A DNA stretch of 64,000 bases from contig CAIZFE010000004.1 in NCBI GenBank assembly GCA_903932145.1, positions 248,001 through 312,000 on the forward strand. Direction: 5' to 3'. A model generated the notes under the pieces. The model searched no databases and had not been told where the DNA came from. It saw only the letters and a program-made list of their open reading frames with translations. Position 1 is the stretch's first letter; the number at the start of each line of letters is the position of its first letter. A program made the translations under genes and the position numbers. Positions 1 through 64,000 of this stretch are shown in pieces. Source of the DNA: an uncultured Rhodopila sp. (GTDB lineage: Bacteria > Pseudomonadota > Alphaproteobacteria > Acetobacterales > Acetobacteraceae).

Positions 1-1
1 C

Positions 2-313
2 GCCGCGATGTTCTTCCTGTCGCTGGGGATCGCCGGGAAGTGGACGCTGATCACCGCCGTGGCGCCGCAATCCTATTGCACCTCGGTCGCCAGTATTCAG
101 AATTTCGGCGGCTACATCGGCGGCACGGTGTCGCCGTTGGTGACCGGGATGGTGGTCGATCTGACCGGGTCGTTCGTGATCGCGCTGGGGATCGGGGCGG
201 CGATCACGATTCTCGGGGCGGTTATTCTTCAGACCGTCGTGCGCTCCCCCATCACGACCGAGATGCTGGAGAGCGCCGGCCCGTTGCCCGTGCGGATGGC
301 GACGCGGGCATAA
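2..313 (+). CDS. MFS transporter, C-terminal fragment (cut by window start)
   Basis: The reading frame is open from the first base of the window and ends at 313. The roughly 103 residues visible hold two or three hydrophobic helices rich in Gly/Ala, with the segment 'FGGYIGGTVSPLVTG' that is typical of helix 11 in major facilitator transporters of the anion:cation symporter (ACS) type. The substrate cannot be told from this tail. The last 85 bases overlap the 3' end of the convergent anchor-A gene on the other strand, so the two transcripts are antisense to each other there. The start lies outside the window. Confidence 0.75.
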   Translation, partial: AAMFFLSLGIAGKWTLITAVAPQSYCTSVASIQNFGGYIGGTVSPLVTGMVVDLTGSFVIALGIGAAITILGAVILQTVVRSPITTEMLESAGPLPVRMATRA

Positions 314-1521
314 GACCGAGCGAGCCGCCGCAAACGGCCCCGCCCGAACCAGGCAAGGACCAGCATCCCGAGCGGGCTGGAACCGAGCAGAGGAAGTGGG
401 GCGGGAGCGGGGGCGAGCGACGATGTCGCTGACAACAGGCTGCTGCCTGGCAGGGCTCCGTCGAAACCGCCGCCTGCGTTGGACTGGTTCAACTGCGCGT
501 TGCCCACAAGGTTGGCAGCGAACAGCGACCCGGTGATGTTGCCGCCGGTTGTCACGACAGTCGCGTTGGGTGCCAGGATTGATAGATCGTAGCTGACATT
601 CGAGGCGGCATTGACGGTCGTGGCGCCGTTCAGGTTCAGCAGCACGTTGTTGTCGGTCATCGCGCCGGTATAACCAAAGCTCATGTTGCTCGGCAGTGCG
701 ACGGTCCCGCCCCCCTGGACATTGATGATGTCCGTGGCACCGGCGACCGTGCTGTTGAACAGCACCTGATTGCCGGACATTGCGGTCAGTTGCGCCTGGG
801 TCACATTGAAGACGTTGTCGCCCGCGACGGTGCTGTTGAAGACATAGGCGCCCTGGGCATTCTTCCCGAATGTGTCGCCGGCCGTGGTCTGTTGCGCCGC
901 CAGGTAGTTGGAAACGGCGGATACGTTGGCGCTGGTCGCGGCGAAGTTGATCGGTGCGACATAGGCGCTGGCGGCCTGAAGGTCGGGTTTCGCCGCGTTA
1001 ACGACACTCAATGCACCGCCGACCCCGACGGACCCATTCACGCCTGCCGCGGTGATGCTGGCACTGCCGTCAACGTTGACGTTGCCGTTGATCTGCCCGT
1101 TCAGGTAGCTCATGGAACCGCCGACATTGACGTTGCCAAACCCGGTTGAGGCCGCGGCGAGGCTGCCGCCGACATCCGTGGTTCCGTTCACCGAACCATT
1201 GGTCATTGTCAGGCTGCCGCCGACCGCGAGGCCGACTCCGCCAGCCGTGGTGTTGGTCGAGGCACCGAAGTTTTGCAGATACACGTCGCCTCCGGCGGCG
1301 ATCGCGCCCTGGCTGTCGGAGGTGTAAGCCGACCCGGAACTGCCGATGTTGCCAGAGATGTAGGTGTTGTAGCCGTCGTTGAGCAAACCTTGCAGGGTTT
1401 GCACCGGCGCGGTGGTGGCGGTCGTGCCATCCTGCCGGTCATCGTCGGCGCGGGCGGCATGGGCATACGCAGCGACGGCAACACCCGTTACTGCGGCGAG
1501 GGTCAATACGTTCAGACGCAT
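229..1521 (-). CDS. Secreted choice-of-anchor A family protein with sorting-type C-terminal tail
   Basis: A 430-residue exported protein. Residues 1-25 form a signal peptide ending in 'AHAARA'. The body, from about residue 43, is low in charge and rich in Gly, Asn, Ser and Thr, with repeated 'VGGS' and 'NVNG' turns, as in the choice-of-anchor A domain, a beta-helical surface or matrix domain. From about residue 375 there is a tripartite tail: Pro-Leu-Pro, a short hydrophobic stretch 'LLGSSPLGMLVLAWFG', then the basic cluster 'RGRLRRLAR'. This resembles PEP-CTERM-type signals read by exosortases, and an exosortase gene lies just across the divergent promoter. Oddly, 28 more residues follow the Arg cluster, encoded in overlap with the convergent MFS gene; sorting tails normally stop at the basic cluster. 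The start has a GAGAGAG ribosome site about 7 bases upstream. Confidence 0.8.
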   Translation of the reverse strand: MRLNVLTLAAVTGVAVAAYAHAARADDDRQDGTTATTAPVQTLQGLLNDGYNTYISGNIGSSGSAYTSDSQGAIAAGGDVYLQNFGASTNTTAGGVGLAVGGSLTMTNGSVNGTTDVGGSLAAASTGFGNVNVGGSMSYLNGQINGNVNVDGSASITAAGVNGSVGVGGALSVVNAAKPDLQAASAYVAPINFAATSANVSAVSNYLAAQQTTAGDTFGKNAQGAYVFNSTVAGDNVFNVTQAQLTAMSGNQVLFNSTVAGATDIINVQGGGTVALPSNMSFGYTGAMTDNNVLLNLNGATTVNAASNVSYDLSILAPNATVVTTGGNITGSLFAANLVGNAQLNQSNAGGGFDGALPGSSLLSATSSLAPAPAPLPLLGSSPLGMLVLAWFGRGRLRRLARSYARVAIRTGNGPALSSISVVMGERTTV

Positions 1522-1762
1522 TTTGATCTCTCTCGGTCAAGGCGGTTAACATCGACGGCGGCGGCCGGCTGGCCGTGCGCCCGATGCTTGCGTTCGAGAG
1601 TTGCACTCTGTGTGCCATTGCAATTCGCCGATGCCCGACCTTGGCGTTGATGTGCGGCCAGGGCTCCTCCTGAAATGCGACGAGATTCGCGGGAAGGCCC
1701 GCCGATTGCGGTGTGCGTGTCGGTCGCCGTCCTGTCACGGCATCCGGAGGACGCCGTTCGAT

Positions 1763-3124
1763 ATGTCAGCAAGCACCGCGCGCTTCGCCTTTCCTGGTCG
1801 GTTTCGAGAAACCGCCAAACCGCATGTGACCGGCCTGTTGCTGGCCGGCGGCTGGCTGCATGGCGTGGCGGCCCGAATTGTCCCGGAATGGCAGGCGGGA
1901 GGCGACCTGTTGCCGGCCAGCCTCGTCAGTCCGCTGGAACTCATGATCGTCTTCATCGCCGGCTATGGACTGTCTCGCGAGCCTGTAGCGGAACGGTTGG
2001 GCCTGGCGACGTTCGGTTTTGTGGCACTTCTGCTGGTGCCGAGTGCCCTGGTGACCCATGCCGCACTGATGGCGTTCGCGATCCTGGTTGCGATGCGCTG
2101 CCACGGGCGGTCTCGGGTCTCGGCCTTGCTGTTCGCCGGACTGGGCGCCTGCGGCTTGTGGGGTGCGCTGTATGACCGGCTGGCGGGCGGCTATCCGTTA
2201 CAGGCCGATGCCGCCGTGGTTCAGGTCCTGCTTGGGTCGGTGCTGCCGCATGTGGAGCGCGTCGGCAACATCGTCGGCGTCGCCGGCGGGCATCGGATCG
2301 TTATTCTGCCCGGCTGCTCGACCCTGTTTGCCTTGCCGCTCGCGCTGCTGGGACTTGTCGCGCTGGCGTCGCGCGGGCCGCGTTTGCCACCCCGGCTCGG
2401 CCGAGCGGTGATGGCGCTGGTGGGGATGTATGCCGTGGCGAACTGGCTTCGGCTCACGCTGCTGGCGATCTCGGCCGAGTGGTACCGTGTGGGTCATGGG
2501 CCCTATGGGGCGATGCTGTTCGACGCACTGGCGGTCGCGTTGCCGCTGGCAGTCGCCGGACGTTTGCATGTGGAGGCCGAGCCGGCGTGTGACGAGACCC
2601 CACGTCGCGCTGCTCCGGTTGGCCGGCTGCTGCCCGCGGTGCTGATCGGGCTGCTGACGATCGGCCTGGGTGTGAAATTCGCCCGTCTGGGTGAACCGCC
2701 AGCACCGTCGCACGAAGCGCGGGCTCAGGCGGCATTGGTGGCGTTTATGGCGCAGGAGGGCTGGTCGGTTGTTGCGCGGGATGGGCTGACCCGCGGCGGA
2801 GCGACCGTTGTTCAGTCGTTCGGCCGTGCCGGTTGTCCGGGCCGTCTCTCGGTCGCCTTGGCCACGCGGGCGCCAGAGGCCGAAACGATGCTGCGGCAGG
2901 CTCTCGGCGGCAATGTTCGCTGGCTGGAGGCAGGCACACTGTATCAGGAACCGCCGATCGGACAGCAAGCATGGCGGGCCATGCTGGCGGCGGGGGTGGC
3001 TCGCCTGGGGGGCGCTGCCGACCGGGTCATGCCGATCCTGGCGATCCGATTGCCCGAGGTCGGAGCTGGTGCCTGCTCGGGACCGCCGGATCAGGCGTGG
3101 CAGAGGCTGGTGGCGTTACCCTGA
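1763..3124 (+). CDS. Exosortase/archaeosortase family transpeptidase
   Basis: A 453-residue integral membrane protein with about eight hydrophobic segments in its first 290 residues. The three residues expected of the exosortase catalytic site are all present in the right order: Cys185 in 'LPGCSTLFA', Arg230 in 'ANWLRLTLL' and His245 in 'RVGHGPYGAMLFD'. After a last membrane helix (about 290-310) a soluble domain of some 140 residues follows, in the position where EpsI-type domains are fused in other exosortases; I cannot assign it firmly. By family, the enzyme would cleave and re-anchor proteins bearing a PEP-CTERM-like tail. The divergent neighbour has such a tail, so it is the likely dedicated substrate. 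The ATG at 1763 was preferred because upstream in-frame starts add a non-hydrophobic, Arg/Cys-rich leader lying in the shared promoter region. Confidence 0.8.
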   Translation: MSASTARFAFPGRFRETAKPHVTGLLLAGGWLHGVAARIVPEWQAGGDLLPASLVSPLELMIVFIAGYGLSREPVAERLGLATFGFVALLLVPSALVTHAALMAFAILVAMRCHGRSRVSALLFAGLGACGLWGALYDRLAGGYPLQADAAVVQVLLGSVLPHVERVGNIVGVAGGHRIVILPGCSTLFALPLALLGLVALASRGPRLPPRLGRAVMALVGMYAVANWLRLTLLAISAEWYRVGHGPYGAMLFDALAVALPLAVAGRLHVEAEPACDETPRRAAPVGRLLPAVLIGLLTIGLGVKFARLGEPPAPSHEARAQAALVAFMAQEGWSVVARDGLTRGGATVVQSFGRAGCPGRLSVALATRAPEAETMLRQALGGNVRWLEAGTLYQEPPIGQQAWRAMLAAGVARLGGAADRVMPILAIRLPEVGAGACSGPPDQAWQRLVALP

Positions 3125-3315
3125 TCGGGCGGAACGGGGAAAACAGGTCAACAGGTGGCGCGCGTAGAAAATAGGGTCGGCACAATTTGGAGGCACAATC
3201 ATATTTATCTCTAATTATCATATATTTACATAATTCTAAATACCCATTTAGGCGATTGGGCTGGCGCCGTATCGATGAGTATTGCTTATTTCGCAAATTC
3301 ACATATAAAGGCGGG
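3125..3315. other. AT-rich intergenic stretch
   Basis: No gene is seen here. From about 3183 to 3330 the base composition falls sharply compared with everything around it, with runs such as 'atatttatctctaattatca'. It precedes the lytic transglycosylase gene and may hold its promoter or a site for a nucleoid protein; no single promoter can be picked with confidence. Confidence 0.5.
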
Positions 3316-4932
3316 ATGATAGTTCGAAAGCCAACCATGGACCGCCGGTTCGTGGCGGCAATATTCTTATATATCTCAGCGTTTTTGGTCGTCATTTCGC
3401 CCAATCGTGCGCGCGGACAGGATATTCGCGCACCCGAAGACGAAATCGCCTTCTCGGTTCCACGAATGGGCCTCCTGGGCGCCAGTTACGTCGGCTTGCC
3501 GCAGCCACTGCACCCTGGCGATGTGGCCCGCGTGCGTCGTGTTTTCACGCTTCAGGCGGCCGGCGCGATGGATGAGGCCGCCCGGGAGGCCTCTAAGGTT
3601 GAATCGCCACTCGTCACGGGCGCCATACAGGCGGATCGGTATTTGCGTGGACCGAGAACCCCGGAGGAGTCATCGATCGCGGACTGGCTCGTGCATTTCG
3701 GCGACCAGTCGGATGCGTCGGCGATGCGCGCTTTAGGCCGCCGTTCGACCGAGGAAATACTGCATCGAGGCGTTAAGAACGCCGTCACTGGGGGGGCGAA
3801 AGTCGATCGATCCCGTGCGCGCGGCTTATTCATTGCAAACCGCGATGCCGAACTCACGGCAGCATTTCGGGCCGAACAAACAAACGGCACGACGTCCGAT
3901 GCCCGGATGGCGGGTGGTTTGGCCGCATGGCGGCAACGGGATGCGGCGGCTGCGCTGGACTTATTCGAATCATCCTATCGCATTGCCACGGACGACCAGG
4001 ACCGAGCGACAGCGGCGTTTTGGGCAGCACGGGCGAGCGATCGTTTGGGGAATCGGCAGGCGGCCGTTGTGTGGCTTCGACGCGCGGGCCACGAGCACAC
4101 GACGTTTTACGGGGTGATCGCCCGGCGTCAGCTCGAAACGCGCATGGCCGGTCTATTTCTTCGGCCGGGCGGTGAGACCGTTGGTAATGCCGAGGTTATC
4201 AGCGTCATGGCGACAGAGGGTGGCCGGCGCGCCTTCGCGCTTTTACAGGTCGGGCAGATTCGGCGGGCTGCTATCGAACTCCGCAATCTGTGCCTCGATC
4301 CAGACGCATCGCCTCACCAGCGGCACGCCACGCTGCTTTTGGCCCGTGCCGCCGGGTTTTCCGAACTCATTGAGGACCCTCAACTCACGAACATGGCGCG
4401 CACCTCCGCCGCAATACCGGTGCCCAGCCTACACTCGGACGGTGGATTCCTGGTTGATCCACCGCTGATTTATGCGGTGGTAAGGCACGAATCAAATTTT
4501 CATACCGACGTGGTTTCCTCGGCTGGCGCCCGTGGGTTGATGCAGATCATGCCTGCGACGGCGCGTGCGGTCGGGGCGATGACGCGTATCCCGGCAACCC
4601 ACTTGCACGACCCTGCGGTCAATCTCGCGCTCGGCCAGCAGTATCTTTTGCTTTTGTCCAACGACGACGCCATTAGCGGCAACCTGTTGCGGGTCCTTGC
4701 AGCCTATGCGCAGGGATTGAGTGGAATGAAGCGTTGGGTGGACGCCGTACGCGATGATGGCGATCCGTTCCTGTTCCTGGAAGCTATGCCAAACTTGGCA
4801 ACAAAAGCATTTATCGAGGACACTTTGATGCATTCCTGGCGCTACGCCTCGGCGATGCAACGGGCCGCCGCCAGTTTGGATGATTTGGCTGCGTTTCGAT
4901 ATCCCGGCCTGGTACAAGCTGCCGGGGGCTGA
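3316..4932 (+). CDS. Soluble lytic murein transglycosylase (SLT family)
   Basis: A 538-residue periplasmic enzyme that would cleave peptidoglycan glycan strands with formation of 1,6-anhydro-muramic acid. Residues 9-34 form a signal peptide. A long alpha-helical, Ala/Arg-rich region (about 100-350) resembles the superhelical U and L domains of Slt70-type enzymes. The catalytic SLT domain lies at about 375-500: Glu392 in 'YAVVRHESNF' is the acid/base, followed by the family motif 'GARGLMQIMPATA' and the later 'AAYAQG' block. The ATG at 3316 is chosen because AAGG precedes it; ATG 3337 is an alternative. It sits next to an O-acylation cluster, which may link wall turnover and acylation. Confidence 0.88.
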   Translation: MIVRKPTMDRRFVAAIFLYISAFLVVISPNRARGQDIRAPEDEIAFSVPRMGLLGASYVGLPQPLHPGDVARVRRVFTLQAAGAMDEAAREASKVESPLVTGAIQADRYLRGPRTPEESSIADWLVHFGDQSDASAMRALGRRSTEEILHRGVKNAVTGGAKVDRSRARGLFIANRDAELTAAFRAEQTNGTTSDARMAGGLAAWRQRDAAAALDLFESSYRIATDDQDRATAAFWAARASDRLGNRQAAVVWLRRAGHEHTTFYGVIARRQLETRMAGLFLRPGGETVGNAEVISVMATEGGRRAFALLQVGQIRRAAIELRNLCLDPDASPHQRHATLLLARAAGFSELIEDPQLTNMARTSAAIPVPSLHSDGGFLVDPPLIYAVVRHESNFHTDVVSSAGARGLMQIMPATARAVGAMTRIPATHLHDPAVNLALGQQYLLLLSNDDAISGNLLRVLAAYAQGLSGMKRWVDAVRDDGDPFLFLEAMPNLATKAFIEDTLMHSWRYASAMQRAAASLDDLAAFRYPGLVQAAGG

Positions 4933-4941
4933 CGTCGGACT

Positions 4942-5493
4942 TTAGCGGCCGGCGGGATTGTTGGGTCCGTTCCAAATTCTTATTTCCGACGGAGCCCTGA
5001 GTGTGCCGCTGACGGGCGAAGCTGACCGATAAACAACGTTTGGGGGCGGGAAAGCTCTGTAGGCGCTGCGTCCGCCGTCCCGCTCGAGGCGACCGCCTGA
5101 TCGAGTCAGGTCGGCGAGATGTCCATAGCCCACCTTATCCGGATGGATTCCATCAGAACCCACCAATGGTGCGATATCGATGACACGGTCCCGAAAGCTT
5201 GCAGCCACCTGCCGGACAGCGTCTCTTACCGCCGACGAGCCCGCCGCGAGCAGCCAATAAACCCTGGGTGCGCTCATCGATGCGCGTAATGTCCTCACAT
5301 TTTCACCCGTCACGCTGGCCTCGGTATCGTTCGCGCCGAGGCTAATGATGATCGTCCCGGCCATTCGGGCGGGCAGAGGTGTCAAGAGGAATCGGGCGGA
5401 CGTGATACCAATGATCGCTCGGGTCACGCATTCGGGGCGGGCTTGGCCAACCCCGACTGCAATGCTGTCCCCCAGTATCAGGCATTCCAGCAT
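4942..5493 (-). CDS. Small SGNH/GDSL hydrolase-fold protein (paralogue of 9411-9806)
   Basis: A 183-residue protein with the SGNH blocks: 'LGDSIAVG' with nucleophile Ser10, 'SLGAND' in block III and 'DGIHPD' carrying the Asp/His pair. Esterases of this fold remove or transfer acyl groups on sugars and peptidoglycan. It has no signal peptide, unlike its neighbours, and the catalytic blocks are compressed into about 130 residues; a 50-residue Pro/Arg-rich tail follows. It is closely similar to the protein at 9411-9806 ('GDSIAVGVGQ' in both), so one arose by duplication around the MBOAT gene. ATG 5493 was preferred to the TTG one codon upstream. Confidence 0.8.
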   Translation of the reverse strand: MLECLILGDSIAVGVGQARPECVTRAIIGITSARFLLTPLPARMAGTIIISLGANDTEASVTGENVRTLRASMSAPRVYWLLAAGSSAVRDAVRQVAASFRDRVIDIAPLVGSDGIHPDKVGYGHLADLTRSGGRLERDGGRSAYRAFPPPNVVYRSASPVSGTLRAPSEIRIWNGPNNPAGR

Positions 5494-5526
5494 CAAAAGT
5501 GAATCCGTCCCGGAGATGTCTGCGGC

Positions 5527-6243
5527 TTATCCCGTTGGTGGCCGATGGAGCGGACGATAAAGGTCGATAACGGGCAGGACTGCCTTGGCCAGCACGTCGT
5601 AACCCGCCGGGGTAAGGTGAACACCATCGTCTGCGCGAAGTCGTGTCGATGGACCATCAATACCCTTGCCGTACGCTGTGTAGTTGCCATCGTCATCCAT
5701 AAACAACGGCCACGACGGAAACCAGTCAGCCCCAATTGCCTGGGATGCATAGAGCCGGTTGAGGAATGCCATGTCCTCTGAGTAGGCGGGATCGCGGACG
5801 ATCGGATGGCCGACCCAAATAACGGCGGCACAGTATTTTTCGAGGCCCGCTGCCATCGCTCTGATATGGGCGCCGTAGCTGCCGCGGAACGCCACTGCCG
5901 CTGGTGAGGTTTCACGATTGTTCGGGCTGATGGGCGGCCGGTCATTAGCGCCGAACATAACGATTGCAATAGCACCGCGTTCCGCCTCGGCGATGCCTGC
6001 GATCGACCCCGGCCAGTCGAACCGAGTGGGGGAAACCAGACCGGTTGAGATGCGGCTGCGATCAACCACTCTGCACGATGTCTCGTGCCGGTACATGCGC
6101 TGAAGGCCACCGGCCAGTCCCTGAGCCTGCGAATCGCCGACCACCAGGACGCGGTCTGTTGTTTCGGCTGATCGCACCGGACGCCGCGCACTGTCCAAGA
6201 TGGTGCATCCGGCAAGCAGGAAGAGACGCCGCCCGAGGCCCAT
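5527..6243 (-). CDS. SGNH hydrolase-fold lipoprotein (DUF459-like)
   Basis: A 238-residue protein. The N-terminus carries a lipobox 'LLAGC' with Cys13, so it is probably lipid-anchored and faces the periplasm. SGNH blocks are complete: 'VVGDSQAQG' (Ser38), 'MFGANDRPP', and 'DDGVHLTPAGY' with the catalytic Asp/His. The arrangement matches the DUF459 branch of the fold, whose genes commonly sit beside MBOAT acyltransferases. It lies 33 bases upstream of the small SGNH gene on the same strand and diverges from the larger SGNH lipoprotein gene. Confidence 0.83.
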   Translation of the reverse strand: MGLGRRLFLLAGCTILDSARRPVRSAETTDRVLVVGDSQAQGLAGGLQRMYRHETSCRVVDRSRISTGLVSPTRFDWPGSIAGIAEAERGAIAIVMFGANDRPPISPNNRETSPAAVAFRGSYGAHIRAMAAGLEKYCAAVIWVGHPIVRDPAYSEDMAFLNRLYASQAIGADWFPSWPLFMDDDGNYTAYGKGIDGPSTRLRADDGVHLTPAGYDVLAKAVLPVIDLYRPLHRPPTG

Positions 6244-6326
6244 CTGATGGATCTTTCGAATGTAGGTATTGTGAAACGACGGACATTAATATAGCAATAC
6301 GATCTGTCTCCGAGCAAGTGGTTACC

Positions 6327-7610
6327 ATGATCTTATTTCGCACTCTGATGACCACGTGCCGTGCTCATATGCTGCTTGGGATGATCATTTTGAATGGTTG
6401 TGCTGGACCCTTGGGGCACCAGGCGGTGCCCGATTCGGAGATCGCTGCCCATCTGGGGACTTCAGCGCCTTTGTTGCCCCTGTTCGCGGCGCTATGGCGG
6501 AGGGAGTCCGGCGAATCAAACATAATTCCTATTTTGCAAATCGGCGATAGCCACACCGCAAGCGATGTTTTTAGCGGGCGTCTGCGCGAATTATTTCAGG
6601 CAAGATTTGGAGATGCCGGCCGCGGACTGCTGCCACCGGGGATTCCGCACCGCTACTACCGCCCTGCGCGCGTTGAAGTCGCGATGCAGGGATGGACCAC
6701 GATCCCGAGCGCGGACATACATGCCAGTGGGCCGTTTGGCCTTGCCGGCCTGCGTCAGCACACGGACGGGCCGGCGATCATGACGCTCTCCGGGACCGCG
6801 GCCGGTGAACCCGGGACGGTGGAGGTTGAATTCCTGCGCCAGCCGGGTGGTGGAACGATATCACTTGAGCAGGATAACGTGCCGCCGATCTCGATCAGCA
6901 CTGACGGCCAATTGGGCGCCGCGCGGGCAGTTGCGCCGTCTGTTGCCGGAACGACCGCGGTGCGTGTGCGTGCCATCGGCGATGGGCCGGTAGATGTTCT
7001 CGGTTGGACCGTCATGCGCGGCACGCCCGGCGTCACCTATTCAAATCTCGGAACAATCGGGGCCAGCGTGACTTTGCTCGATCGGTGGGATGCGACGATC
7101 GTGCGGGCGGAACTGGCGCGGTTGTCACCGGCATTGATCGTTTTTGCGTTCGGCACGAACGAGGGCTTTCGCGATACGACCGACCCGGAGAGTTACGGTG
7201 CCAGGTTCGCCGAACGGCTGCGCCTGACACAGGCCGCCGCACCGGGCGCTGCCGTGCTGGTCGTCGGTCCACCCGACGGCGCGCGCCATCGGCGCAAGGG
7301 CGACGTCGAGTCGGGCGATTGTGGCGACCCTAACTGGGGGACGCCGCCTCGGCTCGCATCGGTGCGGGCAAAGCAGCGTGCCGCGGCCCAACGGGAAGGG
7401 GCGTTCTTCTGGGACTGGCAAGCTGCAATGGGCGGCGCATGCTCCATGCTCCGTTGGGCGTCGTTCAGCCCGCCCCTCGCGGCGCCCGATCATGTACATC
7501 TCTTGGCCAGCGGCTATCGGCAATCCGCAGAGAGTTTGTTCGGCACAATTATGGAAGGATATGAGCGGTACCGGACTTTGCGCGGTGCGCCAGCGCGCCC
7601 GATATCCTGA
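6327..7610 (+). CDS. Large SGNH hydrolase-fold lipoprotein, partner of MBOAT
   Basis: A 427-residue exported protein. A lipobox 'IILNGC' places the lipidated Cys at residue 25. 'QIGDSHTASD' (Ser75) is the SGNH block I; 'FGTNEGF' is block III; 'PDHVHLLASGY' supplies the Asp/His pair. Between blocks I and III lies a beta-rich insertion of about 150 residues resembling a carbohydrate-binding module. The stop codon overlaps the start of the MBOAT gene in TGATG, so the two are translationally coupled. By analogy with PatA/PatB and AlgI/AlgX systems, the MBOAT would pass an acyl group across the membrane and this protein would place it on a polymer. The exact start is uncertain: ATG 6348 and 6369 are alternatives and no good ribosome site is visible. 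Confidence 0.8.
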   Translation: MILFRTLMTTCRAHMLLGMIILNGCAGPLGHQAVPDSEIAAHLGTSAPLLPLFAALWRRESGESNIIPILQIGDSHTASDVFSGRLRELFQARFGDAGRGLLPPGIPHRYYRPARVEVAMQGWTTIPSADIHASGPFGLAGLRQHTDGPAIMTLSGTAAGEPGTVEVEFLRQPGGGTISLEQDNVPPISISTDGQLGAARAVAPSVAGTTAVRVRAIGDGPVDVLGWTVMRGTPGVTYSNLGTIGASVTLLDRWDATIVRAELARLSPALIVFAFGTNEGFRDTTDPESYGARFAERLRLTQAAAPGAAVLVVGPPDGARHRRKGDVESGDCGDPNWGTPPRLASVRAKQRAAAQREGAFFWDWQAAMGGACSMLRWASFSPPLAAPDHVHLLASGYRQSAESLFGTIMEGYERYRTLRGAPARPIS

Positions 7611-9004
7611 TGCTATTCCCGACTCTTGATTTTCTGCTGTTCCTGGGCGTCGTCGTTGCTGCCCTGGCTGCTGCCCCCAATCTGAAAACGCCCATTCTGG
7701 TTGTTGCCAGTTACATGTTCTACGCCCGGTGGAACTGGCACTTCTGCATCCTGTTGGCAGGCAGTTCGCTTCTGACCTATGCTGGAGGGCGCATCCTGGA
7801 AGTTACCCGGACCCCGCAAGGCCGCGCTCGCGTCGTTACCGTAGCTGTCGGTATGCATCTTTTGTTACTGAGCTTTTTCAAATATTTTGACTTCATTGTG
7901 GACGCCGCCAATCGCACGATGTTCGCCCTTGGCGGTACGTGGGAAGTGCCGGTGATGGAGATAGTACTGCCGGTTGGAATTTCTTTCTTCACATTCCATG
8001 GCATTTCGTACCTGATCGACGTGTCGCGCGGTGACGTCGCGGTCTGCCGCCGGCCGGGCGATATCCTTTTGTATCTTTCGTTTTTCCCACAACTCGTTGC
8101 CGGCCCGATCGTCCGCTCCAGCTTCTTCTTGCCGCAAATCGCACAGACCGCACCCGCGCGTGTGGCCTTCGTCGAGCCTGTGTTGCTGATCCTTGGTGGT
8201 CTGTTCAAGAAGGTCGTCATAGCGAACTATTTAGCGACCGACCTGGTCGATCCGGTATTTTTCGACCCTTCGCGTTACGGTGCGGCCGATCGCTTGCTGG
8301 CGGCCTATGGTTACGCGGTGCAAATTTACTGTGATTTCTCGGCCTATACTGACATCGCGATTGGATTGGCGACGCTACTTGGGTACCGGTTTCCACTTAA
8401 TTTCAACCAACCTTACCGGGCGCGGAGCCTGCAAGACTTTTGGCGACGGTGGCATATCTCTCTGTCGTCGTGGCTGCGCGACTACCTCTACAAGCCTCTG
8501 GGTGGCAATCGCGGGGGCCGCTGGCTGACGATGCGCAACCTGCTGATCACGATGGTGCTCGGTGGCATTTGGCACGGTGCTGCCTGGAAGTTTGTCGCCT
8601 GGGGCGCCTTGCATGGGTTGGGGCTTATCATCGAGCGAACACTTCAACCCCGATGTGGGCGGTTGTTTCGAGGCCGGATCGGGCGAATTTTGGCCACGCT
8701 GATGGTGTTCCACTTCGTCTGCGTGAGTTGGATCATTTTCCGAGCGGACGGATTAGATACGATTACGGCCTATTTTGCCCCCTCGTCCGACCCGCAATCA
8801 CCTCAGGTGACACCTTTCACACTGGCTCTGCTGGCGTTGGGTTTGGGATTAAATTTCATACCCAGCGATCTGCGAGAAAGGCTGGTCAGGTTGACCGGGG
8901 CTTGGCCAGCCTGGTCGTGGGCGGTGCTGACAGGCGCCGGTATTGCGGCGATCGATGCGATGGGGCCGGAAGGTGTGGCTCCGTTTATCTATTTTCAGTT
9001 TTAG
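7610..9004 (+). CDS. MBOAT family membrane O-acyltransferase (AlgI/PatA-like)
   Basis: A 464-residue polytopic membrane protein with 10 or more hydrophobic segments. Family hallmarks are present: 'FFPQLVAGPIVR', 'DFWRRWHISLSSWLRDYLY' and the catalytic His322 in 'LGGIWHGAAW'. Members move an acetyl or other acyl group from a cytoplasmic donor to an extracytoplasmic acceptor such as alginate or peptidoglycan. The coupled SGNH lipoprotein upstream and the membrane anchor protein downstream make a compact surface O-acylation module. Whether the acceptor is peptidoglycan or an exopolysaccharide cannot be told from sequence. Confidence 0.92.
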   Translation: MLFPTLDFLLFLGVVVAALAAAPNLKTPILVVASYMFYARWNWHFCILLAGSSLLTYAGGRILEVTRTPQGRARVVTVAVGMHLLLLSFFKYFDFIVDAANRTMFALGGTWEVPVMEIVLPVGISFFTFHGISYLIDVSRGDVAVCRRPGDILLYLSFFPQLVAGPIVRSSFFLPQIAQTAPARVAFVEPVLLILGGLFKKVVIANYLATDLVDPVFFDPSRYGAADRLLAAYGYAVQIYCDFSAYTDIAIGLATLLGYRFPLNFNQPYRARSLQDFWRRWHISLSSWLRDYLYKPLGGNRGGRWLTMRNLLITMVLGGIWHGAAWKFVAWGALHGLGLIIERTLQPRCGRLFRGRIGRILATLMVFHFVCVSWIIFRADGLDTITAYFAPSSDPQSPQVTPFTLALLALGLGLNFIPSDLRERLVRLTGAWPAWSWAVLTGAGIAAIDAMGPEGVAPFIYFQF

Positions 9005-9018
9005 ACGAGATACCTGTC

Positions 9019-9285
9019 ATGCTTCCCGGGAAAACCACAGATTGGCCGTCCGATCTGACCCCACGCGGATTGGTCGCCATGATTATGATGGTCGCGCTTG
9101 TCGCGGCGTTGTTCGGTGCCGAACCGTTGGAAAATTGGGCGGCTGATACATTTCCGGAATCCGAGTCCGGCACGATTCGAGGTATCACAAGTGCGTGGCA
9201 TGAGACCGCGGGACAAGCAGGCTTAAACATCCCCTACAAAGCGCTTCGTGCCGCTATCCGCCAAGCGGAAGGTTCGCATTTTTGA
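9019..9285 (+). CDS. Small single-span membrane protein of the O-acylation cluster
   Basis: An 88-residue protein with one hydrophobic segment at about residues 18-38 ('LVAMIMMVALVAALFGAEPL') and an extracytoplasmic tail. It starts 14 bases after the MBOAT gene. The tail, with 'WAADTFPESESG' and 'AAIRQAEGSHF', looks like the membrane-anchoring N-terminal part that precedes the SGNH domain in many DUF459-type proteins; here it is a separate gene with no hydrolase domain attached. Inference: an anchor or assembly subunit for the acylation complex. Confidence 0.6.
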   Translation: MLPGKTTDWPSDLTPRGLVAMIMMVALVAALFGAEPLENWAADTFPESESGTIRGITSAWHETAGQAGLNIPYKALRAAIRQAEGSHF

Positions 9286-9410
9286 TCCTGACGTCGAGCC
9301 GCTGCGATGATCACCCGCATGTTAACCAGATATTAAGATCTTGCTGTTAGGACACGTTCTCCCGCCTCCGGTCCCGTTTGGCCGGACGGCAGTTTTGGCA
9401 GGAGACCGAT

Positions 9411-9806
9411 TTGATACCGTGTCTTGTGATCGGAGACAGCATTGCTGTCGGGGTCGGGCAGCAATTGCCTGAATGCCGGACGGAGGCGAAGGTCGGCATA
9501 AACTCTTACCGGCTACTCGCGGAAATGGGTGCGGATAAGCGTGCGGATCGGGTGGTGATCAGCCTGGGGGCAAACGACGATGCTCTCGCACGGACGCTCG
9601 ATAATCTAACAGCGGTTCGAAAGTCCGTGCATGCGACGGTGGTTTACTGGCTGATGCCCTCCGGGAGCCAACGAGCACGCGCCGCAGTGCGGGCCGTGGC
9701 GAGCCAATACCATGACCGCGTGATAGACACAGCCCCCTACGCCGGACAGGATGGACTCCACCCCACCGGCACCGGGTATCGAACACTGGCGACGATGATG
9801 CGCTAA
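9411..9806 (+). CDS. Small SGNH/GDSL hydrolase-fold protein
   Basis: A 131-residue protein close to the shortest possible SGNH fold: 'IGDSIAVGVGQ' (Ser10), 'SLGANDD' and 'DGLHPTGTGY' (Asp/His). The start is taken as TTG at 9411 because an AGGAG ribosome site lies 6-7 bases upstream and the protein then aligns residue for residue with its paralogue at 4942-5493. No signal peptide is visible, so export would need another route, or the protein acts inside the cell. Confidence 0.75.
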   Translation: MIPCLVIGDSIAVGVGQQLPECRTEAKVGINSYRLLAEMGADKRADRVVISLGANDDALARTLDNLTAVRKSVHATVVYWLMPSGSQRARAAVRAVASQYHDRVIDTAPYAGQDGLHPTGTGYRTLATMMR

Positions 9807-9836
9807 CGCGACACGCTGTGCCCATCGGTAGCCGTA

Positions 9837-10961
9837 CTACACCCGCATCGGCATCAGCACATACAGCGCGCTGGCATCGCCGGCGTCCTGCACCACCGTC
9901 GGCGCGGAGCCGTCGGCGAAGCGGAATTCGACCTGCTCCTTGATCTGGTCGGTGATGTCGTTGAGGTAGCGCGCCTGGAAACCGATCTCCAGCGGACCGG
10001 CATCGTATTTGACGCGGTCGCCGTCGAGTTCCTCGGTCGCGGTGCCCTGCTCCGGGCTGGAGGCGGACAGCACCAGCAGATCGCGCGCCAGCGACAGCTT
10101 GACCGGACGCGAACGCTCCGACGAAATCGCCGCCACACGGGCGACGGCCTTGGAGAAATCGTCCGAACCGACCCGCAGCACCTTGTCGTTGCCCTTGGGG
10201 ATCACGCGCTCGTATTCCGGGAAGGTGCCGTCGATCAGCTTGCTGGTGAGCAGCATCTGGTCGGCGCGGAACTGGATGCGGGTGTCGGACAGGGCGATCT
10301 CGACATCGCCGGACACCTCGTCCAGCAGTTTCCGCAGTTCGTTGACCGTCTTGCGGGGGATAATCACGCCGGGCATCGACGCGGCGCCTTCCGGCAAGGG
10401 TTCTTCCACCCGCGCCAGACGGTGGCCGTCGGTGGCGACGGCGCGCAGGACGGGCGTGCCCTCGGAGTCGGCATGGTGCAGGTAGATGCCGTTGAGGTAG
10501 TAGCGGGTTTCCTCGGTGCTGATCGCGAACTTGGTGCGGTCGATCAACGCGCGGAGGGTGTGCGCGTCCAGGTTGAACTTGTGCGGCAGGCTGCCGGCGG
10601 TCATGGACGGGAAGTCCTCGACCGGCAGCACCGTCAGCTTGGTGGCGTAGCGGCCGGCCCGCAGCGACAACTGGGCGTCGCCGCCGGGATGATCGAGTTC
10701 GACCTCCGCCCCGTCCGGCAGCTTGCGAACGATCTCATACAGCGTGGCGGCCGGCGCGGTACAGGCGCCGTTGCGGCTGGAGGTGGCGGAGACGTCCTCG
10801 ACGATGGCGATTTCCATGTCGGTGGCGGTCAGCGTCAGCTTGCCGTCCCGCACGGCGATCATGACGTTCGCCAGGATAGGGATGGTGTTGCGCCGTTCGA
10901 CCACGCTTTGGACGTGGGCCAAGGCCTTGATCAACGTGGCGCGGTCGGCCTTTAGCTTCAT
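9837..10961 (-). CDS. dnaN: DNA polymerase III beta subunit (sliding clamp)
   Basis: A 374-residue protein of standard length with three repeated clamp domains. Recognisable blocks are 'VVERRNTIPILANV' near the N-terminus, 'TEETRYYLNGIYLH' and 'VATDGHRLA' in domain 2, 'TFPEYERVIP' and the C-terminal 'YVLMPMRV', which forms part of the binding pocket for polymerase and mismatch-repair proteins. It forms a ring that holds replicative polymerase on DNA. Neither dnaA nor recF lies next to it: upstream is a gene-poor stretch with antitoxin genes. Confidence 0.98.
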   Translation of the reverse strand: MKLKADRATLIKALAHVQSVVERRNTIPILANVMIAVRDGKLTLTATDMEIAIVEDVSATSSRNGACTAPAATLYEIVRKLPDGAEVELDHPGGDAQLSLRAGRYATKLTVLPVEDFPSMTAGSLPHKFNLDAHTLRALIDRTKFAISTEETRYYLNGIYLHHADSEGTPVLRAVATDGHRLARVEEPLPEGAASMPGVIIPRKTVNELRKLLDEVSGDVEIALSDTRIQFRADQMLLTSKLIDGTFPEYERVIPKGNDKVLRVGSDDFSKAVARVAAISSERSRPVKLSLARDLLVLSASSPEQGTATEELDGDRVKYDAGPLEIGFQARYLNDITDQIKEQVEFRFADGSAPTVVQDAGDASALYVLMPMRV

Positions 10962-11219
10962 GGTCTGTATCCTACCTTAGGTCCGGCCGCTGCTTCTGAA
11001 CCCCGCACGGCGGGCAAGCGAGCGAATCGCTCTTGTCATCTTAGCAATTGGGGGGGAGTTCCGCCAAGGACCGTGATGCGGTTCGGGACGGATTAGGTGC
11101 GGTTTCCTGATTTATGTTCGGCGGGCGCGTTGGGCGGAGAGCCGGTCACCCGCCGTTCGGGCGCCTTTGACGGACATCGGGACCCGCCATCGGCCCGGTG
11201 GCCGCCGGTGCCTCAGCGG

Positions 11220-11405
11220 TCAATTGCGCGAGGGCGCACCGCGTTGCCGGTCGGATTTTGCTCTGGCCGCAAGCCGAGCGATGCTGTCACGGAGCCCTTG
11301 GTGGACGACCTGAGCGGGGATGGTCAGCCCGGCGGCGACTTCGGCATCGCTTTTGGCAAGAGCCTCAAGCCAGCCGGACGGCGGGAGAGTTGGGTTACCT
11401 TCCAT
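11220..11405 (-). CDS. Orphan antitoxin-like small protein
   Basis: A 61-residue protein with 'GWLEALAKSDAEVAAGL' followed by 'LRDSIARLAARA'. It matches the antitoxin-like protein at 12122-12313 ('DWLEALARSEAQIAAGL') over most of its length, so the two are paralogues. No toxin gene follows it in the 258 bases before dnaN. Small type II antitoxins of this kind bind and silence a RelE/ParE-fold toxin; here it would be a solitary copy. The ATG at 11405 is unambiguous. Confidence 0.55.
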   Translation of the reverse strand: MEGNPTLPPSGWLEALAKSDAEVAAGLTIPAQVVHQGLRDSIARLAARAKSDRQRGAPSRN

Positions 11406-11565
11406 GCCGGAATGCTAAGGCATGCCGGGTTTGGCGCTCCAATCACATATCAGCCGAAGGGTTGGCCCATTACCAATGGCCACCGTGAACATCGCAACAG
11501 TGTCCGATGTTTGGTGCAAGCCGCGGCGGATTCTGCCACGGTGCTCGGCGACTGGAAGGTGCCAC

Positions 11566-11754
11566 ATGGCTGACACGACGTTGAAATCGATCTTCGATAT
11601 TGAGCCTGATGCGGTTGACGAAGCCCGCCGGGATGCTGAAGCCGATGCCACAATCGACGCCGGCCAGTTCGTCCCCAATGACCGGGTTGTCGAGTGGCTC
11701 AAATCTTGGGGGACTTCGAACGAATCGCCTTGCCCGATGCCAGAAGCACACTGA
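11566..11754 (+). CDS. Type II antitoxin-like protein without a partner
   Basis: A 62-residue acidic protein: 'DEARRDAEADATIDAGQF' then 'VPNDRVVEWLKSWGT'. This is the pattern of the small RelB/ParD-type antitoxins of alphaproteobacteria in which 'DAEAD...AGR.V.H..V..WL.SWGT' recurs. An AAGG ribosome site precedes the ATG. A RelE/ParE toxin gene would be expected to start at or just after the stop codon, but none is seen on this strand; the following DNA instead codes for a broken toxin on the opposite strand. Confidence 0.6.
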   Translation: MADTTLKSIFDIEPDAVDEARRDAEADATIDAGQFVPNDRVVEWLKSWGTSNESPCPMPEAH

Positions 11755-11829
11755 AGAGTCAGCGCTATATCGGACGGCCCGCCGCTTGGGGCGATCAACA
11801 TGCAAAACGTCGGCCGCCCCGCCACGCTG

Positions 11830-12158
11830 CTAAATTCGGCCCGGAATATTCGCAGTTTCGTAGAACACATCCGAGATGACCTTTGGATGGACCGGACAAT
11901 AGGCGATCCAATAGCGGCCGGACTTGATCCAGAGACGATCGGGCCGGGCTAGATGCGAATAAGGTCGCGGCGCGGCCAGTCCAACCCCGGGGCGTTCTCG
12001 CTTTTCTGCCATGCGGCCTTCAGGGCAGTGGAAAGCCCGCATAGTGCCTCCGGGCGTTCGAGACGCATGAAATGGCGGCGGGGTTCTCGGACCTGCTGCC
12101 CGGCTTCCGGCGTAAAGGCGATTAACGACGCGACACTGTCCGGGGTTTTGGCTCGCAA
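11830..12158 (-). pseudogene. RelE/ParE-fold toxin, frameshifted
   Basis: Two reading frames together give one toxin. The first (from 12158) reads through 'VREPRRHFMRLERPEAL' to 'WQKSENAPG'. The second resumes with 'GLAAPRPYSHLARPDRLW' and ends in 'SGRYWIAYCPVHPKVISD' and 'VFYETANIPGRI', the strand-rich C-terminus typical of RelE/ParE-fold toxins. The switch lies at the CCCCGGGG run at 11985-11992; one extra base there would restore a single frame of about 109 residues. The start overlaps the end of the antitoxin gene at 12122-12313, as in many toxin-antitoxin operons. Either the toxin has been inactivated or the base run was misread. Confidence 0.6.
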
Positions 12159-12313
12159 GATAGCCCCTCCTCCAGCAGCGCGCTGCTCTCATAGAGTTCG
12201 CGCATAATTTCCTCCCCTGAGACGATCAGACCGGCAGCAATTTGAGCCTCGCTACGGGCGAGGGCTTCAAGCCAGTCGGCCGGAGCCAAAAGCGGGGTCG
12301 GATTATCGTCCAT
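12122..12313 (-). CDS. Antitoxin of the frameshifted toxin module
   Basis: A 63-residue protein with 'DWLEALARSEAQIAAGL', then 'SGEEIMRELYESSALLEE'. It precedes and overlaps the toxin remnant on the same strand by 37 bases, the usual antitoxin-first order, and is a paralogue of the orphan at 11220-11405. The family is recognised by context and pattern only. Its ATG at 12313 lies about 100 bases from the strong promoter of the opposite-strand gene at 12474. Confidence 0.6.
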   Translation of the reverse strand: MDDNPTPLLAPADWLEALARSEAQIAAGLIVSGEEIMRELYESSALLEEGLSCEPKPRTVSRR

Positions 12314-12415
12314 TGGGAGAGTGCAAGCGCACGGCGTGCGCTTTTCCAGTCGTATTTGGGCGGGTCGAGGCACAGCAGACCGGCGAACGATCATCGCCAA
12401 CCTAGGAAAGATTAC

Positions 12416-12444
12416 TTGACAAGCTCTGCAACCAAAGGTAGATT
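12416..12444 (+). promoter_or_regulatory. Near-consensus sigma-70 promoter
   Basis: TTGACA at 12416-12421, a 17-base spacer, then TAGATT at 12439-12444. It is the best promoter match I noticed in the window and lies 30 bases before the start codon of the gene at 12474, which also has GAGGA 6 bases upstream of its ATG. Confidence 0.7.
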
Positions 12445-12473
12445 ATCCGGACAGTTTTTCGCGAGGATGCGCC

Positions 12474-13346
12474 ATGACCCCTACCATGCGGCTCACCGGA
12501 CCAACCCTGATCGCGGGCACCGCCCCCTGCCCTTCCCCGAGTTTCCTGATGAGCGTGGCCGTAGCCGTCCTCGCCCCGCTCTTTCTCGGCGTGACCGGTG
12601 GAGACGCGGCCCTGGCCCACATTGCGGCGGCGGAAACGATCAACGACTTCCGCGCGCGCAACAGCATGGATCTGCTCGCAATCGTGCAGATCATCACCAA
12701 CGGTTTCGCCGCGGCGGACTCGCTGTGCCGCTCGATGGGGGATGAACTGTCGCTGTCGATGACGCTGCGCCTGCGGGGCAATGCCATCGGCCTGAACCGA
12801 GCCGCCGAACAGAACCGTCGGGTGCTGCGTGACAAACGCGAAACCGGGCCGGCGTTGATCTGTCCGGCCCCTGTGCCGGAACCCGAACCACCGCTCGGTG
12901 ACGACTCCCCGGAATACGAAGACCAGCCTGAAACCGAGGCGTTAATGAGCGACACAGTCGCCCAGATGTTAGCCGCGGAAGCCGAGGCTCGGTTGCTGCG
13001 CCCCGTTGAAAAGATCGCCCACCCGGAGCCAGCGGAACCCGTCACACCGCAACCGGCCGGTCATCCGATCCCGGCCGAATGCGCGGTTTTGCCGGACGAT
13101 GACAAGGCGATCCGGCGGATACGGGTGAAGGCGATGCTCAAAGAGACCGGCGACCTCACCGCCAGCCTGCGCACCCTGCCGCAAGCTGAACGCAAGCAGG
13201 CCGAGATCCGCATCTCGACGCTCGGCCGCCTGGTGCGAGAAGCCATCACGGGCGAGCCAGCGACAGATAGCGACGATGCGGTGGTCGGCGACTATACGTT
13301 TATCGCGCCGCCAGCAGTGGACCCAATACGTCCTCCACCCCTGTGA
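12474..13346 (+). CDS. Protein of unknown function with Pro/Glu-rich middle
   Basis: A 290-residue protein that I do not recognise. A hydrophobic stretch at about residues 24-45 ('SFLMSVAVAVLAPLFLGVTG') could be a membrane segment or odd signal. Residues 50-115 look helical ('IVQIITNGFAAADSLCRS'), 120-200 are rich in Pro and Glu and probably disordered, and 200-265 form a charged helical region ('KAIRRIRVKAMLKETGDL'). It has its own strong promoter and ribosome site. The last 47 bases overlap the 3' end of the convergent marC gene. Codon use looks like a true gene. Confidence 0.7.
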   Translation: MTPTMRLTGPTLIAGTAPCPSPSFLMSVAVAVLAPLFLGVTGGDAALAHIAAAETINDFRARNSMDLLAIVQIITNGFAAADSLCRSMGDELSLSMTLRLRGNAIGLNRAAEQNRRVLRDKRETGPALICPAPVPEPEPPLGDDSPEYEDQPETEALMSDTVAQMLAAEAEARLLRPVEKIAHPEPAEPVTPQPAGHPIPAECAVLPDDDKAIRRIRVKAMLKETGDLTASLRTLPQAERKQAEIRISTLGRLVREAITGEPATDSDDAVVGDYTFIAPPAVDPIRPPPL

Positions 13347-13959
13347 TCAGGATTTGCACGCCAATACACAGCAGCAGAAACGCCGACATCCGTGTGACCG
13401 TGCGGGTGCCGGTGGGTCCCATCATGCGGGTCAACCGATCGGCGTAGTGGTAGGTAACCCAGATCGTCGCCGTCATCGCCAGCGCGGCAGCCGACATGCC
13501 CAGGAAGAACCACGCCAGTTCGCCATACACCTTCGGATGGCCGGCACCGAGTGCGACGGCAACGGCGATGGTGCCGGGACCGGTGGTGAACGGGATGGTC
13601 AGCGGGAACAGGGCGATATCCTCGACACCCTCGGCGGTGCTCGCCTGTTCCTGCTTGCGGACTTCGCGGTCTTCCGGGGCGTCCAACAGGCGCCAGCCAT
13701 TCAGCGCGACAACCAGGCCACCGGCGACCCGTAACGCGGCCAACGTGATCCCGAAGAATGCCAGCAGGTACGATCCGGCCCACAGGGCGCCCATCATCAC
13801 GCCCAGCGAATTCAGCGCCACCAACCGCGCCAGCCGCGCTCTTCCGTCCGGGGTGCGGTTTTCGGTGACGCCTCGAAAAATGAACGCGCCGCTGATCGGG
13901 TTGACGATGGAGAACAATGCCGGAAAACCGAGCAGAAAGGCGTGCACGGCTTCCAGCAT
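13300..13959 (-). CDS. MarC family integral membrane protein
   Basis: A 219-residue membrane protein with six hydrophobic segments. The family marks are 'FSIVNPISGAFIF' at the N-terminus, 'GGLVVALNGWRLL', 'PLTIPFTTGPGTIAV' and the C-terminal 'LLLCIGVQILITGV'. Members of MarC/UPF0056 are inner-membrane proteins of unsettled function; an older link to multiple antibiotic resistance was not confirmed. ATG 13959 gives the usual length and leaves 7 bases after the amidase stop codon, so the two are probably co-transcribed. Confidence 0.9.
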   Translation of the reverse strand: MLEAVHAFLLGFPALFSIVNPISGAFIFRGVTENRTPDGRARLARLVALNSLGVMMGALWAGSYLLAFFGITLAALRVAGGLVVALNGWRLLDAPEDREVRKQEQASTAEGVEDIALFPLTIPFTTGPGTIAVAVALGAGHPKVYGELAWFFLGMSAAALAMTATIWVTYHYADRLTRMMGPTGTRTVTRMSAFLLLCIGVQILITGVEDVLGPLLAAR

Positions 13960-13966
13960 GGAGGGA

Positions 13967-15379
13967 TCAGCCCAAGGCGGGGCGTTTGTCGGCCCATGGC
14001 TGAATGGCTTCAAACGCGGCGGAGGCTTGCAGGACTCCCAGATCGTCGAACCGTTTGCCGACGATTTGCAGGCCGACCGGCAGGCCCTGTGCCGTGAAGC
14101 CGCAGGGAACGCTGGCGGCGGGATTCCAGGACATGTTGAACGGGTAGGAGAATTCCGCCCAGCTCATCCAGTCCCAGTCGTGCTGTGGCCAATGGTCCGG
14201 CATCAGCTTTTCGGCCGGGAAGGCGGCGACGGACACGGCGGGCGTCAGCAGGAAGTTCCAGTCCTGGAACCAGCGGCCTATATCGGCGATGTAGGCCATC
14301 TTGCGTTCGCGCATGGTCTGGTATTCGGCGATGGAGACGTTGGTGGAGGCCTTGATGCAGGCAACCAGGCCGAGGTCCATGCGGGACTCCCACTCGGCCA
14401 GGCGCGGTTTCAGGCGGGTCAGATGGGCGGACCAGAAGAAGCGGGCCAGTTCCGGGCCGGGGGCGGCCCACGGGGTGCCGACCTGTTCGACAATGGCGCC
14501 GAGTTCGGTGAACCGGTGCGCGGCTTTCGCCACCAGCGTGGCGACATCGGGATCGACCCGGGCGTGGCCGAGGTCCGGGCTGAAGGCGATGCGCTTGCCC
14601 TTGATGCCTTCGTGCAGGCGGGCGTGATAGGCGGCGGGGCCAGCCTCCAACGTTGTGTAGTCCAGCGGGTGCGGGCCGGACAGCACCTCCATGAACAGGG
14701 CGCTGTCGGCGACGGTGCGGGTCAGCGGGCCGTTGTGGGAGGTCATGTCGCCGGTGGCGACCGGGTAGTACGGCACCCGCCCGAAGCTGGGCTTCAGGCC
14801 AAACACGCCGCAGAAATGCGCCGGCATGCGGATGGAGCCGGCACCGTCGCTGCCCTGATGGAGCGGGCCGAACCCGGCGGCGGCGGCGGCCCCTGCCCCG
14901 GCCGAGGACGCGCCGGCGTTCATGCCGTGTTGCCACGGGTTGTGGGTGATGCCGGTCAGCGGGGAATGCGACACGCCGGTCCAGCCGAACTCCGAACTGG
15001 TGGTTTTACCGAGGATAATGGCGCCTTCGTCCTTCACGCGCGGGACAATGGGGGTGTCCTCGGTTGGTTGGGCGTCCTTGAAGATCAGGCTGCCCTGCTG
15101 GGTGGGCATGTCCCTGGTGTTGGCGAGGTCTTTGATGGTAACGGGCACGCCGTGCAGCCGGCCGATGCGGTCGCCCGACATCAGTTTCGCCTCCGCCGCG
15201 CGCGCCCCGTCCATCGCCTGCTCGGCGGCGAGGTATGCGAAGGCGTTGACCCGCGGTTCGAGGGCTTCGATGCGGGACAGCAGTGCCTGCATGTATTCGA
15301 CGGGAGACAACTGTTTCGTGCGGATCAGTTCGGCCAGCGCGGTTGCGGGCAGGAAACCAAGGTCTTCGGACGTCATCAC
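13967..15379 (-). CDS. Amidase signature family hydrolase
   Basis: A 470-residue cytoplasmic enzyme of the amidase signature family. The Ser-cisSer-Lys triad is visible: Lys83 in 'VTIKDLA', the cis-Ser in 'NAGASSAGAGA' (residues 158-159) and nucleophile Ser182 in 'GSDGAGSIRMPA'. Family members hydrolyse amides or act as GatA in tRNA amidation; no gatC or gatB lies nearby, and the divergence of the C-terminal half ('NPAASVPCGFTAQGLPVG') fits a catabolic amidase. Substrate unknown. It leads a two-gene unit with marC. Confidence 0.92.
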   Translation of the reverse strand: MMTSEDLGFLPATALAELIRTKQLSPVEYMQALLSRIEALEPRVNAFAYLAAEQAMDGARAAEAKLMSGDRIGRLHGVPVTIKDLANTRDMPTQQGSLIFKDAQPTEDTPIVPRVKDEGAIILGKTTSSEFGWTGVSHSPLTGITHNPWQHGMNAGASSAGAGAAAAAGFGPLHQGSDGAGSIRMPAHFCGVFGLKPSFGRVPYYPVATGDMTSHNGPLTRTVADSALFMEVLSGPHPLDYTTLEAGPAAYHARLHEGIKGKRIAFSPDLGHARVDPDVATLVAKAAHRFTELGAIVEQVGTPWAAPGPELARFFWSAHLTRLKPRLAEWESRMDLGLVACIKASTNVSIAEYQTMRERKMAYIADIGRWFQDWNFLLTPAVSVAAFPAEKLMPDHWPQHDWDWMSWAEFSYPFNMSWNPAASVPCGFTAQGLPVGLQIVGKRFDDLGVLQASAAFEAIQPWADKRPALG

Positions 15380-15523
15380 GGGCCCTTCTTACTGTTTCAC
15401 ACCAACCGGCGTTGCGGCCGAGTCACGCCCCTCCACCGTCAAAGCCGATTGGTATCCGAGGTTATTCCATCGCCGAAGCCGGCGCCAAACGATACCAGAC
15501 TTTATCCGCGGAATGGAAACCCG

Positions 15524-16039
15524 CTACCGGCCCGGTACGGCGGCGGTCTGACCGCTTTGCTTGAAATTGAGGTAGGCCGATACCGGCCCGGTCACTGCGA
15601 GGCGGCGCACATCGGCCGGAGAAAACAACTGTGCGGCGATGATCTCGCGATGGTCGAGACGCAGCCGGGGCAGCCGATCCAGCCGCAGTTCGAAGAAATA
15701 CACCCGGTCCTGGCGTCCGTCCCAGACGCCATTGGCTTCACCGGCCGGGAGCAACCCGTCGCAGGAGGTCAGGCCGATCTCCTCGGTCAGTTCGCGCCGA
15801 ACCGCTGCTTCGGGGGTTTCACCGCGCCGGATCCCGCCACCCGGAAAATTCCATTCATTTCGATAAGAGGAGCGCACCAACAACAAAGCCTGCCCGACAT
15901 GGATCGCCGCGAGGGCGCCCTCATGCGACCGGCGCCGGAACCGCCACCACAGGCGGGCGAGCGGGAAACCAACGCGAAAAGCCGTTTGCCAGGCCATGTC
16001 GAGAAGCGTCGCAGGCCGGGCTCGCGCGGGATCTGACAT
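15524..16039 (-). CDS. NUDIX hydrolase
   Basis: A 171-residue protein with a full Nudix box, 'GGGIRRGETPEAAVRRE' continuing into 'LTEEIGL', which binds Mg2+ and cleaves nucleoside diphosphates linked to another group. The N-terminal 40 residues ('FRVGFPLARLWWRFRRRS') form an amphipathic or membrane-near helix. The substrate cannot be deduced. ATG 16039 was preferred over a GTG ten codons upstream. The 143 bases between this gene and the amidase gene hold nothing recognisable. Confidence 0.88.
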   Translation of the reverse strand: MSDPARARPATLLDMAWQTAFRVGFPLARLWWRFRRRSHEGALAAIHVGQALLLVRSSYRNEWNFPGGGIRRGETPEAAVRRELTEEIGLTSCDGLLPAGEANGVWDGRQDRVYFFELRLDRLPRLRLDHREIIAAQLFSPADVRRLAVTGPVSAYLNFKQSGQTAAVPGR

Positions 16040-16194
16040 GCGCGGCTTCTTAGCGATGAACAGAAGCACCGGCCAGAAAAACCGCGATCCCGCGGGCAGG
16101 ATTGTGATGCCACATACGAAACCGCCACATCACACCCCGGTCAGGCCGGGATCGGATGTGGCAGGTCGCAGCGGCGATCATAGCGGGACGGTAT

Positions 16195-16221
16195 CGCGCG
16201 CCTCAATCGGTGAGGCGCGCG
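16195..16221. terminator. Strong hairpin, probable terminator
   Basis: An 11-base perfect stem CGCGCGCCTCA / TGAGGCGCGCG with the loop ATCGG, 26 bases past the stop codon of the outer-membrane gene on the minus strand. There is no T run, so factor-independent termination is not certain. Confidence 0.55.
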
Positions 16222-16247
16222 TTCCGGCCCGCGTGATTAACCCGGAT

Positions 16248-17069
16248 TTACAGCGGCAGGATCAGACGGATCCAGCCGCGCGTCTCGCGGGCACCATAGT
16301 GCGTTTCGGCAACGTCGGTCGTGATATAAGTCTGGGCAATGACCGGACCAAAGTTATAGCCGACAAGCCCACCAATCGCGAACTGGCTTTGTGCGGCATG
16401 ACCCGCGGGCGACGACACGTCGGTCGAACCGAACGCGACGGGGCCAACTTCCCACTTGCCGAGGGTCTTGGTCAGCGACAAGTCATAGTTGAAGTAATCA
16501 GGGTTGGCGATGTGCGATGCCTGGTTCTTGCCGACCATGCCGTAGATCAGGTTGGCGTTGGCCGTCCATCCGTTGGTCGTGTACGTCAGGTGAATGTCCT
16601 GACGGAACGTGTATTCATTGAATGCATTGCCGAAGTCGCCGCCGGTCATGGGGAAATAAGCGCCCGCGAGGTAGCTGGCGCCGAAGCCGCCGCCGAAATC
16701 ATAGGCAGCGATCACGCCAGCGAACGGGTTGTACATGCCGCCAGCGAACGTGGATGCGGCGGTGTTGGTTTTGGACGTCCCGACATAAACCGCCGGCAGA
16801 GCCGCGATCGTCTCGATGCGGACACCGCCCAGCGCCAGCGGCGTGGACCACAGCAGAACGGGGATGTTGACACCCTCGTTGGCGGTTCCGCGCTGCCCGA
16901 CGGAGCCGGTGTCAACGCCGTAAAGGCCTTCCGGAAGCGGGCCACCGAGCGACGCGCCGACGGTCTCACCGGGCTGGGTCACCGAACCGGCATTCGCCAA
17001 GCCGCTGCCCGAACAGAGCGCCAATGCGCCGAGCGCAGCCGAAGCAATAACCGTTTTAAAGCCGTTCAT
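16248..17069 (-). CDS. Outer-membrane channel-like protein (phenol MetA-degradation family)
   Basis: A 273-residue exported protein. Residues 1-27 are a signal peptide ending 'SGLANA'. The rest is a run of amphipathic beta strands with Gly/Tyr/Asn turns ('YNPFAGVIAAYDFGGGFGAS', 'LIYGMVG', 'VAFGSTDVSS') and it ends in 'IRLILPL', like an outer-membrane barrel. The pattern fits the 'MetA-pathway of phenol degradation' or transporter family found near aromatic and alcohol catabolic genes. ATG 17069 is chosen because GGAGGA sits about 5 bases before it. The gene diverges from the TonB receptor gene, sharing a 400-base control region. Confidence 0.75.
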   Translation of the reverse strand: MNGFKTVIASAALGALALCSGSGLANAGSVTQPGETVGASLGGPLPEGLYGVDTGSVGQRGTANEGVNIPVLLWSTPLALGGVRIETIAALPAVYVGTSKTNTAASTFAGGMYNPFAGVIAAYDFGGGFGASYLAGAYFPMTGGDFGNAFNEYTFRQDIHLTYTTNGWTANANLIYGMVGKNQASHIANPDYFNYDLSLTKTLGKWEVGPVAFGSTDVSSPAGHAAQSQFAIGGLVGYNFGPVIAQTYITTDVAETHYGARETRGWIRLILPL

Positions 17070-17200
17070 CATTTCCTCCGAAACCTGGATTGGACCAGGC
17101 GTATGATTACAAAGCATCCAGGTGATGCATTTTCTCTGTTAAGGTTGTGTGTCTATCTACTCAAGCCCGTCACGGACAAATAACGTGGATTATTGCAGTT

Positions 17201-17240
17201 CTACGACCTTTGGAGTACCGAATATTACTACGACCTTTGG
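17201..17240 (+). promoter_or_regulatory. Direct repeat of a 13-base motif in a 406-base control region
   Basis: The motif CTACGACCTTTGG occurs at 17201-17213 and again at 17228-17240, 27 bases apart in the same direction, about two and a half turns of DNA. A 12-base match (TACGACCTTTGG, same sense relative to the gene) lies upstream of the PQQ alcohol dehydrogenase gene at 35806-35817. It lies in the gene-free stretch 17070-17475 between the outer-membrane channel and the TonB receptor. I see nothing else in that stretch. Inference: binding sites for a shared activator. Confidence 0.55.
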
Positions 17241-17475
17241 CTTATTAGATCGTCACCCGGGATGGATTGGCCGGCGTTCCCGATGGTCAAAAATGGCTGA
17301 TTTCCGCGGCTGACGGCGGTGAACCCGACCGGCCCGGGGATTGCGGCCGTGCGTCCCACAAAACCGTGCGCAGATCGGGAAGTTTTCCCGGCAATATCGG
17401 GAATACATGCCATGGACGGATTGCGGCCGATAGGCCAACACATGCCGGCCAAGAAACGCGACGTCGGAGACTACT

Positions 17476-19806
17476 TTGTTAGCAAGTGCAGCATATCGCT
17501 CGGCGTTCGGGCGAGCCGGCGTGACGGCACTCGTCGCGTTAGCGAGCCCGCCCGCCGTGGCCCAATCAGTAACGGTGCCGACGGTCACCATCATCGGCAC
17601 CTCGCCCCTGTTGGGTTCCGGCATCGATCGTGACACCGTCCCCGCCGCGACCAGCGTTTTGAAGCGGGACGACCTGACGCGCGGCGGCACCACCTCCTCC
17701 GACGCGGTTCGGGCGCTGAATGAGCAGGTTGGCGGCGTCAACATCGATTCGGCATCGGGCAACGCGTTTCAACCGACACTGATCTATCACGGCTTCCAGG
17801 CATCCGGGCTGCAAGGCACGCCGCAGGGGCTGGCCGTCTATGTCAACGGCGTGCGCTTCAACCAGGCGTTTGGCGACACGGTCAACTTCGACCTGCTGCC
17901 CAATATCGCGATCGACGAGATGAACCTTGAAGGCTCCAACCCGGTCTTTGGGCTGAATGCACTCGGCGGCGCGCTGAATGTGCAACTCAAGAACGGCTTC
18001 ACATGGCAGGGCGGCGAGGCCAGCCTGCACGGCGGATCGTTCAACACCGTCGGCGCCGAGTTCCAATACGGCCAGCAAAGCGGCAATACCGCGGTCTATG
18101 CTGCGGCCAGCGGTCTGCATCAGGACGGCTGGCGGGACGGACAATCCTCTGACCTGCAGAACTTCTACGGCGATGCGGGATGGCGGGGAACCGCGGGGGA
18201 GCTGCATTTCAACGTTCTGCTGGCGAACTCGGTGCTGAACGGCCCCGGGACGTCGCCGGTGCAATTGCTCGCCGCCGCCCCTGCTGTCGTGTTCACCGGT
18301 CCCAACCAAACCAGCAACCGGTTCGCCCAGGCCAGTCTGTCCGGCAGTTTGGAGGTCAACGACACGGTTTCGGTGCAGGGCGCGACCTATTTCAATAACT
18401 TTCTGCAACGGGTAAGCAATGGCAACGCACCGAACGATACGCCGTGCAATGACGGTTCCGGGCTACTGTGCAACGACGCTGGCACCAGCACCACGCGCGG
18501 TGGCGCCGTTATCCCGGCCTTCCTCGGCACAAATCCTCTGTCGTATTCGCAGTTGGACCAGCAGACCACTAACACCAACGGCTATGGTGCCTCGGTCCAG
18601 GGAACCGATACCGGGACGCTGTTTGGGTTTGCCAATAATCTAGTTGCCGGCGTCAGCTTCGACGGTTCCCAGACCATCTTTACCGGGTCATCCACCATTG
18701 GCGGCATTTCGGCCGGTTCTCGGGATTTCATCGGCCCCGGGGTGATCATTGACGAACCCGGCACCAATCAACCGGTGCGGGTCGGGGTCAGCGACGCCTA
18801 TTACGGCGCCTTTATCGCTGATACGTTCAACGTAACGGATCGGTTGGCGTTCACGGCCTCGGGCCGATTTAACGCGGCGCGGATCGACCTCAACGATCAG
18901 AACGGCGGCAACCTTACCGGCAACCATGCCTACCAGCGCTTCAATCCCGCCGCAGGCGTCACCTACAAAGTAACGTCCTGGTTGACCGCTTATGCTGGCT
19001 ACGCGGAGGCAAACCGAGCACCGACGCCGGCGGAATTATCGTGTGCGGGCCCAAATGATTCGTGCAGCCTGGCCAATTTCTTCTCGGGCGATCCAAATCT
19101 GAAACAGGTCGTTGCGCACACGGTGGAAGCCGGCCTGCGCGGCGTCGTGCCCGCGGGTGATAAAGATCGTCTCAGCTATAATTTTGGTTTTTATCACAGC
19201 GTGCTGAACGACGACATCGTCTTCACCCAAAGTGCGGTCACCGGCCGGGCGTATTTCCAGAACATTGGCGCAACGCAACGCCAGGGCATCGATGCCAGCC
19301 TTCAGTATAAGGCATCGAACTGGTCGGCTTTCCTGGCCTACACTTATACCGATGCGACCTACCGCAGCGGGTTCGTGGAGGGTGGCGGCAACAATCCGGC
19401 CGCCAGCGCCGATGGCAGCCTGACGGTCAACGCGGGCGACCGGATGCCAGGGGTGCCGGCGCATCAGGGCAAGCTCGAGTTTACCTACCAGCTTACCGAC
19501 CAGTGGACCATCGGCGCCGTCGCCATCGCGCAAAGCGGGCAATATCTGTTAGGCGACGAGGCCAACCTGACGCCGCAACTGCCCGGCTTCGTTACGCTGA
19601 ACCTGAGCACGAGCTATCAGATCACGCCGCACATTCAGCTTTTCGCCTCGGCGGAGAATGTGACTGACGCCAAATACTACACCTTTGGCACGTTCTCACC
19701 GACCAGCTCGGTGTATTTGTCCCAGGCACCCAACGCCACCAATCCCCGCGCCTACACCCCGGCGGCGCCGGTCGGTGGCTTTGGTGGCGTGCGCATTACG
19801 TTCTAG
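17476..19806 (+). CDS. TonB-dependent outer-membrane receptor
   Basis: A 776-residue outer-membrane receptor. A signal peptide ends near 'ASPPAVAQ' (residue 30). The plug domain runs to about 170 ('GVNIDSASGNAFQP', 'GLNALGGALNVQLK'), followed by a 22-strand barrel ending in the expected aromatic residue ('FGGVRITF'). It would take up a scarce substrate with TonB energy. The start is TTG at 17476 with GGAGA about 9 bases upstream. It is followed after 41 bases by a sensor kinase and response regulator. Given its promoter motif in common with the quinoprotein dehydrogenase, a lanthanide chelate or PQQ is a plausible cargo, by analogy with LutH and PqqU; this is inference. Confidence 0.88.
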   Translation: MLASAAYRSAFGRAGVTALVALASPPAVAQSVTVPTVTIIGTSPLLGSGIDRDTVPAATSVLKRDDLTRGGTTSSDAVRALNEQVGGVNIDSASGNAFQPTLIYHGFQASGLQGTPQGLAVYVNGVRFNQAFGDTVNFDLLPNIAIDEMNLEGSNPVFGLNALGGALNVQLKNGFTWQGGEASLHGGSFNTVGAEFQYGQQSGNTAVYAAASGLHQDGWRDGQSSDLQNFYGDAGWRGTAGELHFNVLLANSVLNGPGTSPVQLLAAAPAVVFTGPNQTSNRFAQASLSGSLEVNDTVSVQGATYFNNFLQRVSNGNAPNDTPCNDGSGLLCNDAGTSTTRGGAVIPAFLGTNPLSYSQLDQQTTNTNGYGASVQGTDTGTLFGFANNLVAGVSFDGSQTIFTGSSTIGGISAGSRDFIGPGVIIDEPGTNQPVRVGVSDAYYGAFIADTFNVTDRLAFTASGRFNAARIDLNDQNGGNLTGNHAYQRFNPAAGVTYKVTSWLTAYAGYAEANRAPTPAELSCAGPNDSCSLANFFSGDPNLKQVVAHTVEAGLRGVVPAGDKDRLSYNFGFYHSVLNDDIVFTQSAVTGRAYFQNIGATQRQGIDASLQYKASNWSAFLAYTYTDATYRSGFVEGGGNNPAASADGSLTVNAGDRMPGVPAHQGKLEFTYQLTDQWTIGAVAIAQSGQYLLGDEANLTPQLPGFVTLNLSTSYQITPHIQLFASAENVTDAKYYTFGTFSPTSSVYLSQAPNATNPRAYTPAAPVGGFGGVRITF

Positions 19807-19847
19807 AATCTCCCGGTCGCCTGACACGGCGCCAGGAGGAGACAATC

Positions 19848-21156
19848 ATGTCACTGCGCACCCGGTTGGTTCTATGGCTCGGCTGCGTACTGGCGGTGAC
19901 GCTGGGGCTTGGCTGCGCCCTGGCCGGCTGGCATGCCGTCGCGTCGGTGCGGGCCGAGATGCAGTCCGCCCTGGAAACCGGGCAGCACGCCGTGGCCAAC
20001 AGCATCGAGGAAATCGCCGGCTCCGCGAGCGCACCCAACGACCTGCGCCACCTGGTGGCAACCTTCGATGGCAACCGCCATGTCCGGGCCAACTACATCG
20101 ACGCTCAAGGCGCGATGATTGCCAGTTCGATCATCCAGGCGCCGGCACGGCCGATCCCGGAGTGGTTCCGCCGCGGCATCGGTCCGGCACTGGCGCCGGT
20201 CGTCCTGTCGGCCCCGTCAGGCGCGATCACCTTGACTGCCGATCCGACCAACGAGGTGGGCGAGGTCTGGGACCAGGCGAATGACGCGGTGCGCACCCTG
20301 GCGGTGTTCTTCGCCCTGACCGTTCTGTTGTTATACTGGACCATCGGCCGTGCTCTGTTGCCACTGGCGCACCTGTCCACGGCCTTCGGACAGATCGGAG
20401 CGGGCAACTACACCACGCGACTGGACCGATCCGGCCCCCCCGGAACTTGCCAGTCTCGCCACCGGATTCAACCGCATGGCGGAACAACTCGGCCGCGCCG
20501 AAAGCCAAAACCGGCAGCTCGGAGAACAACTTTTGACGTTGCAGGAAGAGGAACGGGCTGATCTGGCGCGCGACCTGCACGATGAAATCGGCCCGTTTCT
20601 GTTCGCGGCCGGCATCGACGTCGCCGGCATCCCTGCCCTTCTCCAGGACGGCCGTTCCCGGGACGTGATCGAACGCGCGGATGCGGCGGGCGAGTCAATC
20701 GCGCACGTGCAAGGCCAGATCCGATCGATCCTCGGCCGCTTAAGGCCGTTAAGCTTCGGCGCCATCAGCCTGCCGGACGCGATCACCAATATCGTAACGT
20801 TCTGGCGGGGTCGTCATCCGGACATCATCTTCGCCCTGAAACTCACCGCCGAGGACGATACCCTTGACGAAGCGGTGCGCGCGACCGCGGGCCGGGTAGT
20901 GCAGGAAAGCATCTACAACGCCGTCCGCCACGGCCATCCGGCCCGTATAGACATCGGCGTCAGCCGCGAAGGAGCCGATTTGGTGGTTCGGGTGGACGAT
21001 GACGGGGCGGGCCCCGGAGCGGCTGAACTGACTCCCGGCTTCGGCCTGATCGGTATGCGAGAGCGCGTACAGGCCCGGGCCGGAACTCTGGTCATCGCCG
21101 CCGGGCAGCGCGGATTGACCGTGACCGCGCGCCTGCCTTTGGGGGCCGGCGTATGA
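19848..21156 (+). pseudogene. Membrane sensor histidine kinase (NarX-like), frameshifted
   Basis: Two frames make one kinase of about 435 residues. Frame one gives a membrane helix (8-28), a periplasmic sensor domain, a second helix ('LAVFFALTVLLLYWTI') and the start of a HAMP domain ('FGQIGAGNYTTRLDRS'). Frame two continues from 'PPELASLATGFNRM' to the phospho-acceptor 'ARDLHDEIG' of the HisKA_3 type and the ATPase blocks 'ESIYNAVRHGH' and 'VDDDGAGPG'. The break is in a run of seven C at 20435-20441; six C restore the frame. It ends in ATGA overlap with the response regulator. Either it is a slippage-prone (phase-variable) gene, a recent loss, or a sequencing error. Confidence 0.75.
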
Positions 21157-21770
21157 AGGCGCTGCTGATCGACGATCATGCGATCGTGCGGGCCGGTCTG
21201 CGCCGCCTGCTGGCCTCATTGCCGCAGTGGGAGATCATCGAGGCGGCGAACGGTCGCGACGCCCTTGGTTTAATCCATTCCGAACAGCCGGAGTTCGTTG
21301 TGCTGGACCTCAATCTGCCGGGCATTGGCGGGTTTGAGCTGCTGCGACGTATCCTGGCGGAACGTTCCGCGACCCGGATCATGGTTCTGAGCATGCATGT
21401 CGAGGCGCATATCGCCGCCCGAGCCATGCAGGCCGGGGCGTGCGGCTATATGAGCAAGAATGCCGCACCGGCTGAACTGCTGAAAGGTTTGCGGATCGTG
21501 GCCGAGGGCGGTCGTTACATTGAAAGCGAAATCGCCCAGGAAATGGTATTGAATACGGTCGCGGTGCCCGATCCTCGGACTTTGCTAACCGAACGTGAAA
21601 CCGAAATCGTGCGCCTGCTCGGGGCCGGTCGTTCGCTGACGGAAATAGCCGAGGCGTTGGGGATTGGATACAAAACCGTCGCCAACGGCTGCACTCAGAT
21701 CAAGGCCAAACTGGGTGTCAGCCGGACGGCCGATTTGATACGGCTGTCGTTCGATCTGAAGGGGGATTGA
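21153..21770 (+). CDS. NarL/FixJ-type response regulator
   Basis: A 205-residue regulator. The receiver domain has the acidic pair in 'LLIDDHAIV', phospho-Asp52 in 'VLDLNLPGIGG' and the later Lys in 'MSKNAAPAELL'. The C-terminal LuxR-type helix-turn-helix reads 'LTERETEIVRLLGAGRSL', then 'GIGYKTVANGCTQIKAKLG'; Asn-Gly replaces the usual residues at the recognition helix. The ATGA overlap with the kinase shows they are a pair. Regulators of this type (ExaE, PedR2) control PQQ alcohol dehydrogenases in other bacteria, so it may read the shared motif at 17201 and 35806; inference. Confidence 0.9.
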   Translation: MKALLIDDHAIVRAGLRRLLASLPQWEIIEAANGRDALGLIHSEQPEFVVLDLNLPGIGGFELLRRILAERSATRIMVLSMHVEAHIAARAMQAGACGYMSKNAAPAELLKGLRIVAEGGRYIESEIAQEMVLNTVAVPDPRTLLTERETEIVRLLGAGRSLTEIAEALGIGYKTVANGCTQIKAKLGVSRTADLIRLSFDLKGD

Positions 21771-21792
21771 TGCCGCTTGGCACTAATTTATT

Positions 21793-21827
21793 GTCGTCAT
21801 GGTCCGGCTTGTCCGGACCATGACGAC
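21793..21827. repeat. REP-like palindrome, copy 1 (perfect)
   Basis: A perfect 15-base stem GTCGTCATGGTCCGG / CCGGACCATGACGAC with the loop CTTGT. It lies between two convergent genes and could end transcription from both sides. It is one of eleven related palindromes between 21.8 and 47.4 kb. Confidence 0.85.
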
Positions 21828-21849
21828 ACGACGAAGAGTCTGCCTCTGA

Positions 21850-23259
21850 TCAAAATCGATACGTTGCGAACAGCGCGAAGAAGGTTACGTTCTTACCAAC
21901 CGCCTCCTGCACCGCCGGGCCAGCCAGGAACTCTGCCGCGATGGCGCCCAGTTGAAGATGCTGATCGATCCGCCAGCGAATATCGGCCGACAATTCGGTG
22001 CCAACCCGGTTGCCAGTGACCTTGTTAGTGTTGGCGTATTGCACCATTGCGCTGCCATACAGACCGTCCGTATTGGATGCGCGCCACAGCGTGTCCCAAC
22101 CGAAGGTTGCCATCACGTCCGGCGCTGGTCTAAGCGTCAAGACCGGATGGATATCGTACACGTTCGCCGGCACCAGCAGTGAGGTCTCAGCGAAATACGG
22201 CAACCGCGGGTACATCGCGTTGAACGTACCGATCGCGCCGTGGCCGGTGTCGCCGCTGGCATAGTTGGACTCGAGCGCGACCCGCGGCTCCCACAATGTG
22301 CCTACAAACGTATATCCGACAATCGCCGCCAGCATGCCCGCGTGAATGTCTTTGTGTGCGAATGATCCGGCCTGCGCGGCCCCTTCGACATTCCAATCAA
22401 ATCCATCGGACGCACCAAACAGCCGAATGCCGTAGGTCTGCCGTTGCTCGACCCCGGTCAAACCACGGAATTTCGCGGATTCATTTTCGTAGTTCAGCTC
22501 ATAAAGATCCGCCTTCATGACAGGACCCAAAGGCACCGTGAAATAACCGCCCCACAGAAGCTGTTTCATGTTGGTATGATCGTCCCACGTTCCGATCGCG
22601 TTGCCCACCGGACGAACCGCAAGCAGATCGATCGTGGCTTCACCAAAATGATCGGTGAACCGCAGACCGTCAAAGTCACGCCTGACATTGGGGCCCTCGC
22701 GCACCGCGATCAGCCGTTGAAATCCGAACAGCAGTTCCTCGCGGCCGACGCGCACCACCGGCGCATCGCCCAGCGGCGAGGGCAGGCGGAAATCGATGAA
22801 ACCCTGGGTCAGTTCCAGATGATCGATGTCGGTGGTGGATGAAACTCCCCGATTGCCAAGCCGGTCAAACTCGCCAAGCTGGGCAAAGATACGAACATAG
22901 TCAGTGATATGGGCGTCGAGGTTCAACAGCAGCCGTTGCAGCAGATACGCGTTGTTCAGAGGCGCCTTGATGCCGAAATTGGGATTCAAATAGGACTCGA
23001 ACCGCTCCCGCAATTCACCGCCCAAACTGAGATAGCTGGCGCCATATTGGCCGTCACCGATCGGGATATATTTGAACTTGTCCCACGGATCGGTCGATTT
23101 CGCCGGATCCGCCAGATAGGAAAAATCGTCGTTATATCGCAGGGAATGATAGGTCGGATCGCCCGGTTCAGGACTGGCAGCGCGCGCACCGACCGATAGC
23201 GGAACGATAGCGGCCACGGCCAGGACTGTCGTCAGAATGCGAAGATAACGGGCGGACAT
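21850..23259 (-). CDS. Alginate-export family outer-membrane porin
   Basis: A 469-residue outer-membrane barrel. After a signal peptide (ending 'SVGARAA') comes 'DDFSYL...DKFKYIPIG' and 'YLSLGGELRERFE', hallmarks of the alginate-export (AlgE-like) porin family, then repeated strands and a terminal aromatic ('FALFATYRF'). Such porins often accompany alcohol or aromatic catabolic genes and need not move alginate. It is on the strand of the quinoprotein operon but is separated from EthD by a REP palindrome and 139 bases. The start ATG 23259 is chosen over an in-frame start four codons upstream. Confidence 0.82.
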   Translation of the reverse strand: MSARYLRILTTVLAVAAIVPLSVGARAASPEPGDPTYHSLRYNDDFSYLADPAKSTDPWDKFKYIPIGDGQYGASYLSLGGELRERFESYLNPNFGIKAPLNNAYLLQRLLLNLDAHITDYVRIFAQLGEFDRLGNRGVSSTTDIDHLELTQGFIDFRLPSPLGDAPVVRVGREELLFGFQRLIAVREGPNVRRDFDGLRFTDHFGEATIDLLAVRPVGNAIGTWDDHTNMKQLLWGGYFTVPLGPVMKADLYELNYENESAKFRGLTGVEQRQTYGIRLFGASDGFDWNVEGAAQAGSFAHKDIHAGMLAAIVGYTFVGTLWEPRVALESNYASGDTGHGAIGTFNAMYPRLPYFAETSLLVPANVYDIHPVLTLRPAPDVMATFGWDTLWRASNTDGLYGSAMVQYANTNKVTGNRVGTELSADIRWRIDQHLQLGAIAAEFLAGPAVQEAVGKNVTFFALFATYRF

Positions 23260-23350
23260 CAATGTTTCCAAAAATTCGGTTGAACGAACGTGTTTTCAAA
23301 TCACTGCTGATCCGGGCAATCGGTTCGGCCGTTTCGATACCGCTCGCATC

Positions 23351-23398
23351 CCCCGTCATGGCCGAGGCCATGACGGGGAATATCAACGCGGACTGAGA
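23351..23398. repeat. REP-like palindrome, copy 2, with conserved tail at a stop codon
   Basis: A perfect stem CCCCGTCATGGCC / GGCCATGACGGGG (23351-23378), then TCAACGCGG and seven bases leading directly into the stop codon of the EthD gene. The same tail at the same spacing occurs at 39500 and 47411. Confidence 0.8.
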
Positions 23399-23704
23399 TC
23401 AGGCCAGTTTTTCATTGAACTGGATTGACGGTTGCGCATCGGTGAAGTTCGGGATGTCACCCAGCACCGCCGCGCCGTGCTTCTCCATCGCCGCGCCGAA
23501 AACGTCCAGCGACTCGAATTCGAGCAACGCAATCAATTCCGCCGCCGCCGCGCCGCCGGGGGCGCCGGTGCCGTGCAAGACCTGCGTGCTCTTCAATCCG
23601 CACGGCCCCAACAGGGAGCCGACCAGCGGAATGTGCGAGTTCATGTAATAATCCAGGTTGAACGTCTGGCCGGGCGCAAGGGCGTAAATAACCGATACGA
23701 TCAT
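23399..23704 (-). CDS. EthD family small protein
   Basis: A 101-residue protein of the dimeric alpha+beta barrel type: 'MIVSVIYALAPGQTFNLDYY' followed by 'MNSHIPLVGSLLGPCGL', with the conserved His of 'HIPLV'. EthD proteins were named from ethyl tert-butyl ether degradation; their catalytic role is unclear. It is the last gene of the minus-strand run that begins with the PQQ alcohol dehydrogenase, 18 bases after the small exported protein. Confidence 0.85.
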   Translation of the reverse strand: MIVSVIYALAPGQTFNLDYYMNSHIPLVGSLLGPCGLKSTQVLHGTGAPGGAAAAELIALLEFESLDVFGAAMEKHGAAVLGDIPNFTDAQPSIQFNEKLA

Positions 23705-23722
23705 GGTTTCTCTCCTATGGTG

Positions 23723-24073
23723 TTAGTGGCAGTCCTTCAGGTCACGGTCCTGAGTCTCAAACGTGGTGTCCTTGCGAAGATCGACATTATGGACGATGCA
23801 AACACGGCCCTTCCGGTCGATCAACTTAACGTCGAACAGCCCGCGACCGATGTCCTTGATCGACAAGCGCTCCGACGGATCAATCTCGTGATCTTTATCG
23901 TTCAGGGCCTGATTGCTCCCCCACTGTTCGGTGCCGGCGGGCGCCAGGAACACACCGGTAAACGTCGCGGCGGTGGTGAGATTGTACATAAAGAAACGAT
24001 CCGCGGCGGCGGCAGGCAGGCTGACCGCGCATACGGCCACCAACAATGGCAACGCCTTGCGCCAAAACGGCAT
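23723..24073 (-). CDS. Small exported protein of unknown function in the quinoprotein operon
   Basis: A 116-residue protein with a clear signal peptide ('MPFWRKALPLLVAVCAVSLP', cleaved after Ala-Ala-Ala). The mature part has 'RFFMYNLTTAATFTGVFLAP', then charged strands and two Cys ('RVCIVHNVDLR' and the C-terminal 'LKDCH') that could form a disulfide. No enzyme motif is seen. ATG 24073, with AGGGGGA just before it, was preferred over ATG 24094, which directly follows the stop codon of the ABC ATPase. Context suggests a periplasmic helper of the adjacent transporter. Confidence 0.7.
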   Translation of the reverse strand: MPFWRKALPLLVAVCAVSLPAAAADRFFMYNLTTAATFTGVFLAPAGTEQWGSNQALNDKDHEIDPSERLSIKDIGRGLFDVKLIDRKGRVCIVHNVDLRKDTTFETQDRDLKDCH

Positions 24074-24094
24074 CCATTTCCCCCTGTCCCGCAT

Positions 24095-24844
24095 TTACTT
24101 GTCCTGATGATAGCCCGGCGGCGGCATCGAAAGCAATTCTTGTTCTGGCGATTTCCCGTTGCTGTCAGCGCCAAGAAACGTGAAATTGTCCAACAGCTTC
24201 GCATACAACGCCGCATCGCCGGAGACCGCGACAGGCACATCGGCGCACAGTGTCGTGGGCTCACCCGCCAGGATCAGCAAACGCGTGACCCGCTCCAGCG
24301 CCTGAGACAGATCGTGAGTCGTCAACACCACCGCCGCCCCGGTGGTTCGGGCCCAGGTGACCACGCCTTCGGCCAACGCGGAACCCAGTCGCGCATCCAA
24401 CGATGCGAACGGTTCGTCCATTACCAACAGATCAGGCGAAATCGCCAGTGCCCGGGCCAGCGCCACCCGGCGCGCCATGCCGAGCGACAATTGTTGCGGA
24501 CGCAGTGCCCCGGCGTGACCGAGTTGAACGGTTTCCAAAAGAAAGCCGATATCGGGCTGCGGCATCGCGCTGGTCACCACCAACCGGATATTGTCTTCCA
24601 CCGTCAGCCACGGCAACAGGCGCGGTTCCTGAAACACCACGCCGACACGCCGGAAATCGCATTTCACCGCGCCCGAAAAACTGACATCCAGGCCCAGAAG
24701 AATGCGCAGCAGCGTCGTCTTGCCAGCTCCGGATGGACCCAATAGTCCAACGATTTCACCGCGCCGGACAGAGAACGCGATCCCGCGCAACACTGCCTCC
24801 GGATCGGACGCGAATTCCTTTCTGTCAATACGAACGTCAAGCAT
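24095..24844 (-). CDS. ABC importer ATP-binding protein (SsuB/TauB-like)
   Basis: A 249-residue ATPase with Walker A 'GPSGAGKT', signature 'LSLGMARRVALARAL', Walker B 'LLVMDEPFASLDA' and switch His 'LTTHDLSQAL'. The type is that of nitrate/sulfonate/taurine-class importers. The signature has Leu-Ser-Leu-Gly in place of Leu-Ser-Gly-Gly. Its first 8 bases overlap the permease gene. Together with the permease and binding protein upstream it makes a complete importer inside the quinoprotein operon; the cargo is unknown. Confidence 0.92.
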   Translation of the reverse strand: MLDVRIDRKEFASDPEAVLRGIAFSVRRGEIVGLLGPSGAGKTTLLRILLGLDVSFSGAVKCDFRRVGVVFQEPRLLPWLTVEDNIRLVVTSAMPQPDIGFLLETVQLGHAGALRPQQLSLGMARRVALARALAISPDLLVMDEPFASLDARLGSALAEGVVTWARTTGAAVVLTTHDLSQALERVTRLLILAGEPTTLCADVPVAVSGDAALYAKLLDNFTFLGADSNGKSPEQELLSMPPPGYHQDK

Positions 24845-25598
24845 GGGACCGCCACGCGGTCGCGCGCCGCTCGAGCGGCTGCAGCACCGCGCCCTCCACC
24901 AGCAGCATCAGGCTGGCGAACGCCAAACCATAGGCAAGAATACCGGTGACGTTGAAATTCTGGAAAAACAGATTGAGAGCGTAACCGACTCCGCTGGGCC
25001 GGCCCAGCAATTCCACCAGCAGTACGATCTTCCAGGTGATCGACAGACCGCTGCGCCCGGCGGCGGCCAAGTACGGCAGCAATTGCGGCAATACAACAAA
25101 CCGCAGGCGGCGACCCATCGGCAGATGGAAAGCCTGCGCCATTTCCGCCAGGCTGGTGTCCAGCGCCCGGGCGCCCTCGCGCACCGTTACGATCACGGTC
25201 GGCGCCTTGGCCAGCACGACCGCCAGGATCGCGGCAGCGTCATTCAATCCGATCCAGATGTAGGCAAGCACAATCACGACCAGCACCGGCAGGTTGAGGC
25301 CGATCACCACCCACGGATCGACCCACGCGTTGACCCGCCGTGACCGGCCGGCCAGATAGCCAACGACGCCGCCACCGAACATCGCCAGCACGAACGCGAT
25401 GGCCACGCGCGCCAACGTCGCGGCGAACGCGGCCGGCAGCGCACCATTGAGACATTCCCGCCATGCGAACAGGGCCACCTGTTGCGGTCCCGGAAGCAGT
25501 GCCGGAGAAACCGTCAGCCGGGCGCCGCCCCACCAGATGGCAACGAAACCAAGCAGGGACAGCAGGCGGTCGCGCGTAGCAGAGTCAATGCGCCCCAT
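24837..25598 (-). CDS. ABC importer permease (BPD_transp_1)
   Basis: A 253-residue inner-membrane protein with six hydrophobic segments. The cytoplasmic EAA loop that contacts the ATPase is seen as 'MAQAFHLPMGRRLRFVVLPQ'. It overlaps the binding-protein gene by 14 bases and the ATPase gene by 8 bases. It belongs to the SsuC/TauC-type permeases. Confidence 0.92.
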   Translation of the reverse strand: MGRIDSATRDRLLSLLGFVAIWWGGARLTVSPALLPGPQQVALFAWRECLNGALPAAFAATLARVAIAFVLAMFGGGVVGYLAGRSRRVNAWVDPWVVIGLNLPVLVVIVLAYIWIGLNDAAAILAVVLAKAPTVIVTVREGARALDTSLAEMAQAFHLPMGRRLRFVVLPQLLPYLAAAGRSGLSITWKIVLLVELLGRPSGVGYALNLFFQNFNVTGILAYGLAFASLMLLVEGAVLQPLERRATAWRSHA

Positions 25599-26565
25599 GG
25601 CTCACCGGCCAGAAGACGTCCGGTGGCAGCGTATCGATACCACCCGTGGCTTGCGAGCCGCCGGTTTCACGCAGCAGCGCGAACAGACGGGTGGCGCCCC
25701 GAAGCTGTTCCTCGGCGTTCGCCCGTTCCATTCCTGACTGAAAACGATCGCGCAAACGGACAAATAGCACCTCGTCGCTGGCGTCCATCAACGGCCGCAC
25801 CGCAGTCCACTCGGCCAGCGAACCGGCCAGCAGATGTTCGGCCTCGTCAACCGCCGCCAGAAAACCATCAATGACAGGACGATTGGCATCCGCCCAATCC
25901 TGGCGGAACACGAATCCGACCATACTGAGATTGCCGGGGATCCCCAACGCGGCGGCACAATCCGATACCGATATAGCCTCGCGAAAACCGGCTGCTTCCA
26001 GCTTCGCGGCGAAATTCCAGAATGTCAGCACGGTATCCAATTCGCCCTGCTGAAGCTTGGCGCCCAGCAGCGGCGGCGCGCCATAAACGGGGCTTGCCTC
26101 TTTGGCCAGGTCGATACCCTGCAAGCGGGCGGCGGCCTGTACCACCAACCAGGATTTGTCAGCCGGTCCGCCGGCCACGCCTATCTTCCGGCCCCGCAAA
26201 TCCGCCAACGCGTGGATCGGTGACTCCTTCGCGGCCATGAAACCGCCGGAGGCGCTGGAGAACGGCACGAACGACAAATTCGTTCCGCTAGCGCGTTGCA
26301 CGGCGACGAACGGCCAGTCGGACAGGATGACGTCACTCGCCCCCGCCATCAGCGACACCCGCCCGGCGTCGGTGTTGGCCAGCATCGCGCCCTGTAAGGA
26401 AAAACCATGTTTGGTATCGAGGCCGTGGCGGCGAATTACGTCGGCGATCCATTGCACCGTGCCGAACTGCAGGATTCCCAGGCGCAACACCGGCGGGTCG
26501 GCCATCGCCGGAACCGCAACGAATGCACCGGCCGCGGCCAGCAGCGTGCGTCGGGATAATGTCAT
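25585..26565 (-). CDS. ABC importer periplasmic binding protein (SsuA/NMT1-like)
   Basis: A 326-residue exported protein. The N-terminus 'MTLSRRTLLAAAGAFVAVPA' has twin arginines and may use the Tat route. The fold marks are 'LRLGILQFGTVQWIADVI', 'DLRGRKIGVAGGPADKSW' and 'FWNFAAKLEAAGF', as in binding proteins for sulfonates, nitrate and thiamine precursors. It begins by an ATGA overlap with the stop codon of the PedC-like permease, so it belongs to the same transcript as the alcohol-dehydrogenase transporter genes. Confidence 0.88.
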   Translation of the reverse strand: MTLSRRTLLAAAGAFVAVPAMADPPVLRLGILQFGTVQWIADVIRRHGLDTKHGFSLQGAMLANTDAGRVSLMAGASDVILSDWPFVAVQRASGTNLSFVPFSSASGGFMAAKESPIHALADLRGRKIGVAGGPADKSWLVVQAAARLQGIDLAKEASPVYGAPPLLGAKLQQGELDTVLTFWNFAAKLEAAGFREAISVSDCAAALGIPGNLSMVGFVFRQDWADANRPVIDGFLAAVDEAEHLLAGSLAEWTAVRPLMDASDEVLFVRLRDRFQSGMERANAEEQLRGATRLFALLRETGGSQATGGIDTLPPDVFWPVSHGAH

Positions 26566-27407
26566 GCCGGACCTCCACCGCGGCGCACCAGCAGGCCGCG
26601 CGCAGGGTCGTACGCCAGGATCGCTCCGACGGTAAACACCGTGGTCACGACCGCGACCACGATCAGCGCAACGATGTTGAGTTTGCCGTACAGGCTGAAC
26701 CGGATCAGCTCGATGCCATAGGTGAACGGATTAAGCCGGCAGACGAAATAAACCACCGGGCTGGATTGCTGAACCAGCCACAGCGGATACAGCGCCGAGG
26801 AGGCAAAAAACATCGGAAATATAACGAAGTTCATCACGCCAGCGAAATTCTCCAACTGCTTGATCAACGACGACAGCAGCATCCCGAGCGCTCCCAGCAT
26901 CAGCCCGACCAGCACGAGCGCGGGAAGGACGGTCAGGAATGCCCAGGGCGGCAGATCCACGCCCCACAGTGTGGCGACAATCAGGAACGCAAAGACTTGC
27001 AGGATGGACACCGTCGTGCTGGCCAAAAGTTTCGAAATCAGCAGGAACCAGCGCGGGAACGGGCTGACAAGCAGCATGCGCATGTTGCCCATCTCGCGAT
27101 CGTACACCATCGACAGGGACGACTGCATGCCGTTGAAAAGCTGGATCATCGCGATCAGGCCGGGCGTGACGTAGTCCTCGTACAGCACATACGTTTCATA
27201 TGGCGGAATGATGGAGACGCCGAGGATCTGACGAAAGCCGGCGGCGAAGATAAACAGCCAGACCAGCGGGCGCACCAGAGCCGAAACGAAATGTTCCCGT
27301 TGATGCACGAAACGCAGGCCCTCGCGCCACATGATGCCGCGCAGACAAATAAGATATTGTCCGATCGTGAAGCCCGGTGCCGGAGCGTCGAGAGTGAGAT
27401 CGCTCAT
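26562..27407 (-). CDS. pedC: ABC-2 type permease of the PQQ alcohol dehydrogenase system (PedC-like)
   Basis: A 281-residue protein with six membrane segments and the ABC-2 pattern ('REHFVSALVRPLVWLFIFA', 'VYDREMGNMRMLLVSPFPRW', 'YGIELIRFSLYG'). It is the membrane partner of the ATPase at 27634 and of the two exported proteins upstream; this four-gene set occurs beside PQQ alcohol dehydrogenases, and in Pseudomonas putida the PedA1A2BC system is needed for growth at low lanthanide levels. Its ATG overlaps the stop of a REP-borne 77-codon reading frame rather than the ATPase gene itself. Confidence 0.88.
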   Translation of the reverse strand: MSDLTLDAPAPGFTIGQYLICLRGIMWREGLRFVHQREHFVSALVRPLVWLFIFAAGFRQILGVSIIPPYETYVLYEDYVTPGLIAMIQLFNGMQSSLSMVYDREMGNMRMLLVSPFPRWFLLISKLLASTTVSILQVFAFLIVATLWGVDLPPWAFLTVLPALVLVGLMLGALGMLLSSLIKQLENFAGVMNFVIFPMFFASSALYPLWLVQQSSPVVYFVCRLNPFTYGIELIRFSLYGKLNIVALIVVAVVTTVFTVGAILAYDPARGLLVRRGGGPA

Positions 27408-27637
27408 TGGCTGTCGCCCATCGAGTTTTCGCCGATGTCCCTCTTCTCATGGCCGGGCTTGGCCCCATAGGCATCAGGATAAGCCGCCGGGTGGCGAGGA
27501 TTTGCCCCTTCGTCATGACCGGGCTTGGCCCGGTCACCCGGGACTTTGCTCGGCGCGGCATATGAAGTCGTGGGTGGCCGGGCCAAGCCCGGCCATGACG
27601 AAACTGACGTGACACCGGCCGCCAGAAGGTCGCTCAT
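27404..27637 (-). other. 77-codon reading frame made of REP DNA, bridging two ATGA junctions
   Basis: The frame starts in ATGA overlap with the stop of the ABC ATPase gene and ends in ATGA overlap with the start of the permease gene. It begins 'MSDLLAAG', echoing the permease start 'MSDLTLD', and the rest ('SWPGLARP', 'GDRAKPGHDEG', 'GAKPGHEK') is translated REP palindrome. It has no domain. It probably has no function as a protein but would keep ribosomes moving from ATPase to permease. Confidence 0.6.
27447..27600. repeat. Three REP-like palindromes, copies 3-5
   Basis: Copies at 27447-27469 (TCATGGCCGGG core), 27511-27540 (TGACCGGG / CCCGGTCA) and 27572-27600 (opposite direction, ending GGCCATGACG). 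They fill the 226 bases between the ABC ATPase and permease genes, in an operon where all other junctions from 30667 to 24095 overlap. Confidence 0.85.
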
Positions 27638-28380
27638 GCTGCTTCGCGCTCCCCGGCGCCTTCGGTCAGCGACGCGAATGCGGCGCGCAGCGTATCCACG
27701 CCAGCCGTCGCGACGACATCGCTGACAATGCCCCGCGCCATCGATCTTCCCTTATGCAGCACCAACAAATGGTCGCTCGGTTCGATCTCATCCAGCAGAT
27801 GCGTCGTCCACAACACGCCCACCCCACGGTCCCGCACCAATGCCCGGACATGCGTGACTATCGCGAGCTTGGAAGCAATATCCAACCCCACTGTCGGCTC
27901 ATCCAGAACCAGCAGGCGCGGGGCATGCAGCAGCGCACGCGCGATCTCCACCCGCCGCATCTGGCCACCCGACAAATTGCGTGCCTTGTCACGTGCCCGA
28001 TCCGCCATATCCACATCCGTCAGCGCTTCGGTGGCGCGCCGCCGCGCCTCGCGTCCGCCGATCCCGTGCAACGAGGCATGGAACAGCAGGTTCTCCATCA
28101 CCGACAGATCCATATCCAGCGTGCGGGCCTGAAACACCACGCCCAGGCGGCGCAACGCCTCTCCAGGCTGGCGATCAATACGATACCCGAGCACACTGAT
28201 GGTGCCGCTTTGTGTATCGAACAGACGGGTGATCAGCGACAGCAGCGTCGTCTTGCCCGCACCGTTCAATCCGAGAACGGCGGTGAACTGTCCTTGCGGA
28301 ACCGTCAGAGACACGTCATTCAGCACGCGGCGCGTGCCATAGGCGTGGCTGACGCCTTCAACCGACAAAGCCGCGGTCAT
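27634..28380 (-). CDS. pedB: ABC ATPase of the PQQ alcohol dehydrogenase system (PedB-like)
   Basis: A 248-residue ATPase: Walker A 'GLNGAGKTT', signature 'LSGGQMRRVEIARAL', Walker B 'LLVLDEPTVGLD', switch His in 'LWTTHLLDEIE'. It is of the DrrA/NodI-like class that pairs with ABC-2 permeases. It overlaps the beta-propeller gene upstream by ATGA. The set with binding protein and propeller protein is specific to PQQ alcohol dehydrogenase loci. Confidence 0.92.
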   Translation of the reverse strand: MTAALSVEGVSHAYGTRRVLNDVSLTVPQGQFTAVLGLNGAGKTTLLSLITRLFDTQSGTISVLGYRIDRQPGEALRRLGVVFQARTLDMDLSVMENLLFHASLHGIGGREARRRATEALTDVDMADRARDKARNLSGGQMRRVEIARALLHAPRLLVLDEPTVGLDIASKLAIVTHVRALVRDRGVGVLWTTHLLDEIEPSDHLLVLHKGRSMARGIVSDVVATAGVDTLRAAFASLTEGAGEREAA

Positions 28381-29450
28381 TGTGCTGACACGACGACGCC
28401 CCAGGGCAGCCGTCCGACCTGAATCGACTTGATCACCTTGCGGGACGCCACATCAATAACCGAAACATCATTGGACAGTCCGTTGGTGACAAGCAGATAT
28501 TTCTCATCCGGGGTGAATGCCATCTGCCACACGCGCTGACCGACCAGCAGGTATTTCTCTACCTCGTCCGTTTTGGCGTTTACCACCGCGACACGATTGG
28601 CCGGGCCAAGCGCCACGAAAGCCGTCGTGTCATCCTTGGTGAAACGAATACCGACCGGCTGGATCGCCTCGGCCCGCAAGCCCTGGATTTCGAAATGGAT
28701 CTTCTTGCGGACCACGTGCTTAACCGGATCGATCGTGCTGACGGTGCCGCCGAGTTCCGACGAAACCCACAGTTCCGACCCGTCATGTTTGAATTCGGCA
28801 ATGCGCGGACGCGAATCGACCAGGACCTGTGCGACCACCTGATGCGTGGCGACGTCGATGAAATGCGCCATGTTGGTGGTTTCAGAGGTATTGACGACAA
28901 TCTTCCCGTCGGGGCTGACCGCGATGCCCTCCGGTTCCACCCCGGTCGGAATTTTCGCCAGCACTTTGCGGGTCGGCACGTCGATGACGGTAACCATCTC
29001 GTCATTTTCGTTCGACACGAACAGCGGATTTCCCGACTTCCCAAGAGCGAAGGTTTCCGGATCGCCACCGGACGGCAACTCGCCGACGATCTGCAAGGTC
29101 GCGACATCGATCATTTGCACGGTGTCATCATCGCTGGCGCACACCAGCAGGAATTTGCCATCCGGCGTCAGCGCAATTCCGCGCGGGCGCTGACCGACCT
29201 CGATCGTCTTGACGGTCTTCATCGCGTCAAGATCGATGACGCTGATGGTGTTGTCACGTTCGTTACTAACGTAAGCCGTCAATGCATGCGCTTGAACGGG
29301 CAGCGCCAACAAGGCCAGTCCCCCCATCGTCATGGCCCGGCTTGTCCGGGCCACCCGTGGCGTTACCGTCATGGCATAGGTGGCCCGGATAAGCCGGACC
29401 GTGACGGGAAGGGGCGAAGGCAAAGACAGTATAATGTCTCGCAATGTCAT
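28377..29450 (-). CDS. pedA2: YVTN-type beta-propeller protein of the PQQ system (PedA2-like), REP in its leader
   Basis: A 357-residue exported beta-propeller. From residue 57 it has repeated units such as 'AYVSNERDNTISVIDLDAM', 'PRGIALTPDGKFLLV' and 'PEGIAVSPDGKIVVN', about seven blades. The family is the PQQ-dependent catabolism-associated propeller that sits with PedA1/B/C. The start at 29450 is fixed by an ATGA overlap with the upstream gene, giving 'MTLRDIILSLPSPLP'. Residues of about 15-41 are encoded by two REP palindromes, and only then does the hydrophobic part 'GGLALLALPVQAHA' of the signal peptide follow. Export may use an internal ATG at 29333 instead. Confidence 0.82.
   Translation of the reverse strand: MTLRDIILSLPSPLPVTVRLIRATYAMTVTPRVARTSRAMTMGGLALLALPVQAHALTAYVSNERDNTISVIDLDAMKTVKTIEVGQRPRGIALTPDGKFLLVCASDDDTVQMIDVATLQIVGELPSGGDPETFALGKSGNPLFVSNENDEMVTVIDVPTRKVLAKIPTGVEPEGIAVSPDGKIVVNTSETTNMAHFIDVATHQVVAQVLVDSRPRIAEFKHDGSELWVSSELGGTVSTIDPVKHVVRKKIHFEIQGLRAEAIQPVGIRFTKDDTTAFVALGPANRVAVVNAKTDEVEKYLLVGQRVWQMAFTPDEKYLLVTNGLSNDVSVIDVASRKVIKSIQVGRLPWGVVVSAQ
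29328..29407. repeat. Two REP-like palindromes inside a coding region, copies 6-7
   Basis: ATGGCCCGG / CCGGGCCAC around CTTGT at 29328-29356, and a longer imperfect copy at 29366-29407 bounded by CCGTCA and TGACGG. The pair lies in frame within the 5' part of the propeller gene, between the first residues and the hydrophobic core of the signal peptide. Confidence 0.85.
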
Positions 29451-30667
29451 TGTAATTTGCACTTCGTTTCGGGCCGATCCACTCCCAGCGTGTCCAGTTC
29501 GGTCACCTGATGCAGAAAGCCCGGTTGCGGCGAGATTGAAACGACTGTGCGGCCGTCGGACAGCAGGATCGGTTGGCGTAACTGCAAATCCCAGTCGCGC
29601 AATGTCAGAAGCTGCCCCTTGTAGGCCGCGATCCCGAAGTCCGGACTTTTGATATAAGCGATCAACCGTTCGGGATCGGTACTGCCGGATCGCGTGGCGG
29701 CCTCGCCGATCATCCGAATGCCGGTCCACGCCTGCATATCCAGCGGCATCATCCGCCGGTTGAACAGTCGCACAAACCGATTCTGCAACTGGGTGCCACC
29801 CCAGGATTCACTGCTGGCATCCCAGGTCACCGGCTCCAGCCCGGCGGAGCCGGCCACCGGCCGGGCGTCCCAGGTACGAAAGGGGAGGTAACCAGCGAAG
29901 ACCTCGTTTTCGTCAGCGGCGATCAACACGTCGTAATCCGGCGCGCCCTGCGTCAGCACCGGCATCTGCTGCTGGGTCTGCACGACGCCCGAGTCAGTCT
30001 GCCGCGACCCGCCGGTGTCCGCGCTGACTTTCTCCTGCACGATCTTCGCCCCGAACCGCTTGGCCGAGCGGCGGTACGCCTCGGCCAACAATTGATCCTG
30101 CGGATACGAACCCACGATCAACAGCCACCGCGTCCATTTCTTCCAGACCAGGTATTGGGCCAACGCGTCGGCCAGCATGCTGCGCGTCGGCGCGACATGG
30201 ATCAGGTTGCCGCGGCAATCCTGCTGCCGCAACGAATCGTCCGGCGCGGCCAGATTAATCAGCGTGATGCCATGCGCCCGCGCCGCATCCGCCAGGGTCA
30301 GCACGCCCTCCACCGGCAGGTCGGTCATCACGAACCGAACCCCCTGCCCCACGAGCTTATCCAGCGCAGCCGGCAAATCGGCTCCCTTGCGCACCGGCAC
30401 ATCAATCAATTCGAAGGTTTGCCCGACCGCCGCTCCGGTCGTGTTGGTATCATCCAACGCAAGTTTGGCACCCGCCAGACCCGCGTCCGGAGTCGGTTGG
30501 TCCAACAGCGAGATCATCGGGTGGCGCACCATGGTGCGGATGTAGCCGATACGAAGCGGCGCGACGTCCGCGCGGGCATGCGGCGCAGCAAGCGCGCCGG
30601 CCAGCAGCGTACCGATAACACCGCGCCGGCTGATGCCGTTACGCACACTCAACATTGGACGTTCCAT
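29447..30667 (-). CDS. pedA1: ABC-type binding protein of the PQQ alcohol dehydrogenase system (PedA1-like)
   Basis: A 406-residue exported protein. The leader 'MERPMLSVRNGISRRGVIGT' followed by 'LLAGALAAPHARA' has a twin-arginine pattern. The body is a periplasmic binding fold of the branched-chain amino acid (LivJ) type: 'LRIGYIRTMVRHP', 'GAKLALDDTNTTGAAVGQ', 'GVRFVMTDLPVEGVLTLAD'. This special subfamily is found with PQQ alcohol dehydrogenases. It ends in ATGA overlap with the propeller gene. ATG 30667 was preferred over 30703 since the earlier start adds a polar leader. In P. putida the system has been tied to lanthanide supply; the true ligand is not established by sequence. Confidence 0.85.
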   Translation of the reverse strand: MERPMLSVRNGISRRGVIGTLLAGALAAPHARADVAPLRIGYIRTMVRHPMISLLDQPTPDAGLAGAKLALDDTNTTGAAVGQTFELIDVPVRKGADLPAALDKLVGQGVRFVMTDLPVEGVLTLADAARAHGITLINLAAPDDSLRQQDCRGNLIHVAPTRSMLADALAQYLVWKKWTRWLLIVGSYPQDQLLAEAYRRSAKRFGAKIVQEKVSADTGGSRQTDSGVVQTQQQMPVLTQGAPDYDVLIAADENEVFAGYLPFRTWDARPVAGSAGLEPVTWDASSESWGGTQLQNRFVRLFNRRMMPLDMQAWTGIRMIGEAATRSGSTDPERLIAYIKSPDFGIAAYKGQLLTLRDWDLQLRQPILLSDGRTVVSISPQPGFLHQVTELDTLGVDRPETKCKLQ

Positions 30668-30711
30668 CGTGGCTTTCGTAGTGAAATCACCCGCCGGCCA
30701 CAAGCGGCTGA

Positions 30712-31095
30712 CTATGAAACCCCGTTTAGCGGCGGTCCCGCGGCTTCCAGTTCCGCCACTTCCTCGTCGGTAAACAATCGCGACCGGGTCAGAAAGCGGA
30801 CGCCTTCAGGCGCTTCCAGGGAAAACCCCGACCCGCGGCCCTTGACGACATCAATGATAAGCTGCGTGTGCTTCCAGTAGTCGAACTGCGCCGCGCCCAT
30901 GAAAAACTGGCAGCCGGCCACATCGCCCAACAAAACGTCCTGGCCGCCGGTACGGAACTCACCCAGCGCGTAACACATCGGGGCACTGCCATCGCAGCAA
31001 CCACCGGACTGGTGAAACATCAACGGTCCGTGGCTCGCGCGCAGACGATCGACAACAGCTTCTGCGGCAGGCGTCATCAACACGCGTTCGGTCAT
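30712..31095 (-). CDS. DUF779 family protein
   Basis: A 127-residue protein with 'LMFHQSGGCCDGSAPMCY', a Cys-rich block that may bind a metal, and 'GDVAGCQFFMGAAQFDYWKH'. DUF779 proteins are usually encoded directly next to acetaldehyde/aldehyde dehydrogenases, as here (82 bases after that gene). The function is unknown; a role in aldehyde handling or metal delivery is possible. The start ATG 31095 follows the family length. Confidence 0.88.
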   Translation of the reverse strand: MTERVLMTPAAEAVVDRLRASHGPLMFHQSGGCCDGSAPMCYALGEFRTGGQDVLLGDVAGCQFFMGAAQFDYWKHTQLIIDVVKGRGSGFSLEAPEGVRFLTRSRLFTDEEVAELEAAGPPLNGVS

Positions 31096-31177
31096 AGCAC
31101 CCGCTCCAATACGAACGACAACCGGGACGCACACATGCGTCCCGGCCCGTTCCGTCGTCGAAGAAGCCCGCCTGGTG

Positions 31178-32698
31178 TTAGAAGAAGCCCAGGGCGTTCG
31201 GGCTGTAGCTGACCAGCATATTCTTCGTCTGCTGGTAGTGGTCAAGCATCATCTTGTGGTTCTCACGGCCGATGCCGGAGGCCTTATAACCACCGAACGC
31301 GGCGTGCGCCGGATACAGATGGTAGCAGTTGGTCCAAACGCGACCGGCCTGAATGCCCCGGCCGAAATTATAGGCACGCGTGCCATCGCGGGTCCACACG
31401 CCGGAACCCAGGCCGTACAAGGTGTCGTTCGCGATCGCCATGGCGTCGGCATCGTCCTTGAAGGTCGTGACCGACACGACCGGCCCAAAGATCTCTTCCT
31501 GGAACACGCGCATCTTGTTGTTGCCTTCGAACACCGTCGGCTCAACGTAGTAGCCTTCGGCATTGTCGCCCGCGTGGATCTTGCGATTGCCACCGGCCAA
31601 TACCTTCGCACCTTCCTGACGGCCGATGTCCATGTAGGACAGGATCTTCTCAAGCTGGTCGTTGGACGCCTGCGCACCGATCATCGTCGCGGAGTCGAAC
31701 GGATTGCCCTGAACGATCTTCGCCACCCGAGCCAGCGCACGCTCCATGAAGCGGTCGTAGATGCTCTCGTGGATCAGTGCTCGGCTTGGGCAGGTGCAGA
31801 CCTCGCCCTGGTTCAGCGCGAACATCGTGAAGCCTTCAAGCGCCTTGTCGAAGAACGCATCGTCTTCGTTCATCACGTCGGCGAAGAAGATGTTCGGCGA
31901 CTTGCCGCCCAGTTCCAGCGTGCACGGAATGATGTTTTCCGAGGCATACTGCATGATCAGACGGCCCGTGGTCGTCTCGCCGGTAAAGGCGATCTTGGCG
32001 ATCCGCTTGCTGGTCGCCAGCGGCTTGCCGGCTTCGATGCCGAAACCGTTGACGACGTTGATAACACCGGCCGGCAACAGGTCGGCGATGATCTCCATCA
32101 GAATCAGGATGCTCAGCGGCGTCTGTTCGGCGGGCTTCAGAACCACGCAGTTACCAGCGGCCAGCGCCGGCGCCAGTTTCCACACGGCCATCAATAGAGG
32201 AAAATTCCAGGGAATGATCTGGCCGACAACGCCCAGCGGTTCATGAAAGTGATACGCGACAGTGGTGCTGTCGATCTCGCAGGTGCTGCCTTCCTGGGCG
32301 CGGATCACGCCGGCGAAATAACGGAAATGGTCGATCGCCAGCGGCAGATCGGCATGCGTCGTCTCGCGGATAGGCTTGCCGTTATCCAGCGTCTCGACCA
32401 ACGCCAGGGTCGCGAGCTTCTCTTCCATACGGTCGGCGATCTTGTTCAGGACGATCGCACGCTGTGCATACGATGCACTGCCCCATGCATCCTTCGCGGC
32501 ATGTGCCGCATCAAGCGCCAGCTCGATGTCTTCGCTGGTGGAACGGGCGACGGTGCAGACCACCTTGCCGTTGACCGGGGAGACGTTGTCGAAATACTGG
32601 CCGCGGACGGGGGGTACCCACTTGCCGCCGATGAAGTTGTCGTATTGCTTACGAATCGATACCGCGCGCGCGAGCTCGCTCAGGGCTTTCTCAACCAT
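31178..32698 (-). CDS. NAD(P)-dependent aldehyde dehydrogenase (ExaC/PedI-like)
   Basis: A 506-residue cytoplasmic enzyme of the aldehyde dehydrogenase superfamily. Catalytic Cys301 lies in '[11 protein letters not shown]' and the general base Glu in '[10 protein letters not shown]'; cofactor motifs '[19 protein letters not shown]' and '[10 protein letters not shown]' are present. It would oxidise the aldehyde made by the alcohol dehydrogenase to the acid. The start is ATG 32698 with GGAGAG upstream; a GTG two codons earlier is less likely. The C-terminal '[10 protein letters not shown]' is typical of the ExaC/AcoD group. Confidence 0.95.
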
Positions 32699-32757
32699 TT
32701 TCACTCTCCATGTGGGTTCCGCCGGCGCGTGGCCAGCGGTTGGACAACCAGAACGAC

Positions 32758-33999
32758 TCAGTCGTTCTGTATAGTGCTCAGGTAGGCATAGATTTTCTTG
32801 AAGTCGTCTTCAGTGAAGACCTTGCTCCAGTTCGGCATTCCCTTGGCGGGGCGGCCTTTGGTGACCGTCTCGTGGTAAACCGATTCCGTTTCATCACCAT
32901 AACGGTGATGCAGCAGGCGAAGATCGATCCGCTTGACCGATTGCACCGCATTGGGGCCATGACAATGCGAGCAGGTGCCATTGAAGATATGCTGACCGGC
33001 GGCGACGTCGTCAGCACTGGCGGCCTGTGCCGGCGCGGCGGCCGCGTCAGCCGGCGGTGCGGCCGGTTCAGCAACAGCTTCGGCCGGCGGCGATGCGGCA
33101 GGCGGCGATGCGGCAGGCGGGGCGGCGGCAGGCTGCTCCACCGTTTCACTTGTCTCCGCCAGCACGATCATCGAATCCGGCACGTCCCGCAGGCTCGCAA
33201 GGGCGACCGGCGGTTCGGTTGGCAGGCTATATTTCACCGCAAGCCGGGCGACGAGCGGATGCAGACCCTCCAGGACGTGATCGACCTGATCCCGCAGATC
33301 CTCGTTGGCCCTGGCAAATCCGACTTTCACCGGATACTGCATGCCGTCGCCGGCAATCGGGGTCACCTGATAAGCGCCATGGTATGCCGTCGCATTCAGG
33401 TAACCGGCGGTCGGCCCCCAAATAAACGCCACATCCACTTCGTGGTGATCCAAGGCCGTGGCAGCATCCTCGGGGTTGAGGAACGTGACCGACCGAATGT
33501 CATCCCGTGTCGCCACAAGCATCTGCGGCGGGGTCGAAAACTGCACGGCCACGCTTTTGCCGGCGAGGTCGGACAGCTTTGTTATGTGGGCATCGGCGCG
33601 CGCCATGATGGCATAGCCGATGTGAAGGAAAGGTTTCGAATAGACCACTTTTGGTCCCATGAAACCCTTGACGCCGGGAAGACCAACATAGACGTCACAC
33701 GTCTTGGCCAGTAAAGTCGTGCGAACCGTGAATTTTCCGAAGTAACTGAGCGACCACACCGGCTCGTATGTCCGGCCGAGCGCTTGCGCGATCTGCTGGC
33801 CAAGTTCGACGTACAGTCCAGGCGTCCCGGGTTTGGCACTGCTGAAGGGGAGGTCATCAGGGTCTGCACAAACCCGGAGCGTCTGAACCTCCGGCTGGTT
33901 CGGGGCCGGAACTTGCGCCCCGCCCCGAACCGGTGCCGCGAGGGCGACACCGGTGACGAGCGTTGCGGCGAGACGGCTGAAAGGCTGACTGCGCCGCAT
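32758..33999 (-). CDS. Fusion of quinoprotein-associated binding protein (XoxJ/PedG-like) and cytochrome c
   Basis: A 413-residue exported protein of two parts. After the signal peptide (1-28), residues of about 40-275 form a type 3 solute-binding fold with '[14 protein letters not shown]' and '[10 protein letters not shown]', the quinoprotein dehydrogenase-associated binding-protein family. A linker of some 45 residues rich in Ala, Pro and Glu follows. The last 95 residues are a c-type cytochrome with haem site C343-S-H-C346-H347 and a later Met in '[11 protein letters not shown]' as likely axial ligand, as in PedF-type cytochromes. It begins 4 bases after the dehydrogenase gene. The usual arrangement is two genes; the fusion would hold the electron acceptor at the enzyme. 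Confidence 0.88.
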
Positions 34000-34003
34000 C
34001 GTA

Positions 34004-35710
34004 TTACTCCGAGAACACGAACAATGTGCCGCCTTCCGGGGAGGCATCGGTCATCAGCTTGCCGATATCGCCCAGGAACGCCGGGATGGTGGCGGTTCTG
34101 CCAGCCACGACCGCGACATACTGCTTGCCGTCGATCGAGTAGGAGATCGGGCCGGCGCCGATGCCGGTTCCGAGCTGCTGCTTCCACAGGTTGGCGCCGG
34201 TCTTGGCGTCAACCGCGTTGAAGTTGCCTTGCAGATCGCCGTAGAACACCAGATCGCCACCGGTTGCCAGCGTGCCGCCGTTGAACGGCAACGGCTGCTT
34301 GATGTGCCAAACCGCCTTCTGAGTGACCGGATCCCAGGCTTCGATGTCGCCCATATAGCCATCCGGGCCGGGCTTCGCCGGGAAGTCCTTACCCAGATAG
34401 AAGACGCCCTTCTTGTATTCGACGCCGGGTTCCTCGGACATGCTCATGCAGATATTGTTGGCGGGGATGTACACCAGGCCGGTCTTCGGGCTGTAGGACA
34501 TCGGCTGCCAGTTCTTGCCACCGATCAGGTTCGGACAGATGTCCGTGGCCGGATGGTTCGGGCCGGGACGCTTGTCGGCGATTTCCACCGGACGGCCGGT
34601 CTCCAAATCGATTTTCGACGCCCAGTTAGCGGGGACGAACTTCTCGGCGGAGATCAGCTTGCCGGTTTCGCGGTTCAGAACATAGAAGAAACCGTTACGA
34701 TTGGCTTGCATCAGCGCCGGGGTCACGACGCCCTTAATCTTCAGGTCGGTCAGCATCAGCTCGTTGACGCCGTCGAAATCCCAGGCGTCGGCCGGGGTCG
34801 CCTGGTAGGCCCACTTCATCGCACCGGTATCCGGGTCGATGGCAACGGTGGATGCCGTGTTCTTGTTGGTCAGCTTGCCGTAGTTGCTGTCGCCTGTGCT
34901 GCGGACACCCGTGGCCCATGGGCCGGGGTTGCTGGTGCCGTAGAATACGGTGTTGGTCTTCGGATCGTACGAGCCAACCAGCCATGCCACGCCGCCGCCA
35001 TGAACGGCGCTGTCGCCCTTCCAGCTGTCGCCGCCCGGCTCATTCGCCAAGGGAACAGTGAAGGTCTTCCAAACCTGCTTGCCGGTGTTGACGTCATAGG
35101 CCTGCAGGCTGCCGCGGGCGCCGTATTCGCCGCCGCCGAAGCCGGTGATGACCTTACCATGCACCACGATCGGCGGTGAGGTGATGACGGAACCCTGCTT
35201 GTAATCGACAACGGTGCTGACCCACAGCTCCTTGCCGGTCTTCGCATCGACCGCGGACAGCTTGCCGTCGAGACGGCCAACGAAGATCTTGCCGTCGGAG
35301 AACGTGACGCCACGGCTGTTCACGTCGCAGCAGGCATACTGCATGACATCGTCGGGGATGTCCGGCTCATACTGCCACTTCTTCGCGCCGGTCTTGGCGT
35401 CCAGGGCATAAACGTATTTCGGGCCGTTGGAGCTCGACACATACAGCGTGTCGCCGATGACGATCGGGGTTGCTTCGTTGGAGCGCAGCGAGGCCAGCGA
35501 GAAGGCATACGCCATCTTCAGCTTGGACACGTTCTTCGTGTTGATCTGGTCAAGCGGGCTGAAACGCGTGTTGTCCAGGCCCTTCCCGTAGGAGGCCCAA
35601 CCATTGGCATCCGCCTTGGCGGGTGCGTCAGCCGCTCGGGCCGGACCGAAGCCCGCGAGCATCGCACCGACCATCATGGCGCTGCTCAATAAACGGAATT
35701 TCGACGTCAT
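34004..35710 (-). CDS. PQQ-dependent alcohol dehydrogenase, predicted lanthanide type (ExaF/PedH/XoxF-like)
   Basis: A 568-residue periplasmic quinoprotein with signal peptide (cleaved near 'GPARA'). The eight-bladed propeller is marked by repeated 'TGKELWVS' and 'YALDAKTGAKKW' units. Vicinal Cys127-Cys128 ('YACCDV') are the disulfide pair next to PQQ. The active-site segment 'DAWDFDGVNE' carries catalytic Asp311 and, two residues on, Asp313; in lanthanide-dependent enzymes this extra Asp coordinates the metal, while calcium enzymes have Ala, Ser or Thr there. The enzyme would oxidise ethanol or other primary alcohols to aldehydes and pass electrons to the cytochrome encoded next. It opens the operon and has a motif shared with the TonB receptor promoter region about 96 bases upstream. 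Confidence 0.95.
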   Translation of the reverse strand: MTSKFRLLSSAMMVGAMLAGFGPARAADAPAKADANGWASYGKGLDNTRFSPLDQINTKNVSKLKMAYAFSLASLRSNEATPIVIGDTLYVSSSNGPKYVYALDAKTGAKKWQYEPDIPDDVMQYACCDVNSRGVTFSDGKIFVGRLDGKLSAVDAKTGKELWVSTVVDYKQGSVITSPPIVVHGKVITGFGGGEYGARGSLQAYDVNTGKQVWKTFTVPLANEPGGDSWKGDSAVHGGGVAWLVGSYDPKTNTVFYGTSNPGPWATGVRSTGDSNYGKLTNKNTASTVAIDPDTGAMKWAYQATPADAWDFDGVNELMLTDLKIKGVVTPALMQANRNGFFYVLNRETGKLISAEKFVPANWASKIDLETGRPVEIADKRPGPNHPATDICPNLIGGKNWQPMSYSPKTGLVYIPANNICMSMSEEPGVEYKKGVFYLGKDFPAKPGPDGYMGDIEAWDPVTQKAVWHIKQPLPFNGGTLATGGDLVFYGDLQGNFNAVDAKTGANLWKQQLGTGIGAGPISYSIDGKQYVAVVAGRTATIPAFLGDIGKLMTDASPEGGTLFVFSE

Positions 35711-35805
35711 ATTCTTGTGTTCCCCCTATGTGGTACCAAGCTGCGTTTATCAGCTTGGATTTGGACGATAGACGCTTAGCCTCCCGCGAACAGCATCGAA
35801 ATAGC

Positions 35806-35817
35806 CCAAAGGTCGTA
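35806..35817 (-). promoter_or_regulatory. Copy of the TACGACCTTTGG motif upstream of the alcohol dehydrogenase
   Basis: Read on the minus strand the sequence is TACGACCTTTGG, identical over 12 bases to both copies at 17201-17240, and followed in each case by an AT-rich CTATT or CTTATT segment. It sits 96 bases upstream of the dehydrogenase start, in the 254-base divergent region shared with the LuxR-type regulator gene. Likely an activator site; inference. Confidence 0.5.
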
Positions 35818-35964
35818 TGGTATCGATGGTTTCCTTGCCGGGGCTCAGCGCCCTACAGTGTCCGCATACGGGCAACGGCGGATCCAGCCGGCAACCCGGA
35901 TCATAACAAAAAACAGCCATGGCGGCGCTTCGCTTATCATGGAGCCGCCAGGAGGGCGGGGAAC

Positions 35965-36636
35965 ATGCACACCATTCTGATTGTGGACGACCATCCGTTG
36001 TTCAGGGCCGCGATACGCGACATCCTCGACCGCCTGCTCGCATCGAAAGACGGTCCTTTGACATACCGCGAAGCCTCTTGCTTTCAGGAGGCGTTCGACA
36101 TCGCGTCAGGAAGCCCTGATCTGGATCTCGTCACGCTGGATATCTGCATGCCCGATTCCAACGATCTGTCCGGCCTGCTGCGTTTCCGCGCCAGATTGCC
36201 GGCAACTCCGGTTGTGGTCGTCTCGTCGATCGACGACCCGAACATCATTCGCCGAACCATCATGTGCGGCGCGGCCGGGTTCATCCCGAAGGCCTCCAGC
36301 ATGCAAACGATGACCGAGGCTTTGCAGGTGATCCTCGCGGGCGGACTTTACATGCCGTTGAACGTGCCGGCGGAACCGGCCGCCCTGCCAGCCGGAGGAG
36401 ATCACGGCTCCGGCGAAACCGGCCTGTCACTGACAACGCGCCAGGCCGCGGTGCTGGAACGGCTGGTGGAGGGTAAGTCGAACAAAGTGATCGCCCGCGA
36501 ATTGGCCATCAGCGACATGACCGTGAAGGTGCATGTCACCGCCATCCTGAGAAGCCTGGGCGTCGCGACCAGGGCCCAGGCCATTGTCGCGGTCCGTGGT
36601 GAGCTATCGGCGGCGCGTCACTCCGCCGGTCCCTGA
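35965..36636 (+). CDS. LuxR/NarL-family response regulator
   Basis: A 223-residue regulator. The receiver has 'ILIVDDHPLFRAAI', phospho-Asp59 in 'VTLDICMPDSND' and Lys in 'GFIPKASS'. The helix-turn-helix is 'LTTRQAAVLERLVEGKSN', then 'AISDMTVKVHVTAILRSLG'. An AGGAGG ribosome site precedes ATG 35965. It diverges from the dehydrogenase operon and its 3' end overlaps the convergent kinase gene by 19 bases. It resembles the EraR/ErdR/AgmR class that controls ethanol oxidation in pseudomonads; the kinase next door would be its natural partner. Confidence 0.9.
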   Translation: MHTILIVDDHPLFRAAIRDILDRLLASKDGPLTYREASCFQEAFDIASGSPDLDLVTLDICMPDSNDLSGLLRFRARLPATPVVVVSSIDDPNIIRRTIMCGAAGFIPKASSMQTMTEALQVILAGGLYMPLNVPAEPAALPAGGDHGSGETGLSLTTRQAAVLERLVEGKSNKVIARELAISDMTVKVHVTAILRSLGVATRAQAIVAVRGELSAARHSAGP

Positions 36637-38087
36637 TCCAGCAGATGGCCGATCATCGCCCGTAACTTCGCCGGTTGCAGCGGCTTGGTCAGGAAGCCAC
36701 AACCCAGGGCCTCGACCGCCTTGCGCCGCGCGGCGGATCGATCGCCCGATACAACGATGGCCGCGATGGCCCTGCCGAAGGTCTGACGCAGGGCCAGAAT
36801 CGCGTCGCCGCCCCTGGCCCCGCCATCCAGGTGATCGTCGGCGACAATCAGATCCGGTCCATGCTGCTCGAAAGCCATGCAATTTTGGATCGCATGCAAC
36901 CCGTTCGCGACCACAGGATGCGCGCCCCACGATGGTAACAGCGTTGCCAGGACGTCCAGGGTATTCGGATCGCTGCCGACGCACGCGACATGCAGGCCGG
37001 CGAACGGCCGTCCGGCGGTCTGCCCACTGAAAAAGACCGGCTCCGGCAACACCTCGTCCGAATTGCCGCCTGGAACGCTCAACGCAAAGCAGGAACCATG
37101 ACCGACGCGCGAGCGGACATCAATGTCCAGCGCCAGCAAGCGCACGATCCGGTCAACGATCGCCAACCCCAGTCCGAAGCCTTTCTCCTGGCTGCGCGCC
37201 GGATTGCCGATTTGGCGGAATTCCTCGAAAATTGCCGAACGCGTCTCCTCCCGGATACCAATGCCGGTGTCCTCGGCTTACCCGAACCAGCCGCACCCCC
37301 GTGAACGCGTCTCCTCCCGGATACCAATGCCGGTGTCCCACACCTCGACACAGATGCGGCCATTGCGCCGCCGGCACCCGACCAGAATGCGTCCGGTTTT
37401 GGTGTAACGAATCGCATTGCTGATCAAATTGCTCATCGCCCGGCGGAACAGCACGCGGTCAGTCCGAACGAACGCGCTGCTGGGAACGACGCGCAACACC
37501 AGCCCATGGGCAGCCGCCTGTGGCCCATATTCATCCGCGAGCCCCGCAAGCAAGGGAGCGATCGAAAAGCTCGCCGGTTCGACCACCCAGGCGCCGGAAT
37601 CGAGCTTGGAGATGTCCAGCACCGCATCGATCAGCTCTCTGACGGTCTCCAACGCCACTTCCACGCGCCCGACCAGATCCCGGGTCCGCCCCTGCTCCAC
37701 CTCGCCGGCGAGGGTGCCGAGGAACAGCCGAGCGGCACTAAGCGGCTGATGCAGATCATGACTGGCCGCCGCCAGGAAATGCGTCTTGCCGAGATGCGCC
37801 TGTTCAGCCTCGGCCTTGGCAATCAATAGCAGTTTTTCGGTTTCACGGCGCTGAGCGATTTCGTGCATCAGACGCTGCGTCAGCCGGGTGAGTTCGTCGG
37901 TGCGTTCCGACACCCTTGCATCCAGCGTGATCGCGGTCTGGAACAGCGAAAACGCACTGCCGCCCTGGTCGTCCATGTTCCGCTCCACACGGTCCATGAG
38001 CACTTGGTTGATCTTGCGCAGTTTCCTGATTTCGTTCTCAAGCTCGTCGCGGGTGGGCGCGGCCCGCGTCAACGGTTTCGTATTCAT
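36618..38087 (-). pseudogene. NahK/ErcS'-like hybrid histidine kinase interrupted by a 66-base duplication with a stop codon
   Basis: The intact gene would code for about 467 residues: coiled-coil N-terminus, phospho-acceptor His110 in 'AASHDLHQPLSAARLFLGTL', ATPase N box 'NLISNAIRYTK', G1 box 'WDTGIGI', then 'FGLGLAIVDRIVRLL' and a C-terminal receiver domain ('LIVADDHLDGG', 'FLTKPLQPAKL'). A 36-base block occurs twice, at 37237-37272 and 37303-37338, with a 30-base filler between them that holds an in-frame TAA (37278-37280). Frame is the same on both sides; removing 66 bases restores the gene. A restart at ATG 37166 could yield a separate receiver protein. The start overlaps the FIST gene by ATGA. 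Confidence 0.82.
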
Positions 38088-39238
38088 TCGGAGGGCAAGC
38101 TTCCGAACACGACCGCGGTAAAGGTCTGGGTGACATGCATCGCGCGATAATGCTCCCCATACGTGCTGAAACCGATGACGTTGTTGGCGCTCAGGATTCG
38201 ACTGAGTTTGTATTTGGTCTGACGTTCCTCGGCTTCCAGGCTGCGCAGCACGCAGTCGAAGCCAATCACCAGCTTCGGCGGCCCCATTTCATGACGGACG
38301 TCGCGAAAGAAGGTTTCCAGATTTTCGGCGATATCCTGGCGCCGCGCGAGCGTCAGCACAACACCTTCGTCGATCGCGCAGTAGAATGTCAGACTGCCGT
38401 CGTCGTTGATCTGCCGTATCGACCGCGGATGGTATTCGCCGCCGACCCGCACCATGACCGGAGACTCCGCGAAGCGCGCCGGGGTTAGCTGCGACGGGTG
38501 CAGACCGATGATACGGGCGTATTCGATGCCGGCCGGTTCGGCGTTGATCTCACTGACGATCCGCGCGACCGGATCGGCCTCGGTCACCACCATCTTGGTG
38601 TCGGACCCGAAGTAGTGGTGGCAACGATATATCCGAAATGGACGGGAGGTGCGGATCAGCGTGAGCAGCGCCGCATCGGCATGAAAGCGCCCCTGGTGAT
38701 AGATGAAGGTCTTGCCACGTACCATGTTATCGCCGGCCGATCCACCGAGCAGTTGGATATTGGCCATCCGCCCCTGAAGCGAGGCGATCAGCACCTCCTG
38801 ATTGGTGGCGATGCCATCGGTGATCAGCATGGCGAACGTCGTGTCGGTATCCAGCGAGGCGCCGCTGACATCCACCAAGCCTGCGATCACCGCCTCGGCC
38901 GCGTCCTGGCCGCGGGCCATCTGGAACGATTCCAGGCTGAGAATCAATTCACTGGCAGCACAACACTCCCCGGCGGGCAGGCTAAAGCCTGAGACGGACC
39001 CTTCGGTATAGCCGTCCGGACCGATCTCGCCGGCGGTGGTGCAGCCGATGACCAGGGTATCCCCGAACAGCCGCTTCAGTTCGCCGGCAAGTGCGTCAAG
39101 GTCAAAGGTAGGAGAGCAGAAAAACACCACCAACCCGGCCCCGTCAGGCTGAGCGACGGCAGCATGGAACTCCCGCGCCGCTCGCACCGGATCCTGGGCG
39201 AGCGAACAGCCTCGCCTGATCTCCTCTTGCATATCCAT
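38084..39238 (-). CDS. FIST domain sensory protein (NosP-like)
   Basis: A 384-residue cytoplasmic protein with FIST_N ('LVVFFCSPTFDLDALAGEL', 'IGCTTAGEIGPDGYTEGS') and FIST_C ('PVMVRVGGEYHPRSI', 'GFDCVLRSLEAEE', 'GFSTYGEHY'). FIST proteins are input modules that bind small ligands; in pseudomonads the FIST protein NosP is encoded with the kinase NahK/ErcS' near the ethanol oxidation genes and has been described as a haem-based nitric oxide sensor. The ATGA overlap with the kinase gene shows the same pairing. A GGGAGGGG ribosome site lies upstream of ATG 39238. Confidence 0.88.
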   Translation of the reverse strand: MDMQEEIRRGCSLAQDPVRAAREFHAAVAQPDGAGLVVFFCSPTFDLDALAGELKRLFGDTLVIGCTTAGEIGPDGYTEGSVSGFSLPAGECCAASELILSLESFQMARGQDAAEAVIAGLVDVSGASLDTDTTFAMLITDGIATNQEVLIASLQGRMANIQLLGGSAGDNMVRGKTFIYHQGRFHADAALLTLIRTSRPFRIYRCHHYFGSDTKMVVTEADPVARIVSEINAEPAGIEYARIIGLHPSQLTPARFAESPVMVRVGGEYHPRSIRQINDDGSLTFYCAIDEGVVLTLARRQDIAENLETFFRDVRHEMGPPKLVIGFDCVLRSLEAEERQTKYKLSRILSANNVIGFSTYGEHYRAMHVTQTFTAVVFGSLPSE

Positions 39239-39450
39239 CGTCGTGGCCCCCTCCCAAGGACCCCGGAGCCGCTCTTACGGCCAGACCGGCGCGGTGCTTT
39301 GATGCCCGTTCGCCGCGTTGTTTCGCCACCACACCTTGCAGATGTCAGACCGATTATGACCGATCGAGCGAGGCTCACCAAACCACCGCAAACTTTAGCG
39401 CCGTTTTGAAACTACCCACAAGCGGGTAACGACGCGTCCCGCCTTAACCG

Positions 39451-39515
39451 GTCATGGCCCCGACAAGCCGGGTCATGACGATTGCGGCGAGAGGCGGCAT
39501 CAACGCGGACCGGCA
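39451..39515. repeat. REP-like palindrome, copy 8, with conserved tail at a stop codon
   Basis: GTCATGGCCCCG / CCGGGTCATGAC around ACAAG (39451-39479), then TCAACGCGG at 39500-39508 and seven bases into the stop codon of the SoxYZ-like gene. It lies in the 277-base gene-free stretch before the FIST gene. Confidence 0.8.
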
Positions 39516-40307
39516 TTAATTCGTCAGCGGGTCGAAATGCCGTTTGAACACCGCGCCCGTGCTGTCCTGCGCCACGATCTCAACCGCGCCGTCACCGGCC
39601 GGCGTATAGGTGAAACCGATCGACGGGTCTTCGCTGAGCGAAATGCTGCTCTCCAGTTCGAACACCGTCACGCCACCGGTCTTGACCGAGACGTTTTCCA
39701 GGTAGCGCGCCGGGATCAGATTGGTGCCGCTGACCCCCATCTGCATCCCGTTGTAGTTCGGGTGGCTGATCAGAAGCTGTGCCGGGATCGCCGCTCCCTC
39801 TAACGGACGTTCCCGCCGCAGTTGCATCTTGCCAATGCGCGCCAGGATTTCCGCTGATTGGCCGGAGCTGGGGGCCGAACATCCGCCGGCCGCCTTGACG
39901 TAATGCGACGCGGTCAGAAACTGACCGTCGGCGGTTTCAGCCACCGCATGGATCAGCGTGAACGCATCGACCCGCACCCGGGTCTTGATCTGGTCTGTCG
40001 AGATCGCACTGCCGAAGTGGAAAACTCCGACGAGCGGCGACGGGTTATTATCAACGAATAACGACAGCGTGACGATATGCTTCGACGGATCGAGTTTGAT
40101 GGTGATCGGCACCAGCGCCGCGTCCAACGCCCGGTCGGGCGCGGCGATCTGCACCGCATCGCCGGCATCCTGCAGGACACGATCGGCGAAGGCCGCGTTG
40201 TGAATAAGCTCCCAGCGTTGCGCCTGTTCCGCCGCATCTTCATCCGCGGCGCGGGCGGCCGGGGCAAGCAGAAGAACTGCCAGGGCGGTCCAGAGGGCGC
40301 GTTTCAT
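39516..40307 (-). CDS. Quinoprotein dehydrogenase-associated SoxYZ-like carrier
   Basis: A 263-residue exported protein. Signal peptide 1-20. The N-terminal half is SoxY-like and ends in the carrier motif around Cys143 ('VKAAGGCSAP'); the C-terminal half, after a Ser-rich joint, is SoxZ-like ('LLISHPNYNGMQMG', 'PARYLENVSV'). Such fused carriers occur with PQQ dehydrogenases and with the metallohydrolase encoded upstream, in what has been termed a quinoprotein relay system. The bound group is unknown. Its start overlaps the metallohydrolase stop by ATGA. Confidence 0.87.
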   Translation of the reverse strand: MKRALWTALAVLLLAPAARAADEDAAEQAQRWELIHNAAFADRVLQDAGDAVQIAAPDRALDAALVPITIKLDPSKHIVTLSLFVDNNPSPLVGVFHFGSAISTDQIKTRVRVDAFTLIHAVAETADGQFLTASHYVKAAGGCSAPSSGQSAEILARIGKMQLRRERPLEGAAIPAQLLISHPNYNGMQMGVSGTNLIPARYLENVSVKTGGVTVFELESSISLSEDPSIGFTYTPAGDGAVEIVAQDSTGAVFKRHFDPLTN

Positions 40308-41254
40308 AACGGGTTCTCCCATTCGAGTTCGTGCACCGCGTGAGCGATGTTGTGGGGATTGTAATCGTCGAACAACTGCCAGCGGCCACGTTCGGTTTGG
40401 GCCGCGACCGACACCGCGTCCTCCAATTCGCCGCCGCTGTCCAGCACTTTGCGAACGTCCCCGGCCAGTGTTTGCAAATAACGCCTGACGTCGGCGACCC
40501 CGTCGGGCCATGGCATGGACGCCGGGCCGTGGCCGGGAATGACTCTGGCTGCCTGAGTTGCCTCCAGCGCCGTCAGTTCGCGTAACCAGCCTCGTACCGA
40601 TCCGTCCAGCGAGGGCACGCGGGTTTCGAACAACAGGTCGGCGGCCCAGAGTGTGGAAGTCGCGCGATCCATCACCGTCAGGTCGGACCCGGAATGCGCC
40701 GGACCGTGCGCCCGAAGCTCCAGCACGCGGCCGCCGAGGTCGATTGTATCGGTGGTGGCGACCAGACGATCCGGCATCACCGCGGCCCCGCCATCGTCGC
40801 CCAACAATGTGTGCATGTTGGTCTGATAGAATGCGCCCCGCTCGGCGATGGCGCCCGGCAATGCGGCATGACCGATAAAGACGGGCTTATCCTGTACGAA
40901 GGCCGGGCTGCCCAGAATATGGTCGGGATGAATATGCGTGACGATCACATAGCGGATCGGCAAGGATGTCCGGGCGAGGACCGCCGCCCGCAAGGCCAAA
41001 CCGTCCGCCAGGCTGCCGCCCGGATCGATCACCGCAACGGCCTCGCGACCTACCACAAAGCCGATATTGGCAATGGCGTCTATGTTGGCAGCCGTCGCGT
41101 CTTCGGTGACGCCGACGCGCACGAACAGGCCGGGCGCCGGTTCGGCCATGTCGGCGGCCACAGCCGCGCGCGCTCGGTTTGAACGAACCAACGAGGCCAA
41201 CACACCACCAGCCGCAATCGCGGCGGCATTCCGACGACCGAACGTACGGCGCAT
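40304..41254 (-). CDS. Quinoprotein relay system zinc metallohydrolase (SoxH-like)
   Basis: A 316-residue exported protein with a twin-arginine-like leader ('MRRTFGRRNAAAIAAGG', cleaved after 'RARA'). The metallo-beta-lactamase zinc site is H107-x-H109-x-D111-H112 in 'THIHPDHILGS', with 'GPAHSGSDLTV' and 'VIPGHGPAS' as further ligands. This subfamily is found only with PQQ enzymes and SoxYZ-like carriers; the substrate is not known. ATG 41254 is chosen; the frame stays open for 77 more codons upstream but without a convincing start. Confidence 0.87.
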   Translation of the reverse strand: MRRTFGRRNAAAIAAGGVLASLVRSNRARAAVAADMAEPAPGLFVRVGVTEDATAANIDAIANIGFVVGREAVAVIDPGGSLADGLALRAAVLARTSLPIRYVIVTHIHPDHILGSPAFVQDKPVFIGHAALPGAIAERGAFYQTNMHTLLGDDGGAAVMPDRLVATTDTIDLGGRVLELRAHGPAHSGSDLTVMDRATSTLWAADLLFETRVPSLDGSVRGWLRELTALEATQAARVIPGHGPASMPWPDGVADVRRYLQTLAGDVRKVLDSGGELEDAVSVAAQTERGRWQLFDDYNPHNIAHAVHELEWENPL

Positions 41255-41489
41255 TTCGTTTTCACCCGGGTCCCATGAAGCCAGCGTTGGTATCACGCGT
41301 GGCCGGTTCTCGCCACAGGATCGTCGGCCGGGTTGCTGATCAACCAACTGAAACGGCCGGGGCGCTGCGAGCGAGCGTAAACCGATGGGGCCGTTATTGA
41401 ACGCGGCAAAGGACTTCACGCAGAGGCCGCCGAGCATGGCGCAGAGGGCGGCAGAGAATATCTTTCCCCAGACGTGGCTTTCCAATCTC

Positions 41490-41546
41490 CGTCATGACCG
41501 GGCTTGGCCCGGTTATGGGCCAGGCATTCACAAGAACGCCTGGCCC
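41490..41546. repeat. REP-like palindrome, copy 9, and an adjacent hairpin
   Basis: REP core TGACCGGG / CCCGGTTA around CTTGG at 41490-41515, then a second hairpin GGGCCAGGC / GCCTGGCCC with a 12-base loop at 41517-41546. They lie just past the stop codon of the amidohydrolase gene and may end its transcript. The rest of the 302-base gene-free stretch 41255-41556 shows nothing recognisable. Confidence 0.75.
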
Positions 41547-41556
41547 TGGCTTCCCG

Positions 41557-42630
41557 TTATGGCGCGATCATCCGATACACCTTCGCCGCCGTGCCGCTGT
41601 ACAGAGCTGTCTTTTCATCATCGGAAGCATTGGCGGTGATGCGCTTGAACGCGTTCCACAGCTCCGCATAGCCGCACGACTGTTTGTCGGGCGGGAAGTT
41701 GCTCTCGAACATGCAGCGATCCACCCCGAACGCTTCGATGCACGGCTCAATGTATTGCCGCCACGCCGCGGCCAGATCTTCCGACGAAGGCGGGACGTCT
41801 TGCTGGTGGAAGTCGAAACCGACCGAGACCATCCCCAGGCCGCCCAGCTTGCAATACACGTTCGGAGACTTCGCCAGTTCGACGATGTCCTTGCGCCAAC
41901 CGGCTAAAACCTCTTGCCGGTGACCGGCATACGGTCCGACGCCGAGGATGCCGCCGACGTGGTTCAGGATGATGGTGGTGTCCGGAAACGAACGCGCCAG
42001 ATCAATCGCGTCCGGCAATTGCGGATGATACTGCCACGACTCGAAACTCAGACCGAGTGGCGCAAGCTGGGCGAACCCTTCGCGGAATTTAGGGTCCATC
42101 ACCTGATGCAGCGGCACTGTCCGCGACGCAAAATTGCTGATCGCCGGGTTGCCGTCCCAGGCCACGCCGTGGCGCATGCCGCGCAGACGCCCGCCAGCCG
42201 CGACAATCTCGGCTTCCATCAAGGCGCGCACGTTCGCGGCACCAAGACTGAGGTCACCACCGCCGATGATGACCTCGGCCACGCGGCAGGGGCCGTAATT
42301 ACCGGAGGCACTCATGGCAGCCAGGCCGGCGACGAATTCAACCTCACCCAAAGCCGCCATCTCGCGCGGGCCATCCTTGCGATACATGGCGCGGCATTCA
42401 AGGAAGACGGTCGAGACAATATTGTGGCCGCCGCCGATGTCGGACAGCAGTTCGGGCAGAAGGTAGTGACCGCGATGCGGCTGATCCCAGAAATGGTGGT
42501 GCGGATCGATGATCGGCAGGTTGGGCTCCAGTGCCACTTCGGTGCGCTGACCGAGCCACGCGGCCAGCGTGTTGTCGTCGCGGATGTTGGTACCGCGATA
42601 TTCGCCCTGAATTTCTCCGACCCGACCCAT
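41557..42630 (-). CDS. Amidohydrolase family protein (amidohydrolase 2)
   Basis: A 357-residue metal-dependent hydrolase of the TIM-barrel amidohydrolase 2 group, related to 2-pyrone-4,6-dicarboxylate lactonases. The metal motif appears as 'IIDPHHHFWDQ', with 'ILNHVGGILG' and the late 'CMFESNFPPDK' carrying the expected Asp/Glu region. A GGAGG ribosome site 9 bases before ATG 42630 fixes the start. The neighbours (TauD/TfdA dioxygenase, carboxymuconolactone decarboxylase family, MFS) suggest breakdown of an aromatic or lactone compound. Confidence 0.88.
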   Translation of the reverse strand: MGRVGEIQGEYRGTNIRDDNTLAAWLGQRTEVALEPNLPIIDPHHHFWDQPHRGHYLLPELLSDIGGGHNIVSTVFLECRAMYRKDGPREMAALGEVEFVAGLAAMSASGNYGPCRVAEVIIGGGDLSLGAANVRALMEAEIVAAGGRLRGMRHGVAWDGNPAISNFASRTVPLHQVMDPKFREGFAQLAPLGLSFESWQYHPQLPDAIDLARSFPDTTIILNHVGGILGVGPYAGHRQEVLAGWRKDIVELAKSPNVYCKLGGLGMVSVGFDFHQQDVPPSSEDLAAAWRQYIEPCIEAFGVDRCMFESNFPPDKQSCGYAELWNAFKRITANASDDEKTALYSGTAAKVYRMIAP

Positions 42631-42809
42631 TTTTTGTTTCCTCCGTTGGTGTTCCGCCATGCGGCGGCGTCCTGGTCAGACTAACCTCACCGCCGGACGA
42701 TCTCAAAATCCGGCACCGGCGCGACGGCCGTGCCGACGTTGACATCCGGTCCCGGCCTTCACACGATCCACCGTCCAAGAACACACGTCGTCCTTAAGCG
42801 AGGCCTGCC

Positions 42810-43700
42810 ATGACGTTATCCATTCGCGCTATCGATCCGGTTTCACGCCCGTTTTTCGGCGGGGTGGCTTCAGGCGTCGACATCACGCAACCGCTGACCG
42901 CGGATCAGGCGGCGGCGATCGAAAAGGGTATGGATGAGTTCGGCGTGCTGGTCTTCCACGATCAGAAACTCACGGACGAAACGCAGATGGTGTTCTCCCG
43001 CAATTTCGGCGAGTTGGAACTGGCAACGAACGCGCTGCAGGACGCCAAAAATCAACGCCTGGGCGCGCATATCAACGATATTTCCAACCTTGATGCCAAC
43101 AGCAAGGTTTTGGGCCGGGATGACCGCCGGCGCTTGTTCAGCCTGGGGACGCGGCTGTGGCATTCCGACAGTTCGTTCAAAGTCATACCCGCAAAATATT
43201 CTTTATTGTCGGCCCGAATCATCCCTTCAAAAGGCGGCAATACAGAATTCGCCGACATGCGGGCCGCCTACGACTCACTGGACGATGAAACCAAAGCCGA
43301 ATGCGAAGGGCTGGTGTGCGAGCACAGCCAGTTGTTTTCCCGAGCGCAGATCGGGTTTGGGGATTTTACGGAGGAGGAGCGGGTGAAGTTCGCGCCGGTG
43401 CAACAACGGTTGATCCGGCGGCATCCCTCGACCGGACGGAAATCGCTGTATCTGGCCTCGCATGCCGGAACGATTGTCGGCTGGCCGATGCCGGAGGCCC
43501 GCGCCTTCCTGCGCGATCTGATCGAGCATGCCACGCAACGGACATTCGTCTATGCGCACGCCTGGAAGCAATTCGACCTGGTGATGTGGGACAATCAGGC
43601 AACCATGCATCGCGGGCGGAAATTCGACGCGACAGAGGTGCGGGACATGCATCGCACCACCGTCGGCGGGCTTCGTTCGACCATGGCGGAGGCGGCGTAG
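42810..43700 (+). CDS. TauD/TfdA family Fe(II)/2-oxoglutarate dioxygenase
   Basis: A 296-residue enzyme of the TauD/TfdA family. Iron ligands His118 and Asp120 lie in 'RLWHSDSSF' and the distal His in 'NQATMHRGRKF'; the 2-oxoglutarate-binding Arg follows in 'MHRTTVGG'. The sequence is nearer to 2,4-D dioxygenase (TfdA) than to TauD, for instance in 'NFGELELATN'. It oxidises or cleaves a C-O, C-N or C-S bonded substrate that cannot be named. It diverges from the amidohydrolase gene. Confidence 0.92.
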   Translation: MTLSIRAIDPVSRPFFGGVASGVDITQPLTADQAAAIEKGMDEFGVLVFHDQKLTDETQMVFSRNFGELELATNALQDAKNQRLGAHINDISNLDANSKVLGRDDRRRLFSLGTRLWHSDSSFKVIPAKYSLLSARIIPSKGGNTEFADMRAAYDSLDDETKAECEGLVCEHSQLFSRAQIGFGDFTEEERVKFAPVQQRLIRRHPSTGRKSLYLASHAGTIVGWPMPEARAFLRDLIEHATQRTFVYAHAWKQFDLVMWDNQATMHRGRKFDATEVRDMHRTTVGGLRSTMAEAA

Positions 43701-43737
43701 GCGTTTCCTCCCCGGGCGATACCAGTTCCCTCCCATT

Positions 43738-43770
43738 GTCATGGCACGGCTTGTCCGGGCCACCCATGAC
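43738..43770. repeat. REP-like palindrome, copy 10
   Basis: GTCATGG and CCATGAC ends with a GG-CTTGT-CC centre and a few mismatches, lying between the convergent dioxygenase and decarboxylase-family genes. Confidence 0.75.
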
Positions 43771-43812
43771 TCGGCGGCGCCGCGATCGATGGCCCGGAAG
43801 AATGACCGCCGG

Positions 43813-44373
43813 TCAGCGTGCCATGCCGACCGCGCCGGCGGGCACATCGTAAAAGGCCAGCGTCATCGAAACGCTACTGTAATGGCCCATCAGAGTGATC
43901 ACGTCGGTGATGCCGACGTGATCCAGCGCCTTGACCGCGCGGTCGTACAGTCCCTTCGGAACCCAGCGCGCGTTGGTCAGGGCCATCGCCATCTCGTAAA
44001 CGACCTGCTCGCGATCATCGTCGAACGCCGTTGGCAGGCCGGATATGATTGCCTCGACTTTATCAGCCGGCAGTCCGACTTCCTTGCCACGCCGCTCGTG
44101 CGCGCTGGTCGGATAGGCCGAATGAAACCGGCTACAGACAACACAAACCGCGATTTCGCGTTCCCGCTCGGTTAGCGAGTAATGCCCTCCATGAAAGTGG
44201 CCGCCGAACGGCCCGGCGACTTTCGCCAGCTTCGGATTATGCACCCAGATCTTGCTCGGCCCCGGCAGCCCACCACGACTTTCGATCATGGAGCGGTAGC
44301 CGTCCTGCTGCTCCGGCGTCATTCTCTCATAAGGTATTTCGGCGTAGCGGCCGAACGTTGGCGAGTCGGACAT
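43813..44373 (-). CDS. Carboxymuconolactone decarboxylase family protein
   Basis: A 186-residue AhpD-like helical protein: 'LTEREREIAVCVVCSRFHSA' followed by 'YPTSAHERRG' carries the Glu-Cys-His pattern used in thiol-based or decarboxylase chemistry. The start at 44373 is supported by GGGAGGG upstream. The 300 bases between it and the divergent MFS gene (44374-44673) hold only the two promoters, which I cannot place. Confidence 0.88.
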   Translation of the reverse strand: MSDSPTFGRYAEIPYERMTPEQQDGYRSMIESRGGLPGPSKIWVHNPKLAKVAGPFGGHFHGGHYSLTEREREIAVCVVCSRFHSAYPTSAHERRGKEVGLPADKVEAIISGLPTAFDDDREQVVYEMAMALTNARWVPKGLYDRAVKALDHVGITDVITLMGHYSSVSMTLAFYDVPAGAVGMAR

Positions 44374-44673
44374 TTTTATTTCCCTCCCGGATTTGTTGAG
44401 CGGGATACCCTGCGACAACCGGGTTGCCCTGTCGAGATTGAGCGATCCAAGACAACGTCCCGTCAGCACTGTTCCAACCGACATGAAAGCACGCGCGCAG
44501 AAGTGCGTGCATTGTCCTTGATCGCTGTCCCGCCAGAGGATTAGGCTTGAATCGGCTGGCGTTACCGGCCAACGGTGGTCGGTTGGGCACCTCGATACCA
44601 CCCGGACAAGACGACCAAGACCGTCGTCCGGGGTTCTTCACTGCGTCATCCGCCGGCCAGCGGAGGCAACGTC

Positions 44674-46101
44674 ATGATCGAACTCCTGGAACAACAGAAG
44701 AAACTGACGACCAATCAGTGGAAACTTATCTGCACCGCCAACATCGCCGATTTGCTCGACTTCTTCGACTTTTTCCTGATCGGCTATGTCACCGCGGCAC
44801 TGACCAAACAATGGTCGCTGACCTATTGGGAAGGCGGGTCCATCCTGCTCGCCTCCGGGCTCGGCGCGGTCCCCGGCGCTTTCTACTGGGGCTGGCTCGG
44901 AGACCGGATCGGCCGGCGAACGGTGTTTATCCTGTCGTCGGTGACGATCTCCCTCGCCACCGGTGTCCTGGTGTTCACACCGGGTCCGGACGGCTTCATC
45001 CCCGGATGGGCCTTCCTGGTGTTCTTCCGCTTCTTCGTCGGCGTCGGTAACGCCGGCATTTTCACCATCGATCTGCCGTTGGTGCAGGAGTTCATTCCCG
45101 CCTACAAACGCGGCTGGGTCAGCGCGCTGATCACAACACTTCTGCCGGCCGGCAGCCTGCTGGCCGGCCTCGCGGCCTGGCAGTTGCTGCCGATCGTTGG
45201 CTGGCGTGGCCTGTTCGTGGTCGGCCTGGCGCCGCTGGTTCTGGTGTTCATGATCCGCTACTGGGTGCCGGAATCGCCACGCTGGCTGATGCTGATGGGA
45301 CGCCAGGAAGAGGCGCGGCAATCGCTGGCATGGGCGCTGATGATCGATCCGAACGAAATCGATTTACCCGCCACAGTGCCCGGGGTCGAGACAGCGCGTT
45401 GGTCGGAGTTGTTCAGGTATCCGCGCCTGGTTGCATCCGGATGCCTCACCGGCCTTACCCAGACCGGGGGAGCCTCGCTTGGGCTGTGGGGGCCGACGCT
45501 GCTGGTGCTGACGCTGATGCCGAAGATCACCCCGGAACACGCGGCGTTCCTGATGATCTTCGTCAACCTGGCCGGCGTGCTGGGCCGCTTTAGCGTCACC
45601 GCGTTGATCGAGCCCATGGGCCGGCGCGGGGCTGGAACGCTTTACTGCGTGCTGGCAGCAGTGCTGACCGCGTTGGATGGTTATCTGTACGACGTCTATG
45701 TTTTCGGCGTCTCGCTGTTCTTCATCCTCATGGTGGCGTCAACGTTTTTCGGCAGCGCGGTTTATACAGTCGTCGGCCCGTATATGGCCGAGATCTGGCC
45801 GGCCCGGCTGCGCGCCAGCGGCATGGGCCTGAGCTACGGCGTCGGCAATTGCGGCAAGTTCCTCGGCCCGCTCGGGCTGTCGCTGATCATGGGCGCCGGC
45901 GATGTGATCCGGCCTGCCTCACCCAACCTCGTCATGCTCGGTCCCGCGCTGAGTTACTTCGCGGCGTGGTATCTGCTGGGCGTGATCGGGTTCTATGTGT
46001 TCGGGTTCGAGCCTAAAGGCCGCACGTTCGAGGAAATCGACGACCGGCATGACATGCCGGTGCCAGAAACGGTCAGGGAAGGACGCGCGGCGGCGAGATG
46101 A
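44674..46101 (+). CDS. MFS transporter (metabolite:H+ symporter type)
   Basis: A 475-residue inner-membrane protein with twelve hydrophobic segments. The MFS loop 2-3 signature is 'GWLGDRIGRRTVF', and the sugar-porter-like 'YWVPESPRWLMLMGRQEEA' follows helix 6. The type resembles aromatic acid or niacin symporters. It could import the substrate for the neighbouring catabolic genes. GGAGG lies 8 bases before ATG 44674. Confidence 0.9.
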   Translation: MIELLEQQKKLTTNQWKLICTANIADLLDFFDFFLIGYVTAALTKQWSLTYWEGGSILLASGLGAVPGAFYWGWLGDRIGRRTVFILSSVTISLATGVLVFTPGPDGFIPGWAFLVFFRFFVGVGNAGIFTIDLPLVQEFIPAYKRGWVSALITTLLPAGSLLAGLAAWQLLPIVGWRGLFVVGLAPLVLVFMIRYWVPESPRWLMLMGRQEEARQSLAWALMIDPNEIDLPATVPGVETARWSELFRYPRLVASGCLTGLTQTGGASLGLWGPTLLVLTLMPKITPEHAAFLMIFVNLAGVLGRFSVTALIEPMGRRGAGTLYCVLAAVLTALDGYLYDVYVFGVSLFFILMVASTFFGSAVYTVVGPYMAEIWPARLRASGMGLSYGVGNCGKFLGPLGLSLIMGAGDVIRPASPNLVMLGPALSYFAAWYLLGVIGFYVFGFEPKGRTFEEIDDRHDMPVPETVREGRAAAR

Positions 46102-46153
46102 CGGGGTCCTGGCGGCCGATGGTCCTCGCGTGAGATCGAAGAACAAGACTTGA

Positions 46154-46426
46154 GAGGTCAGGCTGGCGGAGGAGTTGGTCTTCAAGGACGAGGCTGGCTT
46201 CGCGGACATCGAGACCGATACTGTGAGGCCCATTTTCGTGCTGCCGTCATTCGATGCCTGTTACGGCCCCTTCGAACGCGGCGAAGCGGCCACCGGCCAG
46301 GCGCTCGCGGCGCTGCCGGAGGCGATACGCCGCGCCGTTCGGAAGGAAGTGCGGCGCGACCTCGCCGACGGCGGCGGGCCTGTCGAGGTGGAGGCGGAGT
46401 ATCGGATCGCCAGTGCGCGCAGGTAG
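46154..46426 (+). pseudogene. C-terminal fragment of a SAM-dependent methyltransferase
   Basis: About 90 codons open after an in-frame TGA at 46151. The product ('EELVFKDEAGFADIETDTV', 'FDACYGPFERGEAATGQAL', 'LPEAIRRAVRKEVRRDL') matches the last quarter of class I methyltransferases of the UbiE/SmtA type, but the SAM-binding part is absent. It looks like a leftover from a deletion near the end of the MFS gene. The match is by pattern only. Confidence 0.5.
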
Positions 46427-46472
46427 CAGGGCGTGCTGAAGTGGAGGGCCAGGATCGAGGAGCCACCCGGGA

Positions 46473-47075
46473 CTATGGTGCGTCGGAATCCAGTAAAACG
46501 AACAGGATGCGGCAGGGCTCCGTTCCGCGGTTGATCCAGGCATGGTTGACAGCTTGTTGCACAATGACATCGCCCGGTTTGAAGTGCAGCGTCGTATCGT
46601 CAAGCATCATATCGATCGCCCCGGATAAGATGACCGCATAGTCAACCGTCCGCGTGCGATGCATGCTCGCCACTTGGGGTGGCCGGCCGCGTTTAGGAGC
46701 GTGGTCGCCAAGCACCTTCATCAGAGAATCAGCCGGCAGCTTCGCCAGCAGGTCGGCGTTGCCCGGCGGGACATCGACGATCCGTAGCACCGTGCCTCCG
46801 TCGGGTGGCCATAAGCCGCCGGTCCCCTTGCCAGCCAGGTCTTCGGCCGATAGCCCGGCGGGAGCTTTGTGCGTCGTCCACAGATCGACCGCGGCATTGC
46901 GGCCGGGGACCGCCGATTTCGGCTCGATCCGGGTGTCGAACAGCACGACCGCCTTGCCGGTAGCGTCAAGCCCGGTAACGACGCGGCGCGGCAGATCATC
47001 GGCCCGCGCGAATGTGGCACCAAGCGTGAACAGCAGGATCGCGGCAAGACAGGCGATGAGGCGGCGGGGCGGCAT
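46473..47075 (-). CDS. Exported cupin-domain protein
   Basis: A 200-residue protein with a signal peptide (1-25, 'LLFTLGATFARA'). The C-terminal half is a single cupin barrel: 'MHRTRTVDYAVILSG' (motif 1 with a reduced set of ligands) and 'FKPGDVIVQQAVNHAW' (motif 2 with the late His). The metal site may be incomplete. Function unknown; secreted single-domain cupins of this kind are often linked to sugar or aromatic metabolism. Confidence 0.82.
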   Translation of the reverse strand: MPPRRLIACLAAILLFTLGATFARADDLPRRVVTGLDATGKAVVLFDTRIEPKSAVPGRNAAVDLWTTHKAPAGLSAEDLAGKGTGGLWPPDGGTVLRIVDVPPGNADLLAKLPADSLMKVLGDHAPKRGRPPQVASMHRTRTVDYAVILSGAIDMMLDDTTLHFKPGDVIVQQAVNHAWINRGTEPCRILFVLLDSDAP

Positions 47076-47426
47076 GAGTTCTTCCTGTTCAATGACCGGC
47101 GATCAGCGAATTCATATCGCGGTCATCTGTTCCAATAGCAAGCCGACTCCAGGGAGGTTTCCGCTGATCTTCATGATCCGCCGGGACGCGCGACGCATCC
47201 CAACGCCTGACTGATATCCTCCGCCGCGGATGGCCGCTGCGATGCTGTACTGTGCAATCATGCAGGCTTGCAGCGGGACCGCGATCTTCTCATTCACGGT
47301 CCCCATGCGAAATTCAGAAAGCCGGCCAAGACAGGATGCCGCTTCTGGAATAGGGCCGCGCCAGGTGGCCCGGACATGCCGGGCCGTGACGATGGGGGCG
47401 AGAGTCGGCCTCAACGCGGGCTGAGA
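47076..47426. repeat. Gene-free stretch with REP-like palindrome, copy 11
   Basis: The palindrome GGCCCGG / CCGGGCC around ACATG is at 47367-47385. TCAACGCGG follows at 47411-47419 and, seven bases later, the stop codon of the molybdenum hydroxylase gene. Nothing else is recognised in these 351 bases. Confidence 0.75.
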
Positions 47427-50400
47427 TTACACCGCATCCAGTGAAACCTCCAGTGCCCGGCTGATCTCCTGGACCGTCGCGGGAGCGTCGAAACGAAATA
47501 GCGGGCTGAGGCCGCGTTCGATCCGCGAGGCGCGAATGGCCGACTTCACAGCGAAGAAGACGGAAGCGGCCATGACAAGCGGCGGTTCACCAACTTCCTT
47601 CGATGACAGGATGCCGCCGTTCGGGTCCGGCGGAACCTCAGGCACGGACTCCCGCGGGAACAGATAAGTGTTCATTTCCAATGGGATGCTGGAAGCTGCC
47701 GGCGGTTTGTAGGTCCAGGTATTGAGCGTGTTCAACCGGCCGGCTTCGTCGCCAGCCGACTCGGTAACGAGCATTTCGGTCATGACGTAGCCGATGCCCT
47801 GCACGAACGCCCCCTCAACCTGGCCGATGTCCAAGGCAGGGTTCAGTGACCACCCCATGTCGTACACAAGGTCCGACGACAGGATTTTCGTTTCTCCCGT
47901 AAGGATATCGACTTCAACCGTCGCACAGGCGCCTGAATAGGTGAAACCGACGAAATTATCGAACTCGCCCGGGACACCGTGCCCCGCGGTGTAGCCAGGA
48001 ATGCTGGGCTGTTCGTCGAAGGGCTTGTAAATCAGGGCCGGGGACTGGGTTTCGCCGCCGCGGATCACAGCCGTGTATGCGGCGGTGAGTGGAACACGAT
48101 TATTATAGGCAAGGGAAATCAGATTCTGCCACATCATTTTGGTCTGGCCGTATACTTCGACCTTAGTCTGCCAGCCAGTGGCCGGATAATCCCAGAAGTT
48201 GATTCCAGCCGTCTCGCATGCTTGCGGTCCATTCTCCGCGCGGTATTCGTTTGCGAACCCAATCAACCGCGTCCGCATTTGGCTACACAACCGCTTCACC
48301 GCTTCGGCATTATAGGGCGTGCCCGTCGAGCCACCCGTGCTGGTGGGATTTGGAATGACAGCGGTGCGCGCGGCGATGATCTCGATCATATCCATGGGCA
48401 TGTTCAGTATGTAGGCAGCCACCTGCCGGATATAGGTCAGCAATCCCTGCCCCATCTCGACGCCGCCCTGGTGGATGACGATGCTGCCGTCGTTGGCATA
48501 AATCGAAATGGTCGCATTTGCCTGTTCCAGCATCGTGACGTTGTAGCCGGAGCCGTATTTGACCGGCAGCATCGCGATACCGCGCTTACGCCAACGATTT
48601 TTTCTGTTGTAGTCCTGAACCTCTTTGTAACGGATTTCGAACCGGGATTTTTCCTTCAAATAATTCCAGACCTGACCCATATAGCAATACGACAGCGCCT
48701 GACCGAAGGGGGTTACATCGCCGCGCTGGTACAGGTTTTTCTCGCGGACGTCTTCCGGCCGCATGCCAATGGAAATGGCGGCGTCATCGAGCGCGTTTTC
48801 GATGATCAATGTGCCCTGGATGTCACCAAACGCCCGGAAGGCGGTGTTCGGGGCGGTGTTGGTGCGGCAGACATCGATCTGGTTTTCGAAATTGCGAACC
48901 GTGTAGGCGTTGTCGGCGCGGGTCTGGATGCAGTTTGAAACAATATAACTACAGTCATAGAACGCGCCGCCGTCACCCCACATCCGGTTCCAAAGGCCGT
49001 GAATGGTGCCTTTGTCGCCGGGGTCTTGTTCGCTGCCGGTGCCGATGGCGATCTGGTAACTGCCGTAATAGGCGTGCCGCTTGCCGATCATCGCGGTATC
49101 CTGCTCACGAGTCAGCACCAGCCGAACCGGCAGTTTCATGGCGCGGGCAGCGATAGCGGCGGCGGCGGTGACGAAGCGTGCCTGCTCGGTCTTTCCACCG
49201 AAGCCACCACCCACGGGCGGGACCTGAACCTCGATCGTGTTATATTGCGCACCCAGCGCCATAGCCGTGCTCTGATGCATTTCCATGGGGCTTTGCGTGG
49301 ATGGGCGCATCATCATCCGGCGGCCATCCAGCGGTTCGGCGATGGCGGCCTGCGTTTCCATGTAAAAATGAGCCTGGCCACCGGCGGTCTGGGTATTGCT
49401 GACGATCAGACACGGGGTGTTGCCAACGGCCCCCTGTTGGACGCCTGGAACCGGGTCGAGCGGATCCCGATCTGATTGTGTCCAATCGAAACGGCTGCCG
49501 GGGCGGGTGACCTTCCATATATGCCCGTACCACAAAGCACTTGTGGGAAAGTCCGGGAAAACGCTGCCCTTACTGATCGCATCCCGCAATGACAGAACAG
49601 GCTTGCTCCACCATTCGGGATCATCGGGTTGCGGCGCGATCATGCTATAAGCGACGCAATGATCGGACACATATTGCGCGATCGTTGCTGCCTGCTGCTC
49701 GGTATCGGCCGCAATCAGTGCCAGGGACTGACCTACATAATCGACTTTGTCATACGGTGCGAAAACGGGCTGGTCCGCACCCATGCCCTGCAGGTTTATG
49801 CCGCCATCCGGAATATTTTTCGCGGTAATGACGTCAACAAATCCCTGAAAGCGGGCAGCCAGCCTGACACGGAGCGCGCCGGTTTCGATGGTCCCCGTCG
49901 TACCAGGCCACTGAAATGACCACGTAACCACGGCGCGTTTGCTCTGCACCAGTGATGCGTTGACGGTCTTCGGCGGCACGGGGAGTTCATGCGTATAGTG
50001 CAACTGGCCCTGCGCCTGCTCCATGGCTGTCGTCTTGATGAAGGGCAGAGAAACCGGCGCTTTCCAGAGCTGGTTGCTGTAGAACTGCTTGCCGGTGCTG
50101 ACGGGCCACCGGCCCCAGGTAATATCGCCGCTTGAGGCAATTGCGGCGGGAACCGGCGCTTCCCGTGTATTCAAAGCGTTGATGACGGACTTGTAAAAAA
50201 ACGACAAAGCCAGGTGAGACTTATATTCGTTGGTGAACCCCTCATCCGGCAGGCCAGCCATCCGTGGCGCAACGCTGGCAAGTTCGGCAATGACTTCCTG
50301 TTGCAGCATCGCGACGTAGGCCGGAGCGTCTGTCAATGTCAGCGCCTTGCCGCGCATGGCTGCCTCGGTCCGGGTGGCACGCCACGGGTACGGGGCGATA

Positions 50401-52043
50401 CCACCGAAGACCAGGACCGCGTCCTGAACGACGAGATCGTCACCCATGACCAGCCGGCTCGTTGCATTAACGATGCTATGAGCGTTGACTTCGCGCAGGG
50501 CCACCTTTTGCGGAAACAGCATGTCGGCCTTGTCACCACATGGCAGTTGGAAGCGAAGCAGTATCAGGGCCGCCTGTAGCGACGGATCGCTCACGCAGGC
50601 ATTGATCAGATCCTGTATTTTGAAAGTGGCGGCAGTATCGGTTCTGGTATCAATGATATCGACCGTTGCGTCTATGGCGACGAGCGCTGTTGCCACGTCG
50701 GACGGGAAGGGTTCCCCTGTGCCGGCGACGATATGGGACAGCACCAGCATTAAGTTGCCACCCAGCGTCGCGGCATTGCGCACGATGTGGCCTGCGGTGC
50801 GGCGAAGCATGAAATCCACCGCCCCAAGACGGGTCAGCGCGGTTTGAATGGGCTGGCCGGCCGGACCTTGAGGGGTTTCGCCTCTATCGGTCATGACCTT
50901 GTTAACCAGGTCGATCAGGCTTGTGTAAATGATACCGGCCGCTACGGTTATGCTTTCGTCACTGACCACGGGCGCTGCGTGGAGTTCGGGCACATGGCTC
51001 AGGTTAATCAAAACCGTATCGACTAAATATTGTTCTTTATAAATGCCGAACCCGGTATTCGCCTGCACCAGGCGCATTGCCTCACCCTGGTGGGCGCGCA
51101 TCTGGGCCACGAGTTCCACCAGGGTCGTAGGCGACAACCAAAGTTGATGTCCGTGCCGGATATTGGCGCCGGTTGGGGGACGTCTGGCGCGAACCGGAAA
51201 AGGGATGATGAGGTCGGAGGTGGGGCGTTGGGCTTCATCGTCGGGATCGGGCAAACACTGCATCTGGTCGATATCGTCGGCGGGCGTCCAGTCGGATGCG
51301 AACTTTTTCATGCCCGTCAGGATGGATCGGTAACCGGTGCACCGGCACAGATTGCCGTCCAACGCGTCTTCGATTTCCCGCTTCGTCGCGTTGGGGTTGG
51401 TGGAAATGAAGGCGGACATATTCATAACGAAGCCAACAGTGCAGTAGCCGCATTGCGTGCCATTGTTCATCGCGAGCCGCCAGGCAACCGGATTCATGCC
51501 CTCGTTGAACATTTCCGAAGGCGACGTGGGCAGGTCGTCACGCAGGCGAACACTCAGTCCATTGCCGCTCGGGTTTGCCAGAATCGCGTCTTTTACGCTT
51601 TGAAGGACCTGTTCGCGTTTCGCGGAGGCCTCTTCTCGGGCTTTGACTACGCCGGGCGGCGGCGGCGCATCGATGGCCACACCCTGGCGGCTGGATGTTT
51701 GGGTATGGGTCAGGTTTGCCGGATTGGGCTTGCGCACGGATCCGGTGCCTTCGATCGTGGTCACGTTCATCCCATTCAGCGCGACGACCGGCCGCAAGCA
51801 GGCATTAATGGCTCGATGGTCGGCCTGATCCGTGTCGCGGTTCCATTCCGACAGAATGACGGTGCAGCCGCCGCAGCCGCCTTGACCGCAAGGCTTCTTC
51901 GGCCCGGAAAGGGCGATTTCAGGCGAGCGTAAAAAGTCGATCAGCAGCATGTCCGGAGATGGTTCGTGCAGGTCCACCCTCTGGCCATTGAGGAAAAAAT
52001 GAATGCTGTTGGCCTTATCCATATCTTGAACGAAATGGGACAT
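47427..52043 (-). CDS. Single-chain molybdenum hydroxylase (xanthine dehydrogenase/aldehyde oxidase type)
   Basis: A 1538-residue protein joining all three parts of a molybdenum hydroxylase. First a plant-type [2Fe-2S] domain (C52, C57, C60, C82 in 'PCGQGGCGGC' and 'NACLRP'), then the second [2Fe-2S] domain ('TQCGYCTVGF', 'GNLCRCTGYRS'), an FAD domain ('ANTGFGIYKEQYLV'), and the large molybdopterin part with 'GGGFGGKTEQ', 'GGVEMGQGLLTYI' and active-site Glu1486 in 'KEVGEPPLVMAA'. Bacterial enzymes are usually two or three separate subunits; the one-chain form is typical of eukaryotes. It is about 200 residues longer than eukaryotic xanthine dehydrogenase, partly through an insert between the two iron-sulfur domains. 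No XdhC-type maturation gene is adjacent. Substrate unknown. Confidence 0.9.
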   Translation of the reverse strand: MSHFVQDMDKANSIHFFLNGQRVDLHEPSPDMLLIDFLRSPEIALSGPKKPCGQGGCGGCTVILSEWNRDTDQADHRAINACLRPVVALNGMNVTTIEGTGSVRKPNPANLTHTQTSSRQGVAIDAPPPPGVVKAREEASAKREQVLQSVKDAILANPSGNGLSVRLRDDLPTSPSEMFNEGMNPVAWRLAMNNGTQCGYCTVGFVMNMSAFISTNPNATKREIEDALDGNLCRCTGYRSILTGMKKFASDWTPADDIDQMQCLPDPDDEAQRPTSDLIIPFPVRARRPPTGANIRHGHQLWLSPTTLVELVAQMRAHQGEAMRLVQANTGFGIYKEQYLVDTVLINLSHVPELHAAPVVSDESITVAAGIIYTSLIDLVNKVMTDRGETPQGPAGQPIQTALTRLGAVDFMLRRTAGHIVRNAATLGGNLMLVLSHIVAGTGEPFPSDVATALVAIDATVDIIDTRTDTAATFKIQDLINACVSDPSLQAALILLRFQLPCGDKADMLFPQKVALREVNAHSIVNATSRLVMGDDLVVQDAVLVFGGIAPYPWRATRTEAAMRGKALTLTDAPAYVAMLQQEVIAELASVAPRMAGLPDEGFTNEYKSHLALSFFYKSVINALNTREAPVPAAIASSGDITWGRWPVSTGKQFYSNQLWKAPVSLPFIKTTAMEQAQGQLHYTHELPVPPKTVNASLVQSKRAVVTWSFQWPGTTGTIETGALRVRLAARFQGFVDVITAKNIPDGGINLQGMGADQPVFAPYDKVDYVGQSLALIAADTEQQAATIAQYVSDHCVAYSMIAPQPDDPEWWSKPVLSLRDAISKGSVFPDFPTSALWYGHIWKVTRPGSRFDWTQSDRDPLDPVPGVQQGAVGNTPCLIVSNTQTAGGQAHFYMETQAAIAEPLDGRRMMMRPSTQSPMEMHQSTAMALGAQYNTIEVQVPPVGGGFGGKTEQARFVTAAAAIAARAMKLPVRLVLTREQDTAMIGKRHAYYGSYQIAIGTGSEQDPGDKGTIHGLWNRMWGDGGAFYDCSYIVSNCIQTRADNAYTVRNFENQIDVCRTNTAPNTAFRAFGDIQGTLIIENALDDAAISIGMRPEDVREKNLYQRGDVTPFGQALSYCYMGQVWNYLKEKSRFEIRYKEVQDYNRKNRWRKRGIAMLPVKYGSGYNVTMLEQANATISIYANDGSIVIHQGGVEMGQGLLTYIRQVAAYILNMPMDMIEIIAARTAVIPNPTSTGGSTGTPYNAEAVKRLCSQMRTRLIGFANEYRAENGPQACETAGINFWDYPATGWQTKVEVYGQTKMMWQNLISLAYNNRVPLTAAYTAVIRGGETQSPALIYKPFDEQPSIPGYTAGHGVPGEFDNFVGFTYSGACATVEVDILTGETKILSSDLVYDMGWSLNPALDIGQVEGAFVQGIGYVMTEMLVTESAGDEAGRLNTLNTWTYKPPAASSIPLEMNTYLFPRESVPEVPPDPNGGILSSKEVGEPPLVMAASVFFAVKSAIRASRIERGLSPLFRFDAPATVQEISRALEVSLDAV

Positions 52044-52281
52044 TGCTACGGTCTCCCTTCCAGGTACTCTTTGCATCGCCGTATCGGCAGCGTTCCGGCA
52101 GCGCGCGGCGTGAGCCAGAACGTTAACATACCGAGTTTGTTAAAGATACGGATACAACCGGTCAAGAGGGAAGTTCACGGGTTCCCGGAAAAGCTGTGGT
52201 TGGGCAATGCATATGCCGGGTATCTGGACTGGCTGGACGAATCCGCAACCATACGGTGGGTGCGGGAACTCGACTGACCCC

Positions 52282-52803
52282 TCACACCCCCAACAAAATC
52301 CCCAACGCCTGCCGATACGCGACCTCCGCCCGAGCCTTCAGCTCCGGCGTGGTGCAACTGCCGATCGGATGCTGGACCTTCATGAACGGATAGTCCGCCA
52401 GACCCATAATCTTCGCGATATTCTTCGCCGTCACCTCAAACGGTTCCGTCGTCAGTACTACCGCCCGCTTACCCAGTTGTTCAAAACTAATGCCGTCGTG
52501 CAGACTGCACGTTGAGCACGAGCCTCAATCACCCAGGCCGGTGATGAGAAAATCCACCTCCCGCGCGGCCTGAGCCAATGTCTCCGCCGGAGCGGGCGCG
52601 CTGGCGTTCGACTTCGAATAAATCGGGCGAACGATGCACCCATGCCGCTGCACAAACAGGTCGGCGACCTCCCGCAACATTTCCACGGCGTTCAGCTTGC
52701 CGTTCTCCAGAATGCCGATGGTCTTGCCGTCCAACGAATCAAGCGCCGGCGCTCGGAACACATGCCGCTCCGGACCGGACGACGTCGGATCATACAGTTG
52801 CAT
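52282..52803 (-). CDS. UGSC family selenoprotein (UGA read as selenocysteine)
   Basis: A 173-residue protein if the UGA at 52525-52527 is read as selenocysteine. Before it: 'MQLYDPTSSGPERHVF', 'LDGKTIGILENGKLNAVEML' and 'EVDFLITGLGD'. After it: Sec-G-S-C-S-T-C-S-L-H-D-G, then 'RAVVLTTEPFEVTAKNIAKI' and 'HPIGSCTTPELKARAEVAY', ending at TGA 52282-52284. The frame stays open for 81 codons past the UGA with normal codon use, and the Sec-Gly-Ser-Cys motif defines the UGSC family, which is known in Sec and Cys forms. A hairpin of SECIS type follows the UGA. The start has a strong AGGAGG site that contains the stop codon of the upstream gene. Function unknown; a redox reaction at the Sec/Cys pair is likely. 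Confidence 0.87.
52497..52511 (-). promoter_or_regulatory. Bacterial SECIS-like hairpin
   Basis: On the mRNA the sequence CGTGCA-GTC-TGCACG forms a six-pair stem with a three-base loop starting with G, 13 bases after the UGA. The upper part of the E. coli fdhF SECIS, as I recall it, has nearly the same stem (TGCA / TGCA) with a GGTC loop at almost the same distance. SelB would bind here to deliver Sec-tRNA. Confidence 0.75.
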
Positions 52804-52816
52804 AGACACCCCCTCC

Positions 52817-53893
52817 TTAGTTGCAGTCGATGCAGACCCCGATGGGCTTGTGCTGCATGATGGCCCCCCGGCCACGGCTCCATGACGGAATAAAGCACGA
52901 GTGGCCGCCAGCGTCACCGCCACCCATGGTGATCAGGATGTCATCAGGGGTCAAGCCACGATGCACGAATCCGGCCTCGGCCAAAGGATGCGCCTCCGGA
53001 CCGTGCTGCTTGTCGTATTCGACATCGCGGAATTTGCCGACGCCGCGCATCCCGTCCACCGACCGTTTGGCCTGGCTGAACAGGAACTCCTGCGCGTCCT
53101 TTCGGCTCCACCCCGCCGCCGCGAGGATGCTCATATGCTCGGGCGCCAGGATCACGACGCTTTCGCCCAGCGTGATGCAGCCATAGTTGGCCATGGCGTC
53201 GGCCACCGACCCAAGCACCTGTTGCGGCGTGTTGCCACCATGGTTCTCCACGTTGCAGAACCCGCCGCCGGCGAAGACGGTGACGCTGGAGACGCCGGCC
53301 GGATAATCCTGTGTCTCGCACAGCATCGGCCACGGATTCCCCCGCACCCGCTCGGCGATACAAAAACTGTATTTCCCGGGGTTGCCCTGGGTGGATTTGT
53401 CGGAGATCCCCGGGATCATCTGAAAGACGTTCCGCAGGATCAGCCGTGTCGCGCGCCCGATCGTCGCGTTCGCCCGGTTGCCCGGCCCGAACAGGTTGAC
53501 GTCGGCGTTCATGCCGATCATCTCGGCATAGGGGCCGCTGACGATCAGCAACGGCGCCGAACCGCCGGTGCTGGCGGTCGAGCCGTGGAAGTTGAAGGCC
53601 GGCTTGTCCATCGCCTCGAACGCCGCGACCACGACCGGGAAATACTCCGGCAGGCAACCGGCCATCACCGCGTTCACCGCCGCGGCGTGCACCGTCAGTT
53701 GCAGGCCCGTGGCGGGGTGGGTGGCGATGACAGCCTCGGCCGGACGACCCTCATACAGCAGCATCGCCTGCACCCGGTCCACGACCGGGGGAATCACCGG
53801 CAAACCGTCGGTCCAACCCTGTTCGTAACAATAATCGATCGCGGCGAGGAGATCGTCCGGGACGTCGTGGATGCGGTAGGAATCGAGTGGCAT
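52817..53893 (-). CDS. Conserved protein of unknown function, partner of the UGSC selenoprotein
   Basis: A 358-residue protein that I cannot assign to an enzyme class. Notable parts are 'YCYEQGWTDGLPVIPPV' near the N-terminus, the Gly/Asn-rich 'GPGNRANATIGRATRLIL', 'TVFAGGGFCNVENHGGN', 'ITMGGGDAGGHSCFIPSW' and the C-terminal 'GVCIDCN' with a Cys-x-x-Cys. Several Cys and His residues could bind a metal or take part in thiol chemistry with the selenoprotein. The two genes are 13 bases apart. No signal peptide is seen. Confidence 0.75.
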   Translation of the reverse strand: MPLDSYRIHDVPDDLLAAIDYCYEQGWTDGLPVIPPVVDRVQAMLLYEGRPAEAVIATHPATGLQLTVHAAAVNAVMAGCLPEYFPVVVAAFEAMDKPAFNFHGSTASTGGSAPLLIVSGPYAEMIGMNADVNLFGPGNRANATIGRATRLILRNVFQMIPGISDKSTQGNPGKYSFCIAERVRGNPWPMLCETQDYPAGVSSVTVFAGGGFCNVENHGGNTPQQVLGSVADAMANYGCITLGESVVILAPEHMSILAAAGWSRKDAQEFLFSQAKRSVDGMRGVGKFRDVEYDKQHGPEAHPLAEAGFVHRGLTPDDILITMGGGDAGGHSCFIPSWSRGRGAIMQHKPIGVCIDCN

Positions 53894-53927
53894 GGACCAA
53901 GGCCCCTAATGATAACGAGGTCGGGCC

Positions 53928-55124
53928 TTAAGATCCCACCCCAACCGCTTTCTTTTCAATCAGACTATCTATTTCCGCCTGGTCATACCCCATGGCCGCC
54001 AGCACCTCGCGCGTATGCTCCCCCAACCGCGGCGCAAATCGATGGATACCCGCCGGACTGGCCGAGAAACGAGCGGGCGGACGGGCCTGACGCAGTTTGC
54101 CTTCGGTCGGATGCTCCATCTCCGGGAACATCCCGACCGCCTTCAGATGCGGTTGTTCGGCGATCTCGGTCAGCTTCGCGAACGACGTGTGCGGCACGTC
54201 AATACGCAACAGCAACTCCTCCCATTCCGCCGTGGTACGGGACGGCGCGATATCGCGCATGCGATCGTAAATTTTGTCGATGTTCTGTGCCCGCGAGACG
54301 GGATCGCGCACCGCGTATTCCTCAATGCATTCCGGCAGTCCAACAGCCTCGAAGAACGCGCACCAGTTGTTCCCGGAGTAAGGCAGCATGGTCAGCCAGC
54401 CATCCTTGGTCTTCACCGGCCGCCGCGCCTTCATGCGCTTGTAGCCGGACGGCCCGACCGGCGGGATAAACGCATACCCGCCGAACATTTCGATGCTGTT
54501 GAACGCCGCCAGCGTCTCCAGCATCGGCACCTCCACCATCTGGCCCTCGCCGGTGCGTTCGCGGTGCAGCAGCGCGGCGGTCACGGCGGAGGTCAGCGCC
54601 ATGCCGCAAATCTTGTCGCCGATCAGGCTGGGGACGAAGGCAGGCTCTTCATCCGTGCCCATGGCGGAGGCAAAGCCGGAGGCGGCCTGGATGATCTCGT
54701 CGAAGGCCGGCCGAGCGCGCCAGGGGCCGTCCTGACCGAAGCCGGTGGCGACGGCGTAGATAATCTTGGGATTGAGCTCCCTGCAGGCCTCGTAGCTAAA
54801 GCCCAATCGAGCCAGACCCGCCGGCCGGATATTGCTGACGAGCGCGTCCACGGTCGGAAGCAGCCGCCGCAGCACGGCCTGACCGTCGGGGTGCTTCAGG
54901 TCCAGCGCCAGGCTGCGCTTGTTGCGGTTCACCGCCATGAACTGACCGCTCATGCCCCGGTTGCGAAACTGACCGGAATGGCGCCAGGTATCGCCGGTCA
55001 GGGATTCGATCTTGATGATCTCCGCCCCCCAGTCGCCGAGAGTCTGCGTGCCGAACGGGCCGAACAGCACGGTCGTCAGATCAAGAATGCGGAATCCCTT
55101 TAGCGGGCCCGTGGGTTCGGTCAT
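53928..55124 (-). CDS. CaiB/BaiF (family III) CoA-transferase
   Basis: A 398-residue enzyme that moves CoA between carboxylic acids. The N-terminal 'LKGFRILDLTTVLFGPFGTQ', 'LGDWGAEIIKIE' and the catalytic Asp142 in 'RPAFDEIIQA' are typical. The start at 55124 skips 61 codons of non-matching leader. It is 34 bases upstream of the UGSC-pair genes on the same strand, so the three may act together on one acid substrate as its CoA thioester; inference from position. Confidence 0.93.
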   Translation of the reverse strand: MTEPTGPLKGFRILDLTTVLFGPFGTQTLGDWGAEIIKIESLTGDTWRHSGQFRNRGMSGQFMAVNRNKRSLALDLKHPDGQAVLRRLLPTVDALVSNIRPAGLARLGFSYEACRELNPKIIYAVATGFGQDGPWRARPAFDEIIQAASGFASAMGTDEEPAFVPSLIGDKICGMALTSAVTAALLHRERTGEGQMVEVPMLETLAAFNSIEMFGGYAFIPPVGPSGYKRMKARRPVKTKDGWLTMLPYSGNNWCAFFEAVGLPECIEEYAVRDPVSRAQNIDKIYDRMRDIAPSRTTAEWEELLLRIDVPHTSFAKLTEIAEQPHLKAVGMFPEMEHPTEGKLRQARPPARFSASPAGIHRFAPRLGEHTREVLAAMGYDQAEIDSLIEKKAVGVGS

Positions 55125-55253
55125 CTCGGTTCGTTCCTCAATCGCTTGGGCCCAAGGATAGATAAAGTGGCGGCTGCTGACCACACCGCCAGGAGGGAGC
55201 AGCCAAACGAGAAAATATCCGGCATGATAAGGGCCGGGCAATGGAGATGGAAT

Positions 55254-55718
55254 TTGAAAACCCGCTACGGGCTGGAAATCCGCGCGGCGACAAGCGGTGA
55301 CGCGCAAGGCTTATGCGAACTGTTGCAAACGGCTGGCCACGCGGTGTCGCCGCGCGCCATGGCGGAACGCCTCGACGCTCTGCGGCAAGAGCCGGGGGCG
55401 GCCTTGATCGCGGCCGAATGGGGCCCTCCATCCGGCCTTGTCGTGATCCACTGGTATCGAACGCTGGACGCCGATCAGCCAACGGCGCAGATCGCCACGC
55501 TCCTGGTCGGTTCCGACGAGCGCCGCCGCGGCATCGGCCGGCTGCTGCTGAAGGCCGCCTCGCAAGCCGCCCGCGTCGCCGGCTGCGGCACGTTACAGTT
55601 ATTGGCCACGCCAGACGCCTCCGCCTTGCACGCCTTCTGCCTTGCCACCGGCTTTTCGGAAGACGGCCCGCGATTTGTCAGGCCCCTCCGAAAGCGCACC
55701 GACCTACAGCCCCAATGA
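55254..55718 (+). CDS. GNAT family N-acetyltransferase
   Basis: A 154-residue acetyltransferase. The acetyl-CoA loop is 'LLVGSDERRRGIGRLLLKAA' and the late strand 'FCLATGFSEDGPRF' completes the fold. The start is probably TTG 55254 with GGAG 7 bases before it, giving 'MKTRYGLEIRAATSGDAQ'; ATG 55224 is possible. The 3' end overlaps the convergent response-regulator gene by 15 bases. Substrate unknown. Confidence 0.85.
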   Translation: MKTRYGLEIRAATSGDAQGLCELLQTAGHAVSPRAMAERLDALRQEPGAALIAAEWGPPSGLVVIHWYRTLDADQPTAQIATLLVGSDERRRGIGRLLLKAASQAARVAGCGTLQLLATPDASALHAFCLATGFSEDGPRFVRPLRKRTDLQPQ

Positions 55719-56060
55719 GGCCCGCAAAGCCTTTTCCAACTGATCGAGCAGGAACGGCTTGGATAAGACCGGCGAGCCCCGCAATTCAACCGGCAAACCC
55801 GCCGTCCCGTAGCCCGTCGCGAACAGGAACGGAATATTCCGAGCACGTAAAATTTCCGCGACCGGATAACTGACTTTCCCGGCCAGATTCACGTCCAGCA
55901 CCGCAACATCCATCGAGACAACGCGTGCCATTTCCAGCGCCTCCTCCACCCTGGCCGCGGTCCCGACCACGCGGCATCCGATCTCCAGAAGATAATCCTC
56001 CAGCATCATAGAGATCAGCGCTTCGTCCTCCACGACAAGCACACGCGTCCCAGCCAGCAT
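55704..56060 (-). CDS. Stand-alone receiver domain response regulator
   Basis: A 118-residue receiver with 'RVLVVEDEALISMMLEDYL', phospho-Asp in 'VAVLDVNLAG' and Lys in 'PVLSKPFLLDQL'. There is no output domain. Single receivers of this type pair with HWE/HisKA_2 kinases, and such a kinase is encoded 12 bases upstream. It probably works as a phosphate shuttle or sink. Confidence 0.92.
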   Translation of the reverse strand: MLAGTRVLVVEDEALISMMLEDYLLEIGCRVVGTAARVEEALEMARVVSMDVAVLDVNLAGKVSYPVAEILRARNIPFLFATGYGTAGLPVELRGSPVLSKPFLLDQLEKALRASLGL

Positions 56061-56072
56061 CGCCGATCCTTC

Positions 56073-58526
56073 CTACAAGCCGCCAACACGCGGAAACGAC
56101 AGCGTTCCGGCCGTGGCGATCACCTCCGCCAACGGCGCTTCGATACGGCAAACGACACCCCGGGGATCGCCAAAATCGATACGGGTGACGCCGCACAAAT
56201 CCTGAGCCAGCATACGTTCAATCAGACGCGTTCCGAAACCACGTCGATCTGGCTTCGAAACCAATTGGCCATTACGCTCGGTCCACACCAGGCACAGAGA
56301 CGGATCGTCTCCCGCAGTCGTTTCCCACCGAATCTCGACCCGACCAGCCGCATCCGACAACGCCCCGTATTTCAACGCGTTCGTTGCCAGTTCCTGCAAC
56401 CCCATCGCCATCGCCAGAACGGCCGTCGGACGCAACGATACCGGCGGACCCGATATCCAGAACCGCGCCGCGTCCCAGCCATCGAACGGCAGCAGCGCTT
56501 CCGAAACAACAGCGCGCAACGTGCCACGTTCCCAGTTCTCCCGGGTCAGTACGTCATGCGCCGCCGCGAGCGCCAGCAGACGGCTATCCAGGCTTCGCCG
56601 AAGCTCCGGATCAATCGCGCGCAAAGTCTGAGACGTGATCGCTTGGACGGTGGAAAGCGAGTTCTTAACCCGATGATTCAGCTCGTTCACCATCAGCCGC
56701 AGACGATCCTGCGCGCGCTTCTGCTCCGTAATCTCCATCGATATGCCAACCAGTCCAACCACATCGCCGTCCGCTCCCCGCATCGGTGCCTTGGTCGAAA
56801 TCCAGGTGCGGGCCAGTCCGTCCGGTCCATTGACCGTTTCTTCCAGTGTTTCGGTTTGTCCTTGCTCCATGATGCGGCGGTCGTTGCGCATGACCGCCTC
56901 AGCCTGCTCGGAATCATCCTGGAACTCATCATCCGAAAACCCCACCACTTTATCCAGGGGCTTGCCGATCAGTTGCAGAACCGGCGCGTTGGCGACCTGT
57001 ATGCGGCCTTTGATATCCTTGGCATAAATCAAAGCAGGCACCGTCTCGACAATCGTCCGCAGCAGACCACTCGCGTGTTGGGATTCCAATTCCGCTCGTT
57101 TCCTTTTCGATACGTCGCGAACGGTACCCAGTATCCGCTTGACCTGCCGCCCGGCGGGCACCGACATATCGGATTCAAACAGGGCTCGGCCGGTCGCGGC
57201 AACCCAGATTACTCCGCCATCCCGCCGCAAAACCTGATGTTCAAAGCTGTAATCGTCGTCGGCGATCGCCGGATCCAAGGCCCGCTGCATCGCCTCCCAA
57301 GCCGGCGCGCGTTCCTCAATGGGAAAGGTGTCGGTCCAGCACTCATAATTCACCACTGCGTCGTCATCAAAACCGAACAATGCCTTCCCGCGCGAATCCC
57401 AGGCCATCTCCGTGCCGTTGCCCGAGACGTCCCACTGCCACACTCCCTGACCGGATGCCCCAAGCGCCAGCCGCAGTTTCAGCTCGCTCTCCCGCAAATC
57501 CGATTCCGCGTGTTTAAGGCCGGTAATGTCATTGTTGCTTTCGATGATCACATCCGCCTCGCCGGCATCGCCGCGGTGCAATGCCCAATGGCTGGCGACA
57601 TACAAGCGCGAGCCATCCTCACGGACATGCGCCAGGTCCCCCTGCCACTGACCGTCGCGCAAAAGCGCCGCCTGGATCTCGGCTAACGGCTGCGGGAAGC
57701 CGGTTTGCAACAAATCATGGCTGATTCGACCCAGCGCCTCATCTGGGCGATAGCCGTACAGCCGCGCGGCGCCAGCGCTCCAAAAACTGATGCGGCCATC
57801 CAGGTCCCGCATCATTCCCTGTGTCAAACCAAAGGCGCGGGTGAATCGTTCCAATCGATACAGACTGACCGCGATCTGACGCCGCGCACGATTTTGGCTA
57901 AGCGCCACCAGGACCAGCAGAACAGCGGCCAGGACGCCGACACCAACGACAACACCCCAACCAATAAAATTTCGGCCACGATTCGAAATGTTCGCGAGCC
58001 GAACGGCGACGGTGCGCTGAAATGCATCGATCGCCGTACGGATCGCGTCCATGGTTTGCTTGCCCTGATTGGTTCGCACCAAAGCCAGCGCCGCCGCGGA
58101 TTGACCTGCCTTATAAAGCGCGATCGTATTACCCAGCTCCTCCAACTTAAATGACGCCAGGACGCGAATGCGGTCGATGAGGCTCTGCCGCTCCCGGGTC
58201 AACAACGGGGCGGATTCAAGGCGGGCATAATCCCGGTCCAGCCTGGCAAGGGCGGACTCGTAGGGAGCCAGATAAGACAGGTCCCCGGTGAGAAGAAATC
58301 CGCGCTGCCCGGTTTCCGCATCTTTCAGTGTCGAAAGCAGCGCCCCAGCCAGTTCGGCTGTATGCACTTCGCCGGCAATCATTGCAGCGTCGTCCGTCTG
58401 CCGTGATAAATTGAGGTGTACCAGCCAACCGCTCGTGAGGAGCATCACGATAGCCGTCCACGTCGAACCCAGGATCAACGCGTACCCGGCCCGAGAGTGC
58501 GGCTGCGGTCTCCAATTCACCGACAT
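56073..58526 (-). CDS. HWE/HisKA_2 sensor histidine kinase with CHASE3 and PAS domains
   Basis: An 817-residue membrane kinase. A helix at about 17-40 and another near 185-210 frame a CHASE3 sensor domain ('LKDAETGQRGFLLTGDLSYL'). Three PAS units follow (about 230-345, 350-480 and 490-605; 'RLYGYRPDEALGRISHDLLQ', 'LGTVRDVSKRK'). The dimerisation helix has phospho-acceptor His618 in 'NELNHRVKNSLSTVQAIT', and the ATPase has 'LQELATNALKYGAL'. The class is common in soil alphaproteobacteria and often governs general stress or light response. Co-transcribed with the receiver protein. Confidence 0.92.
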   Translation of the reverse strand: MSVNWRPQPHSRAGYALILGSTWTAIVMLLTSGWLVHLNLSRQTDDAAMIAGEVHTAELAGALLSTLKDAETGQRGFLLTGDLSYLAPYESALARLDRDYARLESAPLLTRERQSLIDRIRVLASFKLEELGNTIALYKAGQSAAALALVRTNQGKQTMDAIRTAIDAFQRTVAVRLANISNRGRNFIGWGVVVGVGVLAAVLLVLVALSQNRARRQIAVSLYRLERFTRAFGLTQGMMRDLDGRISFWSAGAARLYGYRPDEALGRISHDLLQTGFPQPLAEIQAALLRDGQWQGDLAHVREDGSRLYVASHWALHRGDAGEADVIIESNNDITGLKHAESDLRESELKLRLALGASGQGVWQWDVSGNGTEMAWDSRGKALFGFDDDAVVNYECWTDTFPIEERAPAWEAMQRALDPAIADDDYSFEHQVLRRDGGVIWVAATGRALFESDMSVPAGRQVKRILGTVRDVSKRKRAELESQHASGLLRTIVETVPALIYAKDIKGRIQVANAPVLQLIGKPLDKVVGFSDDEFQDDSEQAEAVMRNDRRIMEQGQTETLEETVNGPDGLARTWISTKAPMRGADGDVVGLVGISMEITEQKRAQDRLRLMVNELNHRVKNSLSTVQAITSQTLRAIDPELRRSLDSRLLALAAAHDVLTRENWERGTLRAVVSEALLPFDGWDAARFWISGPPVSLRPTAVLAMAMGLQELATNALKYGALSDAAGRVEIRWETTAGDDPSLCLVWTERNGQLVSKPDRRGFGTRLIERMLAQDLCGVTRIDFGDPRGVVCRIEAPLAEVIATAGTLSFPRVGGL

Positions 58527-59032
58527 GCCGGCTTACAAGTCACTATAATAACGAATATCGCGTCGAAGCCATCTGCCATCGGTATGTTTTATCATTTGTG
58601 AACCCCTGTCGCGGCGGCTCAGGCTCACAGCGAAGTGCGCGGCTTTATCGAGGTCAGAAACCGAGCGCAAGGAGATGGATTCAATGCGGGAATAACAATT
58701 TAGTGCGAAAGAGAAGGATGATTTCCGCTTTCATTTCTCATTCTCTTTGTGTTGCTGCCCAACCACCTTTAACCGCTCGGAATGGGGTTCGTTCGGGTTC
58801 GATCGTACGCAGGCCCGATGGCGGTCCACGGCCACCCCAATGCACGCTTGCGGGCCAACGACCGGCACGGATTGCCCGGGCGGTCGGTCAAGAGACGCCG
58901 TCACGGTGATCGCAATCACATCTCGTTGTACCTCAGCAGGGGAAAGCGAAACTATTGCGTGACGCCCATCTGTATCGCTATTTTAACAGAATGCCCGGAT
59001 CAAAACCTGCCCTCCAACCGCCGGATCTCACC
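58527..59032. other. Gene-free stretch
   Basis: A 506-base region between the divergent kinase and GT87 genes. It contains short open frames with Arg-rich, low-quality products and no ribosome sites. A G-rich/T-rich change near 58700-58750 might hold a promoter. I see no repeat or RNA gene. Confidence 0.5.
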
Positions 59033-60289
59033 ATGACCGTCAACCCGACGCTGACCCGCTGGTTGGCTGCTCTTGCCCGGGCCGACTGGCTCAACCGTGA
59101 CCGCATCCTCTCGTGGGGCGGCATACTGCTGGCATTGAATGTGCTGCTCCTCGGATTCCTGATCCTGTGGCACCATGACGTGTTCGTCCCGATCGACCCG
59201 CCCACGTCGACCGACTTCGTCAGTTTCTATGCGGCCGGCAAGCTCGCGCTGGCGGGCACACCGGCTCTGGCTTATGACCGCCTCGCCCACGCCGCGGCCG
59301 AGACAGCCGCAACCGTACCCGGCAGCCCGTATCAATTCTTCTTCTACCCTCCCGTTTATCTGCTGATCTGCGCGCCGCTGGCTTTGCTGCCGTATCTGGT
59401 GAGTTTCATCGTCTTCCAGGCCACCACCCTCGGCGCGTGGTTGTTCGTGATGCGCCGCATTCTGCGATCCAGCGGCTGGGGCTGGTGCCTCCCGGTTCTG
59501 GCTTATCCGGCCGTGTTCTGGACCCTCGGACTCGGGCAGAACTCGTTTCTGACGGCCGCATTACTGGGGGGCATGACGCTGTTACTGGACGAACGGCCGG
59601 TGATCGCCGGGGTGCTGCTGGGCCTACTGTGTTACAAGCCGCATCTCGCGCTGCTGGCCCCGATCGCGCTGGCCGCCGGTGGCCGCTGGCGGACGTTCGG
59701 CGCGGCAGCGGCCACCGTGGCAGCCCTGCTCGGTCTGTCGGTCCTTCTGTTCGGGATCGAGCCCTGGCGCGCCTACCTCGTAACGCTGGGCGGAGCGCGG
59801 GAGGTGTACGAAATGGGCCAGATCGATCTCGCCGGCTTCATAACCCCGTATGGGGCGGCGCGGGTTCTCGGCGCCGGGGCGGACACAGGGCATATTGTGC
59901 AATCCGTGGCATCTGTCTTGACCGTCGCCTCGGTTGGTTGGATCTGGTGGCGCGATCCGGGTCCGGCCGAACGTTCGGCGGCATTGGCCGCGGGGATCCT
60001 TCTCAGCGTGCCGTTGGCGCTGGTGTACGACCTTATGCTGTTGACCGTGGCCATCTGTTGGCTGGCGCGCGCCGGCCGCGACAACGGGTTCCTGCCAATG
60101 GAAAAGCTGGCGCTGTTCTTTTGCTTCCTTGTCCCGCTGCTCTCACGTCACCTGGGCCAGTTAGCCCATGTTCCCATTGGGCCGCTGGCACCGGCGGCGC
60201 TGCTGATCCTATGCATGGCGCGAACGATCCGCGTGTCCAAACGCCGGATCGTTGCGCCGTCATCAGCGCAACGGGAATTAACGGCCTGA
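59033..60289 (+). CDS. GT87 family membrane glycosyltransferase (DUF2029)
   Basis: A 418-residue membrane protein with about ten hydrophobic segments. The GT87 marks are 'STDFVSFYAAGKLALAG' with its Asp, 'FFFYPPVYLLICAPLALLP' and 'LGLLCYKPHLALLAPIAL'. Enzymes of this fold transfer a sugar, often mannose or arabinose, from a polyprenyl phosphate to an extracytoplasmic acceptor. The start is uncertain between ATG 58991 and 59033; neither has a strong ribosome site. Confidence 0.85.
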   Translation: MTVNPTLTRWLAALARADWLNRDRILSWGGILLALNVLLLGFLILWHHDVFVPIDPPTSTDFVSFYAAGKLALAGTPALAYDRLAHAAAETAATVPGSPYQFFFYPPVYLLICAPLALLPYLVSFIVFQATTLGAWLFVMRRILRSSGWGWCLPVLAYPAVFWTLGLGQNSFLTAALLGGMTLLLDERPVIAGVLLGLLCYKPHLALLAPIALAAGGRWRTFGAAAATVAALLGLSVLLFGIEPWRAYLVTLGGAREVYEMGQIDLAGFITPYGAARVLGAGADTGHIVQSVASVLTVASVGWIWWRDPGPAERSAALAAGILLSVPLALVYDLMLLTVAICWLARAGRDNGFLPMEKLALFFCFLVPLLSRHLGQLAHVPIGPLAPAALLILCMARTIRVSKRRIVAPSSAQRELTA

Positions 60290-60304
60290 TCCAGTCGTTC
60301 GATG

Positions 60305-60964
60305 CTAAGGCGTCCGCCGGTCTACCTCCGGGTAATATTGCGGCGCTTCCCTGCGATCACGCATGCCATAGTCGCGGATCACCCGCACTTCACGATGGCG
60401 AAACATGCATTGCGGCGGCGCCTTCGGTACCCCGGCCTCGGCGATGACGCTGCGGACCCGGGAGCCAAGCACCAGCAGCTTTCCAGGATTGACTATACTG
60501 TCATAGACTTCGATATCAAGCAGACCATGCTGTCCAATCACCGGCACTCCGCAATCGGACGCCGCCGGCCTGCCGTTCGCCGATGAATACTCACTGATGG
60601 TCACACACTTGGCGTCCCCCACTTCGGTTTCGTCGAGACGCTGCTGCAACAGGCTCTGCCCCGACGGCATATCGCTGTCGGCGGTGAATTCGCCGACACG
60701 CAGGTGGTAATCCCGGAACACCTCGAATCGGCCCTTCTCTTGCACCGCGTGATGCGCCGCCAGCGTTCGCCAGCGGATCACCGCTTTCTCGTCGCGCCAG
60801 GTCGAAAGCGATAACACCCGCCCTTCGGTGCGCTGACTGGCGAACCGCTCGTTGTCGATGAAACCGTCGATTGCCTCCAACTCCGGCCTCAGCATTTTCG
60901 CCAGACCGAGGTAGTCATCCCAACGATCCTTGTACGGCGTTACTTCGAAGATGACTGCAAACAT
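60305..60964 (-). CDS. Antibiotic biosynthesis monooxygenase-like protein with extra C-terminal domain
   Basis: A 219-residue protein. The N-terminal 100 residues form a dimeric alpha+beta barrel of the ABM type ('MFAVIFEVTPYKDRWDDYL', 'FIDNERFASQRTEGRVLSLS', 'WRTLAAHHAVQEKGR'). The second half ('AKCVTISEYSSANGRPAAS', 'DIEVYDSIVNPGKLLVLGS') resembles a second such barrel without clear active-site residues. It is followed on the transcript by nothing in this direction but lies 19 bases after the alpha/beta hydrolase gene. Confidence 0.8.
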   Translation of the reverse strand: MFAVIFEVTPYKDRWDDYLGLAKMLRPELEAIDGFIDNERFASQRTEGRVLSLSTWRDEKAVIRWRTLAAHHAVQEKGRFEVFRDYHLRVGEFTADSDMPSGQSLLQQRLDETEVGDAKCVTISEYSSANGRPAASDCGVPVIGQHGLLDIEVYDSIVNPGKLLVLGSRVRSVIAEAGVPKAPPQCMFRHREVRVIRDYGMRDRREAPQYYPEVDRRTP

Positions 60965-60983
60965 GGGCTGCTCCTCACACGTC

Positions 60984-61982
60984 TCATCCGGCAGGACAAT
61001 CGCCGCCACTCAGGAAGGCTTCGGTCTCGCGATACAGGGCGTAGCGGTTTTCCTCCAGGTGCATCAGATGGGTGGCGCGGGCAATCTTCACGTCCCGCCG
61101 TATCGGTGACGCCCGTAGCGCGTCGAACAGCCAACGCGCATCGGCATCGGTCGCCAAACTGTCCCACTCGCCCCGGATGATCGCGACCGGCGCCCGAATC
61201 AGTCCGGGATCGTAGGCCAATCGGCCCGACCCTGCGTCCGCGATGTCCTGCCACGGACCACCGGGTACCTTCACACTGGCCGGTGACCGGGTGCGGCTTT
61301 CCGGGTCCGCGTTGAGATACAACGAGCCCCAGTCATCGAAGTGGCGCCGCGACAAAACGGGCGCCTCACCGGCCGGCACATCCGCGGTAAACCGCTGCCA
61401 TTGATCGTCCAGCGAGACCAGCCGCCACGCGGGGAAGCGCTGTGGTTCGGTACCGGGAGGCCGCCATGTGACGGGACCGAAGAAGACCATCCGGTCCACC
61501 ATATCGGGACACGTCCCGGCGAACCGGCCCGCCACGATCGTACCCCATGAATGAGCGATAATGGACAGACGCGGGACCGTCAGATGCGTGCAAATCCATC
61601 GCACAGCGTGTTCAAGTTGGCGGGCGGCGCTGTCGGCCTGTCCAAGCGCGGCCGAGGAGTCGGCTGGACCCGCCATCTCCGGATAGGGATCGGATGCGCC
61701 GAACCCGAGGAAATCGAGGCCCCACACATCAAAGCCACGCTCGGACAATGCGTCGCGCCAGGAGCGGCCATCGAACGGATGGGCGATTGACAGCGCCGAT
61801 GGAAACGAGCCGCCATGAACGTACAGAACGACCCGGCGCGCGTCGGTCTGTTGCTCGAGCGCCGGCAGCCGGCGGAGGAACAGGTTCAATCCCTCGATAT
61901 GGCTCGGAATTCGGTAATGTTCTTCCCGAGGGTGCATTTTGGACCCGGGTAAAGCCGATTGGGTTGTGGCCAGGTTCTGCAA
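60984..61982 (-). CDS. Alpha/beta hydrolase
   Basis: A 332-residue enzyme of the alpha/beta hydrolase fold. Nucleophile Ser145 is in 'IIAHSWGTIVAGRF', the oxyanion region in 'LYVHGGSFPSAL', and the likely acid and His in 'IIRGEWDSLATDADARW' and 'ATHLMHLEENRYAL'. The start is TTG at 61982 because AGGAG lies 7 bases upstream; ATG 61937 has no such site. Substrate unknown. Probably co-transcribed with the monooxygenase-like gene. Confidence 0.88.
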   Translation of the reverse strand: MQNLATTQSALPGSKMHPREEHYRIPSHIEGLNLFLRRLPALEQQTDARRVVLYVHGGSFPSALSIAHPFDGRSWRDALSERGFDVWGLDFLGFGASDPYPEMAGPADSSAALGQADSAARQLEHAVRWICTHLTVPRLSIIAHSWGTIVAGRFAGTCPDMVDRMVFFGPVTWRPPGTEPQRFPAWRLVSLDDQWQRFTADVPAGEAPVLSRRHFDDWGSLYLNADPESRTRSPASVKVPGGPWQDIADAGSGRLAYDPGLIRAPVAIIRGEWDSLATDADARWLFDALRASPIRRDVKIARATHLMHLEENRYALYRETEAFLSGGDCPAG

Positions 61983-62113
61983 AAACGATCTCCTGCGTTG
62001 ACCTCCGACCTCCCGCCTTCATGCTCGCGGCCGGAGGATTGGGTGCCCAACAGGTAGGGGTGCGCCGCCAATTGATCGAGTCCCGTTGGTTCGGGGCGCA
62101 CCGAAGTATCGGG

Positions 62114-62488
62114 CTATGCCAGCGCGGCTTTCTTGCGCGGTGCCTTGGGTTTGCCGCGGGCCGCGACGCCGGCGACGTCGACCGCGGCACGCGCCCATTC
62201 CCGAAAACTGTCCGCGTCGTCCAGCAAATCAGGAGGGCAGCGCCAGTACGAACCGATAGTGTTCGTTCCGTTCTTTGTCTCATAGCTGAACGGCGCTTCC
62301 CCCGCCGCTTCGTAGGCCGCTCGGTTGGAGTCGCCGACCTTCAGGAACAACTCCTCCCGCGCGATCAACCCGAACATTGTCCCACTGTAAAACAGTCCGA
62401 CGCCACCGAACATCCGCCGGGCCGACACAGGGCCGAGCGGAGCCAGCAATTCCAGCAGGTATGCGGTGAGTCTGTCGGGGGCGCGCAT
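62114..62488 (-). CDS. TfoX/Sxy N-terminal domain protein
   Basis: A 124-residue protein with 'VSARRMFGGVGLFYSGTMFG', 'LFLKVGDSNRAAYEAAG' and 'YWRCPPDLLDD', the TfoX N-terminal fold. In gammaproteobacteria TfoX/Sxy promotes competence gene expression; the short single-domain form seen here is widespread and its role is unknown. The C-terminal tail is Lys-rich ('RGKPKAPRKKA'), which may bind nucleic acid. Confidence 0.88.
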   Translation of the reverse strand: MRAPDRLTAYLLELLAPLGPVSARRMFGGVGLFYSGTMFGLIAREELFLKVGDSNRAAYEAAGEAPFSYETKNGTNTIGSYWRCPPDLLDDADSFREWARAAVDVAGVAARGKPKAPRKKAALA

Positions 62489-62535
62489 GGAAGGCAGATT
62501 ACCCCGGATCGTGTGCCACGGACAGCGCCCGCCGC

Positions 62536-64000
62536 TTACGGCACCAACATCGCCTCCAGCATCGTCTCCACCCGGTCGGTCAGTTGCGCGCCGGTAATCG
62601 GCTTGCGCAGCAGACTGAACGACCCGACGATCGCCGCACCGACCGCCAGCGTCGCGGCGTCCCCGGCATACCCCGTCAGCAGAATCGCGGGCAGTCGCGG
62701 CCGACGCGCCTGCGCCTCCCGGATCACCATGACGCCATCCATGCCCGGCATCGACAGGTCGGACACGATCAGGTCCACAGCCTCACCCAGGTCCAGCAAG
62801 CTGATGGCATCGGCGCCGCATTCGGCTTGCAGGACGTCATATCCCCGGTCGGTGAGTTCATCGGCCAGCAACTCCCGCACCATATCGTCGTCATCCACCA
62901 ACAGGATCCTGGGCTCGCGCTCACCCGCCGTAAAAGTAACGATATCCGCCAGGACTTCCGATTCCGTCCGGGCACTTGTCACCGGCAACCAGATCGTGAC
63001 AACTGTCCCGCGCCCCGGTTCGCTCGCAATGGACAGCGCGCCGCCCGACTGTTCGGCAAAGCTGCGCGCCATGGGCAACCCGAGACCCGTCCCCTTGCCG
63101 GCTTCCTTGGTCGTGAAGAACGGTTCGACGACGCGGGCCAGCAATGCCGCATCCATCCCCAGTCCCGTGTCGGCGACCGCCATACGCATAGGCGCCGGGG
63201 GAAAGACCCGAGGGATGCGCACCCTGCGAGACCATCTCCGCCCGTGCCGAGATGATGATCGCACCGCCTTCCGGCATCGCATCGCGTGCATTGGTGGCCA
63301 GGTTGACGAGCACGGTTTCCAATTGGCCCCGATCCGCCAGCACCAGCGACAATCCCGGTTCAAGGTCCAGTTGCACCATGACCCCGGCACCGAGCGTATG
63401 CGTGAGGATCTCATGCAAGCCCTCCAGCAAGACAGGAACCACAACCGGCTCTGCCCGCAGTTCGTCGCGGCGCGCAAATGACAGCAGCCGCCGTGTCACG
63501 GATGCGCCGCGCCGCGCCGCGTGTTCGACCATCGCACCAAACCGTTTCACCGCCTCAGGATCGTCCGCATGCCGCCGGATCAGTACGGTGCCGCCCGAAA
63601 CGGCCTGCAGGACATTATTGAAGTCGTGCGCGATGCCGCCCGCGAGTTGACCAAGCGCCGTCAGTTTTTCGGCCTGGATCAGCCGCACCTGGGCCGCCTC
63701 GCGCGCCTGCACTTCGTCCGTCACCCGCCGCTCCAGGTCGTTGCGGATATCGGACAACGCCTGCATGGCCCGCATCTTGCGGTCGATATCGAGCACGGCG
63801 ACAACAGCGCCGGTAATCCGACCATCGATCCTGATCGGCGCGGCGATAAACCGCATCCAGGTCTGTGTGCCATCACGATGATATTGCAGGACTTCGAGCT
63901 CGGGACGCGCTTCGCCGGCAAGGGCGCGTGTCATCGGGAACTCCGCCGGCTCGACCCGCCTTCCGTCCGGATGACAAGTTACCAGATCCAGATAGCGATC
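62536..64000 (-). pseudogene. PAS hybrid histidine kinase, frameshifted and cut by window end
   Basis: The upstream part (from beyond 64000 to about 63200) carries a PAS domain ('RDGTQTWMRFIAAPIRIDG'), the phospho-acceptor 'LAGGIAHDFNNVLQAVSGG' and the N box 'NLATNARDAMPEGG'. The downstream part, in another frame, has 'VADTGLGMDAALL', 'GTGLGLPMARSFAEQSGGAL' and a receiver domain ('ILLVDDDDMVRELLADEL', 'LIVSDLSMPGMDG', 'LLRKPITGAQL'). The switch lies at a run of five C on the coding strand (plus-strand G run 63197-63201); four C restore the frame as 'GLSPAPMRMAVADTG'. The start is outside the window. Confidence 0.8.

What the first reader, a model, noticed from the sequence alone, without database searches (positions are those of the whole stretch)
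52282..52803. A UGA-containing selenoprotein gene of the UGSC family
The frame from ATG 52803 meets UGA at 52525 and then stays open for 81 codons of coding quality, beginning Gly-Ser-Cys-Ser-Thr-Cys. The UGA sits exactly where the family has Sec or Cys. Standard annotation would stop at UGA and lose the redox centre and the whole C-terminal half. The strong ribosome site and tight spacing to the partner gene argue against a decayed gene.
Basis: partly seen in the sequence, partly recalled or inferred. Interest (0 to 1): 0.9.

Follow-up and report, generated by a model that had tools for sequence, protein, structure and literature searches.

The report
UGSC selenoprotein with conserved partner
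The gene very probably makes a selenocysteine-containing protein of a known but uncharacterised family, read through an internal UGA codon, and it sits beside a conserved partner gene with which it may form a small reductase.

Summary
Confirmed. Minus strand 52803-52282 is one 173-codon gene with an in-frame UGA at 52527-52525. Read as Sec, the product belongs to the UGSC family (Pfam PF24696, 156 bits; each half matches alone). The genome has tRNA-Sec, selA, selB, selD and two more UGA-bearing UGSC genes. In the 42 related genes I took apart (of 47 matches), the only internal stop is a UGA in one column. A hairpin just after the UGA (five core pairs, apical G) is kept in 42 of 42 Sec forms but in 14 of 47 Cys forms. 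The family has been in print since 2008, so this is a new member. Less documented: the gene lies beside a partner family without Pfam or NCBIfam model in 41 of 42 Sec loci and 46 of 46 named Cys loci, and three annotated proteins fuse the two; with a deep alignment it is a distant relative of PrdB/GrdB, selenoprotein subunits of D-proline and glycine reductase (hhalign P 2.4e-6; best of 74 decoys 0.007); its predicted model is not thioredoxin-like; thioredoxin reductase genes recur near it in some other genomes, not here. Best reading: Sec subunit of a two-protein, thioredoxin-fed reductase of unknown substrate. Sec decoding near certain; the enzyme reading about even.

The parts
52282..52803 (-). 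UGSC-family selenoprotein gene, 173 codons plus stop, Sec at codon 93
52525..52527 (-). in-frame UGA read as selenocysteine
   Evidence: UGA in 42 of 42 genes taken apart
52497..52511 (-). hairpin after the UGA (six pairs in the window, loop GUC, apical G at 52505), putative bacterial SECIS element
52812..52817 (-). AGGAGG ribosome-binding site, 8 nt before the ATG
   Evidence: read from the sequence
52817..53893 (-). conserved partner gene, 358 codons, no Pfam or NCBIfam family, 13 nt upstream of the selenoprotein gene

Best explanation
Shown by sequence: a UGSC-family selenoprotein gene with an in-frame UGA, a hairpin directly 3' of it, and a complete Sec system in the genome; decoding as Sec is inferred from these, with near certainty. 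Shown by comparative genomics: it forms a two-gene module with the partner just upstream. Inferred: the Sec, which the model puts at the N-terminus of a helix in an alpha/beta domain and which is followed by Cys in a U-x-x-C motif, attacks or reduces a small organic substrate held by or at the partner protein; the resulting selenenylsulfide is re-reduced by the thioredoxin system (NADPH, thioredoxin reductase, thioredoxin or a fused thioredoxin-like domain), by analogy with GrdB/GrdE and PrdB/PrdA. Likelihoods: Sec decoding about 0.97; two-protein module about 0.9; thioredoxin-fed reductase of the PrdB/GrdB kind about 0.5; substrate unknown.
For: Family: PF24696 156 bits against cut-off 25. 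Machinery: tRNA-Sec 71.8 bits, anticodon TCA, selA 554.8, selB 409.5, selD 300.4 bits, each over its cut-off. Of 59 genomes, selA over cut-off in 23 of 26 with UGSC and 7 of 33 without. UGA as sole internal stop in 42 of 42 genes taken apart, of 47 rows. Hairpin: five core pairs in 42 of 42 Sec against 14 of 47 Cys sites, apical G 42 of 42 against 23 of 47; one pair C-G in 35, G-C in 7; Ser in the loop is AGT in 30 of 30 genes with Ser there, while AGT is 12 of 179 Ser codons in four neighbouring genes. selB-like genes near UGSC in 4 of 87 sources: L084, L086, L088 (cut by the contig end), L142 (a Cys form). Partner: 41 of 42 loci, 46 of 46 named Cys loci, all 4 copies of the own genome beside its 3 UGSC genes; 27 of 59 genomes have it, 26 of them with UGSC and the 27th, G030, with a cut UGSC-like match beside it. 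Single annotated proteins fuse both in Sporomusa, Vibrio europaeus and Variovorax boronicumulans. PrdB/GrdB: hhalign P 2.4e-6, probability 89%, Sec on Sec/Cys. Thioredoxin: trxB-trxA-partner-UGSC in Arthrobacter, partner-UGSC-trxB in Roseovarius, trxB-like genes in 14 of 87 sources, 0 of 56 control loci.
Against: NCBIfam NF041046 scores 117, under its cut-off 125. selA not found in G004, G026 and G045, which carry UGA forms; drafts, but G026 is rated 100% complete. Hairpin: the number of pairs with double changes (2; shuffles 1.7) and of pair types (4; shuffles 4.6) do not exceed shuffles; these columns also encode conserved residues, and Trp, which the G-C pair brings, is also common in Cys forms. 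The window has no trxB hit; 6 of the 14 trxB-like hits are 29-35% identical, and of 6 scanned 3 pass the TRX_reduct cut-off; the control is small (224 kb against 797 kb) and unmatched. With shallower alignments the PrdB/GrdB link was P 0.009-0.034, level with decoys and shuffles. The partner shows no likeness to PrdA or a GrdE-like protein (P 0.5-0.8). One of 24 plasmid records, Haladaptatus, has a partner without UGSC within 4 kb. Some UGSC-like domains lack Sec and Cys. The CoA-transferase upstream was not found beside the closest orthologues.
Confidence: 0.8

Rival explanations
1. A UGSC selenoprotein that is a general thiol-disulfide oxidoreductase or peroxidase with a thioredoxin-like fold, as the literature assumes, acting without the partner in catalysis.
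For: UxxC motif; papers call it likely Trx-like.
Against: Model (pLDDT 88, pTM 0.83) strictly alternates strands and helices, unlike the Trx fold as I recall it; of 1771 PDB matches the 50 listed include flavodoxin and lumazine synthase and no thioredoxin; close pairing and fusion with the partner.
Confidence: 0.15
2. The UGA is a stop: a 92-residue protein is made and the rest is a decaying or separate reading frame.
For: Without Sec decoding the frame ends there; Paracoccus annotation shows two CDS.
Against: Purifying selection after the UGA, fixed UGA column, Sec machinery, hairpin, Cys forms that run through.
Confidence: 0.02
3. The UGA is read as another residue (suppressor tRNA or code change).
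For: None found.
Against: tRNA-Sec with anticodon TCA present; Cys in the same column in relatives; UGA is also the final stop here.
Confidence: 0.01

Closest known systems
UGSC family (Pfam PF24696; NCBIfam NF041046; 'UGSC-containing protein' of PMC2398784, 2008)
   Same: Sequence over the whole length, U-G-S-C motif, UGA, Sec machinery
   Different: Ordinary member; NCBIfam score 117 just under cut-off 125
PrdB / GrdB selenoprotein subunits (Pfam PF07355)
   Same: Distant profile similarity with Sec on Sec and UxxC in register; paired with a second subunit; thioredoxin genes beside it in some genomes, as in clostridial grd operons (PMC10880999, passages)
   Different: Pfam does not assign it there; shorter; the partner shows no likeness to PrdA or a GrdE-like protein; GrdA, GrdC and GrdD not looked for
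UGSC/Unknown_1 fusion (PMC2398784, Fig. S1A, figure not seen)
   Same: A UGSC domain fused to a conserved domain of unknown function, which may be the partner described here
   Different: Identity could not be checked; the supplement was not available

Membership tests
UGSC family (PF24696) | Profile match over Pfam gathering score | tested here: met
   156.4 bits, cut-off 25
UGSC family (NF041046) | NCBIfam equivalog cut-off | tested here: not met
   117 bits, cut-off 125, E 6.9e-34, residues 25-169
Bacterial selenoprotein | In-frame UGA aligned with Cys of homologues | tested here: met
Bacterial selenoprotein | selA, selB, selC, selD in the genome | tested here: met
Bacterial selenoprotein | SECIS-like hairpin just 3' of UGA with apical G | tested here: met
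   function untested; two of five measures do not exceed shuffles
Bacterial selenoprotein | Sec shown in the protein | not testable with these tools
   needs 75Se label or mass spectrometry
PrdB/GrdB (PF07355) | Pfam PF07355 match | tested here: not met
   only PF24696 reported up to E 10
PrdB/GrdB (PF07355) | Distant profile homology with Sec in register | tested here: met
   deep alignment P 2.4e-6; best of 74 decoys 0.007, best of 100 shuffles 0.028; shallow alignments level with decoys
PrdB/GrdB (PF07355) | Partner related to PrdA or GrdE (pyruvoyl proprotein) | tested here: not met
   P 0.5-0.8 against 3 PrdA and 1 GrdE-like protein
Thioredoxin-like fold | Trx topology | tested here: not met
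   predicted model only

The most novel reading that the evidence does not exclude
UGSC and its unnamed partner are the two subunits of an undescribed, thioredoxin-fed selenoenzyme: a PrdB/GrdB-like redox subunit joined to a substrate subunit of a different family, used by diverse bacteria and haloarchaea (Sec or Cys form) to cleave or reduce small organic acids, outside the anaerobic amino-acid fermentation in which such enzymes are known.
Probability: 0.4. Interest if true: 0.75.

Novelty: new member of a known kind. Interest (0 to 1): 0.45.

Why it matters
UGSC is among the more abundant selenoprotein families in ocean metagenomes (PMC2398784, passages seen) and its function is described as uncharacterised (PMC13188914, passages seen). 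The partner, the PrdB/GrdB kinship and the thioredoxin gene links make its function directly testable, and speak against the thioredoxin-like fold assumed in print. The gene also shows how annotation can split such genes.

Tried and rejected
Partner as PrdA or GrdE relative: no support. Partner by fold: PDB matches weak (best M. jannaschii fumarate hydratase chain, E 4.3e-4, TM about 0.25), not used. Solved structures by sequence: nothing credible for either protein. CoA-transferase and xanthine-dehydrogenase-like neighbours as part of the module: no hit near the five closest orthologues (CoA-transferases do occur in 9 of the 86 loci). The open stretch after the UGA as evidence by itself: rejected, about 15% by chance. 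Thioredoxin-domain fusions in the partner: in 24 of 46 named loci the partner hit spans 1,344 nt or more, that is, includes the N-terminal extension, but domain scores are under cut-off, so only suggestive. Decoy families for hhalign were built from open frames of at least 100 aa in the loci and include antisense frames; part of the PrdB/GrdB signal is the shared CxxC.

Full report
Observation. The frame 52803-52282 (minus) contains one internal stop, TGA at 52527-52525, and then 80 sense codons to TGA at 52284-52282. AGGAGG lies 8 nt before the ATG, and 13 nt separate the upstream gene's stop from it. An 80-codon open stretch after a stop is not unusual in this 62% G+C window: 402 of 2648. 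The case therefore rests on comparison.

Family. The 173-residue product with UGA as Sec matches Pfam UGSC (PF24696) with 156 bits over 3-170; the parts before and after the UGA match alone with 62 and 73 bits. NCBIfam UGSC gives 117 bits, slightly under its cut-off of 125. The family is in print since 2008: 255 Sec and 21 Cys sequences in ocean metagenomes, UxxC motif, 'likely' Trx-like fold (PMC2398784, passages seen); a 2026 review lists it among Trx-fold selenoproteins of uncharacterised function (PMC13188914, passages). A 2020 paper lists it in algae (PMC7539508, passages). PMC9312934, PMC5029168 and PMC5330540 mention it briefly (passages).

Machinery. The window's own genome (6.66 Mb, 115 contigs, rated 100% complete) has tRNA-Sec, 71.8 bits, anticodon TCA, 22 bases after the end of the selA match and on the same contig as the window; selA, selB and selD each pass their cut-offs. 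In 59 genomes including the own, selA passes its cut-off in 23 of 26 with UGSC and in 7 of 33 without (my tally). The three exceptions, G004, G026 and G045, are drafts of 670, 920 and 80 contigs; G026 is rated 100% complete, so they count against, weakly.

Conservation. One search lists 47 UGSC matches in 26 of 59 genomes; 46 hold one TGA, and one partial match lies wholly after the Sec site. I took 42 of these 47 apart: each has exactly one internal stop, TGA, in one alignment column (the frame of L087 was mis-started and set right in 26). Five matches were not fetched. The own genome has three such genes. A search of 398 genomes of the phylum gave nine rows in five genomes: six have TGA at the Sec site (three of them the own genome's; the window copy seen here as L021), G199 has Cys, and G333 gives two rows of one gene with Cys at the site, a broken frame and a TGA elsewhere. 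Among six orthologues (the window's and five at 79-86% identity), pN/pS after the UGA is 0.085-0.268 and before it 0.182-0.396. Cys forms exist in bacteria and haloarchaea (46 loci); that scan looked for Cys codons, so it gives no ratio. Two named plasmids carry UGA forms (Paracoccus ferrooxidans, Acidovorax sp. T1); in the first the gene is annotated as two hypothetical proteins split at the UGA, with selA and selB within 8 kb. Distant UGSC-like domains can lack Sec and Cys: Met in Sporomusa and Vibrio europaeus, Ala in G004:C52 and G025:C113.

Hairpin. After the UGA, columns 17-21 pair with 27-31 in 42 of 42 Sec forms, with a G at column 23, the first or second base of the apical loop; in 47 Cys-form sites the five pairs are all present in 14 and the G in 23. 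RNAalifold finds the same stem. One pair is C-G in 35 and G-C in 7 sequences, a double change that goes with Cys to Trp and Leu to Phe; Trp is common there in Cys forms too (19 of 47 sites, pair kept in 11; my count), so the change need not have been made for the stem. Over the 39 distinct rows, 92.3% of cells of an eight-pair stem pair, against 84.8% in shuffles and at most 48% when slid, and the covariation score beats all 500 shuffles; the number of pairs with double changes (2 against 1.7) and of pair types (4 against 4.6) does not. Where the loop codon is Ser it is AGT, 30 of 30 (the other 12 have TGT), while AGT is 12 of 179 Ser codons in four neighbouring genes.

Partner. The 358-residue gene just upstream has no Pfam or NCBIfam family; its 46 aligned members give only weak Trx-type and chance matches. 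Relatives lie within about 0.8 kb of UGSC in 41 of 42 loci (the exception, L080, is a 4.1-kb contig) and in 46 of 46 named Cys-form loci; the four copies in the own genome all lie beside its three UGSC genes. Of 59 genomes 27 have it: the 26 with UGSC, and G030, where a UGSC-like match cut by the contig end lies next to it. Among 24 plasmid records with a partner relative, UGSC was found by tblastn in 10; in 13 of the other 14 the profile finds a UGSC-like domain beside or fused to the partner, and only Haladaptatus lacks one within 4 kb. Single annotated proteins join both in Sporomusa, Vibrio europaeus and Variovorax boronicumulans. Where annotated, plasmid records call the partner a hypothetical protein. 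The GOS paper's 'Unknown_1' may be the same; I could not see that figure.

Kinship with PrdB/GrdB. With my first alignments hhalign gave only P 0.009-0.034, about level with the best of 74 decoys (P 0.019, score up to 25.2) and below the best shuffle score (27.2). With 95 UGSC sequences against PrdB of four Firmicutes, one Roseomonas protein and 14 PrdB-like proteins of relatives, P is 2.4e-6, score 46.5, probability 89%, Sec on Sec/Cys; the best of 74 decoys is 0.007 (score 29) and of 100 column shuffles 0.028 (score 21). Against the four PrdB alone P is 4e-5. The decoys include antisense frames, and the shared CxxC is part of the signal. The partner shows no likeness to PrdA or a GrdE-like protein (P 0.5-0.8). 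AlphaFold models UGSC with confidence (pLDDT 88) as alternating strands and helices, Sec just before helix 94-108; the 50 listed of 1771 PDB matches include flavodoxin and lumazine synthase and no thioredoxin, with modest TM-scores.

Thioredoxin link. Arthrobacter sp. ERGS1:01 has trxB-trxA-partner-UGSC in a row, Roseovarius sp. THAF8 partner-UGSC-trxB, Variovorax sp. SRS16 trxB close by; of the 15 annotated plasmid stretches opened for UGSC or partner, 4 name a trxB, one of them about 9 kb away. trxB-like genes occur in 14 of 87 sources searched (8 at 50% identity or more, 4 of these Methylobacterium) and trxA in 2; of six scanned, three pass the NCBIfam TrxB cut-off. Control loci of 224 kb gave none; that control is small and unmatched. 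The window itself has none. Clostridial grd operons also hold trxA and trxB for their selenoenzyme (PMC10880999, passages), and a GrdB/GrdE-like pair is proposed to cleave fluoroacetate (PMC10838667, passages). This is the ground for the inferred mechanism; substrate and catalysis are untested.

Verdict. It is a new member of a known family; its worth lies in the testable idea that UGSC and its unnamed partner form a thioredoxin-fed reductase. I saw no statement of the partner module or of the PrdB/GrdB link in the listings of searches and the passages read; they cover open-licence papers only, and I read none of them whole.

Noticed in passing
L091 (G000:C98), 1453-2619: The same genome holds a PrdB-like (PF07355) gene with an in-frame TGA in a UPLC motif, and a Cys form (L092) elsewhere; of 31 such loci read, 16 are TGA and 15 Cys forms.
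   Followed up: partly
L181 (Paracoccus ferrooxidans plasmid pFER4): One plasmid stretch of 18 kb carries selA, selB, a UGA-form UGSC gene, its partner, trxB and sulfur-transfer genes: a possible movable Sec set.
   Followed up: partly
L183 6314-7993; L195 3371-4990; L204 2700-4301; L205 2708-4318: UGSC-like domains with Met or Ala in place of Sec, fused to or beside partner relatives: perhaps a structural or differently acting branch.
   Followed up: partly
L203 (G004:C533), 2207-3874: A divergent UGSC-like domain with a stop codon in the Sec place of the GSC motif, directly followed by a partner relative; G004 showed no selA.
   Followed up: no
L176, 8995-9810: Arthrobacter UGSC protein has a C-terminal NifU-like domain (Pfam 27.2 bits, cut-off 27).
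   Followed up: no
L126, 3275-6583: Conexibacter has two Cys-form UGSC genes side by side, flanked by two partner relatives.
   Followed up: no
47427-52076, minus strand: 1549-residue single-chain molybdenum hydroxylase with about 100 residues between the two [2Fe-2S] domain halves, longer than I recall for xanthine dehydrogenase.
   Followed up: no
L002 (G000:C96:20072-20157): A second match to the tRNA-Sec model just over its cut-off (48.7, cut-off 47); perhaps another long-arm tRNA.
   Followed up: no
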